DNA from: Marinospirillum perlucidum
GTDB taxonomy: Bacteria; Pseudomonadota; Gammaproteobacteria; Pseudomonadales; Halomonadaceae
NCBI RefSeq assembly: GCF_003336805.1
Contig: NZ_QFWJ01000014.1
Span: 1-39,695 of the forward strand
Length of the DNA: 39,695 bases
Reading direction: 5' to 3'
Shown here: positions 1 to 39,695 of the stretch, piece by piece
Layout of the letters: each line of letters starts with the position of its first letter
Position numbering within the stretch: the first letter of the stretch is position 1
Notes under the pieces: generated by a model
The model's input: the letters and a program-made list of their open reading frames with translations, nothing else
The model's database searches: none
What the model was told of the DNA's origin: nothing
Made by a program: the position numbers and the translations under genes

Positions 1-26
1 ACTAATGACCCGTGAGGCTTGACCAT
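1..26 (+). rRNA. 23S rRNA, 3' end only
   Basis: The first bases match the conserved end of bacterial 23S rRNA (ACTAATGACCCGTGAGGCTT, very close to the E. coli terminus). Only the last ~25 nt are inside the window. The exact mature 3' end is estimated. It fits as the upstream neighbour of the 5S gene in a 23S-5S order, with about 145 nt of spacer. Confidence 0.85.
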
Positions 27-171
27 ATAACACCCAAGCGGTTTTATACGATCAAGACTGATCAACAGATTTTGACGGATACGTAAGAGACTGACGCAGA
101 CTGGCGATAGCCAAAACTTGAATCTTGCCCCTTTTTAGGATGTTGGCTAAATGCCAGCTTCCAACCCGTTA

Positions 172-290
172 CGCCTGACGACCTTAGCGAGTGGGAACCA
201 CCTGATCCCTTGCCGAACTCAGTAGTGAAACCACTCAGCGCCGATGATAGTGTGGGGCCTCCCCATGTGAAAGTAGGTCATCGTCAGGCA
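172..290 (+). rRNA. rrf: 5S ribosomal RNA
   Basis: The sequence follows the 5S pattern throughout. The 5' strand GCCTGACGA pairs with TCGTCAGGC at the 3' end to form helix I. The conserved stretches TGCCGAACTCAGTAGTGAAA and GCCGATGATAGTGTGGGG are present in order, and the length is about 119 nt. It is the distal gene of the rRNA operon and is followed at once by a strong terminator. Ends are set by helix I and could be off by one or two bases. Confidence 0.96.
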
Positions 291-301
291 CCTATAAGAT
301 A

Positions 302-336
302 ATCCCTCTGACTCCATGAGTCAGGGGGATTTTTTT
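302..336 (+). terminator. rRNA operon terminator 1
   Basis: A 12-bp stem (ATCCCTCTGACT / AGTCAGGGGGAT, one G-U pair) with loop CCATG runs into seven Ts. It lies 11 nt past the 5S gene and is a classic intrinsic terminator. The bases after the T tract are ATGC, a tail shared with three other terminators in this window. Confidence 0.93.
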
Positions 337-372
337 ATGCTGAAAAGGAACTACTTGAACCTGCCCAGGTGA

Positions 373-395
373 CTGATGCGTCGGGAACGCATCAG
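373..395 (+). repeat. Stable hairpin between the two rRNA terminators
   Basis: CTGATGCG and CGCATCAG form a perfect 8-bp stem with a 7-nt loop. It lies between terminator 1 and the 5S 3'-end copy. The following 50 nt (396-444) contain further short G/C-rich complementary blocks. It could be a processing stem or the remnant of a second spacer. No function can be read from the sequence. Confidence 0.5.
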
Positions 396-444
396 AACGG
401 CCGAAGGACGGCCCGAAGGGTGAGCGCCCAGGGACGGTGCGAAT

Positions 445-468
445 AAAGTAGGTCATCGTCGGGCACCT
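445..468 (+). repeat. Duplicated 3' end of 5S rRNA
   Basis: These 24 nt match 23 of 24 bases of the true 5S 3' end and its flank (270-293). The one difference is an A-to-G change in helix I. The rest of a 5S gene is absent, so this is a remnant or partial duplication rather than a second gene. A second terminator follows after 7 nt, which repeats the arrangement of the intact copy. Confidence 0.85.
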
Positions 469-475
469 CTACTAA

Positions 476-507
476 ACCCCTTGAGCACTGCTCAAGGGGT
501 TTTTTTA
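476..507 (+). terminator. rRNA operon terminator 2
   Basis: A perfect 11-bp stem (ACCCCTTGAGC / GCTCAAGGGGT) with loop ACT runs into a T tract and then ATGC. With terminator 1 it makes a tandem pair behind the rRNA operon. It follows the duplicated 5S tail directly. Confidence 0.93.
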
Positions 508-929
508 TGCTTGTCATAAGAAGAACCTCGCTCTCCGCAATAGCTAGCTTTTCTGATGGTTGGTGTCCCGCGTGAGCGCGAAACTTCTGTCTTTGCGTTT
601 GCGGGTTTTGTATTCCAGCCCCTGGTTTAGATAGCTTCATACTCTGGATTCTTAGCTCTTATTACACAGCAACTGGGTCAGCAATCTATTACCTGCGCAG
701 AGAGTCTTCAAAGGCTTGATCAGGGCTAGAACTGGTTGGCCTGCTGCTAATGTCTTGGCTGATCGAGTTATGCCAAGATCCGAGATGAGTCATGGGATGT
801 TAGTCGCAAGGGAGGAGGGGAAGTGGCTTTTTGAGGTTCAATGCTTGGCTTCAAGCGGTAGTAGAGGCTTTGGCTGGGTCAGGCTTCAAGCCTTGAGGGA
901 GTAGCCCGGCCGTAGCCGGGCTTTGCAGG
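508..929. other. Gene-free stretch between rRNA operon and chemotaxis gene
   Basis: I see no convincing gene here. The open frames are short, lack a good ribosome binding site and recall no family. GGCTTCAAGC occurs twice (near 847 and 882) and one hairpin lies at the right end. The stretch is the 3' flank of both neighbours: rRNA transcription enters from the left and the chemotaxis gene ends at the right. Confidence 0.6.
903..922 (-). terminator. Possible terminator hairpin after the chemotaxis gene
   Basis: AGCCCGGC and GCCGGGCT form a perfect 8-bp stem around CGTA, 8 nt beyond the stop of the minus-strand chemotaxis gene. No good T run follows on the minus strand. It may terminate weakly, or act with another factor or as a 3'-end stabiliser. 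Confidence 0.45.
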
Positions 930-3098
930 TTAGCGGTTTTGCTGACTGACGGTAAATTTGCCCACCAGCTGCTGTAGCGTACGGGTGGAGTGACGTACGT
1001 GACTGGCTGATGTTTGCAGTTCATCCATGACGTTGGACATCTCACCGGAGGCTACTTCCACCTGGCGGATTGAAGAGCCGTAGAATTCACTGCGCTCACT
1101 CAGCTGGGTGATGATGTTAAACATCTGTTCGACGGCCTGGTGCAGTTCGGTATTCTCGCTGGTGTTCTTTTCAGCTTCACGCAGGCGGGCATCAACCTCT
1201 TCGACGCCATCCTCCATGTATTCCACGGCACTGCGAGTTTCATTTTGCAGGCCAGTGACTGTTTCCTGAATATCGCCGGCGGCTTCAGCGGTTCGGGTGG
1301 CCAGAGAGCGCACTTCATCCGCAACCACGGCAAAGCCGCGTCCTGCTTCACCGGCACGTGCAGCCTCAATCGCCGCATTTAGAGCCAGAAGATTAGTCTG
1401 GTTGGTGATCTCGGTAATCATCTCGACGATTTCACCGATATCACCCATGCGGCTATCCAGCTTCTGTACTCGTTGAGCCGTGGTATCCACGACCTTGCGA
1501 ATACTCAGAGTACTGGTGCGTGCACTTTCATACTGCTCACGTGCCTGCTCGACCACATCATCCATGGCTTTCTTCATGGTTTTGGCCGTTTCGCTGGCCT
1601 GCTGGATTTCACCGACCTGATCTTCCACCAGACTGAGCATCTTGTTGATTACTTCATTCACTTCATGACTGGTCTGGCTGGCCTGTTGGGTACGCTCGAT
1701 CATGGTGTCATTGCTGGAGCTGACAGTTTCCGTGGTGTAGATCACCTGGCCCATAATGCCATCCAGACTGTCGAGAAAGCTGTTAAGCCAGCGGCCCATG
1801 CTGCCGGTTTCATCCTTGGAAAGCTTCTCTGTATCCAGACGCTGCATCAGGTTGCCTTCCCCTTCTGCCAGCGTACGGATGATCTTGGTGGTGGTTCTCA
1901 GCCGCTCGGAGACCTTCTTGGGGCCCTGTTTGGCAAAAATCCAGGCAGAGACCAACAACATGGCCGAATTGATGGCCAGGATCGGCAAGGTGGATAGCGG
2001 TGCATAGGTGTGCAACAGGGTGGTTGCGCCCAGGAAGCCAGCTACTGTCAGCAGATAGGTATTCATCAACCCGACACTGATGGAACGACGGCGATAGACC
2101 TCTTCCAGGTCACCCTCACACATCATGCCCCAGCGATCGGGTGAACCGGGTAGCTGGAAGGTTACCCCTTTGCCGATAACCGGAATATGGCGATAGTCAG
2201 AATAGCCCGGGTAGGTGATAAAAAGGTTACTGCCGTTGGCGATGGTTTCACGAACGCCGGGGTGAAGATTACCGGTGGCCGGGTCGGTAAAGCGCAATTC
2301 CAGCTCAGTATGCTTCTGGACACTCACAGTACCCCACTTGGTGTGAATACCGTCCTTGAGGTTTTCACCGTGGGAAAAGGTGCTGTCTTCAAAACGTGAG
2401 CGTGACAGAGCGGTACCCGGCTGGATGGACTGGTCGAAACGAGACTCCACCATAAAGATATAGTTGTCACCGGACTCCGGATAGACGTGGCCGGCTTCGC
2501 GTTGAATTAAATCACCCAATACATCATTAGGCACGCGAGCGCAGATACAGCCGAGTGTCTGACCATCACGGACGACAGGCTGGTAGAACATCAGCGTGAT
2601 GGCATCGTGAAAACTTGATGTCGAAGGGCCAAGATCCAGGGTGGTGGAATCCGAATAGGGGCCATGCAAAAAAGGTTTTTGCAAACCCTGCTGAAGAGCA
2701 GAACTTAGGGTGGGGCCCTGGTGACTGCTGCCTTCACGTTGTCTGGATGTTGAGTAGGCAATCTGCCCTTCATCAGTGACAAAGAAAAGCTCGGATAAAT
2801 CGGATAGCTGTTTTTTCTTGTGTTCCAGCTGCTCGGTCAATTTTTCTGCATCATCGGTGGCGAGAAGATCAGCCAGTTCTTCCAGATGCTTCCAGTGGCT
2901 ACCGACCCATTCATGAATCAGTTTGACACGCGTGGCAGCAACTCCTTCAAAAATTTGCTCAATGACTGGATAGAGCTGACGGTTAAGAAAGCAGCTCCAG
3001 CCCAGTTTCAGTTTACCGTTGCCGCCGAAAACTGGCAGCCAGCGTTTTTCTGCACTGGAAAGATTCATTCTATGGCTTTGCAATTGCGTCATTGCCAT
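930..3098 (-). CDS. Methyl-accepting chemotaxis protein with large N-terminal sensor
   Basis: This 722-aa receptor signals to CheA/CheW. The C-terminal half is a standard MCP signalling domain: the hairpin tip lies at residues ~563-600 and holds [19 protein letters not shown] and [20 protein letters not shown]-like linker spans ~391-445. The sensor part (1-340) resembles a Cache/PAS-type fold ([13 protein letters not shown] at ~105) but has no leading membrane helix or signal peptide. The only clear membrane segments are two close helices at ~342-360 and ~369-389, so the sensor may be cytoplasmic. The ATG has ACGGAG 5 nt upstream, and an internal ATG at residue 11 is less well placed. The gene stands alone, with no che or fli neighbours. 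The ligand is unknown. Confidence 0.93.
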
Positions 3099-3427
3099 TA
3101 CTCCGTTGCATGGATAGAAGTCATTATTTATCGATGCTGTTATTGTTTGATCTGCATCAACCTATGACTTGTTTATAGCAAAAGCCATACCAGTTTTTTA
3201 AAAGCTTTTATTTCAATCAGTTAGACCTTTTAAAAGCAATTCCCACAGATTTCTGCTCTATTCTGGTGCGTTTGTGCAGAAAAATGAAAAAATAGCTCCC
3301 TTTGTTGTGCGTTCTGATGGTGCGAGCTTTCCTGAAAGAAAGACGTGGCTGGTTCTTGAGTGTACTCAAGGTGCACTAAATAGGTGCTTTGGAGTAGGGG
3401 GTAGTGGAAGGAGGGGTAGTAAAGGGA
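3099..3427. other. Intergenic region with a palindrome
   Basis: This 329-bp AT-rich gap lies between two minus-strand genes. Its left part must hold the promoter of the chemotaxis gene, but no box pair is clear enough to call. A perfect inverted repeat CTTGAGT-GT-ACTCAAG lies at 3355-3370, 58 bp beyond the lpxH stop. It has no T run on either side, so it is not an ordinary terminator and could be a protein site. I see no gene. Confidence 0.5.
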
Positions 3428-4165
3428 TTAAAAACTGAAGGCTTGCAGTTGTAGGGTGTCGGGGGTCATTTCCAGCTTCCAGCCCTGGTCATCACTCCAG
3501 TCGCCCAGTACATAGCGGGTGGCTGTCTGGGGATCGGTACCGGGCATATCCAGGTTGAATTCATGGGTGGCCGGTCGATGAGTGTGGCCGTGGATCAGAT
3601 CCGTGACTTGATGGCTTGCCATTAAATCCCTGATGGCCTGAGGATTGGCTTCAGTGATCCTGTCGGCCTTGGTACGTGTTTTTAGCTGACTGGTCTGGCG
3701 AGCCTTGCGGGCCAGTTTTTGTCGCCAACGAAGAGGCAGATGAGTCAATATAAAACTGACCAGAGGATTACGCAGAATTCGACGCATTCGCTGATAGTCG
3801 ACATCATCCGTGCACAGCAGATCGCCGTGGCTGAGTAGATAAGGCCGGGAGAAGGGCTGGATGATGCAGGGGTCTTTTAGCAGCTGACAGCCAGCCTGGC
3901 GGCAGAAATCCTGACCCAGAAGAAAGTCACGATTTCCGTGCATTAAATAAATGCGGGTGCCCTGGTCAGCCAGTTTTTTCAGGCTGGTAGCGATCTTTTG
4001 GTGAAAGGGGGTCATGGCGTCATCGCCAATCCAGACATCAAAAAAGTCGCCCAAAATATACAGGGCTTCAGCCTGGGTGGCATCGCCTTCAAGAAAATCA
4101 AGAAACCCCCGGGTTAACCGGGGGCGGTCTTCCTGTAGATGCAGATCAGAGATAAACAGCAGCAT
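3428..4165 (-). CDS. lpxH: UDP-2,3-diacylglucosamine diphosphatase
   Basis: LpxH hydrolyses UDP-2,3-diacylglucosamine to lipid X and UMP in lipid A synthesis at the inner face of the inner membrane. The 245-aa protein shows the calcineurin-like metallophosphoesterase motifs in order: SDLHL at the N terminus, GDFFDVWIGDD, HGNRDFLLG, SHGD and GHTHRP. These supply the two-metal site. I chose the ATG at 4165 because GAGG lies 5 nt upstream; a GTG two codons earlier would overlap that site. The gene follows ppiB by 84 nt on the same strand, and this order next to divergent glnS-cysS is known from pseudomonads. The length is normal for the family. Confidence 0.95.
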   Translation of the reverse strand: MLLFISDLHLQEDRPRLTRGFLDFLEGDATQAEALYILGDFFDVWIGDDAMTPFHQKIATSLKKLADQGTRIYLMHGNRDFLLGQDFCRQAGCQLLKDPCIIQPFSRPYLLSHGDLLCTDDVDYQRMRRILRNPLVSFILTHLPLRWRQKLARKARQTSQLKTRTKADRITEANPQAIRDLMASHQVTDLIHGHTHRPATHEFNLDMPGTDPQTATRYVLGDWSDDQGWKLEMTPDTLQLQAFSF

Positions 4166-4249
4166 TCTCACCTCAAAAACGTCTGCAGGCTGGCTGCTGC
4201 AGGGATCTGACGCTCAAAACGCAGGTTGCTCCGTTTGTACCGACAAAAA

Positions 4250-4765
4250 TCATTGATTAATGACTTCGGCCTTTTCAATCACGATATCTTCAGTAGGGAC
4301 ATCCTGATGGCCCATGCGACTACCGGTAGGAACAGCTTTGATTTCCTCGACCACATCCATGCCTTCAATGACTTGACCAAAAACCGCATAGCCCCAGCCT
4401 TGTGGTGTTTTGCTGGTGTGGTTCAGAAAGTCATTGTCCTTGACGTTGATAAAGAACTGGGCGCTGGCCGAATGAGGGTCCATGGTGCGGGCCATGGCGA
4501 CGGCGCCGGTTACATTGGGCAGGCCGTTATCAGCTTCGTTTTCTACGGTGTTGGGGGCAGGCTTCTGGTTGAAGTCGGTATCAAAACCGCCACCCTGGAT
4601 CATGAAGTTGCTGATCACCCGGTGGAAGATGGTGCCGTCATAGTGGCCGTTTTCCACGTAGCTCAGGAAGTTGGCAACCGTTTGCGGGGCTTTCTCGGCG
4701 TTGAGTTCCAGGGTGATGTTACCCTTGTTGGTGGTCAGGCGAACCTGGGGGTTGGTAGCTGGCAC
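4250..4765 (-). CDS. ppiB: Peptidyl-prolyl cis-trans isomerase B (cyclophilin)
   Basis: A cytoplasmic cyclophilin of 171 aa that catalyses proline isomerisation in folding proteins. There is no signal peptide, so it is the PpiB rather than the periplasmic PpiA type. Family motifs are clear: FHRVISNFMIQGGG with the catalytic Arg, then SASAQFFINV and GYAVFGQVIEGMDVV. The start is a GTG with GGAG 7 nt upstream. A nearby ATG lies in another frame. The gene is divergent from glnS and precedes lpxH on the same strand, so the two are probably co-transcribed. Confidence 0.95.
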   Translation of the reverse strand: MPATNPQVRLTTNKGNITLELNAEKAPQTVANFLSYVENGHYDGTIFHRVISNFMIQGGGFDTDFNQKPAPNTVENEADNGLPNVTGAVAMARTMDPHSASAQFFINVKDNDFLNHTSKTPQGWGYAVFGQVIEGMDVVEEIKAVPTGSRMGHQDVPTEDIVIEKAEVINQ

Positions 4766-4829
4766 AGGTGTACTCCATGGTTATCAAAAACATATAAAAA
4801 GCGGGGCGACTCGCAGTCAGCCTGCATCC

Positions 4830-4838
4830 TGTTATAAT
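4830..4838 (+). promoter_or_regulatory. Extended -10 promoter of glnS
   Basis: TGTTATAAT is a perfect -10 hexamer with the TGn extension. No good -35 lies 17 bp upstream, as is common for extended -10 promoters. It would start transcription about 40 nt before the glnS ATG. Confidence 0.65.
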
Positions 4839-4883
4839 AACCGTCTTTGCTTTTATTCACCAACCCGTTAAGAAGCGAGAGCT

Positions 4884-6572
4884 ATGAGCCAGGCCGAAAT
4901 TTCTGCTGCATCCAATTTTATCCGTACGCTAATCAAACAGCAGCGCGAAGCGGGTCAGCAACAAAAAGTCGTGACCCGTTTTCCACCGGAACCCAATGGT
5001 TACCTGCACGTCGGCCACGCCAAGAGTATTTGTTTGAATTTCGGCATTGCTGAAGAATTTGGCGGTGATTGCCACCTGCGTTTTGATGACACCAACCCGG
5101 AAAAGGAAAGCCAGGTTTTTATTGATGCCATTCAGGAAGATATCCGCTGGCTGGGATTCGAGTGGGCTGGTGATGTCCGCTTTGCATCCAACTATTTTGA
5201 CCAGCTGTATGACTGGGCGTTGCATTTGATCAAGGCTGGCAAGGCCTATGTCTGTGAGCTGGATGCCGAACAGATGCGTGAATACCGCGGCACTCTGACC
5301 GAACCGGGTAAAAACAGTCCCTATCGGGAACGCTCTGTGGAAGAGAACCTGGCCGAATTTGAAAAGATGCGTGCCGGTGACTACCCCAATGGGGCCAAGG
5401 TGCTGCGAGCCAAGATCGACATGGCGGCGCCCAATATCAACCTGCGTGATCCCATTCTTTATCGTATCCGCCATCAACACCACCACCAGACCGGTGATCG
5501 CTGGTGCATCTATCCCAGCTATGACTTTACCCATGGCCAGTCGGATGCGATTGAAGGGATTACTCATTCCCTCTGTACCCTGGAATTTGAAGATCACCGG
5601 CCTCTTTACGAGTGGTTCTTGGAAAATCTGCCGGTTCCCTGTAAGCCGGTGCAGACTGAATTTGCGCGTCTGAACCTCAACTACACGGTAACTTCCAAGC
5701 GTAAGCTCAAGCTGCTGGTGGACGAGGGAATCGTCGATGGCTGGGATGACCCGCGCATGCCCACCATTTCCGGGATGCGCCGCCGTGGCTTTACTCCCAA
5801 ATCCATTCGCGATTTTTGTGATCTGGTCGGGGTAAACCGCGCTGGTGGGGTGGTGGACATCAACATGCTCTACTTTGCCCTGCGCAATGACCTGGAACAC
5901 AATGCCCGGCGCGGCATGGTGGTACTGAACCCTCTGAAAATTGTGATTACCAACTGGGAAGAAGGCCGTGAAGAGATACTGACTTCGCCTTCTCATCCGG
6001 CCCGGGATGATCTGGGTGAACGCCAACTGCCTTTCACTCGCGAACTCTTTATTGATCGCAACGATTTTATGGAAGAGCCACCCAAGAAGTTCTTCCGTCT
6101 GGCACCGGGCAAGGAGGTTCGCCTGCGCAATGCCTGGGTGATTCGTTGTGATGAAGTCATCAAGGATGATCAAGGCGAAATCATCGAACTGCGCTGCTCC
6201 TATGATCCCGATACCCTGGGCAAGAACCCGGAAGGGCGTAAGGTGAAAGGCGTCGTGCACTGGGTCAGTGCCGATAAAGGAGTGCCTGCCGAGGTGCGTC
6301 TTTATGACAACCTCTTCCAGGTGGAAACCCCGGATGCTGACAAGGACAAGGATTTTCTGGAGCACCTGAATCCGGATTCCCTGAGCCGTGTTGATGCCAT
6401 CTGTGAACCCAGCCTGGCGCAGGCGGGAGCTGAAGACCACTTCCAGTTCGAGCGGGTGGGCTACTTCTGCGCTGACCGTCATGACCACCAGCCGGAAAAC
6501 GGCAAGCTGGTTTTCAACCGTACTGTCAGCCTCAAGGATTCCTGGGCCAAAATGCAGAAAAAACAGGGCTAA
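4884..6572 (+). CDS. glnS: Glutamine--tRNA ligase
   Basis: GlnRS (562 aa) charges tRNA-Gln with glutamine in the cytoplasm. It is a class I synthetase. The HIGH motif is HVGH at residues 42-45, within [15 protein letters not shown], and the KMSKS-like loop is VTSKRKL at ~269-275. The catalytic domain is followed by the two anticodon-binding beta-barrels typical of GlnRS. The N-terminal helix ([15 protein letters not shown]) matches the bacterial form, and the length is close to the E. coli enzyme. The ribosome site (AGCGAG) is modest. Its stop lies one nucleotide before the cysS start, so the two synthetase genes form an operon. Confidence 0.97.
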
Positions 6573-6573
6573 T

Positions 6574-7986
6574 ATGAGTCAACTACCCGAGATTACCGTC
6601 TACAACACCCTGACCCGCCAGAAGGAAGTTCTGGCACCGCTTGAAGCGGGTAAAATCAAGATGTATGTCTGTGGCGTGACTGTCTATGACCTCTGCCATC
6701 TGGGCCATGCCCGGGTGATGGTGGTGTTTGACATGATTACCCGCTACCTGAGAGCCCGGGGTTATGACGTCAATTACGTACGTAATATCACCGATATTGA
6801 CGATAAAATCCTCAAGCGTGCTGATGAGAATAACGAAGAAATCAGCCAGCTGACCGAGCGCATGATTGCTGCTATGCATGAAGATGAAGACCGCCTGGGA
6901 GTGCTGCGTCCGGATTCCGAACCAAGGGCCACAGCGCATATCGAGGATATCCTCAACCTGATTAAAACCCTGGAAGACAAGGGCTATGCCTATGCCGCCA
7001 GCAATGGTGACGTCTATTACCGGGTGCGCAAATTTGCCAACTATGGTCAGCTGACCAATCGCAATCTGGATGATCTCCAGGCTGGCTCCCGAGTCGAGGT
7101 GGACAGCCACAAGGAAGATCCCCTGGATTTTGTTCTCTGGAAAGCGGCCAAGCCGGGCGAAATCAGCTGGTCTTCGCCCTGGGGTGAAGGGCGTCCGGGC
7201 TGGCACATTGAGTGCTCGGCCATGTCGACCTGCTGCCTGGGCAATACTTTTGATATTCATGGTGGTGGGCCGGATTTGCCCTTCCCGCATCATGAAAACG
7301 AAATTGCGCAAAGTGAAGCAGCCACCGGGCAAAAATACGCCAATACCTGGATGCATGCCGGTGCTGTGCGCGTGGATGAAGAAAAAATGTCCAAGTCACT
7401 GGGCAATTTCTTCACCATTCGTGAAATTCTGGAAAAGCATGATCCCGAGGTGGTTCGCTATCTACTGCTTTCCAGTCATTACCGCTCGGCCATCAACTAT
7501 GCGGATTCCGCGCTCAAGGATGCACGTAAATCCCTGGAGCGTTTTTATACTGCTCTGGATGCTATTCAGCCTCAGGCAGCGGCAGCCGGATTGCAAGAAG
7601 TGGGTTCCTGGCGTGAGGATTTCTTTGCCGCCATGGATGACGACTTTAATACCCCTGAAGCCCTGGCTGTTCTCTTTGATCTGACCCGTGAGCTGAACCG
7701 TGCCCGTGAAGCTGAGGATGCTGATCTGGCAGCGGCTCTGGCAGCTGAACTGCTGGACTTGGGTGATGTGCTGGGCCTGTTGCAACAAAAACCCCAGGCC
7801 TTCTTGCAAGGTCAGGACGAGCAGGCCAGCATCAATCCCGATGTGATCGAGACACTGATCGAGAAGCGTCTTCTGGCCAAGCAGGAAAGAGATTTTGCCG
7901 AGGCCGACCGGATCCGTGATGATCTGGCTGCCCAGGGAATCCTGCTCAAGGACAATAAAGATGGAACCACCTGGACTCGGGCATGA
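6574..7986 (+). CDS. cysS: Cysteine--tRNA ligase
   Basis: CysRS (470 aa) charges tRNA-Cys. It is a class I synthetase with HLGH at residues 42-45, KMSKS at 271-275, the zinc-binding Cys33 in YVCG, and the WHIECSAM segment with further zinc ligands. The start ATG lies one base after the glnS stop. A longer upstream open frame in the same phase runs through glnS and is not used. The C-terminal DALR-like helical region and the end GTTWTRA are typical. The sequence is complete with no breaks. Confidence 0.97.
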
Positions 7987-8020
7987 GTTGAAATTCTAAG
8001 GGCAAAAGGAACCAGGACTG

Positions 8021-8824
8021 ATGCGAGCAACTCTCTACCGGCAGCTTTTTCCTGAAGGCTGGAAAAGAAGCGGTTTATCCCCCGTGAACCTGCTGGTTTG
8101 TGTTTTGATCGTGATGGCCTCTCTGGCTGCTGTCCTGGAAACCGAAGCCAGTTTGCGAGAAGTGGCTGGTGGCTTCTTCTTTCAGCTCGAAGTTTTCTTC
8201 GCCCTGGTTTTCTCTATTGAATACCTGTTGCGTCTTTATGCGGCCGGCGAAGACCCGCGTTATCACGGGCTCAAGGGCCGCATTCGTTATATCTTCTCCT
8301 TTTGGGCCCTGGTAGATCTGCTTGCTATTGCACCTTTCTTTATGGGCTTTATCATCCAGGAAAACGCCATGTCCATGCGCCTGCTACGGGTGGCGCGCCT
8401 CTTGCGTTTATCCCGGCTGGGGCGTTTCAGTCGGGCCTGGGAGTCCCTGGTTCAGGCCCTGCATGCCCGCATGTACGAGTTATTGCTGAGTCTGGCCCTG
8501 GCCAGTTTTATGCTGGTGGTTTCCGCTGCCTGCCTCTATGCCGTGGAAGCCCGTCACCAGCCCGAGGCTTTTGGCAGTATTCCCCGCGCCCTCTGGTGGA
8601 GTATCGCGACCCTGACTACGGTTGGCTACGGCGATGTCACACCTTTGACACCGCTGGGCAAGGTCTTCGCCGGTTTTACCGCTGTAGCGGGTATCGGCAT
8701 TATTGCCATGCCTACGGGTATCCTGGCGGCTGCCTTCAGTGATGCTTTTCAAAAGCAGAGAAACAGCCTGGAGCGTCTGCGTCAGATCAAACGTGGCCGC
8801 AAGAAAAAACACGGCCGTACCTGA
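8021..8824 (+). CDS. Voltage-gated-type potassium channel
   Basis: A 267-aa inner-membrane ion channel with six membrane helices. The S4 helix at ~119-137 carries regularly spaced arginines (MRLLRVARLLRLSRLGRF), as in voltage sensors. The pore has the selectivity filter TVGYGD at 200-205. The tail is short and very basic (KRGRKKKHGR), with no cytoplasmic nucleotide-binding or RCK domain. It belongs to the ion-transport family of bacterial Kv-like channels. It starts 34 nt after cysS and may be read through from that operon; AGGA lies just upstream of the ATG. K+ selectivity is inferred from the filter. Confidence 0.9.
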   Translation: MRATLYRQLFPEGWKRSGLSPVNLLVCVLIVMASLAAVLETEASLREVAGGFFFQLEVFFALVFSIEYLLRLYAAGEDPRYHGLKGRIRYIFSFWALVDLLAIAPFFMGFIIQENAMSMRLLRVARLLRLSRLGRFSRAWESLVQALHARMYELLLSLALASFMLVVSAACLYAVEARHQPEAFGSIPRALWWSIATLTTVGYGDVTPLTPLGKVFAGFTAVAGIGIIAMPTGILAAAFSDAFQKQRNSLERLRQIKRGRKKKHGRT

Positions 8825-8886
8825 TCCTTCTTCCGGTTATTATTCATTAAGTGAACTACGACTTACTTTTTTAGCCTTTTCCTGAC

Positions 8887-8892
8887 TATAAT
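8887..8892 (+). promoter_or_regulatory. Possible -10 box of the diguanylate cyclase gene
   Basis: A perfect TATAAT lies 26 bp before the ATG at 8919. The best -35 candidate (TTACTT, 18 bp upstream) is poor, so this rests on the -10 hexamer alone. Confidence 0.4.
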
Positions 8893-8918
8893 CCTGTTTT
8901 TGTTGACGAGTCAGGCTC

Positions 8919-10607
8919 ATGCGCAAGCAGTTGTTGCTTCTTTTCCTGCCCTTGCTACTGCTGCTCTCCATCTCTGTGGGGGCTGCGCCTGATTTAAATC
9001 GTTTGCCTGCCGAACCCCTGGGCCGTTGGATGCAGCTCTATTCGGAAGAAAGCCACTTGAGCGTCGAAGAAGCCTACCAGCTCTGGCAAACAGGGGAGTT
9101 TGTGCCTGCAAAATCGGCCACGCCAGCCTTAGGTTTGAATGCCGATCCGGTCTGGCTGGCCCTGACCGTGGACAATACGGAGCTTGAACCCCTTCAGCGC
9201 CACTTGCTGATTGATACCTCCTGGCTGGATGCTATTCATATCTTCGTATTCCATCAGGGGCAAAAGGTTCAGACACTGACCCGTGGTGATAATTATCCCG
9301 CCCAAGGGCGTAATCTGCTGGTTACTGGCTGGGAATCTTCATTGGACTTGGCACCGGGGCAAACTACCCTGCTAATGCGCCTCAGCACCCCTGACCCCTG
9401 GGTTGCCCCCGTTTACCTGCTGGATCAGCAAGGCTTTGAAGATTTTGCCCGCATGCGGCTGTTTACCTACGGTTTGGGTTACGGTTTTCTGCTTGCCCTG
9501 ATCTTCTACAATGCCGCCTTGTACCTGGGAATCAAGGATGGCCGCCATCTGGTCTATGCCCTCTATCTGGCCAGCTTTGCAGCGATGAATTTTTCCACCA
9601 CCGGCCATGGTCTTGTCTGGCTCTGGCCGGAAGCTGTGGAGTGGCAGCGTTGGGCCCAACCCTTGTTAATGATTTTATTTGCCAGCTGCGGTCTGTTTTT
9701 CGCGATGTATTTTCTGGATATACGCCAGTATTGGACAAGTGTTTACCGGCTGGTTCTGGCTATTCTAGCCAGCGTGTGGTCGGCGCTGGTGTTGACTATT
9801 ATGACCGGCAACCAGGCTGCAGCCCTTTTGATCGCATTTAGTTTTATGGTGGTTTTTACCGTCCTGATGTTGAGCATGGGCTGGTATCGTTATCGCCAAG
9901 GGAGTGTCAGTGCCCGTTTCTACTTGATCGCCATGCTGGGGGGAACCCTGGGGACGCTTTTTACCACCCTGTCGACTTCCGGCTGGATTCCCTTTAATGA
10001 GTTCACTTTTCGGGCTGTCGAGCTGGGGATGCTGATAGAAGCAACCCTTTTGGCCTTGGCTCTGGCCTCACGGATTCGCCGTTCTCAGCAAAAGCAATTG
10101 CAGGCTGAGCAGGCGGCCAATACCGATGCGCTGACAGCCTTGTTCAATCGCCGGGCACTTTATTACTGGGCCGAAGAGCTGTGGAAGGATCCTGCCGGTC
10201 AGCTGCGACCGGTGACAGTGCTGGTGATGGACATCGATTTTTTCAAACGCTGCAACGATGCTCATGGTCATGCTTTTGGCGACAAGGTATTGCAATGGAT
10301 TGCCGGTCTCTTGACGGATAGCCTCAATGAAGGTGCCTTGGCCGCTCGTTGGGGTGGAGAAGAGTTTATTCTGCTGCTGCCGGGGCAGCATCTTGTCGAG
10401 GGGCAGCAGTTGGCCGAGAACCTCTTGCAGCAACTGCGCGAGAAAACTCTAAGTTGTGGCGAAGAGAAGGTCAGGATTACCGCCAGCATCGGGGTTGCTG
10501 AAGGTAGCCCGGGCAGCAGTGATCTGGATGAGCTGATCCATCTGGCTGATCAGGCCCTTTACCAGGCCAAGCAGGAGGGGCGCAACCGGGTGGTCTGCGC
10601 CCGTTAG
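8919..10607 (+). CDS. 7TM-coupled diguanylate cyclase
   Basis: A 562-aa inner-membrane enzyme predicted to make cyclic di-GMP from two GTP. It has a signal peptide (1-23), then a periplasmic 7TMR-DISMED2-type beta domain (~30-170). Seven membrane helices of the 7TMR-DISM type follow (~180-385), then a short coiled linker and a GGDEF domain (~395-560). The active site is GGEEF at 479-483 with the metal-binding DID at 438-440, so it should be active. The inhibitory RxxD site normally found just upstream is replaced (N470 to A473), so product feedback is probably lost. No EAL domain is present. The signal sensed by the periplasmic domain is unknown. Confidence 0.93.
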   Translation: MRKQLLLLFLPLLLLLSISVGAAPDLNRLPAEPLGRWMQLYSEESHLSVEEAYQLWQTGEFVPAKSATPALGLNADPVWLALTVDNTELEPLQRHLLIDTSWLDAIHIFVFHQGQKVQTLTRGDNYPAQGRNLLVTGWESSLDLAPGQTTLLMRLSTPDPWVAPVYLLDQQGFEDFARMRLFTYGLGYGFLLALIFYNAALYLGIKDGRHLVYALYLASFAAMNFSTTGHGLVWLWPEAVEWQRWAQPLLMILFASCGLFFAMYFLDIRQYWTSVYRLVLAILASVWSALVLTIMTGNQAAALLIAFSFMVVFTVLMLSMGWYRYRQGSVSARFYLIAMLGGTLGTLFTTLSTSGWIPFNEFTFRAVELGMLIEATLLALALASRIRRSQQKQLQAEQAANTDALTALFNRRALYYWAEELWKDPAGQLRPVTVLVMDIDFFKRCNDAHGHAFGDKVLQWIAGLLTDSLNEGALAARWGGEEFILLLPGQHLVEGQQLAENLLQQLREKTLSCGEEKVRITASIGVAEGSPGSSDLDELIHLADQALYQAKQEGRNRVVCAR

Positions 10608-10614
10608 CGGTCGT

Positions 10615-10890
10615 TTAGTAGAGTGCCTGGCTTTCCTCGACCACTTCTTTAAGCAACTCTAAAAAGAGTTCGTCTGCCGTGGTGCGATCTTCCGGATTTT
10701 CAGGGATTTTTACCAGGGTTTCGTTGGTAATGTCTTCGGCGACCTTGTCCAGCATCTTGTGATCGCCATAGTGGCGCTTGGCGATTTCCAGGGTCTGTTC
10801 CAGAGTGCCCGGTTCCAGCAGCAGCTTCTTCAGAAACTGGCGCAGTTCAGACAGGGCGCGGGCTTTGGTAATCTCGCTTGAGCTGCTCAT
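10615..10890 (-). CDS. Small hypothetical protein
   Basis: A 91-aa soluble, acidic, mostly helical protein that I do not recognise. It has no signal peptide, membrane segment or cysteine. The ATG is well supported by AAGGAG 9 nt upstream. It is divergent from gyrA, with about 190 bp between the starts, and converges with the diguanylate cyclase gene only 7 bp away. Codon use resembles its neighbours. It could be a conserved lineage-specific protein; its function cannot be inferred. Confidence 0.75.
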   Translation of the reverse strand: MSSSSEITKARALSELRQFLKKLLLEPGTLEQTLEIAKRHYGDHKMLDKVAEDITNETLVKIPENPEDRTTADELFLELLKEVVEESQALY

Positions 10891-11009
10891 AAAACAGGCT
10901 CCTTAAACTTGTTATGGCTTGGATGACATACCTTAATCTTACTGGATTTTTCGGGTTTGGGGGTAATTTCTGGCGTAAAGAAAAACAGCCTTGAGAGAGG
11001 CTGCTAACC

Positions 11010-11038
11010 ATGACCTGAGAGCGACAAAAGGGTATAAT
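11010..11038 (+). promoter_or_regulatory. gyrA promoter
   Basis: ATGACC (-35, 4 of 6) and TATAAT (-10, perfect) are separated by 17 bp. Transcription would start ~35 nt before the gyrA ATG. A small hairpin (CAGCCT / AGGCTG, 10986-11003) lies just upstream. Confidence 0.7.
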
Positions 11039-11077
11039 CCTGCCGACATCATAAAAAACTCAGAAGGACGTAGATGC

Positions 11078-13753
11078 ATGGCTGAAATCGCCAAAGAGAT
11101 CCATCCGGTCAATATCGAGGACGAGCTGAAGCAGTCCTATCTTGATTATGCGATGAGCGTCATTATCGGACGCGCCCTGCCAGACGTTCGTGATGGCTTG
11201 AAGCCGGTTCACCGCCGCGTTCTCTATGCCATGCACGAGCTCAACAACGACTGGAACAAGCCCTACAAAAAATCGGCCCGTGTTGTCGGTGATGTCATCG
11301 GTAAATATCACCCTCATGGTGATTCTGCTGTTTACGACACCATCGTGCGTATGGCCCAGCCTTTCTCCCTGCGCTATATGCTGGTTGATGGTCAGGGCAA
11401 CTTTGGCTCCATCGATGGCGACTCGGCCGCAGCCATGCGTTATACCGAAATCCGCATGGCCAAGATCAGCCACTCGCTGCTGGCTGATCTGGACAAGGAA
11501 ACCGTTGATTACGTCGATAACTATGATGGCACCGAGCGAATTCCCGAGGTTCTGCCAACCCGCGTGCCTAACCTGCTGGTTAATGGTTCGGCCGGTATCG
11601 CCGTGGGCATGGCCACCAACATTCCCCCGCACAACCTGGGTGAAGTGGTGGATGGCTGTCTGGCTCTGATCGATACACCCGAACTGACCGTGGATGAATT
11701 GATGGAGTACATCCCCGGCCCGGATTTTCCCACCGGTGCAATCATCAATGGCAAGGCTGGTATCGTCGAAGCCTATCGCACCGGCCGTGGTCGCATCTAC
11801 CTGCGTGCCAAGCATCACCTGGAGACGATTGGCAACCGTGAAGCCATCGTCTTTACCGAGATTCCCTACCAGCTCAACAAGGCACGTCTGATTGAAAAAA
11901 TCGCCGAGCTGGTCAAAGACAAGAAAATCGAAGGCATTGCCGAACTGCGGGATGAGTCCGACAAGGAAGGCATGCGCATCGTTATTGAGGTCAAAAAAGG
12001 CGAGTCACCGGAAGTCCTGGTGAATAACCTCTTTGCCCAAACCGCACTGCAGAATGTATTCGGTATCAACATGGTGGCCCTCAAGGATGGCCAGCCAATG
12101 CTGCTTAACCTGAAGCAGATGCTGGAAGCCTTTATCCGCCATCGTCAGGAAGTGGTCACCCGCCGCACGGTTTACGAACTACGCAAGGCGCGCGAGCGTG
12201 GCCATGTTCTCGAAGGTCTGGCGATTGCCCTGGCCAATATTGATCCGGTGATTGAACTGATCAAGGCTTCCCCGACTTCTGCCGAAGCCAAGGAAGCCCT
12301 CCTGGCCGAAGCCTGGAAACCCGGTCAAGTGGTGCAGATGCTGGAAAGAGCCGGTGCGGATGCCTGCAAGCCGGACCACCTGGAAGAAGGCTTGGGCTTG
12401 AGTGAAAACCAGGAGGTTTACCGCCTGTCACCGGTTCAGGCCCAGGCCATTCTGGATCTGCGCTTGCATCGCCTGACGGGTATGGAGCATGAAAAGCTCC
12501 TGACTGAATACCGTGAACTCCTGGAAAAAATTGCTGAATTCCTGGCTATTCTCGCTGATCCTGCTCTGTTGATGCAGGTGATTCGTGAAGAATTGACCGC
12601 CATTCGCAACGAATACTCCGATCCACGTCGCAGTGAAATCATTGCCAGCCGTCAGGACTTCTCCATGGAAGACCTGATTGCTGAGGAAGACATGGTCTTT
12701 ACCCTGTCCCGCAGTGGCTATGCCAAGACCCAGCCGCTGAGTGACTATCGTGCCCAGCGCCGTGGTGGTCGCGGCAAGTCGGCCACGGCCATGAAAGACG
12801 AGGATGTAATCGAGCACCTGCTGGTGGCTTCGACTCACGATACCGTGCTGCTCTTTTCCACACGCGGCAAGGTCTACTGGCTGAAGGTCTATGATGTGCC
12901 GGTCGGTAGTCGTGGTTCCCGTGGACGGCCTCTGGTCAATCTCTTGCCTCTGGAAGAAGGCGAATTGATTACCACCATCCTGCCGGTGCGCGAATACCGC
13001 GAAGACTATTTCGTGTTTATGGCCACCGCACGTGGCACCGTCAAGAAAACCAGTCTGGATCAGTTCTCGCGTCCACGCTCCAGCGGTCTGATTGCCCTGG
13101 ATCTGGATGAAGGTGATCGTTTGGTTGGCGCGGCCATTACCAATGGCCAGGATCATGTCATGCTCTTCACCAGCGCGGGTAAAGCCATCCGCTTTGAAGA
13201 GGGTCATGTTCGTGGCATGGGCCGGACTGCTCGCGGTGTAAGGGGGGTCAAGCTGCCCGAAGCCGCCGAAGTCATCAGCCTGATCATTCCCCGCTCAACG
13301 GTGATTGATGCCGAGAGCGAAGGTGAAGAGGGTGCACAGGAAGCAGTGACCGAACAAACAGCTCCGGTCGTGGATGCCGATCGTCCAATCTACATCCTGA
13401 CTGCTTCGGAAAACGGCTATGGCAAGCGCACCCGTCTGCAGGAATTCCCGCTACGCGGTCGCGGTGGCCAGGGTGTCATCGCCATGCAGATGAGCGAGCG
13501 TAACGGCCAGCTGGTTTCTGCCATTCAGGTTGAAGATGGCGAAGAAATGATGCTGATCACCAACCGGGGCACGCTGGTCAGAACCCGGGTGGATGAAGTC
13601 TCCACTACCTCGCGTAACACCCAGGGGGTCACCCTGATCCGCCTGAATGACGAGGAAAAACTGTGCGGCACGGTTCGTGTTCAGGATCTGGCCGATGACG
13701 AGGTGGATGACGAAGAAATCTCCGAAAACGGGGAGGAAAGCAGCGAAGAATAA
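11078..13753 (+). CDS. gyrA: DNA gyrase subunit A
   Basis: The breakage-reunion subunit of DNA gyrase (891 aa), which introduces negative supercoils with GyrB. Numbering matches E. coli at the N terminus: the catalytic tyrosine is Y122 ([10 protein letters not shown]), and the quinolone region is GDSAVYDT with S83 and D87, the susceptible-type residues. The C-terminal beta-pinwheel carries the GyrA box QRRGGRG. An acidic insert ([12 protein letters not shown] and on) interrupts one blade, and the tail is very acidic. AGAAGGA lies 9 nt before this ATG, so the longer open frame starting at 10991 is rejected. The gene ends at a strong terminator. Confidence 0.98.
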
Positions 13754-13783
13754 GCCTGCTTTTCACCCAGCTTGAAAGTCTTG

Positions 13784-13810
13784 ATCCCGGCCAGGTGCCG
13801 GGATTTTTTT
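13784..13810 (+). terminator. gyrA terminator
   Basis: A perfect 8-bp stem (ATCCCGGC / GCCGGGAT) with loop CAGGT runs into seven Ts. It begins 31 nt after the gyrA stop and ends before the metN start. Confidence 0.93.
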
Positions 13811-13833
13811 CTGGAACCCAAAAGGTAAATCCG

Positions 13834-14841
13834 GTGATTGAATTTCAACAGGTTTACAAAACCTATGCTGCCAAGGGGCGTGAAATCCAGGCCCTGAAAC
13901 CCATTGATCTGGAAATTCCTGCAGGTCGGATTTACGGCCTGATTGGCCATTCCGGTGCCGGTAAATCCACCCTGCTGCGTCTGATCAACCGCCTGGAAGA
14001 TCCCGGTGGTGGACGAATCAAGGTGGCCGGTCAGGATGTCACCCAACTCAATGCCAGTGAACTGCGGGCGTTTCGCCGTCAGGTGGGGATGATCTTCCAG
14101 CATTTTAATCTGCTCTCCTCACAAACCGTGGCTGACAATGTTGCTCTGCCCCTCAAGCTGGCCGGTGAGTTTTCCCGTCAGCAGATTCGCGACAAGGTGC
14201 AGCGATTGCTGCAGCGCGTGGGTCTGGAAGACCAGGCCAATAAATACCCTGCCCAGCTATCCGGTGGCCAGAAACAGCGGGTGGGCATTGCTCGGGCGCT
14301 GGCGACCGACCCCAAGATCCTTTTGTGTGACGAGGCCACCAGTGCACTGGACCCCCAGACCACGGCCCAGGTGCTGGATCTGCTCAATGAAATCAACCGT
14401 GAACTGGGTCTGACCCTGGTCTTGATTACTCACGAGATGGATGTCATCCGCCGCATCTGTGATCAGGTTGCTGTTCTGGATGCCGGTGAGCTGGTGGAGC
14501 AGGGGCCGGTTTCCGAAGTCTTTCTGCACCCCCAGCATCCCACCACGCAAAGGTTTGTGCAGGAAGCCGAGCAGATGAACGAAGAAAAACTGCATGAAGA
14601 TTTTGACCGGGTAGAAGGCCGTATTCTGCGGTTAACCTTCAAGGGAGAGACCACCTACGAACCCCTTTTGGCCGAGGTGGCCCGTCAAACCGGGGTGGAT
14701 TTCACCCTGCTGGCTGGTCGTATTGATCGCATTCGTGATCTGCCCTATGGCCAACTGACCGTGGCCTTCAAAGGCGGGGATCTGGAAGCAGCCCGTCAAC
14801 GCTTGCAGGATGCCGGTGTCCACCTGGAGGAGTTGCGCTGA
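13834..14841 (+). CDS. metN: Methionine ABC transporter ATP-binding protein
   Basis: MetN (335 aa) powers uptake of D- and L-methionine with MetI and MetQ. It shows Walker [10 protein letters not shown], the signature [15 protein letters not shown], Walker [13 protein letters not shown] and the H-loop THEMD. The C-terminal ~80 residues form the NIL domain that in this family binds methionine and inhibits transport. I chose the GTG at 13834 ([11 protein letters not shown]), with AAAGG 8 nt upstream. An upstream GTG in the same frame lies inside the gyrA terminator hairpin. The gene overlaps metI by 1 nt (TGATG). Confidence 0.95.
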
Positions 14842-15506
14842 TGAACCAATTCTTTAGTAATATCGATGCCTATCAAATCTGGATGGCCACCCAGGAAACC
14901 CTGTGGATGCTGGGCGGCTCGCTGTTTTTTACCCTCCTGTTCGGCTTGCCGCTGGGCGTGTTGTTGTTTTTGACCGGTCCCCGGCAGCTCTTCGCCCAGA
15001 AGGGCTTCTACGCCATCCTTTCGCTGATTACCAATATTCTGCGCTCACTGCCGTTTATTATCCTGATGATCGTGATGATCCCCATTACGGTTCTGATTAC
15101 CGGCACTTCTCTGGGGGTGGCAGGTGCCATTCCACCCCTGGTCGTCGGGGCAACGCCCTTCTTTGCCCGCTTGGTGGAAACCGCCCTGCGTGAAGTGGAT
15201 CGGGGCATTATTGAAGCCACCCAGGCCATGGGCGCAACGACTAAGCAAATAATTTTTAATGCTTTGTTGCCGGAAGCGCGTCCGGGTATTATTGCCGCCA
15301 CTACGGTAACGGCGATTACCCTGGTGTCCTACACCGCCATGGCCGGAGCCGTGGGAGCAGGAGGTCTGGGTGACCTGGCTATCCGCTATGGTTACCAGCG
15401 CTTTCAGACCGATGTGATGGTCGTCACGGTGCTCCTGCTGCTGGTACTGGTGCAGTTGTTGCAATCCCTCGGGGATCGCCTGGTGGTCCACTTTTCACGC
15501 AAATAA
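14841..15506 (+). CDS. metI: Methionine ABC transporter permease
   Basis: MetI (221 aa) is the inner-membrane channel of the methionine importer. It has about five hydrophobic helices and the typical coupling region (ETALREVDRGIIEATQAMGA) with the EAA-type loop that contacts MetN. Conserved MetI stretches such as RSLPFIILM and SYTAMAGAVGAGGLGD are present. The ATG overlaps the metN stop, so translation is coupled. metQ follows after a 245-bp gap that holds a repeat-like element. Confidence 0.95.
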   Translation: MNQFFSNIDAYQIWMATQETLWMLGGSLFFTLLFGLPLGVLLFLTGPRQLFAQKGFYAILSLITNILRSLPFIILMIVMIPITVLITGTSLGVAGAIPPLVVGATPFFARLVETALREVDRGIIEATQAMGATTKQIIFNALLPEARPGIIAATTVTAITLVSYTAMAGAVGAGGLGDLAIRYGYQRFQTDVMVVTVLLLLVLVQLLQSLGDRLVVHFSRK

Positions 15507-15534
15507 GCTGTGATCCAGCTGATATTTGCCTGAA

Positions 15535-15723
15535 GAACCTCTGATCAACGTGATGAGCGAAGTTTAGGGCTGAATTTATTCCTGATAAATTCCAGCACTT
15601 CCTACATCCGTGTAGGTCGCCAGCGAAATTGAACGAAAAAGCGGAGTTTACAATGAGTAAATGAGCATTTTGAGGCCAATTTCAACGCAGAATAAACAAG
15701 CGCAATAGTTTATCAGTGGTTTC
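15535..15723. repeat. Possible MITE or IS-end remnant upstream of metQ
   Basis: The 189-bp stretch is bounded by imperfect inverted repeats: GAACCTCTGATCAAC on the left and the complement of GTTTATCAGTGGTTTC on the right, about 13 of 15 matching with one gap. Inside are two perfect hairpins, GAATTTAT-TCCTG-ATAAATTC (15572-15592) and CCTACA-TCCG-TGTAGG (15601-15616). There is no coding capacity and no clear target duplication. The look is that of a non-autonomous transposable element separating metQ from metNI; this is inference. Confidence 0.5.
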
Positions 15724-15751
15724 TTAGACTCTCACAAGGAGATAGATACAA

Positions 15752-16528
15752 ATGAAGAAACTTCTCGCAGCCTTGCTGCTTTTAACCGGTTTTTCTCTGG
15801 CGGCCCAGGCCGAAAAACTGGAAGTCGCTGCCACAGCGGTTCCTCATGCCGAACTGCTGGAATTTATCAAACCGGCCCTGGCTGAAGAAGGTATTGATCT
15901 GCAGGTGCGTGTTTTTACCGACTATGTGCAGCCCAATGTACAGGTCAGCGAAGGTCGCCTGGATGCCAACTTCTTTCAGCACCAGCCTTACCTGAATGAA
16001 TACAATCGCAGCCGTGATGCCAATCTGGTCAGCCTGGCTGGCATTCATGTCGAGCCTTTCGGTGCCTATTCCAACCGCCATGACAGCCTGGATGCCCTGC
16101 CTGAAGGGGCTCAGGTGGTTCTGCCTAATGATGCCACCAACGGCGGTCGTGCCCTTCTGCTGCTGCAGGAAGCGGGTCTGATCGAAATTGCCGAAGAAGC
16201 CGGTATTACGGCAACACCCCGCGATATCGTCAGTAACCCCAAGAACCTGCGTTTTCGTGAGCTGGAAGCAGCCACCTTGCCGCGCGTTCTGGGTCAGGTC
16301 GACCTGGCTTTGATCAACACCAACTATGCCCTGGAAGCCGGTCTTAACCCGACTCAGGATGCCCTGGTGTTGGAAGGCCCTGCGTCTCCCTACGTTAATA
16401 TTCTGGTCAGTCGTGAAGATCGCCAGGATGACGAGCGCCTGCAAAAGCTGGTTACAGCCCTGCAAAGCGATGCGGTCAAAGCCTTTATTGAAGAAAACTA
16501 CAAGGGTGCCGTGGTTCCCGCCTTCTGA
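15752..16528 (+). CDS. metQ: Methionine ABC transporter substrate-binding protein
   Basis: MetQ (258 aa) binds methionine in the periplasm for MetNI. The N terminus is a signal peptide ending AAQA-EK at about residue 21. The NlpA/MetQ family core is clear (VAATAVPHAELLEF, NVQVSEGRLDANFFQHQPYL, and LINTNYALEAGLNP near the end). Unlike most family members it has no lipobox and no cysteine at all, so it should be a free periplasmic protein rather than a lipoprotein. AAGGAG lies ~10 nt before the ATG. The long upstream gap suggests it may have its own promoter. A terminator follows. Confidence 0.94.
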   Translation: MKKLLAALLLLTGFSLAAQAEKLEVAATAVPHAELLEFIKPALAEEGIDLQVRVFTDYVQPNVQVSEGRLDANFFQHQPYLNEYNRSRDANLVSLAGIHVEPFGAYSNRHDSLDALPEGAQVVLPNDATNGGRALLLLQEAGLIEIAEEAGITATPRDIVSNPKNLRFRELEAATLPRVLGQVDLALINTNYALEAGLNPTQDALVLEGPASPYVNILVSREDRQDDERLQKLVTALQSDAVKAFIEENYKGAVVPAF

Positions 16529-16552
16529 TCGTTTTTTTCAGGATCTTTATTC

Positions 16553-16585
16553 AAACCGCCTGACGTTATCGCAGGCGGTTTTTTT
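16553..16585 (+). terminator. metQ terminator
   Basis: A perfect 10-bp stem (AAACCGCCTG / CAGGCGGTTT) with a 9-nt loop runs into a T tract, then ATGCC. It lies between the convergent metQ and the kinase-like gene. Only three Ts follow on the minus strand, so termination the other way would be weak. Confidence 0.92.
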
Positions 16586-16593
16586 ATGCCTGT

Positions 16594-17322
16594 TTAAATC
16601 GCGGCCTGCCAGAGTTTATCCAGATCTTCCAGCCAGGTTGCCATGCTGTCCCAGGGGTTATTACAGGGCAGTGGAGGCAGGTTTTGCTGTAACAAGTTTT
16701 TTTCTCTCGCCGTTAATTGCAGCCAGCGATCCAGGGAGACGGCATCGATCCAGGGGTTGCCGGGTGCAGCATATTCCCAATCGAGGAGTGTCCAAGCATC
16801 CTTATGCAGGAGCAGATTGCCTGCATGCAGGTCATGGTGGGTCAGGTAGAGGGAGTCCGGCCAGGCTGCGGCCTTCTGGTAAAGACGTTCAGCCAGGGGT
16901 TGTAGCTGGGCTGCTTTGCCGGTTTTCTTCCAGTAATCGTTAATCAGGGCAGGATAATCCTGAGCCTCCAGGTGGCGGCAGGGTTGTTGCCAGAGTTCTG
17001 TGACCAGTTGCAAGAGTTGCTGTCTGGCGGCTGAACTTAACTGTGACCTCTGGGGGTGATAACCGGGATGTTGGCGACATAAAAGTCCGTGATCCGGCCA
17101 GGCCTGGATCAGCTCGGGTGCCCAGGAAAATCCCTGAAGTTGCTGCAGTATCCGAGTTTCACGGCGGTGATTACTGCCCGGTGCCTGACCAAACTGCCGC
17201 CACACCAGCCGCCCTCGGGCGCAGATCAGCAGCCAGTGATCATTGCCGGTGCCCTGGGCCAGAAACTCCGGCGGCTCCAGGGGTTGTAAATCGGTGGCGA
17301 GAGGGGGCAGGTTTAAATGCAT
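16594..17322 (-). CDS. Phosphotransferase, probable thiamine kinase
   Basis: A 242-aa cytoplasmic kinase of the aminoglycoside-phosphotransferase/choline-kinase fold. The catalytic loop is HHDLHAGN at 162-169 (Asp164, Asn169), and the metal-binding DWE lies at 181-183. It starts 21 bp from the TPP riboswitch and is divergent from the thiamine importer. Phosphorylation of imported thiamine (ThiK role) is therefore the best guess, but family members also act on choline or sugars. There is no clear ribosome binding site before the ATG, so its mRNA may be nearly leaderless or weakly translated. Confidence 0.8.
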   Translation of the reverse strand: MHLNLPPLATDLQPLEPPEFLAQGTGNDHWLLICARGRLVWRQFGQAPGSNHRRETRILQQLQGFSWAPELIQAWPDHGLLCRQHPGYHPQRSQLSSAARQQLLQLVTELWQQPCRHLEAQDYPALINDYWKKTGKAAQLQPLAERLYQKAAAWPDSLYLTHHDLHAGNLLLHKDAWTLLDWEYAAPGNPWIDAVSLDRWLQLTAREKNLLQQNLPPLPCNNPWDSMATWLEDLDKLWQAAI

Positions 17323-17330
17323 TTTTCAGC

Positions 17331-17336
17331 TACAAT
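17331..17336 (+). promoter_or_regulatory. -10 box of the thiBPQ transcript
   Basis: TACAAT lies 7 nt before the start of the riboswitch P1 stem, exactly where the RNA should begin. The -35 region is weak and lies within the start of the divergent kinase gene. Confidence 0.5.
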
Positions 17337-17342
17337 GGTGAC

Positions 17343-17440
17343 TGTCTCATCGGGGTGCCGGTTGTCATAACAACGGGCTGAGAAATTCTACCCGCTGAAC
17401 CTGATCCGGTTAATACCGGCGTAGGGAGTGGGATGATACA
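17343..17440 (+). promoter_or_regulatory. TPP riboswitch (THI element)
   Basis: All conserved THI-box parts are present in order: GGGGTGCC, GGGCTGAGA, then ACCCGCTGAACCTGATC and the GGCGTAGGGA core. The P1 stem pairs TGTCTCATC with GATGATACA (one mismatch). It senses thiamine pyrophosphate and should lower expression of thiBPQ. Only 12 nt separate P1 from the thiB ATG, with no terminator hairpin or T run between them. The AGGG ribosome site sits against the 3' arm of P1, so control is probably at translation. Confidence 0.97.
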
Positions 17441-17452
17441 GGGTTCTATACA

Positions 17453-18451
17453 ATGCTTGAAAACAACTTTCTGCGGGCAGCGGGTTTGCTGCTTGCTCTC
17501 TCGCCTTTTTCTGCGGTGGCTGCCGAGCAGTCACTGACCGTTTATACCTACAGTTCTTTTACCAGTGAATGGGGGCCGGGCGGTCAGCTGCGCGAAGCCT
17601 TTGAAGCTGAGTGCGACTGCCAGATCAATTACATCAGTGCTGATGATGGGGTCAGTCTCTTGAATCGGCTGCGCCTGGAAGGAGCTTCAACCCAGGCCGA
17701 TGTCATTGTCGGGCTGGATGATGCCCTGATCGAGGAGGCCAAACAGCTGAACCTGGTGGCCGACCATCAGTTGGATCTGGCTGAGCTGGATCTCAAAGCG
17801 GAGCTGGACTGGCAGGATGAGTTCTTTATCCCTTTTGATTTTGGCTACTTTGCCTTTATTTTCGATAGCGAAAAGACTCAGCCGGTTTCCTCCATGCAGG
17901 AATTGCTGGCCTCGGATGCCAGTGTAATCTATCAGGACCCGCGTACCAGCACGCCAGGGCAGGGCTTGTTGATCTGGATGCAGGCCCTCTATGGCGAAGA
18001 AGTAAGTCAAGCCTGGCAGACCCTGAGTGAACAGACGGTGACCGTGACCAAAGGTTGGTCCGAGGCCTACAGCCTCTTTTTGGAAGGTGAGGCGGATTAC
18101 GTACTCAGCTATACCACCTCACCGGCCTATCATCAGGTGGCCGAAGACAGCAATCGCTACCGAGCGGCTGCCTTCAGCGAGGGGCATCCTCGCCAGATCG
18201 AGGTGGCTGCAGTCAGCCCCCATAGCGATCAGCCGGAGTTGGCCAGGGATTTTCTACAGTTTCTGGTTAGCCAGCAGGCCCAGGAAATCCTGCCGGTTAC
18301 CAACTGGATGCTGCCGGTGATTGAAGATGTCAACCTGCCAGCGGCTTTTGACGAGCTGATTCGCCCCCAGGCCGTTGGCTTTACCCCCGAAGAAATCCAT
18401 CAACAGCGCCAGGCCTGGATTCGTGAATGGCGCAGTGCTGTCAGCCAGTGA
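17453..18451 (+). CDS. thiB: Thiamine ABC transporter substrate-binding protein
   Basis: ThiB/TbpA (332 aa) binds thiamine and its phosphates in the periplasm. A signal peptide covers ~1-24 (ending SAVAAEQ). The mature start LTVYTYSSFTSEWGPG and the segment ADVIVGLDDALIEEA are hallmarks of the family, and FFIPFDFGYFAFIFD follows. The gene sits directly behind the TPP riboswitch, which fits this substrate. The ATG has only a short ribosome site next to the riboswitch stem. The next gene, thiP, starts 169 nt later instead of the usual close spacing, because a structured repeat lies between them. Confidence 0.95.
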   Translation: MLENNFLRAAGLLLALSPFSAVAAEQSLTVYTYSSFTSEWGPGGQLREAFEAECDCQINYISADDGVSLLNRLRLEGASTQADVIVGLDDALIEEAKQLNLVADHQLDLAELDLKAELDWQDEFFIPFDFGYFAFIFDSEKTQPVSSMQELLASDASVIYQDPRTSTPGQGLLIWMQALYGEEVSQAWQTLSEQTVTVTKGWSEAYSLFLEGEADYVLSYTTSPAYHQVAEDSNRYRAAAFSEGHPRQIEVAAVSPHSDQPELARDFLQFLVSQQAQEILPVTNWMLPVIEDVNLPAAFDELIRPQAVGFTPEEIHQQRQAWIREWRSAVSQ

Positions 18452-18495
18452 GCGTCTCTAGGACTCCGGATTTATTGGCCGGGGACTCAGGCACG

Positions 18496-18569
18496 AACTT
18501 GTCAGGACGCGTGAATACATCCCTGTGCGCTCTGGCTGCAACTTCCTGTTGCAGCCAGCCTGACAAGTT
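18496..18569 (+). repeat. Nested palindromic element between thiB and thiP
   Basis: The outer arms AACTTGTCAGG (18496-18506) and CCTGACAAGTT (18559-18569) are perfectly complementary over 11 bp. They enclose a second perfect 9-bp hairpin, GGCTGCAAC-TTCCT-GTTGCAGCC (18534-18556), and a single-stranded-looking block GTGAATACATCCCTGTGCGC. No T run follows, so it is not a plain terminator. The central block resembles dispersed intergenic repeats of marine gammaproteobacteria; this is from memory. It may set the thiB:thiP ratio by stabilising the upstream mRNA. Confidence 0.75.
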
Positions 18570-18620
18570 GCACGCTGAACCCCTGTGGTTATGCACTCTT
18601 GGCTCTACTGATTGCTCATT

Positions 18621-20171
18621 ATGAGTCACCTTCCCCGCTTGCCTCTGTTGTTGGCTCTGACTTTTCTGCTGGGTGCCAGCGCGTTGGCCTTATTGGCCCT
18701 AACCGGCTGGGAGGCCGCGCCGGATGTCCACCTCTGGCAGGACCCCTGGTTCTGGCAGCTGCTCAAGTTCACGGCCTGGCAGGCCTTCTTGAGTAGCCTC
18801 CTGTCGGTGGGGCTGGCGCTGCCCCTGGCCCGCAGTCTGGCTTTGGATCAACAGCTGCCGGGCAAGGCTTTTTTTCTGCGTTGGTGTCTTTTGTGTTTTG
18901 TCATGCCCAGCCTGATCCTGATCACCGGCTTGGTGATCGTTTTCGGGCGTTCGGGCTGGCTGACACCCTGGCTGGGCAGCAGTTGGCAGCTCTATGGCCT
19001 GGGCGGGATTCTCCTGGCCCATGTGTTTTTGAACCTGCCCTTTGCGGCCCGGGTGCTGAGTTTTCAGTGGGCGGCGATTCCTGCTTCGGCCTGGCAGCTG
19101 GCTGCGCAACTGCACCTGAGCCCCTGGCAGCGTTTCCGGCTGGTGGAATGGCCGGTGTTGCGTGGCCTCCTGCCTTCGGTGTTCGGGTTTATCTTCCTGC
19201 TGTGCTTTAACAGCTTTGCCGTGGTGCTGGCCTTGGGTGGTGGTCCGGCCACCAGCACCCTGGAAGTGGCCATCTACCAGGCACTGAAATACAACTTCAA
19301 TCCTTCCGAAGCGCTTTTTCTGGCGGCAACCCAATTGCTTCTGGCCGGTAGTGCCTTCTGGTTTTTTTATCGCAGTGGTCGTCTGGAATGGCTGGCACCA
19401 GCGGCTGATCAGCAAGCCTGGAAGCCAGTCAGCCCGCCGCTGGTGGTTTGGGTGGGGCGGCTGGTCTATGCCCTGACCGGGATCTTTCTAGCACTGCCGC
19501 TGATAAGCCTCCTGCCATCTGCCGTGGGCCGGGGTTGGTCGAGTATTCCCTGGGCAGCGCTATTGGAGGCCAGTGGCTGGTCGCTGTTTTTTGCCTTGAG
19601 TGCCAGTCTACTGGCGCTCTTGCTAGCCGCTTATCTGGCCTGGCAGGCGGGGCGGATGCAATCACCAACGCTCAAGCGAGTGATTCAGTTTGCCGCTTTG
19701 CACCATCTGGTGATTCCGGGAATGGTACTCTCCGTGGGCATCTACATCTTTTTTATGCAGCGGGTTAACTGGCTGGAACACGGCTGGGTGGCTGTGATTG
19801 CCTTGAACAGTCTGGTTGCTCTACCTTTTGCATTTTCCCAGTTGCGTCCTCTGGTGTATGAATACCAGGCCAATTACCAGCGGCTGGCAGCCAGTCTGGC
19901 CCTCTCGCCCTGGGTGCACTGGCGACGGGTGATCCTGCCCTTTATGCGTCCGGCTTTGATGCGGGTGGCGGGTCTCTGTCTGGTGCTGACGCTGGGAGAT
20001 TTTGCCATCTTTGGTATCTTTGGCCAGCCGGGTCAGCAGACGCTGCCCTGGTTGATTTATGACCTGGCGGGCAGCTACCAGCTAACCCAGGCTGCTGTGG
20101 CCTCCCTGTGGTTATTGCTGCTGGCTTTTCTGGCTTTAATGCTGCTGGATGTTCGTGAACGGCAAACATGA
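18621..20171 (+). CDS. thiP: Thiamine ABC transporter permease
   Basis: ThiP (516 aa) is the inner-membrane channel for thiamine and TPP uptake. It is a fused double permease: two copies of the binding-protein-dependent transport domain with about 12 membrane helices in all. The first coupling loop lies around AIPASAWQLAAQLHLSPWQR, the second around NYQRLAASLALSPWVH. The ATG at 18621 begins MSHLPRLPLLL; a TTG three codons earlier is possible. The length is near the usual ~530 aa. It is part of the riboswitch-led thiB-thiP-thiQ set. Composition is richer in G+C and leucine than its neighbours, as expected for a membrane protein. Confidence 0.94.
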   Translation: MSHLPRLPLLLALTFLLGASALALLALTGWEAAPDVHLWQDPWFWQLLKFTAWQAFLSSLLSVGLALPLARSLALDQQLPGKAFFLRWCLLCFVMPSLILITGLVIVFGRSGWLTPWLGSSWQLYGLGGILLAHVFLNLPFAARVLSFQWAAIPASAWQLAAQLHLSPWQRFRLVEWPVLRGLLPSVFGFIFLLCFNSFAVVLALGGGPATSTLEVAIYQALKYNFNPSEALFLAATQLLLAGSAFWFFYRSGRLEWLAPAADQQAWKPVSPPLVVWVGRLVYALTGIFLALPLISLLPSAVGRGWSSIPWAALLEASGWSLFFALSASLLALLLAAYLAWQAGRMQSPTLKRVIQFAALHHLVIPGMVLSVGIYIFFMQRVNWLEHGWVAVIALNSLVALPFAFSQLRPLVYEYQANYQRLAASLALSPWVHWRRVILPFMRPALMRVAGLCLVLTLGDFAIFGIFGQPGQQTLPWLIYDLAGSYQLTQAAVASLWLLLLAFLALMLLDVRERQT

Positions 20172-20217
20172 GAGCAAGGGTCGGATTAAACCCAAGGCTA
20201 GAAGAGGTGTGAAGAAG

Positions 20218-20847
20218 GTGTCTGCTCCAGAATTACTCGTTGAAGCCAAATCCCTGCAGATTCGCCGTGGAAACCGGCAATGGCAGCAGGACTTCAACCT
20301 AGAGGCCGGTGAGGTGGCCGTGGTTCAAGGGCCGAGCGGATGCGGCAAGACCACGCTGCTGGAAGCCCTGGCCGGTTTTGTGCCCCTGGAAGCGGGTGAA
20401 CTGGTGATTGCCGGTCAGTCAGTGGCGGCCTGGCCGGTGGAAAAAAGACCGGTTTCGTTGATGTTTCAACAGCAGAACTTTTTTGAACACCTGACGGTAA
20501 TGGAGAATTTGCAACTGGGTTTTCCTCAGGCACGGCCGGATGCACAGCAGCTGGAAAAACTGCAAACAGCCGCTTGCTTGCTGGGGGTGGAAGCCTATCT
20601 GCAACAAAAACCCGGTTCACTTTCCGGGGGGCAGCGACAGCGGTTGGCATTGATACGCACCGTCCTGCGACCTCAACCGCTGGTGCTTCTGGATGAACCC
20701 TTCAGTGCTCTGGATGATGCCAGTCGTCAACTGGCCGGAGACTGGATTCGCGAGGAAATACGCAGCAGCAAGCGAGCAGCCTTGTTAGTGAGCCATCGCC
20801 ATGAAGATGCCGAGCGTTTGGGTGACCGGCAGCTGTTGTTGAGCTGA
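20218..20847 (+). CDS. thiQ: Thiamine ABC transporter ATP-binding protein
   Basis: ThiQ (~209 aa) drives the thiamine importer. It has Walker A GPSGCGKTT, the Q-loop in SLMFQQQNFFEHLTV, the signature LSGGQRQRLALIRTV, Walker B LVLLDEPFSALDD and the H-loop SHRHEDAERL. The start is uncertain. The ATG at 20149 would overlap thiP and add a basic, unconserved tail. GTGs at 20209 and 20218 give a normal-length protein, and I prefer 20218, where AGAGG lies ~10 nt upstream. It is the last gene of the thi set and is followed by a short terminator. Confidence 0.92.
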   Translation: MSAPELLVEAKSLQIRRGNRQWQQDFNLEAGEVAVVQGPSGCGKTTLLEALAGFVPLEAGELVIAGQSVAAWPVEKRPVSLMFQQQNFFEHLTVMENLQLGFPQARPDAQQLEKLQTAACLLGVEAYLQQKPGSLSGGQRQRLALIRTVLRPQPLVLLDEPFSALDDASRQLAGDWIREEIRSSKRAALLVSHRHEDAERLGDRQLLLS

Positions 20848-20863
20848 GTGGCCTGAAGTCCTT

Positions 20864-20882
20864 AAGCGGCAGGCGCTTTTTT
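20864..20882 (+). terminator. Probable thiQ terminator
   Basis: A short 5-bp stem (AAGCG / CGCTT, loop GCAGG) runs into six Ts. The stem is weak, but the position 16 nt after thiQ and the T run fit an intrinsic terminator. Confidence 0.5.
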
Positions 20883-20928
20883 GCTGTATCATAGAGCGCA
20901 TTTATTTTCCTTCATGAAGAGTGAATCC

Positions 20929-22011
20929 ATGAGTCGTAAATTCAATTTTTGTGCCGGACCGGCGGCCTTGCCGGAAGCTGTTTTGCAGCGTGCCCAGCAG
21001 GAGATGCTGGACTGGCAGGGCAAGGGGCTGTCGGTGATGGAAATGAGTCACCGTAGTCAGGAGTTTGTCAGTATTGCCGAACAGGCCGAAGCTGATTTGC
21101 GCGAGCTGATGCAGATTCCTGCCAACTACAAGGTGCTGTTCATGCAGGGCGGCGCTTCCAGCCAGTTTGCCATGCTGCCCATGAACCTGGGTGGCAAGGG
21201 CGGTACCGCCAACTATATCTACACCGGTATCTGGGGCAAGAAGGCCATTGCCGAAGGCCAGCGTTTTCTGCCGACCCATCTGGCAGCCAGCAGCGAGGGC
21301 AATGGCCTGACCGCTGTGCCTCGTCAGCAGGACCTACTCATCAGCCAGGATGCCTGCTACCTGCATTACACCAGTAACGAAACCATCGGCGGTCTGGAGT
21401 TTGATTATATTCCCGAAGCCTCGGTGCCTCTGGTTTGTGACATGTCTTCGGATATTCTCAGTGCACCAGTGGATGTCAGCCGTTTTGGCGTAATCTATGC
21501 CGGTGCCCAGAAGAACATTGGCCCGGCGGGTCTGACCCTGGTCATCGTGCGTGAAGATCTGCTCGACCAGGCGCAGGAAGGGCTGCCCACCATGTTCAGC
21601 TACAAGACTTTTGCTGAAAATAGCTCCATGTACAACACGCCACCGACTTTTGCCTGGTATCTGTCCGGTCTGGTTTTTGACTGGCTGAAAAACGACATCG
21701 GTGGTCTGGACAAGATGGCGGAGATCAACCGCCGCAAGGCCAGCAAGCTCTATTCGGCCATCGATTCCAATGATTTCTACGCCAACCCCATCCAGCCGCA
21801 AAACCGTTCAATCATGAATGTGCCCTTTACCCTGGCCGACAGCAGTCTGGATAAGCTTTTCCTGCAGGAAGCCGAAGCCGCCGGTTTCCTCAATCTGGCC
21901 GGTCATCGTAGTGTCGGTGGTATGCGGGCCAGCATCTACAATGCCGTACCCGAAGAGGCGGTGGATGCCCTGATTGAATTCATGAACGCTTTTGCCAAGA
22001 ACCGAGGTTAA
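20929..22011 (+). CDS. serC: Phosphoserine aminotransferase
   Basis: SerC (360 aa) converts 3-phosphohydroxypyruvate to phosphoserine with PLP, and serves pyridoxal synthesis as well. Family marks include FNFCAGPAALPEAVL at the start, GGASSQFAMLPMNL, and the PLP lysine in IYAGAQKNIGPAGLT. VGGMRASIYNA near the end holds the phosphate-binding residues. The ATG at 20929 gives the usual N terminus; an ATG five codons upstream is possible. It is the first gene of serC-pheA-hisC-tyrA/aroA, with a 6-nt gap to pheA. In pseudomonads this set directly follows gyrA. Confidence 0.97.
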   Translation: MSRKFNFCAGPAALPEAVLQRAQQEMLDWQGKGLSVMEMSHRSQEFVSIAEQAEADLRELMQIPANYKVLFMQGGASSQFAMLPMNLGGKGGTANYIYTGIWGKKAIAEGQRFLPTHLAASSEGNGLTAVPRQQDLLISQDACYLHYTSNETIGGLEFDYIPEASVPLVCDMSSDILSAPVDVSRFGVIYAGAQKNIGPAGLTLVIVREDLLDQAQEGLPTMFSYKTFAENSSMYNTPPTFAWYLSGLVFDWLKNDIGGLDKMAEINRRKASKLYSAIDSNDFYANPIQPQNRSIMNVPFTLADSSLDKLFLQEAEAAGFLNLAGHRSVGGMRASIYNAVPEEAVDALIEFMNAFAKNRG

Positions 22012-22017
22012 TGCTTG

Positions 22018-23121
22018 ATGAGCAAGGATACTAAGCAACTGCCCGATCTGGCCCAGGTCAGACAGAATATCGACTCCATTGATCAGCAATTGCAGCAACT
22101 GATTAACCAGCGGGCCGAATGCGCGCAACAAGTGGCCCAGATCAAGCTGGCTGAAGAAGGCGAGCTGACGCATTTTTACCGCCCCGAGCGTGAAGCCCAG
22201 GTGATGCGCAGTATCATGGAGCGCAACCAGGGGCCGCTATCGAGCGAAGAAATGGCGCGTCTTTTCCGCGAAATCATGTCGGCCTGCCTGGCGCTGGAGC
22301 GTCCGGTCAAGGTGGCCTACCTGGGGCCGGAAGGCACCTTTACCCAGCAGGCGGCGATCAAGCACTTCGGCCATTCCGCGATCAGCGTCCCCATGGCGGC
22401 GATCGATGAAGTCTTCCGCGAAGTCGAGGCAGGCAGCGTTGACTATGGTGTGGTGCCCATTGAAAACTCCACCGAAGGCGTGATCAGTCACACCCTCGAC
22501 AGCTTTATGGATTCCGGCCTGCAAATCAGTGGTGAAGTGGTGCTGCGGATTCACCAGCATCTGCTAGTAGGTGAAAACACCCGCGCCGACAAGATTTCCA
22601 CCATCTATTCTCATGCCTCTTCGCTGGCGCAGTGCCGCAAATGGCTGGATGCTCATTATCCCGGCGTGGAAAGGGTGCCCATGCCCTCCAATGCCGAAGC
22701 GGCGCGCAAGATCAAAACCGAATGGCATTCTGCCGCGATTGCCGGTGATATGGCTGCCGAGCTGTATGAACTCAAGCGTCTGGCAGAGAATATTGAAGAC
22801 ACCCCGGATAACTCCACCCGCTTTTTGATTATCGGGCGTCAGAAGGTGGCAGCTTCCGGTGATGACAAGACCTCACTGATGGTTTCCATGCGCAACCAGC
22901 CGGGTGCGCTGCACCAGATTCTGGAACCCTTTAACCGTCACAATCTGGACATGACCCGGATCGAAAGCCGTCCCAGCCGCTCCGGTGCCTGGAACTACGT
23001 CTTCTTTATCGACTTTGCCGGGCATGTCGAAGACGAAAAGGTCAAGCCGGTACTTCAGGAAATTGGTGATCAGGCCGCCGACATGAAGGTGCTGGGTTCC
23101 TACCCCAAGGGTGTTCTTTAA
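22018..23121 (+). CDS. pheA: Bifunctional chorismate mutase / prephenate dehydratase
   Basis: The P-protein (367 aa) turns chorismate to prephenate and then to phenylpyruvate for phenylalanine. The AroQ-type mutase domain covers ~1-90 (NIDSIDQQLQQLINQRAECA, then FYRPEREAQV). The dehydratase domain follows at ~95-275 (YLGPEGTFTQQAA, PIENSTEG, DNSTRFLII). A C-terminal ACT domain for phenylalanine feedback (~285-367) carries GALHQILEPF and ESRPSR. GAGG lies ~9 nt before the ATG. There is a TTG codon directly before it. The gene is in operon with serC and hisC. Confidence 0.97.
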   Translation: MSKDTKQLPDLAQVRQNIDSIDQQLQQLINQRAECAQQVAQIKLAEEGELTHFYRPEREAQVMRSIMERNQGPLSSEEMARLFREIMSACLALERPVKVAYLGPEGTFTQQAAIKHFGHSAISVPMAAIDEVFREVEAGSVDYGVVPIENSTEGVISHTLDSFMDSGLQISGEVVLRIHQHLLVGENTRADKISTIYSHASSLAQCRKWLDAHYPGVERVPMPSNAEAARKIKTEWHSAAIAGDMAAELYELKRLAENIEDTPDNSTRFLIIGRQKVAASGDDKTSLMVSMRNQPGALHQILEPFNRHNLDMTRIESRPSRSGAWNYVFFIDFAGHVEDEKVKPVLQEIGDQAADMKVLGSYPKGVL

Positions 23122-23131
23122 CGAGGGTGAA

Positions 23132-24235
23132 ATGATGAGCTGTGATTTTTTGAAAAAAGCCAATGCCGGTATCCAGGGACTGATGCCTTACCAGCCGGGT
23201 AAACCGGTCGAGGAAGTTGCGCGTGAGCTGGGTCTGGACCCGGCGGATATCGTCAAGCTGGCCAGTAATGAAAATCCTCATGGTCCCAGCCCTCGTGCGC
23301 TGGAAGCCATCCAGAAAGAACTGGCCGAGCTGACCCGCTATCCCGATGGCAGCGGCTACTCTCTGAAAAGCCTCCTGTCGCATGAGCTGGGTGTCAGCAG
23401 TCGCCAAATCACCCTGGGTAATGGCTCCAATGACCTCTTGGATCTGATTGCCCGCTGCTGGCTGGCACCCGGTCGCAATGCGGTTTATAGCGAATATGCT
23501 TTTGCGGTTTATCCCATCGCTACTCAGGCTGCCGGGGCCGAACACAAGGTGGTGCCTGCCAATAACTGGGGCCATGATCTGGATGCCATGGCCGCAGCCG
23601 TGGATGAGCAGACCTCGGTGGTTTTTGTCGCCAACCCCAACAACCCCACCGGCACCTGGTTGTCGGAAAAGCAAATTCGTGAGTTTCTGGACAAGATTCC
23701 CGAGCAGGTTTTGGTGGTTCTGGATGAAGCCTATTTTGAATATGTTGAAGAAAGCGTGTATCCGGATGGGCTGCAGCTGCTGGACAGCTACCCCAATCTG
23801 ATCGTTTGTCGTACCTTCTCCAAGGCCTATGGTCTGGCGGGGCTGCGTGTGGGCTATAGCCTTTCCTCGACCCAGATTGCCGAAACCCTGAATCGAGTCC
23901 GCCAGCCGTTCAATGCCAATGCGCTGGCGCTGGCTGCAGCCGAGGCGGCTTATCAGGACAAGGAATATCTGGAAAAGTCGGTAATCACCAACAAGGCCGG
24001 TCTGCTGCAATTGGAAACAGCTTTTCACGAGCTGGGCCTGAGCTACATTCCCTCGGTCGGCAATTTTATCTGCGTGGAAGTCGATGATGCCGAGAAGGTG
24101 AACGCGGCCTTGCTGGAAGAAGGCGTGATCGTGCGTCCTCTGCGGCCTTACCGCATGCCCAATCACCTGCGCGTCAGTGTGGGTCTGCCGGAAGAAAACC
24201 AGCGCTTTATCGATGCTCTGAGCAAGGTGCTGTAA
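23132..24235 (+). CDS. hisC: Histidinol-phosphate aminotransferase
   Basis: HisC (367 aa) is a PLP aminotransferase acting in histidine synthesis. Enzymes at this locus often also accept aromatic keto acids, which fits the pheA/tyrA neighbours. Motifs are KLASNENPHGPSP, NPNNPTGTW with the conserved Asn, DEAYFEYV, and the PLP lysine in RTFSKAYGLAGLRVGY. Two ATGs in a row (23132, 23135) follow GAGGGTG; either works. It begins 10 nt after pheA and ends 3 nt before the tyrA-aroA start. The rest of the his pathway is elsewhere. Confidence 0.96.
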   Translation: MMSCDFLKKANAGIQGLMPYQPGKPVEEVARELGLDPADIVKLASNENPHGPSPRALEAIQKELAELTRYPDGSGYSLKSLLSHELGVSSRQITLGNGSNDLLDLIARCWLAPGRNAVYSEYAFAVYPIATQAAGAEHKVVPANNWGHDLDAMAAAVDEQTSVVFVANPNNPTGTWLSEKQIREFLDKIPEQVLVVLDEAYFEYVEESVYPDGLQLLDSYPNLIVCRTFSKAYGLAGLRVGYSLSSTQIAETLNRVRQPFNANALALAAAEAAYQDKEYLEKSVITNKAGLLQLETAFHELGLSYIPSVGNFICVEVDDAEKVNAALLEEGVIVRPLRPYRMPNHLRVSVGLPEENQRFIDALSKVL

Positions 24236-24238
24236 TTC

Positions 24239-26470
24239 GTGGCACAAGTTAGAAATCTATTGGTGGTGGGCCTGGGCCTGATCGGAGGCTCCCTGGCCCT
24301 GGCTGCCCGCCGCGCTGGTTTTGCTGAACACTATCTGGGCGTCGATTTGGCCCAGGATGAGCGTCAGGGTGCCCTGACCCTGGGTGTGGTGGATGAAGCC
24401 AGTGACAAACTGGAGGAGATGGCACCACGTGCTGACCTGATCCTTTTGGCCGTTCCCGTGCTGTCGATGGAAAGCGTCCTGCGTCAGTTACAACCTCTGG
24501 TGAGTGCGAGCACCGTGATCACCGATGCCGGTTCCTGCAAGGGAGTGATTGCTGAAGCAGCCACTCGTATTTTCGGTCAGCTACCGCCGCAACTGGTACT
24601 GGGGCATCCCATCGCGGGCAAGGAAACCAGCGGTGTTACAGCGGCCGAGGCCCAGCTGTTTCAGCAGCGCAAGGTGATCCTGACCCCCGAGCCTTCCACC
24701 TCGCCCCAGGCGCTGCAACTGGTTCGCGACCTTTGGCAGGCCACCGGCGCTGAAGTGCTGGAAATGCCGATTGACCAGCATGATGAAGTGCTGGCCCGCA
24801 CCAGTCACCTTCCTCACCTCCTGGCTTTTTCGCTGGTCGATACCCTGGCAAGGCGCGATGAGCGGCTGGAAATCTTCCGCTATGCCGCCGGTGGTTTTCG
24901 TGATTTCACCCGGGTTGCCGCCAGTGATCCCATCATGTGGCGGGATATTTTCCTGGCCAACCGCGAAGCCACCCTGGGTGCGCTGGATGAATTTTTACTC
25001 GGTGTGCAACGCCTGCGTACCGCTGTGGCCGAGAGCGATGCCGAGGAATTGGTCGGCACCTTTACCCATGCCAAATCGGCCAGAGACTATTTTACTGCTT
25101 TGCTCAATGAGACGGGCTATCAAACCATGGAAAACCAGAAAATCAATTTTGTAACCCAGCCGGGCGGTGGTCCGGTCACCGGGCGCGTTCGTGTTCCCGG
25201 CGATAAATCCATTTCCCACCGCTCCATCATGCTGGGTGCCTTGGCTGAAGGCACCACCCGCGTCAAGGGCTTCCTGGAAGGCGAGGATGCCCTGGCCACC
25301 CTGCAAACTTTTCGCGATCTGGGCGTGCTGATTGAAGGTCCGCACAATGGCGAGGTCACCATCCACGGGGTTGGCATGCAGGGCCTGAAAGCGCCTCAAG
25401 ACCCGCTCTACCTGGGCAATTCCGGTACCTCCATGCGTCTACTGGCCGGTCTGCTGGCAGCCCAGCCCTTTGATTGTGAACTCACCGGCGATGCTTCGCT
25501 ATCCAAGCGCCCCATGGGGCGGGTGGCTGATCCTCTGCGTCTGATGGGCGCGGAAATTGCTACCGAAGAAGGTGGGCGTCCGCCTTTGAAAATTGCCGGT
25601 GGTCAGCCACTCAAAGGCATTCACTATGATCTGCCCATGGCCTCGGCGCAGGTGAAATCCTGTCTGCTGTTGGCCGGTCTCTGGGCCGAAGGCGAAACCT
25701 CGGTAACTGAGCCTGCTCCCACGCGGGATCATACCGAGCGGATGCTGCAGGGCTTTGGTTATCCGGTCAAAAAAGAAGGGGCAACAGCCTCTCTGGTGGG
25801 CGGTGGCAAACTGACCGCCACGGACATCGATATTCCTGCCGATATTTCCTCGGCGACCTTCTTTATGGTGGCTGCGGCCATCACCCCCGGTAGTGATCTG
25901 GTACTGGAGCATGTGGGCATCAACCCCACTCGCGATGGCGTAATCAATATCCTGCGTCTGATGGGTGCTGATCTGGAAACCAGCCATCAGCGCGAAGTCG
26001 GCGGCGAACCCGTGGCGGATATTCGTGTGCGCTACCAGCCGCTGAAAGGAATCGATATCCCTGAAGACCAGGTGCCTCTGGCAATCGATGAATTCCCGGC
26101 GCTCTTTGTAGCCGCAGCCTGTGCCCAGGGCACCACCCGCCTGCGCGGTGCAGAAGAGCTGAGAGTCAAGGAATCCGACCGGATTCAGGTCATGGCTGAT
26201 GGTCTGCAGGCCTTGGGTGTGAACTGTGAAGTGCTGGAAGACGGCATCGACATTCAAGGCAAGGGCGAAGCGGAAGCGGTGTTTTCATCCGCGATCCTGG
26301 CCTGTCATCACGACCACCGGATTGCCATGAGCTTTGCGGTAGCCGGTTTGCGAGCCTCGGGTTCCATCACCATTGAAGACTGTGCCACCGTCAATACTTC
26401 CTTCCCCGGATTTGCCGAACTGGCGCGCAGCCTGGGCATGAAACTGGACAGTGATCAGCTGGCCGGTTGA
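24239..26470 (+). CDS. tyrA-aroA: Fused prephenate dehydrogenase / EPSP synthase
   Basis: A 743-aa two-enzyme fusion. Residues 1 to ~295 are prephenate dehydrogenase (VVGLGLIGGSLALAARRAG dinucleotide site, GHPIAGKETSG, and HDEVLARTSHLPHLLAFSL), making 4-hydroxyphenylpyruvate for tyrosine. Residues ~297-743 are 3-phosphoshikimate 1-carboxyvinyltransferase (GDKSISHRS, LGNSGTSMRLLAG, ELRVKESDRI, HDHRIAMSFAVAG). The enzymes thus work two steps apart around chorismate. The start is GTG. An internal Met at ~297 (MENQKINFV) marks the old aroA start. This fusion is known in pseudomonads and relatives. The operon ends here, while relatives continue with cmk and rpsA. Confidence 0.97.
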   Translation: MAQVRNLLVVGLGLIGGSLALAARRAGFAEHYLGVDLAQDERQGALTLGVVDEASDKLEEMAPRADLILLAVPVLSMESVLRQLQPLVSASTVITDAGSCKGVIAEAATRIFGQLPPQLVLGHPIAGKETSGVTAAEAQLFQQRKVILTPEPSTSPQALQLVRDLWQATGAEVLEMPIDQHDEVLARTSHLPHLLAFSLVDTLARRDERLEIFRYAAGGFRDFTRVAASDPIMWRDIFLANREATLGALDEFLLGVQRLRTAVAESDAEELVGTFTHAKSARDYFTALLNETGYQTMENQKINFVTQPGGGPVTGRVRVPGDKSISHRSIMLGALAEGTTRVKGFLEGEDALATLQTFRDLGVLIEGPHNGEVTIHGVGMQGLKAPQDPLYLGNSGTSMRLLAGLLAAQPFDCELTGDASLSKRPMGRVADPLRLMGAEIATEEGGRPPLKIAGGQPLKGIHYDLPMASAQVKSCLLLAGLWAEGETSVTEPAPTRDHTERMLQGFGYPVKKEGATASLVGGGKLTATDIDIPADISSATFFMVAAAITPGSDLVLEHVGINPTRDGVINILRLMGADLETSHQREVGGEPVADIRVRYQPLKGIDIPEDQVPLAIDEFPALFVAAACAQGTTRLRGAEELRVKESDRIQVMADGLQALGVNCEVLEDGIDIQGKGEAEAVFSSAILACHHDHRIAMSFAVAGLRASGSITIEDCATVNTSFPGFAELARSLGMKLDSDQLAG

Positions 26471-26500
26471 TTCCAGGAAGATAACCTGAAGTGGTTAAAG

Positions 26501-26528
26501 AGCCTTGCCCCGTGGCAAGGCTTTTTTA
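26501..26528 (+). terminator. Terminator of the serC-aroA operon
   Basis: A perfect 9-bp stem (AGCCTTGCC / GGCAAGGCT) with loop CCGT runs into six Ts, 30 nt after the tyrA-aroA stop. Confidence 0.94.
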
Positions 26529-26563
26529 TTTGAAGAGTATTTATTGCCTAGCTAGTCAGGCGG

Positions 26564-27772
26564 CTACTTGGCCTGGCTTAACTTCGCTGAGGCATCCAGT
26601 TCCTGGGCGGTTTGATCGGTTAGTTTCAGCCAGATCACCAGCAGGCTACCCAGGGCCACAAAGCCACCGGCTATCCACAGCCCCAGGGTGTATTCCCCGG
26701 TCCAGGCCGCCAGCATCCCGGTCAAGGCCGGAGCCACCACCTGGGCGGTGCCATAGGAAAGAGTCATCTTGCCCATCAGTTTGGCCGGTTTGGTGGGATA
26801 GAGGCGTCCGGCCATGGTCAAGACCAGGCTGACCGAGCCAATAAAGGTACTGCCAAATAGCAGAGCGCTGATCAAAACGACCGCTAGGCTGGTGTGAATC
26901 ACAGGCAGGAGAATACCGCCGATCTGCAAGACCAGGGTCAGCAGCAGGGCATTGAGATAACCATACTGGCGGGCGACCAGATCCCAGATCATCACTGCCG
27001 GTGCAGCCGCCAGGCCCACCAGGGCAAAGGAGGTCGGTCCCATACCGGCCAGTTCGGGCTGGCGCTCGACGAAGGCTACGATAAAGGTTGCGGTAATCAC
27101 ATAGCCATAACCGGCACAGAAATAGGCCAGCAGCATCAGGCTCATAAAGCGGCGAGTCGGGGGGCTGTCTTCCAGGGTGGTTCCGGTGCGGGTCAGGTTG
27201 GCTGTTTCCGGGCGGGGGAGCCAGAACCAGGCGGGTACCGCCAGAAAAGCCCCGAGAAAACCCAACCACAACCACTGGCTGGCCCAATCCTGACTGAGAT
27301 AAAGCATTAGCTCTACAGCCAGGGCGGCCACCACGATACCGATACCCACCCCGGCAAAATGTATCCCCAGCTCACCACGATGGTGATGGCGGATCAGCCA
27401 GTTAAGAATCAGCCCGGATACGATCAGCATGGAGGCAGCGCTGGAAAGACCGGAGAAAAAGCGCAGCAGCATCCACAGGGTGAGGTTTTCCGTCACAGCC
27501 ATGCCGGCTGTAGTAATGACTGCCAGCAACAGGCCCAGGCGATAGAGCAGATCCTTGATTTTCAGGTCGGATAAAGAAGCTGCCAGCAGTGCCCCGGCCA
27601 TATAACCCAGGTAGTTAACCGCAGCCAGCCAACCACCGGCTGCCTCACCCAGCCAGGTTTGTTGCTGCATCACCGGCAGCAGGGGCGTGTAGGCAAAGCG
27701 GGCCAGGCCAATACACAGGATCTGACTGAAAACACCGGCCAGGAGTACCTTGAATCGAGGCGACAAGAGCAT
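26564..27772 (-). CDS. MFS transporter, YbfB/YjiJ-like
   Basis: A 402-aa inner-membrane protein with about 12 helices, of the major facilitator superfamily. The first helix holds GLARFAYTPLLPVM, the mark of the YbfB/YjiJ (MFS_4) group, followed by GYMAGALLAA and the usual cytoplasmic loop (SDLKIKD). Members are mostly uncharacterised, so no substrate can be given. AAGGA lies 6 nt before the ATG. The gene is alone on the minus strand and converges with the aroA operon. Short unconserved tail after helix 12. Confidence 0.9.
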   Translation of the reverse strand: MLLSPRFKVLLAGVFSQILCIGLARFAYTPLLPVMQQQTWLGEAAGGWLAAVNYLGYMAGALLAASLSDLKIKDLLYRLGLLLAVITTAGMAVTENLTLWMLLRFFSGLSSAASMLIVSGLILNWLIRHHHRGELGIHFAGVGIGIVVAALAVELMLYLSQDWASQWLWLGFLGAFLAVPAWFWLPRPETANLTRTGTTLEDSPPTRRFMSLMLLAYFCAGYGYVITATFIVAFVERQPELAGMGPTSFALVGLAAAPAVMIWDLVARQYGYLNALLLTLVLQIGGILLPVIHTSLAVVLISALLFGSTFIGSVSLVLTMAGRLYPTKPAKLMGKMTLSYGTAQVVAPALTGMLAAWTGEYTLGLWIAGGFVALGSLLVIWLKLTDQTAQELDASAKLSQAK

Positions 27773-27788
27773 GGGCGTTCCTTATAAT
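27760..27788 (+). promoter_or_regulatory. Orphan plus-strand promoter
   Basis: GCGACA (-35, 4 of 6) and a perfect TATAAT (-10) are separated by exactly 17 bp. It points right, away from the MFS gene start, where no plus-strand gene follows for over 650 bp, but a T-rich hairpin does. Confidence 0.5.
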
Positions 27789-27794
27789 TAGACT

Positions 27795-27861
27795 TATGGG
27801 TCTTACCTTATATCAGAAACTGCGCATCGCCTACCCGAACGTATGACCGGCGGGTTTTTTT
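27795..27861 (+). ncRNA. Candidate small RNA, about 65 nt
   Basis: A promoter-like pair (27760-27788) and a hairpin with seven Ts (27833-27861) bracket this segment on the plus strand, between two minus-strand genes. It has no open frame of note. The start is estimated as 7 nt past the -10. Its 5' part is A/T-rich and could be a pairing region. It could also be antisense to the 3' flank of the SixA-like gene and the leader of the MFS gene. This is inference from signals only. Confidence 0.35.
27833..27861 (+). terminator. Orphan plus-strand terminator-like hairpin
   Basis: ACCCG pairs with CGGGT across a 13-nt loop and is followed by seven Ts. The T run fits the plus strand only, yet both flanking genes are on the minus strand. 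Confidence 0.45.
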
Positions 27862-27879
27862 ATTCGTCTGATTTTCCGG

Positions 27880-28374
27880 CTAGCCGTGCAACTTGGGGTA
27901 ATCAAAAACCTCCAGTTTGGCGGTGCCGGGTTCCAGCTGGGTCCAGCTACTGATCGGCAGGAGCAGGTGAGCAAAGGCTGCCGTGGGATAATGCCGGGGC
28001 GTTTCCCCGATCAGAAAGGCCAGGAGTTCTGACATGCCCGGATTATGTCCTACCAGAACAAGACGTTCACAGCTGTCGGGCTGTTCCTGTAGCAGCATCA
28101 ACAGGGTATTGAGCGAGGCTTCATAAGCCTGGGGTGTTTTCTTGACCGCGGTTGCGGGCAGTTGCCAAGCTGCTGCCAAAGGGGCCTGGGTTTCCAGGGT
28201 GCGCTGGGCGCCACTGAAGAGCAAAAGGTCCGGGCGTTCGACTTTTTGCAGCAGGCGCTGGGTCAGACCGGGCAGATCTCTTTGCCCGCGTTTGTTGAGT
28301 GGGCGATCCCAGTCGCTCTGGTCGGGATCTTGCCAACTGGATTTAGCATGGCGTATAAGGGTTAGCTGCTTCAC
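27880..28374 (-). CDS. SixA-like histidine phosphatase
   Basis: A 164-aa protein of the histidine phosphatase superfamily. The catalytic RHA motif is near the start (LTLIRHAKSSW), with the second histidine in GHNPGMSE. It resembles SixA, which removes phosphate from histidine phosphotransfer domains, but small RHG-type phosphatases act on many substrates. The start is the GTG at 28374, with GGAGG 4-5 nt upstream. A longer frame reaching back toward panE would add an unconserved tail and is rejected. The stop codon lies inside a 10-bp perfect palindrome (CGGCTAGCCG). Divergent from panE. Confidence 0.88.
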   Translation of the reverse strand: MKQLTLIRHAKSSWQDPDQSDWDRPLNKRGQRDLPGLTQRLLQKVERPDLLLFSGAQRTLETQAPLAAAWQLPATAVKKTPQAYEASLNTLLMLLQEQPDSCERLVLVGHNPGMSELLAFLIGETPRHYPTAAFAHLLLPISSWTQLEPGTAKLEVFDYPKLHG

Positions 28375-28444
28375 TTGACCTCCAAAAGAGTCAGTGGGGA
28401 AAAAGAGTGATTGCCAGAGTGTAAAATGTCTAACAGGAGTCAGC

Positions 28445-29383
28445 ATGCGTTTTTTGATAGTCGGAGCCGGCGGCATAGGCTGTTATTACGGGGCACGTTT
28501 GCAGGAAGCCGGTCATCCGGTGGTTTATATGGCCCGGGGTGAACATCTTAAAGCCCTGCAGACCTCCGGGCTGCGAGTGGAGCATGAAGACTTTCAGTTT
28601 CAGCGCCCGGTGACCGCCGTGGATGAAGCCGCACTGCTGAAGGATTACCAGGTGACAGATTTTGATCTCTTGCTGATCTGTTTTAAATCCCAGGCCACAG
28701 CCGCCTGGTTGGAGACCTTTGCTGACTGGCTGAAGGGCGGGGATACCCCCCTTTTATCGCTGCAAAATGGTGTGGATAACGAGCCGCTGCTGGCCGAAGT
28801 TCTGGGTGAAGAGAGAGTGCTGGGCGGCATTGCCCTCAGAATCGGCGGGCATCTGGATAATCCCGGTGAAGTTTCGGCCAGTGGTCCGGCCCAGATTGTT
28901 ATGGGTGCCTGGCCCGAAGCCGGCCAGCCACCGCGTCAGCAGGCTTTTCTGGAAGAAGTGGATCATCACTTCCAGCAGGCGGGTATTCCTTCGCGTATCA
29001 GCCATCAGATCGCCCTGGAACTCTGGCGCAAGCTGATGCTGAACAATGCCGTCAATCCGCTTTCCGCGCTGACTCACCTGGATACCCAGACCCTGAGCCA
29101 CGATAGTTACTATGGCCCGGTGGTCAAGGGCTTGATGGCCGAAGCCGGTCAGGTTGCTGCGGCAGAAGGTCTGGCGATCGACAGCAAGGATGTCGAGGAA
29201 ATGTACGATCTTATCTGCCAGTTTGATGGCATCAAGACCTCCATGCTGGTGGATCTGGAAAAGGGACGTCCGCTGGAATTGGAAGGCATCAGCGGCAGTC
29301 TTTTACAGCGGGCGCAGAAGCATCAGCTGACCTTGCCGATGACGGGTTTGCTCTATGCCCTGCTCACGCGCGAAAACGCATGA
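28445..29383 (+). CDS. panE: 2-dehydropantoate 2-reductase
   Basis: A 312-aa NADPH enzyme that reduces ketopantoate to pantoate for coenzyme A synthesis. The N-terminal Rossmann fold shows VGAGGIGCYYGARL. The catalytic lysine is in ALELWRKLMLNNAVNPL, with the conserved Asn following, and the C-terminal helical domain carries KTSMLVDLEKGRPLELEGI. The ATG at 28445 has AGGAG 5 nt upstream; an upstream ATG in frame is unlikely. Paralogues of this family exist, so the assignment to PanE itself is likely but not certain. ilvE lies 73 nt downstream. Confidence 0.9.
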   Translation: MRFLIVGAGGIGCYYGARLQEAGHPVVYMARGEHLKALQTSGLRVEHEDFQFQRPVTAVDEAALLKDYQVTDFDLLLICFKSQATAAWLETFADWLKGGDTPLLSLQNGVDNEPLLAEVLGEERVLGGIALRIGGHLDNPGEVSASGPAQIVMGAWPEAGQPPRQQAFLEEVDHHFQQAGIPSRISHQIALELWRKLMLNNAVNPLSALTHLDTQTLSHDSYYGPVVKGLMAEAGQVAAAEGLAIDSKDVEEMYDLICQFDGIKTSMLVDLEKGRPLELEGISGSLLQRAQKHQLTLPMTGLLYALLTRENA

Positions 29384-29456
29384 GGCATTGGGCAAGCTGG
29401 CTTTTTCCTTGTAATATAAGGTTTTTGAACAACAACACGTTTAGAGGGTATAGGGG

Positions 29457-30452
29457 ATGACCGCATTTGGTACCGTTTTCACACCTGAAATGATTTTAAG
29501 CCGTTTTGACGGGTCGGGCTGGTCGACTCCGGAAATTGTCCCCTCCGATTCTCTGACTCTGCACCCCGGCGCGCACGTGCTGCATTATTCCAGCACCTGC
29601 TTTGAAGGCCTCAAGGCTTTTCGTCATGCCGATGGCAGCATCAACATCTTCCGTATGGACAAGAACATCCAGCGCATGGCACAGAGCACCCGCATGCTGG
29701 GCCTGCCTGAAATTGACGAAAAACAGCTGGAAGCCATGATTCTTGATATCACCGGCCGTTTTGCCGCTGATGTTCCCGAACCCCCAGGTTCCATGTATAT
29801 CCGTCCGACCCATATCGGTACCGAACCCGCTATCGGCAAGGCCGCGGCACCTTCTGCCACCTCCCTGCTGTATGTACTCCTCTCGCCGGTAGGTGACTAC
29901 TTCAGTGGTGGTGATACCGCCTTGCGTCTGCTGCTGAAAGAAGACGGCATGCGTTGTGCGCCCCACATGGGCGTGGTCAAAAGTGGCGGCAACTACGCCA
30001 GCTCCCTGCATTCCATGATGGAAGCGCGCCAAAGCGTTCAGGCTGACCAGGTGCTCTACTGCCCGGATGGTCAGGTTCAGGAAACCGGCGCAGCCAACTT
30101 CCTGCTGATCGATGGCAACGAAGTCATTACCCGTGCACTGGATTCCACCTTCCTGCACGGGGTCACACGTGATTCTGTGCTGACTTTGGCCAGAGATCTG
30201 GGCATGGATGTTCAGGAAAGAGATCTGAGCATTGAAGAGCTGCTGGAAAGAGCCGCCAAGCCGGAAACCGAAGCCGCCCTGTCCGGTACGGCTGCTGTTC
30301 TGGCACCGGTCGGCACCCTGATTCATAACGGCAAGGAACAGGCAGTGGGTACGGGCAAACCCGGTCCCATGACCAAGCGTCTGCGCCAGTTGATGAATGG
30401 CGTCCAGTGGGGCGAAAGCGAAGATACCCACGGTTGGTTGACCCGCATCTAA
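29457..30452 (+). CDS. ilvE: Branched-chain amino acid aminotransferase
   Basis: A 331-aa fold-type IV PLP transaminase for the last step of leucine, isoleucine and valine synthesis. The PLP lysine is K175 in GVVKSGGNYASSL, the conserved glutamate is in QETGAANFLLID (~209), and STCFEGLKAFRH lies near the N terminus. Length and motifs fit the BCAT type II group rather than the shorter E. coli-like form. GAGGG precedes the ATG by ~9 nt. It starts 73 nt after panE and is followed 19 nt later by trmH. Confidence 0.94.
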   Translation: MTAFGTVFTPEMILSRFDGSGWSTPEIVPSDSLTLHPGAHVLHYSSTCFEGLKAFRHADGSINIFRMDKNIQRMAQSTRMLGLPEIDEKQLEAMILDITGRFAADVPEPPGSMYIRPTHIGTEPAIGKAAAPSATSLLYVLLSPVGDYFSGGDTALRLLLKEDGMRCAPHMGVVKSGGNYASSLHSMMEARQSVQADQVLYCPDGQVQETGAANFLLIDGNEVITRALDSTFLHGVTRDSVLTLARDLGMDVQERDLSIEELLERAAKPETEAALSGTAAVLAPVGTLIHNGKEQAVGTGKPGPMTKRLRQLMNGVQWGESEDTHGWLTRI

Positions 30453-30471
30453 GCGGATCAGATCTTCACGC

Positions 30472-31179
30472 ATGACCCCGGAACGTGTAGCCCGTATCCG
30501 TTCGGTGCTGGACAGGCGACAACCCGATCTGGCGGTAATCACAGATCGGGTAACCAAACCTCACAATATCAGCGCCATTCTGCGCAGTTGTGATGCCTTT
30601 GCCGTACCCGAGTTGCAGGTGGTCTGGCCCGAGCAGGATTTTAAAACCTATCGGCGTCGGGCTGCTGGCAGCCAGCACTGGGTCAAGGTGAAAACCCATG
30701 CCAGCGTCACCGAAGCCATCCACGAGCGTAAAAGCCAGGGCTTTCAGGTGCTGGCCGCGCACTTTTCCGAACAGGCGTGTCCTTACGATCAGTTGGATTT
30801 TACCCGGCCCACGGCCTTTGTCATGGGTGCTGAACTGGATGGCGTGAGTGAAGAAGCCCTGGCCCAGGTGGATGGTCAGGTGAGTGTGCCCATGCAGGGC
30901 ATGGTGGAATCCCTGAATGTCTCGGTGGTGGCCGCCCTGCTCTTGGCTGAGGCCGGACGTCAAAGACGAGCTGCCGGTTTTTTCGACCAGCCGCGTCTGC
31001 CCGAAGCCGACTATCAACGTCTTTTCTTTGAAGCCTGCTACCCGGATCTGGCCCGTCGTTGCCGGGAAAAGGGGCTTGCCTATCCGCGCCTTCTGGACAA
31101 TGGTGATTTGGAAGACTCGGCGGCCTTTTCTGCGGCCTATAATGCCAGGGTGGCTGAAGAACACGCTTTGCAGGACTGA
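30472..31179 (+). CDS. trmH: tRNA (guanosine(18)-2'-O)-methyltransferase
   Basis: TrmH/SpoU (235 aa) methylates the 2'-OH of G18 in tRNA D-loops using SAM. The three SPOUT motifs are clear: KPHNISAILRSCDAFAVPE with the catalytic arginine, FVMGAELDGVSEE, and VPMQGMVESLNVSVVAALLL, which forms the knot. A basic C-terminal helical extension follows, as in TrmH. The ATG lies 19 nt after the ilvE stop and has a weak ribosome site, so it may depend on transcription or translation from ilvE. Confidence 0.94.
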   Translation: MTPERVARIRSVLDRRQPDLAVITDRVTKPHNISAILRSCDAFAVPELQVVWPEQDFKTYRRRAAGSQHWVKVKTHASVTEAIHERKSQGFQVLAAHFSEQACPYDQLDFTRPTAFVMGAELDGVSEEALAQVDGQVSVPMQGMVESLNVSVVAALLLAEAGRQRRAAGFFDQPRLPEADYQRLFFEACYPDLARRCREKGLAYPRLLDNGDLEDSAAFSAAYNARVAEEHALQD

Positions 31180-31190
31180 CCTTCCCGTTA

Positions 31191-31275
31191 CCTTTCGCGC
31201 TGGGGACAGCGCTCCCACCGGCTTTGTTCCAGAGGTATTGCCATTGGAGTAGGAGCGCTTTCCAAGTGCGATCCG
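31191..31275. repeat. Pair of REP-like palindromes in opposite orientation
   Basis: Two related units lie between the converging trmH and slipin genes. The first, read on the minus strand, is GGGAGCGCTGTCCCCAGCGC, with stem GCGCTG/CAGCGC (31197-31212). The second, on the plus strand, is AGGAGCGCTTTCCAAGTGCG, with stem GCGCTT/AAGTGC (31255-31269, one G-U). Both have a GGAG/GGGAG head before the stem, as in Pseudomonas-type REP elements. The head-to-head layout is that of a BIME. They probably protect 3' ends or bind a REP-specific protein. Confidence 0.75.
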
Positions 31276-31299
31276 CTTGCAGAGCGTCTGCTTTGAGAT

Positions 31300-32067
31300 T
31301 TATTGTTTCTGCTCAGATTTATCAGTAAATTTCTTGAAAGCCTCCATCAGATCCAGAGGCAGTGGGAAGACGATGGTCGAGGCATTGTTCTTGTTGCCCA
31401 TGTCATTCAGGGTTTGCAGGTAGCGTAATTGCAGGGCTGCCGAGTTTTTCGACATCACCTGAGCGGCCTCCACCAGTTTTTCCGAAGCCTGGAGTTCACC
31501 TTCGGCGTGAATCACCTTGGCCCTTCTTTCCCGTTCGGCCTCGGCCTGGCGGGCAATGGCGCGGATCATGCTTTCATCCAGATCCACATGCTTGATTTCC
31601 ACATTGGCAACCTTGATGCCCCAGTCCTCGGTCTGGGCATCCAGAATCTCCTGGATATCCTGGTTGAGTCGGTCTCTTTCCGACAGCATTTCGTCCAGCT
31701 CATGCTTACCCAGTACCGAGCGCAGGGTCGTTTGAGCCAGTTGGCTGGTGGCGGTAACAAAATTCTCGACATTGATAATGGCTTTTTGCGGGTCCAGCAC
31801 CCGGAAATAGAGGACAGCATTGACCCGGACAGTGACGTTGTCCTGGGAAATCACATCCTGCTCGGGCACATCCATGGTGATAACCCTGAGATCGACCTTT
31901 TCCATTCTTTGCAGACCGGGAATCACGATGATCAACCCCGGACCTTTGACGGCCTGAAAGCGCCCCAGGAAGAAGATGACCCCGCGTTTGTATTCGGGCA
32001 GGATTCTCAGGGAGGCTGCCAGTATCAGGATGACCACAGCCACGGGCGTCAGGTAACTGAATAGCAT
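31300..32067 (-). CDS. Slipin (SPFH/stomatin-like membrane protein)
   Basis: A 255-aa membrane-anchored SPFH protein. One N-terminal helix (~5-22) is followed by the SPFH domain ([40 protein letters not shown]) and a coiled C-terminal part rich in A/E/R ([18 protein letters not shown]). Stomatin-type proteins of this length form rings in membrane microdomains. It follows, by 40 nt, an NfeD-family protease; in archaea the partner cleaves the slipin C terminus, and the same pairing is common in bacteria. AAGGAG lies 5 nt before the ATG. The two form an operon on the minus strand. Confidence 0.93.
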
Positions 32068-32107
32068 GCAAACTCCTTAGCCTTTGTCAGGCTTCTAGGC
32101 GCAAAAT

Positions 32108-33484
32108 TTACCGAACGGTTTCCGTCCGGGAAGCGTGTAGGGGCTCCACCATCAGTGTAAGCCCCTGATGACCGGTGACCTGCAGGTAACTGCCCTGGCG
32201 GATAACACCCTCTGGATGCGTCCTTCTCGCCTGCCAGTTTTCACCGTGAAAGCGCACCCGTCCCTTGTGGGAAAAGTCTTCCAGGGCTTCGCAGACCTCA
32301 CCCTCCAGGGCTTCCTGGCCGATGGTGGGTCGCTTGCTGCGCAGCGTCCAGAAGCGGGTTACCGCCCAGAGCAGCAGGGCAGAGGCGATCAGGGCCAAGC
32401 CCCCGATCAAGGGCAGGGACAGGGCCAGATGTTCGGAATCCATCAGTAGCACCGAACCGGAGGTAAACGCCAGGATGCCGCCGATCCCCAGAATCCCGAA
32501 ACTGGGCACCAGCGCCTCGGCGATGATCAGGAGCACACCAAACACGATCAGGGCCAGACCGGCATAATTGACCGGCAGCAACTGGAAGGCATAGAGCGCC
32601 AACAGCAGGCTGCAGGCCCCGAGAATACCGGGGAAGAGGCTGCCGGGGCTGGACAGCTCAAACAGCAGCCCGTAAAAGCCGATCAGGAGTAGAAAATAAG
32701 CCAGGGTCGGCTGGGTTAGAAAAGCCAGCAGTTGATGACGCCAGTCAGGGTTTTGTTCAACCAGTTGTAGAGGAGCAGGGCTATGTTGCACTCGTTGATC
32801 GCCTTTAAGCAGTAGTTCCCGCCCTTGCAGGGCCTGCAGGAGTTCATCCAGATCAGCCGCCATTAATTCAATTACATCCAGATCCAAGGCTTCTTGGGCA
32901 GTCAGGCTATCCGCTTGCCGCACTGCTTTTTCAGCCCAGTCGGCATTGCGACCATAGCGTTCGGCGAGACTGCGCAGGCTACTCACCGCCGCCTGAAGCT
33001 GTTTTTGTTCCAGAGAAGACCGGGAGCTGGTATCCGCAGGCTGGGATTCCGGTGCCGGGGTTCCGCCACCCATCAGGTTAACCGGTGTGGCCGCGCCTAC
33101 CTGGGTGGTGGGGGCCATGGCAGCCAGATGACTGGCATAGAGAATATAGGTGCCAGCACTAGCAGCCTGGGCACCGGCAGGGCCGACCCAGGTAATCACC
33201 GGAACATGACTGTTGAGGATTAAGCTAACCAGCTCACGCGTGGTGGAAACCAGCCCACCGGGCGTATCCATTTGTAAAATGATGGCCTCAAAACCTTGTT
33301 TTTCCGCCCGGGCAAACCCATCTTCCAGATAATCCAGGCTGGCTGGACCCAGCGTACCCTGGATCTGCAAGAGCAGACCCTGAGGGCGTGAGTCAGCATC
33401 AGCGGCCAGGGTCGCAGGTGCCCACACAAGCAGACCGGCCAGCAGGCCAGCTAGTAATAAACACAGGCGTGGTAGAGCGAACAT
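32108..33484 (-). CDS. NfeD-family membrane-bound serine protease
   Basis: A 458-aa inner-membrane protein of the long NfeD (NfeD1b) type. A signal peptide (1-27) precedes a ClpP/SDH-class protease domain (~35-230). The likely nucleophile is Ser109 in AQAASAGTYI, with a lysine near 161 as general base, and QMDTPGGLV matches the substrate-binding strand. Four to five membrane helices follow (~255-375), then a C-terminal OB-fold NfeD domain (~385-455; EALEGEVCEAL and GRVRFHGENW). It is upstream of, and co-transcribed with, the slipin gene, its presumed partner and substrate. GGGAGG lies 4 nt before the ATG. Confidence 0.92.
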   Translation of the reverse strand: MFALPRLCLLLAGLLAGLLVWAPATLAADADSRPQGLLLQIQGTLGPASLDYLEDGFARAEKQGFEAIILQMDTPGGLVSTTRELVSLILNSHVPVITWVGPAGAQAASAGTYILYASHLAAMAPTTQVGAATPVNLMGGGTPAPESQPADTSSRSSLEQKQLQAAVSSLRSLAERYGRNADWAEKAVRQADSLTAQEALDLDVIELMAADLDELLQALQGRELLLKGDQRVQHSPAPLQLVEQNPDWRHQLLAFLTQPTLAYFLLLIGFYGLLFELSSPGSLFPGILGACSLLLALYAFQLLPVNYAGLALIVFGVLLIIAEALVPSFGILGIGGILAFTSGSVLLMDSEHLALSLPLIGGLALIASALLLWAVTRFWTLRSKRPTIGQEALEGEVCEALEDFSHKGRVRFHGENWQARRTHPEGVIRQGSYLQVTGHQGLTLMVEPLHASRTETVR

Positions 33485-33707
33485 AAGGCCTCCCTGATGA
33501 TTCCGGGTATAGGAAGTCTAGTTCATTTTGACGGTCTTGCTGCCAGTAAAAAGGAGAGCGCAGGGTCGGTCGCTGGGCAAACAAGGCCTGCTCATTTTTC
33601 CTGAAAACACAGCCAGCAGCTGGGCTAGCCATTTATCAGGAGTTCCTTAAGCTCGCAATCTGTTAGACTGGGGCGACTAATTTCCGCTGAAGGAAAACAT
33701 ATTTGTT

Positions 33708-34673
33708 ATGAAAGCATTGTCTTTGCACAACCTTGAAAAAACCTACGACAACGGACACCGTGCCCTCAAGGGCATCAGTCTGGATGTCGAAGAGGGTGAC
33801 TTTTTTGCCCTGCTGGGGCCCAACGGGGCCGGTAAATCCACCACCCTGGGTATTGTCTGTTCCCTGGTGCGTAAAACAGCTGGCAAGGCCAGTATCTTCG
33901 GGGTGGATATCGACGAGGATTTTGCGCGTGCCAAACAGTTGATGGGCGTGGTGCCCCAGGAATTCAATTTCAGCGTTTTCGAGAAGGTCGAAGACATCGT
34001 ACTCACCGCTGCCGGTTATCAGGGCATTCGTGAAAAGGACGCCCGCCCGCGTACGGAAAGACTACTGCGTGATCTGGGGCTCTGGGAAAAACGCCACCAG
34101 CAGGCCCGTATGCTCTCCGGGGGTATGAAGCGCCGCCTGATGATTGCCCGTGCTCTGGTGCATAATCCCAAGCTGCTGATTCTGGATGAACCCACCGCCG
34201 GGGTGGATATCGAACTGCGCCGCTCCATGTGGACCTTCATGCAGGAGATCAACCGTCAGGGGGTGACCATTATTCTGACCACCCACTACCTGGAAGAAGC
34301 CGAAAGCCTCTGCCGCAATATCGCCATCATCGACCAGGGTGAAATCATCAAGAACACCAGCATGAAATCCCTGCTCACCGAATTGAACAGCGAAACCTTC
34401 GTGCTGGATCTGACAAGCCCGCTGGAAAAAGCACCCGAGCTGGATGAGTTCAGCTGTCGTCTGGTGGATGCAGCCACCCTGGAAGTGGAAATCATGAAAG
34501 GCCAGAGCATCAGCGAGCTCTTCCGGGTTCTCAACAAGGCCGGAATCGAAGTGCTGAGTTTAAGAAACAAGGCCAATCGCCTGGAAGAGCTGTTTGTATC
34601 CCTGGTGGATAAAACCGCCGCCAGTGATTTCAGTGCCGAAAACACCACGGATTCCAAGGCAGGTGCAGCATGA
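33708..34673 (+). CDS. yadG: ABC transporter ATP-binding protein, YadG-like
   Basis: A 321-aa ATPase of an ABC-2 exporter. Walker A is LLGPNGAGKST, the signature LSGGMKRRLMIARAL, Walker B LLILDEPTAGVD and the H-loop TTHYLEEAE. The ~85 residues after the ATPase core are a variable regulatory tail (residues ~230-321). It overlaps the permease gene by 4 nt (ATGA), so the two make one transporter. Sequence and order match E. coli YadG/YadH, whose substrate is unknown; related pairs export drugs or polymers. The ribosome site AAGGA is unusually far from the ATG (~14 nt). Confidence 0.9.
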   Translation: MKALSLHNLEKTYDNGHRALKGISLDVEEGDFFALLGPNGAGKSTTLGIVCSLVRKTAGKASIFGVDIDEDFARAKQLMGVVPQEFNFSVFEKVEDIVLTAAGYQGIREKDARPRTERLLRDLGLWEKRHQQARMLSGGMKRRLMIARALVHNPKLLILDEPTAGVDIELRRSMWTFMQEINRQGVTIILTTHYLEEAESLCRNIAIIDQGEIIKNTSMKSLLTELNSETFVLDLTSPLEKAPELDEFSCRLVDAATLEVEIMKGQSISELFRVLNKAGIEVLSLRNKANRLEELFVSLVDKTAASDFSAENTTDSKAGAA

Positions 34674-35443
34674 GAATAAGGCTTTACTGGGTTGCTTTTA
34701 CTACCATCGTTGTTAAAGAGGTACGCCGTTTCACCCGCATCTGGGTGCAGACGCTTCTGCCGCCCGCCATCACCATGGCGCTCTATTTTATTATCTTCGG
34801 TAACCTGATCGGCAGCCGCATCGGCGAGATGGATGGCTACAACTACATGCAGTTCATCATGCCCGGTCTGATCATGATGTCTGTGATCACCAACAGCTAC
34901 ACCAATGTGGTTTCGTCTTTCTTCAGTAGTAAATTCCAGCATTCCATCGAGGAGATCCTGGTCTCGCCGGTACCTAGTTGGGTGATCCTCTCCGGCTATG
35001 TGCTGGGCGGGGTGACGCGCGGTCTGATGGTCGGTTTTATGGTGACGTTGCTGGCGCTCTTCTTTACCGAAGTGACGGTTCACAATATCTTTGTGACCAT
35101 TGCCGTGGTCCTGCTGACCGCCATTCTTTTTGCCATTGGTGGCTTTATCAACGCCCTCTTTGCGCAAAAGTTTGATGATATCGCCATCATCCCGACCTTT
35201 GTGCTGACGCCACTGACCTATCTGGGCGGGGTGTTCTACTCGATTCATCTGCTGCCGGATTTCTGGCAGGGGGTTTCCCAGTTCAACCCGATTCTGTATA
35301 TGGTCAACACCTTCCGCTACGGCATTCTGGGTGTTTCCGATATCAACCACTGGGTTGCACTGGGCGCCATCTGCCTGTTTATAGCTGTCTTCTTCAGTCT
35401 GGCACTCTGGCTGCTGGAAAGAGGGCGGGGCATTCGCCAGTAA
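34670..35443 (+). CDS. yadH: ABC-2 transporter permease, YadH-like
   Basis: A 257-aa inner-membrane permease with six helices, partner of the preceding ATPase. The ABC-2 membrane fold shows the family features: FTRIWVQTLLPPAITMALYF in helix 1, QHSIEEILVSPVPSW in the coupling region, and LTPLTYLGGVFYSIHLLPDFW followed by NPILYMVNTFRYGILG near the end. The start overlaps the yadG stop, so translation is coupled. The substrate is not known for this group. No outer-membrane or periplasmic partner is nearby. Confidence 0.92.
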   Translation: MRIRLYWVAFTTIVVKEVRRFTRIWVQTLLPPAITMALYFIIFGNLIGSRIGEMDGYNYMQFIMPGLIMMSVITNSYTNVVSSFFSSKFQHSIEEILVSPVPSWVILSGYVLGGVTRGLMVGFMVTLLALFFTEVTVHNIFVTIAVVLLTAILFAIGGFINALFAQKFDDIAIIPTFVLTPLTYLGGVFYSIHLLPDFWQGVSQFNPILYMVNTFRYGILGVSDINHWVALGAICLFIAVFFSLALWLLERGRGIRQ

Positions 35444-35465
35444 TGCTTGGAAGCAGCGTTTAAAT

Positions 35466-35492
35466 AAAAATGCCCACCAGGGAGGGTGGGCA
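35466..35492 (-). terminator. Terminator of the acidic membrane protein gene
   Basis: A perfect 8-bp stem (TGCCCACC / GGTGGGCA) is followed on the minus strand by TTTTTATTTA. It lies 40 nt beyond the stop of the minus-strand gene at 35534. On the plus strand there is no T run, so it would not end yadGH transcripts well. Confidence 0.85.
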
Positions 35493-35533
35493 CAAGAAGG
35501 AATTCAAGCAGGAAGCAGGGGTTGGTTCAGAGC

Positions 35534-36238
35534 CTACTTCTTGTCATCATCACCCAGCAGTTCTTCTTCCAGATCGCTGAAATCAAATTCATCCAGATTA
35601 TCCAGCGTCTTCTGCAAAGTATCTTCAGGCAGGTCGTCTTCATCATCGTCAACCCGATCTGAAGAGACCAGAGGATCGTATTCTTCGGGTTCTTCAGCAC
35701 TGCCTTCCTGAGGGATGTCATCCAGCCCTTCCAGTTCATCATCCAGACCTTCAAGACCTTCCAAGTCAGCCGGACTTTCACCCAGGGCTTCATCCAGATC
35801 CGCCTGGCTGAGAATGTCATCATCATCTTCTTCGGCATCATCATCGGCCAGCACGGTTTCAGCAGCCGCTGGAGCGGCCGCAGCAGCGGCTGCCGGAGCC
35901 TTGGATTTGGCCGGTTGATCCAGGCCGATATCCAGACATTCACTCAGGGCTTCGACCAGCTCCTGCTGATGACCGCAAAGCTCTTTGGCAGCCGGGGCTT
36001 CAGTCATGATTTCGTGGCAGTTCTGGTTGATACGATTCAACAGCAGAGAAGCATGTTCGTAATCAAAGCCTGCACCGGAACCTAGATTCAACCCTGGCTC
36101 TTGAGGGGCACCTCCGGCTTTCAGGCCTTCAAGTTCCCTGATCAGACGTTTTTTTTGCAGTCGCTGGTAAAAGATAATAACCAGTAAAAGTATGCCCAGT
36201 TGTGCCAAAAGCACCACTGCCAGAGGGTTTAACACCAT
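35534..36238 (-). CDS. Acidic membrane-anchored protein with FliM-like motif
   Basis: I do not recognise this 234-aa protein as a named family. One N-terminal membrane helix (~5-25) is followed by a basic stretch and a short helical domain with three cysteines (~55-105). An Ala/Pro linker (114-127) leads to a very acidic, probably disordered tail (130-234). At 141-152 the tail reads DILSQADLDEAL, close to the N-terminal EIDALL peptide of FliM that binds phospho-CheY. Short copies of this motif occur in other gammaproteobacterial proteins. GAGGA lies ~9 nt before the ATG. A role in signalling or scaffolding is inference. Confidence 0.8.
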   Translation of the reverse strand: MVLNPLAVVLLAQLGILLLVIIFYQRLQKKRLIRELEGLKAGGAPQEPGLNLGSGAGFDYEHASLLLNRINQNCHEIMTEAPAAKELCGHQQELVEALSECLDIGLDQPAKSKAPAAAAAAAPAAAETVLADDDAEEDDDDILSQADLDEALGESPADLEGLEGLDDELEGLDDIPQEGSAEEPEEYDPLVSSDRVDDDEDDLPEDTLQKTLDNLDEFDFSDLEEELLGDDDKK

Positions 36239-36353
36239 GGTAAGCTGTCCTCAAAGGTGTTGATATGCAGCAGAATTATCCTTACAGATTAAGCTTCTAA
36301 GTAAGCGGGGGCAAGCTACAGGCCTTAAAAAATTGCAAACCGGGAGTTTTTTT

Positions 36354-36911
36354 ATGCAAGCAATTGATTTATTGCTAAACCGCAATTCGCATCCCCGATT
36401 GATTGATCCTGCTCCAGAGGGAGCCAGCCTGGAACGCATCTATCAGGCTGCCCTGCGGGCACCGGATCACGGCAGTGTTCGTCCCTGGCGTTTTATCGAG
36501 TTCAAAAATGCTGGCCTCAAACGACTGGGCGACATCTATGTCGAAGCCGAGAAGAATAAAAACCCCGGTGCCGAGGTGGAGCTGCTCAACAAGCTGCGCA
36601 ACCAGCCCTTGAGAGCGCCAATGGTGATTGCCGTGATTGCCCGGATAGAAGAACACCCCAAGGCTCCGCCCAGCGAGCAGCGATTGTCAGCCGCTTGTGC
36701 GGCGCATGGCCTGCTGCTTGGTGCTGAAGCCGAAGGCTTTGCCGGTATCTGGCGTTCAGGCTGGTTGTGCTTTGATGAGCTGGTGCATCAAAAACTCGGC
36801 CTGAGTCAAAATGAAGAACTCATCGGCTTTATTTACCTGGGCAGTGTCGCCGGTCGGCGCAAACCCCTGCCTGAACACCAAGTCAGTGATTTTGTGGAGA
36901 GCTGGACGTGA
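36354..36911 (+). CDS. Nitroreductase family protein, YdjA-like
   Basis: A 185-aa FMN-dependent oxidoreductase. It aligns by eye with E. coli YdjA from end to end: AIDLLLNRNSHPRLIDPAP, RAPDHGSVRPWRF, FAGIWRSGWL and ELIGFIYLGS. YdjA is a small nitroreductase with a poorly defined natural substrate. The ATG at 36354 has GGGAG ~8 nt upstream; a frame reaching back to 36333 is less likely. Its stop overlaps the next gene's GTG, so the two genes are translated together. Confidence 0.92.
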   Translation: MQAIDLLLNRNSHPRLIDPAPEGASLERIYQAALRAPDHGSVRPWRFIEFKNAGLKRLGDIYVEAEKNKNPGAEVELLNKLRNQPLRAPMVIAVIARIEEHPKAPPSEQRLSAACAAHGLLLGAEAEGFAGIWRSGWLCFDELVHQKLGLSQNEELIGFIYLGSVAGRRKPLPEHQVSDFVESWT

Positions 36912-37360
36912 CCCAAGCAGTAAGCCCTGAATTTTTACCCTGGCTGAAAGAAGCCATTCCCCTGACTCAACACCTGGGGATTGAAAACCTCTATTGGCAG
37001 GACAAGGAGTTGATTGCCGAGCTGCAATTGGCTCCCCTGGTTAATGACAAGGGCACCGGCTTTGGCGGAGGGGTGGCCGGTCTGGCAACCCTGTTGGGCT
37101 GGTGTTATGTCACCCTGCTGCTGGATGCCAGGGATCAACGCTGCCCGGTGGTTGTTAAAGAATCCAGTAACCGCTTTACCGCGCCCCTGACTGGTGACTT
37201 TACCCTGCACTGCTGGTGTGAAGAAGACGGGCAGCCGCAAAGCTTTCTGGAAACCTTTGCAAAGAAAGGCCGGGGACGCATCAACCTCAAGGTCGAAGCC
37301 AGGCAGGAAGGCCAGTTGGCCTTTGATTACCAGGGCACCTATGTCGCCCTGGGCAACTAA
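36908..37360 (+). CDS. Putative thioesterase, YiiD C-terminal-like
   Basis: A 150-aa single-domain protein resembling the C-terminal domain of YiiD, a hotdog-fold putative thioesterase. Family signs are PLTQHLGIENLYW at the start, then NDKGTGFGGGVAGLATLLGW and KESSNRFTAPL. The acetyltransferase half of E. coli YiiD is absent. It starts with GTG overlapping the nitroreductase stop (GTGA), with GGAG 9 nt upstream. The acyl substrate is unknown. Confidence 0.85.
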   Translation: MTQAVSPEFLPWLKEAIPLTQHLGIENLYWQDKELIAELQLAPLVNDKGTGFGGGVAGLATLLGWCYVTLLLDARDQRCPVVVKESSNRFTAPLTGDFTLHCWCEEDGQPQSFLETFAKKGRGRINLKVEARQEGQLAFDYQGTYVALGN

Positions 37361-37385
37361 TTTGCCCGATAACTGATTATCAGGC

Positions 37386-37414
37386 TTGCATTTTTTTAAA
37401 GGAGGCAGTACTAT
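37386..37414 (+). promoter_or_regulatory. tRNA-Ser promoter
   Basis: TTGCAT (-35) and TACTAT (-10) are separated by 17 bp. The bases after the -10 are ACGCGCC, a G+C-rich discriminator typical of stringently controlled stable RNA genes. Transcription would start ~8 nt before the mature tRNA. Confidence 0.6.
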
Positions 37415-37429
37415 ACGCGCCACTTGAAC

Positions 37430-37517
37430 GGAGGAGTGGCCGAGTGGTCGAAGGCGCACGCCTGGAAAGTGTGTATACGGCAACGTATCGAGGGTTCGAA
37501 TCCCTCCTCCTCCGCCA
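37430..37517 (+). tRNA. tRNA-Ser (anticodon GGA)
   Basis: An 88-nt class II tRNA with CCA encoded. The acceptor GGAGGAG pairs with CTCCTCC, the D-arm reads GGCCGAGTGGTCGAAGGC, and the anticodon loop is CTGGAAA (GGA, reading UCC/UCU). The long variable arm of serine tRNAs (TACGGCAACGTA region) and the T-loop GGTTCGAATCC are present. It sits at the edge between housekeeping DNA and an AT-richer island, the usual place for element integration. Confidence 0.97.
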
Positions 37518-37530
37518 CAAACAAGATTTA

Positions 37531-37557
37531 AAGCCCTGATTTTTCAGGGCTTTTTTT
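37531..37557 (+). terminator. tRNA-Ser terminator
   Basis: A perfect 9-bp stem (AAGCCCTGA / TCAGGGCTT) with loop TTTT runs into T7 and then ATGCC. It could also end transcripts from the minus-strand gene at 37571. Confidence 0.92.
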
Positions 37558-37570
37558 ATGCCTGAAAGAA

Positions 37571-38281
37571 CTAGTCCCCCAATTGGTCCCCCAAATTTAA
37601 TTGGGTTGATGTTTCCTTGTCTTCTGTTAAGTCTTTTTGGTTTTCAAGAAGACTCTGTACTATCTTGATTTTGTTGTTAAGGCTATCCAGCTTTTTGGCC
37701 TCAAGGATGAGCATATCTTCGCCTTCATCTAATTCAGCCTGAATAGCCTTGATTTCTTCTTTTGCCTCTGCAATTACTCCCAGTGCCTGGTCTGTGCAGC
37801 CTGAGGCTGGCTCTTTTTTCTTGGGTCTTGCAGCCAGCCTATCTTTCATTCTCTGTTTCTTCTCAGCTTCCTGTCTAAGCTCTTCTTTGATCTGGCTTTT
37901 GTAGTTCTTCAGGCTACTGATCATTTCCGATACTACTTCAGGTATGGTCGATTCCTGCTGCTTGGCTTCACTTCTTAGCTTGGTTCTGGTGCTTTTGCTG
38001 ACTTCAATCTGAACGAGTTGTTTTCTGGATTTTTTGCTACGAGTTTTGTGAACCCTCCAGGCCAGTTCCATCAATCTTCTCAGCTCTTTGAACTCAGGTT
38101 CTCCGATGCTGTTTGTCTTTCCTTCTTTTATCTGGATTAAAAGCTGAGTGGGGGCTAGTAGATGAGCTGGATGAAGAAGTGGGTGGTTCTTTTTCTGCAG
38201 GTACTTGATGACCCATTGAGCTTGATCTTGGTTCTGAGGATCTACCCAGCTGGTGAAAGGAATGGTGTTTGATTCGCTCAT
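37571..38281 (-). CDS. Hypothetical ribbon-helix-helix / coiled-coil protein
   Basis: I do not recognise this 236-aa protein. Residues ~88-128 fit a ribbon-helix-helix DNA-binding fold: strand LVQIEVSK, helix RTKLRSEAKQQE, then helix IPEVVSEMISSL, preceded by a very basic stretch. Residues ~129-155 and ~168-218 are predicted coiled coil. The last residues repeat LGDQLGD, from a DNA direct repeat GTCCCCCAA (37574 and 37586). AGGAG lies 6 nt before the ATG. Its promoter overlaps the palindromes at 38317-38359, so autoregulation is likely. Base composition is AT-richer than the core genes. It could be a plasmid- or element-maintenance factor. Confidence 0.7.
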   Translation of the reverse strand: MSESNTIPFTSWVDPQNQDQAQWVIKYLQKKNHPLLHPAHLLAPTQLLIQIKEGKTNSIGEPEFKELRRLMELAWRVHKTRSKKSRKQLVQIEVSKSTRTKLRSEAKQQESTIPEVVSEMISSLKNYKSQIKEELRQEAEKKQRMKDRLAARPKKKEPASGCTDQALGVIAEAKEEIKAIQAELDEGEDMLILEAKKLDSLNNKIKIVQSLLENQKDLTEDKETSTQLNLGDQLGD

Positions 38282-38316
38282 ATCGGTCTCCTGGCAGCAG
38301 ATTTTTTATCAGTATA

Positions 38317-38359
38317 ACACGTAATATTACAAAAAATGTTACATGGTAATGTTACGTGT
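38317..38359. promoter_or_regulatory. Nested palindromic operator region
   Basis: ACACGTAATATTAC (38317-38330) and GTAATGTTACGTGT (38346-38359) form an inverted repeat matching at 13 of 14 positions. The left arm contains a perfect 10-bp palindrome, GTAATATTAC, and ATGTTACAT lies in the centre. On the minus strand TATACT, a likely -10 of the 236-aa gene, lies directly after the left arm. The set looks like several half-sites for one dimeric regulator shared by the divergent genes. Confidence 0.7.
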
Positions 38360-38411
38360 AATGGTTATTTTTATTTGCAATATATATACCTATGCAGATG
38401 ATGCCAATAAT

Positions 38412-38431
38412 GATATTTTGGACAAAATATC
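38412..38431. promoter_or_regulatory. Inverted repeat just before the winged-helix gene
   Basis: GATATTTT-GGAC-AAAATATC is a perfect 8-bp inverted repeat ending 6 nt before the possible GTG start at 38438. It may be an operator, or an RNA stem covering the ribosome site, since no other good ribosome site is visible. Confidence 0.5.
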
Positions 38432-38437
38432 GGTGCC

Positions 38438-39670
38438 GTGGTGGCCACTATGTGGAAAAAATTATTAAGGTTTCCCTCTCCAGAAAAGCTATCGTACCAA
38501 GCTCGAATTTTGATGTTGCGCTTGGCGTTTGTGTACGGTGATTCTTTGATGTCTTCAAGCGTGCAGGCTTCAATGAGCGAGCTATCCAGGTCGCTTCATG
38601 TTCACCGAAACAAGCTTGGACCACTGATGAAGGAGCTTTCAGATGCAGGGTTGATTAAATTCATACCGGCACCTTCTACTGGCAAAAGAGGTCGGCCTTT
38701 GCAGTGTTTTACCTTCGCTCAGCTGACCAAAAAGTTCATTCGGGATAGCAAGGATGTTTGTCCGAATTTTAATGAAGCTTTAGAGAAGTTGGAGTTACAT
38801 GCACCTAGAGGGAGAGAAGGCGGGCCTTTTAAGAATTCAATGGAGTTGAACAAGGGACAAAGCCTTGTCCTTGCAGTCCTGCTGGCTCATGCCAATGACT
38901 TTGGCACGGTTACTGGTTTGCCTAAATCAAAGATTGTCTCTTTGACCGGTCTCAACATGGGTAGCGTCACTCAGTACCTGAAGCAGCTAAAAAAAATAGG
39001 CTATATTCGTAAGACCTACTCTGGCTTTAATGACAGTCTTATTTTTGGCCGCCAAGTCAGCGTGTACTGCTTGTCTTTGGATTTGGTTTTTGATCCAGGC
39101 AAAAGAAAAAAGTATCGGTTCTCATATCTATTCGATACGAAGCTCCGTGCACCACCAGTGTGCCAACTGGATGTCTTTCACGACTTTCCCTTAGTGGACT
39201 CCGATGTCCAGCTAATGAAGCAACTGAGTAGGCAGCTTACACCGCTTGGACTACGCAATCCCCGCAAGCTAGAAATGATGGGGTTCCACCTTGCATCTTT
39301 GGCGTCAATTTTGATTAGCCGAAACACTTCCTGGTCAGGCATCTTGTCGCCAAATGAATTTGAATTGACATTAGACCGACTTCTTGGCGAGTTGGGAGAA
39401 GAGCTAGATGCCGTTATTCAAAAAACGGGCGTGGATCGCACATTAAGTAGGAGAGAAAAAGCTGAGTGGCTTTCCGAGGGAAGTCATTTTATTTCTAACT
39501 TGGCAGAAAAATATCGTCAGCCTAAGCCCAAAATGATTTTGAAGCTGATCGTTTTGTTAAATGCAGCTTGCTGTAGTGGTTCAATGATTCTGGACACCAG
39601 CGTAGGTGGTAAGATCACCACCATAAACGAGGTGTCTGATGACCAGAAAACGACGTTCCTTTACTCCTGA
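38438..39670 (+). CDS. Double winged-helix protein, 3' end replaced by IS
   Basis: I do not recognise the family of this 410-codon frame. Two winged-helix-like domains are visible: ~40-95 (MSELSRSLHVHRNKLGPLMKEL, then GLIKFIPAPSTGKRGRP) and ~139-212 (LPKSKIVSLTGLNMGSVTQY with GYIRKTYSG). The layout suggests a DNA-binding regulator or an element replication factor. The start is GTG 38438 or ATG 38450; neither has a clear ribosome site. The native frame probably ends at about codon 378. From 39572 the DNA looks like the left end of an IS3-family element, so the last ~32 residues are IS-derived and the protein is probably truncated. Codon use is AT-richer than in the core genes. Confidence 0.7.
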   Translation: MVATMWKKLLRFPSPEKLSYQARILMLRLAFVYGDSLMSSSVQASMSELSRSLHVHRNKLGPLMKELSDAGLIKFIPAPSTGKRGRPLQCFTFAQLTKKFIRDSKDVCPNFNEALEKLELHAPRGREGGPFKNSMELNKGQSLVLAVLLAHANDFGTVTGLPKSKIVSLTGLNMGSVTQYLKQLKKIGYIRKTYSGFNDSLIFGRQVSVYCLSLDLVFDPGKRKKYRFSYLFDTKLRAPPVCQLDVFHDFPLVDSDVQLMKQLSRQLTPLGLRNPRKLEMMGFHLASLASILISRNTSWSGILSPNEFELTLDRLLGELGEELDAVIQKTGVDRTLSRREKAEWLSEGSHFISNLAEKYRQPKPKMILKLIVLLNAACCSGSMILDTSVGGKITTINEVSDDQKTTFLYS

Positions 39671-39695
39671 GTTCAAGCAGGAAGCAGCCAGCCTG
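39572..39695 (+). mobile_element. IS3-family insertion sequence, left end (partial)
   Basis: The sequence begins TGTAGTGGTTCAATGATTCT, starting with TG as IS3-family ends do. The OrfA start codon follows 67 nt later, a usual distance. A small hairpin GGTGGT/ACCACC lies between them. The element continues past the window, so the right end and target duplication cannot be seen. The exact boundary is inferred. Confidence 0.7.
39639..39695 (+). CDS. IS3-family transposase OrfA, N-terminal fragment
   Basis: The frame reads MTRKRRSFTPEFKQEAASL up to the window end, the characteristic start of IS3-family OrfA proteins, which bind the IS ends by a helix-turn-helix. In IS3 elements OrfA is joined to the OrfB integrase by a -1 frameshift; that part is outside the window. 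It overlaps the end of the interrupted winged-helix frame in another phase. Confidence 0.88.
   Translation, partial: MTRKRRSFTPEFKQEAASL

Follow-up and report, generated by a model that had tools for sequence, protein, structure and literature searches.

The window, the stretch of 39,695 bases analysed here and a whole contig (C6) of its assembly, ends in the left boundary (attL) of a now decayed integrative element. We consider it probable that this attL belongs to an island inserted in tRNA-Ser(gga) through a P4-type integrase now located on contig C1. In the same reading, the two genes beyond the tRNA, one of ribbon-helix-helix (RHH)/coiled-coil type and the other coding for a double winged-helix (WH) protein, would be controlling genes at the head of a replication-excision module, with the RHH protein as the likely repressor of AlpA and the replication protein (Rep).

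The tRNA-Ser boundary and its counterpart on contig C1

The attL features, an integrase with matching arm sites and a near-repeat of the tRNA end are directly visible in this genome. The tRNA-Ser(gga) gene, the integration target, was located at 37430..37517 (+) by ARAGORN and matched the Rfam tRNA model with 59.5 bits; a terminator-like hairpin with a T run, read from the sequence, follows 3' of it (37530..37558, +). As the initial annotation had remarked, the DNA becomes AT-richer directly after the tRNA: the GC content is 43.3% over 37518-39570 versus 55.1% over 1-37429, and the lowest value among 177 equal-sized host windows was 49.3%. The proposed attL core CTCCTCCTCCGCC (37504..37516, +) has a 12/13 copy at C1:9892-9904 (+), which we propose as attR. 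None of 500 base shuffles gave a local alignment as good as that between the tRNA end and C1:9892-9904, and the 13-mer, with one mismatch at most, has a single occurrence in the window and two in C1:1-18000.

The proposed arm sites of the integrase are a pair of direct repeats, CTAGTCCCCCAATTGGTCCCCCAA, with a spacing of 12 bp (37571..37594, +); they overlap the stop codon of the RHH gene. A genome search found these 24 bp elsewhere only beside a tyrosine integrase of C1 (C1:8530-9732; PF00589, E 6e-17, plus PF13356 and PF22022). The identical C1 copy (9760-9783) is separated by 27 bp from the start codon of the integrase gene and is followed, after 108 bp, by the 12/13 copy of the tRNA end. 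Additionally, twin repeats come after the tRNA in eight of the nine tRNA-linked relatives, as judged by eye. The layout resembles that of intact relatives. An element of about 31 kb at tRNA-Ser in genome G303 has its integrase at the far end, then the arms and, after about 117 bp, an exact 14-bp tRNA repeat, and the element at tRNA-Leu in genome G042 also combines an integrase on the far side with an exact 14-bp repeat.

The initial annotation expected the integrase to lie further right or to have been lost. Because the window is a whole contig, the absence of anything to its right is an assembly break, and the integrase was located on C1 together with the repeat of the tRNA 3' end that the annotation had proposed looking for. 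No contig of the assembly joins the window and C1; the matching att parts and the arrangement in relatives suggest that the two contigs carry ends of one island. C1 also carries an N6/N4 methyltransferase and the C-terminal piece of a type I restriction subunit, which may belong to the cargo of the island. Several related islands carry defence genes, and the G303 element harbors type I RM and McrBC/Mrr-type genes.

C1 also contains a second tRNA-Ser fragment (C1:11380-11412; 32/33 bases, inverted), which is a better match to the tRNA than the 12/13 copy and counts against the island reading. As a right end, this fragment was rejected, being inverted relative to the tRNA and lying beyond the integrase and the arms. 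The weaker copy at C1:9892 was preferred because it has the same orientation as the repeat in G303 and a similar spacing.

The left end of a multi-copy insertion sequence (IS), which we take to be IS3-like, occupies 39572..39695 (+) and stops at the contig end; contigs C1 and C22 each have one further copy at their right end. As the bases from 39572 on are IS, the last codons of the 410-aa open frame (38438-39670, +) are IS sequence and the WH gene is interrupted, and an intact WH gene reaching 39670 was rejected. A search of the genome did not recover the remainder of the gene, and no operon genes were seen beyond it in the window. Nor does the genome contain a YagK-type/inovirus Gp2-like (PF11726) gene. 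The island is therefore decayed, with an IS inside its WH gene and a genome without the YagK-type replication gene.

The divergent genes and their control region

The RHH/coiled-coil gene (37571..38281, -), taken from the ORF list and family profiles, encodes 236 aa and is the proposed repressor gene. The double WH gene (38438..39571, +) has relatives of 428-578 aa, and its product shows two sub-threshold HTH regions at about residues 44-79 and 136-193. Neither protein reached a Pfam or NCBIfam cut-off, in agreement with the earlier view that both genes fall outside known families. The gene labelled as RHH by the initial annotation does exist, and the label itself rests on the family rather than on the window protein alone: a few members show weak RHH_1/RHH_3 matches (Pfam, among the matches listed), and the best PDB profile matches of the family include MatP, CopG and Arc chains. 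Structure predictions for the RHH and WH proteins (two rows each) had mean pLDDT values of 62 and 36, too poor for a fold. A first WH scan of the genome contigs returned nothing useful. No phage relatives were found for the WH protein of locus L059, and no viral-contig relatives for those of the window or locus L064, while plasmid searches with WH proteins resulted in one match, on a Pseudomonas veronii plasmid.

Both open reading frames diverge, as initially annotated, from a palindromic control region (38317..38359) that contains GTAATATTAC and GTAATGTTAC. Its inverted repeat has a score of 11, which was equalled in 3 of 500 dinucleotide shuffles (1/30 in a smaller test). The sequence GTAACGTTAC is present in the homologous gap of loci L014 and L059, and the L059 gap has tandem phased repeats. 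For the gaps of 18 relatives, five had palindromes that none of 30 shuffles equalled, and several were no better than chance.

Neighbours of the pair and the proposed switch

The initial annotation suggested searching for co-occurring homologues, and a divergent RHH homologue was found beside the WH gene in all 20 loci examined, a set that excludes two weak WH places (G224 and G285). The usual downstream order is WH, then AlpA and/or the YagK/YfjJ replication protein, which has an HUH-like H-x-H motif. A YagK match lies downstream in 16 of the 19 loci mapped, the other three contigs stopping just past WH, and AlpA was found near the pair in 8/19 related loci (one query). The WH protein of locus L080 is identical to that of L071, yet the 10 kb past WH hold neither YagK nor AlpA; L080 diverges from its sister contigs 58 bp past the WH stop.

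In 390 genomes, counted after second pieces of split RHH and YagK matches had been dropped, YagK lies within 6 kb of 37 of the 60 RHH places, and all 37 of these pairs are divergent. It is absent within that distance from the other 23, including nine genomes of one genus. Conversely, 38 of the 75 YagK places have RHH within 6 kb, and 37 do not. A WH profile match occurred in only one (L160) of 20 further RHH loci mapped; thus, the pair as such holds for one branch. A class-level RHH search was positive in just two of 369 genomes: that of the window and G021, which has a WH-less fragment.

These arrangements suggest the following mechanism. The island would have entered tRNA-Ser(gga) through the P4-type tyrosine integrase now on C1. 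In relatives, WH, often AlpA, and the YagK/YfjJ replication protein form an operon, and the RHH gene is read in the opposite direction from it. The RHH protein would most likely bind as a dimer to the palindromic repeats between the two transcription units and repress both promoters. AlpA, as putative excision activator, and Rep would then stay silent during integration. Once the RHH protein is titrated or removed, AlpA would drive excision and Rep would replicate the resulting circle. WH, which is missing from many sister elements, may be an accessory activator or an origin-binding protein. DNA binding, repression and the roles given to AlpA, Rep and WH are all predictions.

The RHH protein could instead be mainly a MatP-like DNA organiser or segregation factor that bridges element copies or prevents loss of the circle, with repression of its own gene secondary, which we regard as unlikely. 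MatP chains are the two best PDB matches of the narrower RHH profile (E 0.0026 and 0.0068); the matched parts include the N-terminal W..YL region as well as the MK..R stretch and the RHH. In addition, hhalign of the family against E. coli MatP gave 69% probability (E 4.4e-5, 18% identity). Many members have long C-terminal parts, and PF06303 (MatP) was found in none of 58 own and related genomes, so that no chromosomal MatP was seen as a competitor. However, the broader profile ranked CopG first and MatP third (E 0.098), PF06303 above its cut-off was not among the matches listed for members (25 of 47 in the A4 set, all 8 in the A8 set), and a constant place ahead of Rep suits a repressor equally. 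It also seems doubtful that the pair is a replication-initiation module in which a WH initiator binds the repeats as iterons, RHH controls copy number and YagK serves another step. The second WH region matched PHROG families of DnaD-like helicase loaders (E 1.6e-5) and replication initiation (E 0.0017), but no match to DnaD-like/WH initiators extended beyond the HTH, the best stretches for phrog_186 and phrog_270 being residues 136-196. The tandem phased repeats of the L059 gap would suit iterons, and 4 of 18 RHH members weakly matched the NCBIfam 'replication regulatory protein RepA' (best E 7e-4); against this stand the rarity of WH in the further RHH loci and the YagK-type protein itself, which matches the replication-protein family PF23343.

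We consider it very improbable that both are old chromosomal genes beside tRNA-Ser with no island. The position beside a tRNA, the lack of a visible integrase in the window and a distant RHH relative that looks resident in one genus would fit such an origin. However, neither gene was present in any of seven same-genus genomes (two of them less than 90% complete), and other genes follow tRNA-Ser in all five of these genomes whose flank was examined, which led us to reject the core-gene status that the initial annotation had named as a test of its proposal. The low GC, the homologues at tRNA-Pro, tRNA-Leu, tRNA-Ser and other sites, and the C1 features (an integrase with arm repeats, and the 12/13 copy of the tRNA end) also argue for the island.

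In the preferred reading, a control head of a tRNA-inserted island, the constant divergent position of RHH before the replication gene in all neighbouring pairs makes it a direct candidate for the island silencer, and the pair offers a concrete handle on the on/off switching of such islands. The RHH gene can also mark decayed islands without an adjoining integrase, as in the window. As a tentative extension, a broad class of islands at tRNA genes in this bacterial order, often with defence cargo, could share one on/off switch that is perhaps also a segregation factor: an undescribed MatP-like RHH family, divergent from AlpA/HUH-replication operons and with WH as an add-on in one branch. A single genus may keep a resident chromosomal copy.

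Comparison with known systems

The RHH family shares with MatP a W-rich N-terminal part, a basic linker, the RHH and a tail in the same order, and MatP was the best PDB match in one of two profiles. It differs in its low identity, in not reaching the Pfam MatP model and in being element-borne and adjoining a Rep operon. CopG and CopB/RepA2-type proteins are plasmid copy-number repressors and resemble the present case as regulators of RHH type adjoining a replication gene, whereas the RHH protein here has a long N-terminal part and a tail and is divergent from the replication operon. The cryptic E. coli elements CP4-57 and CP4-6 possess a P4-type integrase, AlpA and a YagK/YfjJ protein; PF11726 is named after YagK/YfjJ and PF05930 after CP4-57. 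These three components recall the island and its relatives, whereas neither element is known to have an RHH/WH pair.

The same gene order, RHH(-)/WH(+)/AlpA/YagK, occurs in PVE_P0090-P0093 of the P. veronii 1YdBTEX2 plasmid (LT599585), which differs in being a 374-kb plasmid; three of the genes are annotated as hypothetical protein and one as transposase. Within the library and terms used, no description of an RHH/WH control module was found in the literature.

The initial annotation proposed a control or maintenance module of an undescribed integrative element. The module part is supported, control being a predicted role, whereas the island class is partly known, since it resembles the AlpA/inovirus Gp2-like islands of Pseudomonas (PMC12595487). 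The latter comprise three tmRNA-inserted islands of Pseudomonas fluorescens SBW25 (I23, I44 and I55) together with 99 related elements (Zhao et al. 2025, PMC12595487). Such islands transfer defence genes from one bacterium to another, and jumbo phages carry at least one of them. As described in the parts of that report consulted, I55-class islands start or end with a tyrosine integrase and have AlpA and an inovirus Gp2-like protein at the opposite end; their direct repeats of 14 bp derive from the RNA gene, and RadC/YqaJ, an HTH protein and defence cargo are further components. The same parts name AlpA as putative activator, name no repressor and mention no RHH divergent from Gp2/AlpA, and the target there is tmRNA rather than tRNA-Ser. 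Of these hallmarks, a tyrosine integrase is present in the genome, on C1 and probably linked to the window; the putative direct repeat matches at 12/13 bases, against an exact 14 bp in G303 and G042. As far as the consulted parts describe the class, the likeness to the island and its relatives covers the end integrase, the AlpA/Gp2 end (in relatives), RadC/YqaJ and an HTH protein, which may or may not be of the WH family, and it may extend to the repeats from the RNA gene and the defence cargo.

Probable island boundary at tRNA-Ser and its proposed counterpart on contig C1

The window comprises an entire contig, C6 of the 24-contig Marinospirillum perlucidum genome, in which host genes (a nitroreductase and a YiiD-type thioesterase) occupy the upstream side up to tRNA-Ser(gga) (37430-37517, + strand). 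Directly past the tRNA, the GC content was 43.3%, lower than in all 177 equal-sized host windows (minimum 49.3%). Two ORFs diverge there, the ribbon-helix-helix/coiled-coil (RHH) gene at 37571-38281 (-) and the double winged-helix (WH) gene at 38438-39670 (+), and the gap between them holds an inverted repeat (38317-38359) matched by 3 of 500 dinucleotide shuffles. The AT-richer DNA and the genes diverging from a palindromic region, as described in the initial annotation, were thus borne out. The left end of an insertion sequence (IS), present also at the ends of contigs C1 and C22 of the same genome, runs from 39572 to the window end; the + strand WH gene is therefore interrupted, and the contig break is accounted for. 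The island copy in the window is decayed, with an IS inside WH and a genome devoid of YagK/YfjJ (PF11726, inovirus Gp2-like; hereafter YagK), for which a search of the whole genome returned no match.

The initial annotation had also called for a repeat of the tRNA end and an integrase downstream; the window contains neither to the right of the tRNA, and an integrase and a near-repeat were found on C1. In a BLAST of the own genome, the 24 bp of the twin repeat CTAGTCCCCCAATTGGTCCCCCAA (37571-37594), past the tRNA terminator, recur only at C1:9760-9783. A tyrosine integrase that carries an arm-binding domain (C1:8530-9732) starts 27 bp away. On C1, 108 bp beyond this repeat, CTCCTCCTCAGCC agrees with the tRNA 3' end at 12 of 13 bases and is oriented alike, a local match that none of 500 base shuffles equaled. 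At one mismatch or fewer, the 13-mer occurs twice in C1:1-18000 and in the window only at the tRNA. The second C1 copy lies within an inverted stretch (11380-11412, - strand) that matches the tRNA-Ser 3' end at 32/33 bases and has a terminator of its own. This stretch adjoins a CAP-domain gene 1.5 kb past the proposed attR and may be what an older insertion left behind, or the product of an inversion. C1 runs on to holA, and since holA directly follows the same tRNA in the sister genome G004, C1 includes chromosomal sequence that would be expected past the tRNA. At C1:765-2974, possibly part of the island, a methyltransferase gene and an unclassified gene of 295 aa converge and may form a type II restriction-modification pair.

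The alternative that both genes are core in relatives at this place did not hold, as neither was found in any of the 7 other same-genus genomes (two of them <90% complete), and other genes followed tRNA-Ser in all five inspected. Genome G303 carries a homologous pair at tRNA-Ser(gga) in a complete element of ~31 kb, ordered as tRNA core, twin repeats, RHH(-), WH(+), YagK, cargo, and integrase(-); past the integrase come similar twin repeats and, after ~117 bp, 14 bp of the tRNA end repeated exactly. A further element, in G042 at tRNA-Leu, has a far-side integrase(-) and an exact 14-bp repeat. The window plus C1 shows this layout. Twin repeats follow the tRNA in eight of nine tRNA-linked loci (by eye); those of G248 at tRNA-Ser(gga), AGTCCCCCAATTAGTCCCCCA, are nearly identical to the window's, and those of G303 differ. 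A cargo scan of 16 of the 22 listed G303 ORFs, pooled with five C1 proteins, resulted in type I restriction-modification, McrBC, Mrr, RadC, and UmuC-like (IMS) genes. The five C1 proteins scanned alone gave no McrBC, Mrr, RadC, or IMS match, so those matches belong to G303.

Distribution of the gene pair and of the RHH family

A two-sequence WH profile, submitted against 390 genomes of the order, matched 17 genomes, the own included, at 21 places; of the 20 places in other genomes, 18 were fetched, and L014 was obtained separately. With an iterated profile, all 20 loci (window, L014, L056-L073) showed an RHH homologue adjoining WH and divergent from it, so homologues of both proteins co-occur there. 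Some of these loci are non-independent: L068 and L069 have identical maps, and the maps within L065/L066 and within L071/L072 are nearly identical. YagK follows WH in 16 of 19 mapped loci, the other three contigs stopping just past WH, and AlpA was recognised in eight of the 19 with one query. One counter-example to this order is L080, a metagenome-assembled contig of Alcanivorax that shares its WH protein with L071 and has no YagK or AlpA in the 10 kb past WH. Its sequence parts from that of the sister contigs 58 bp past WH and looks like a second case of insertion directly behind this gene. The region past WH (L080 7910-17906) carries, by eye, an apparent metal-resistance and transposase load.

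The sites of the pair include tRNA-Ser, -Pro, and -Leu, as well as positions adjoining mutS and yicC (names assigned from protein sequence). Pseudomonas veronii plasmid LT599585 (PVE_P0090-P0093) is a named example, and four Alloalcanivorax/Alcanivorax contigs also carry the pair, probably overlapping with the genomes of fetched loci. Nearly identical RHH/WH/YagK genes occupy different sites in L065, at a yicC-like site with an adjoining integrase, and in L066, at tRNA-Ser(gga) with an apparent IS remnant where an integrase could be, which suggests an exchange of integrase modules. In L061 (7364-8773), YagK-type genes stand as a tandem pair, of which the second has no H-x-H motif.

The RHH profile alone matched 50 of the 390 genomes, and PF11726 matched 56. 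YagK lay within 6 kb of 37 of 60 RHH places, divergent in all 37; conversely, 38 of 75 YagK places had RHH within 6 kb and 37 did not. WH was matched in one of 20 further RHH loci mapped, and in those with YagK and without WH, AlpA and/or YagK stand more or less directly behind; on this sequence comparison, what stays constant is therefore taken to be the divergent arrangement of RHH and AlpA/YagK, to which one branch has added WH. RHH also occurs without YagK nearby in nine genomes of one genus (g50), where the gene looks resident at the four places mapped. These relatives of ~300 aa (L171, L172, L173, L177) lie between ordinary genes, with neighbours common to L173 and L177 (by eye), and are possibly a domesticated copy. 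The L171 protein had distant matches (<60% identity) in 26 plasmid records, 14 from Klebsiella; those listed are annotated as hypothetical. In another decayed element, a short RHH remnant (L083 9771-10085, genome G021) and an integrase (10149-11432) converge at a presumably yicC-like site, with no WH match. A class-wide RHH search matched only two of 369 genomes; the family thus appears to be centred on this order.

Protein families and proposed control

RHH family members are built from a W..YL part at the N-terminus, a basic stretch (MK.AW...R), the RHH, and a tail, which is long in many. Against all PDB sequences, the RHH profile ranked two MatP chains first (E 0.0026 and 0.0068), and hhalign against E. 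coli MatP gave a probability of 69%. With the wider profile, CopG came out on top and MatP in third place, and no hit was significant; the family is therefore described as RHH proteins whose parts are arranged in a MatP-like way, and is not classed as MatP. WH proteins contain two HTH regions and vary in their C-terminal part. Structure predictions for both families were too poor in quality for fold reading. The H-x-H motif was present in 16 of 17 aligned YagK members (by eye), and the two members tested matched the replication-protein family PF23343. An HUH Rep would fit these features.

The constant divergent position, the palindromic repeats (significant by shuffle test in some gaps only), and the likely RHH fold suggest that the RHH protein may act as an autoregulating repressor of its own gene and of the AlpA/Rep operon. 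CopG-type proteins repress in this manner on plasmids.

Relation to described islands

Literature searches found no account of an RHH/WH control module. An island of Pseudomonas nitroreducens that combines an integrase, AlpA, and an inovirus Gp2 protein has been published (PMC7466150). The nearest described class comprises I23/I44/I55 and relatives, for which the consulted parts of PMC12595487 list an integrase, AlpA (in section 5, a putative activator of intY in I55 islands), an inovirus Gp2-like protein, YqaJ, RadC, and an HTH protein, together with defence cargo, an RNA-gene target, and jumbo-phage transduction.
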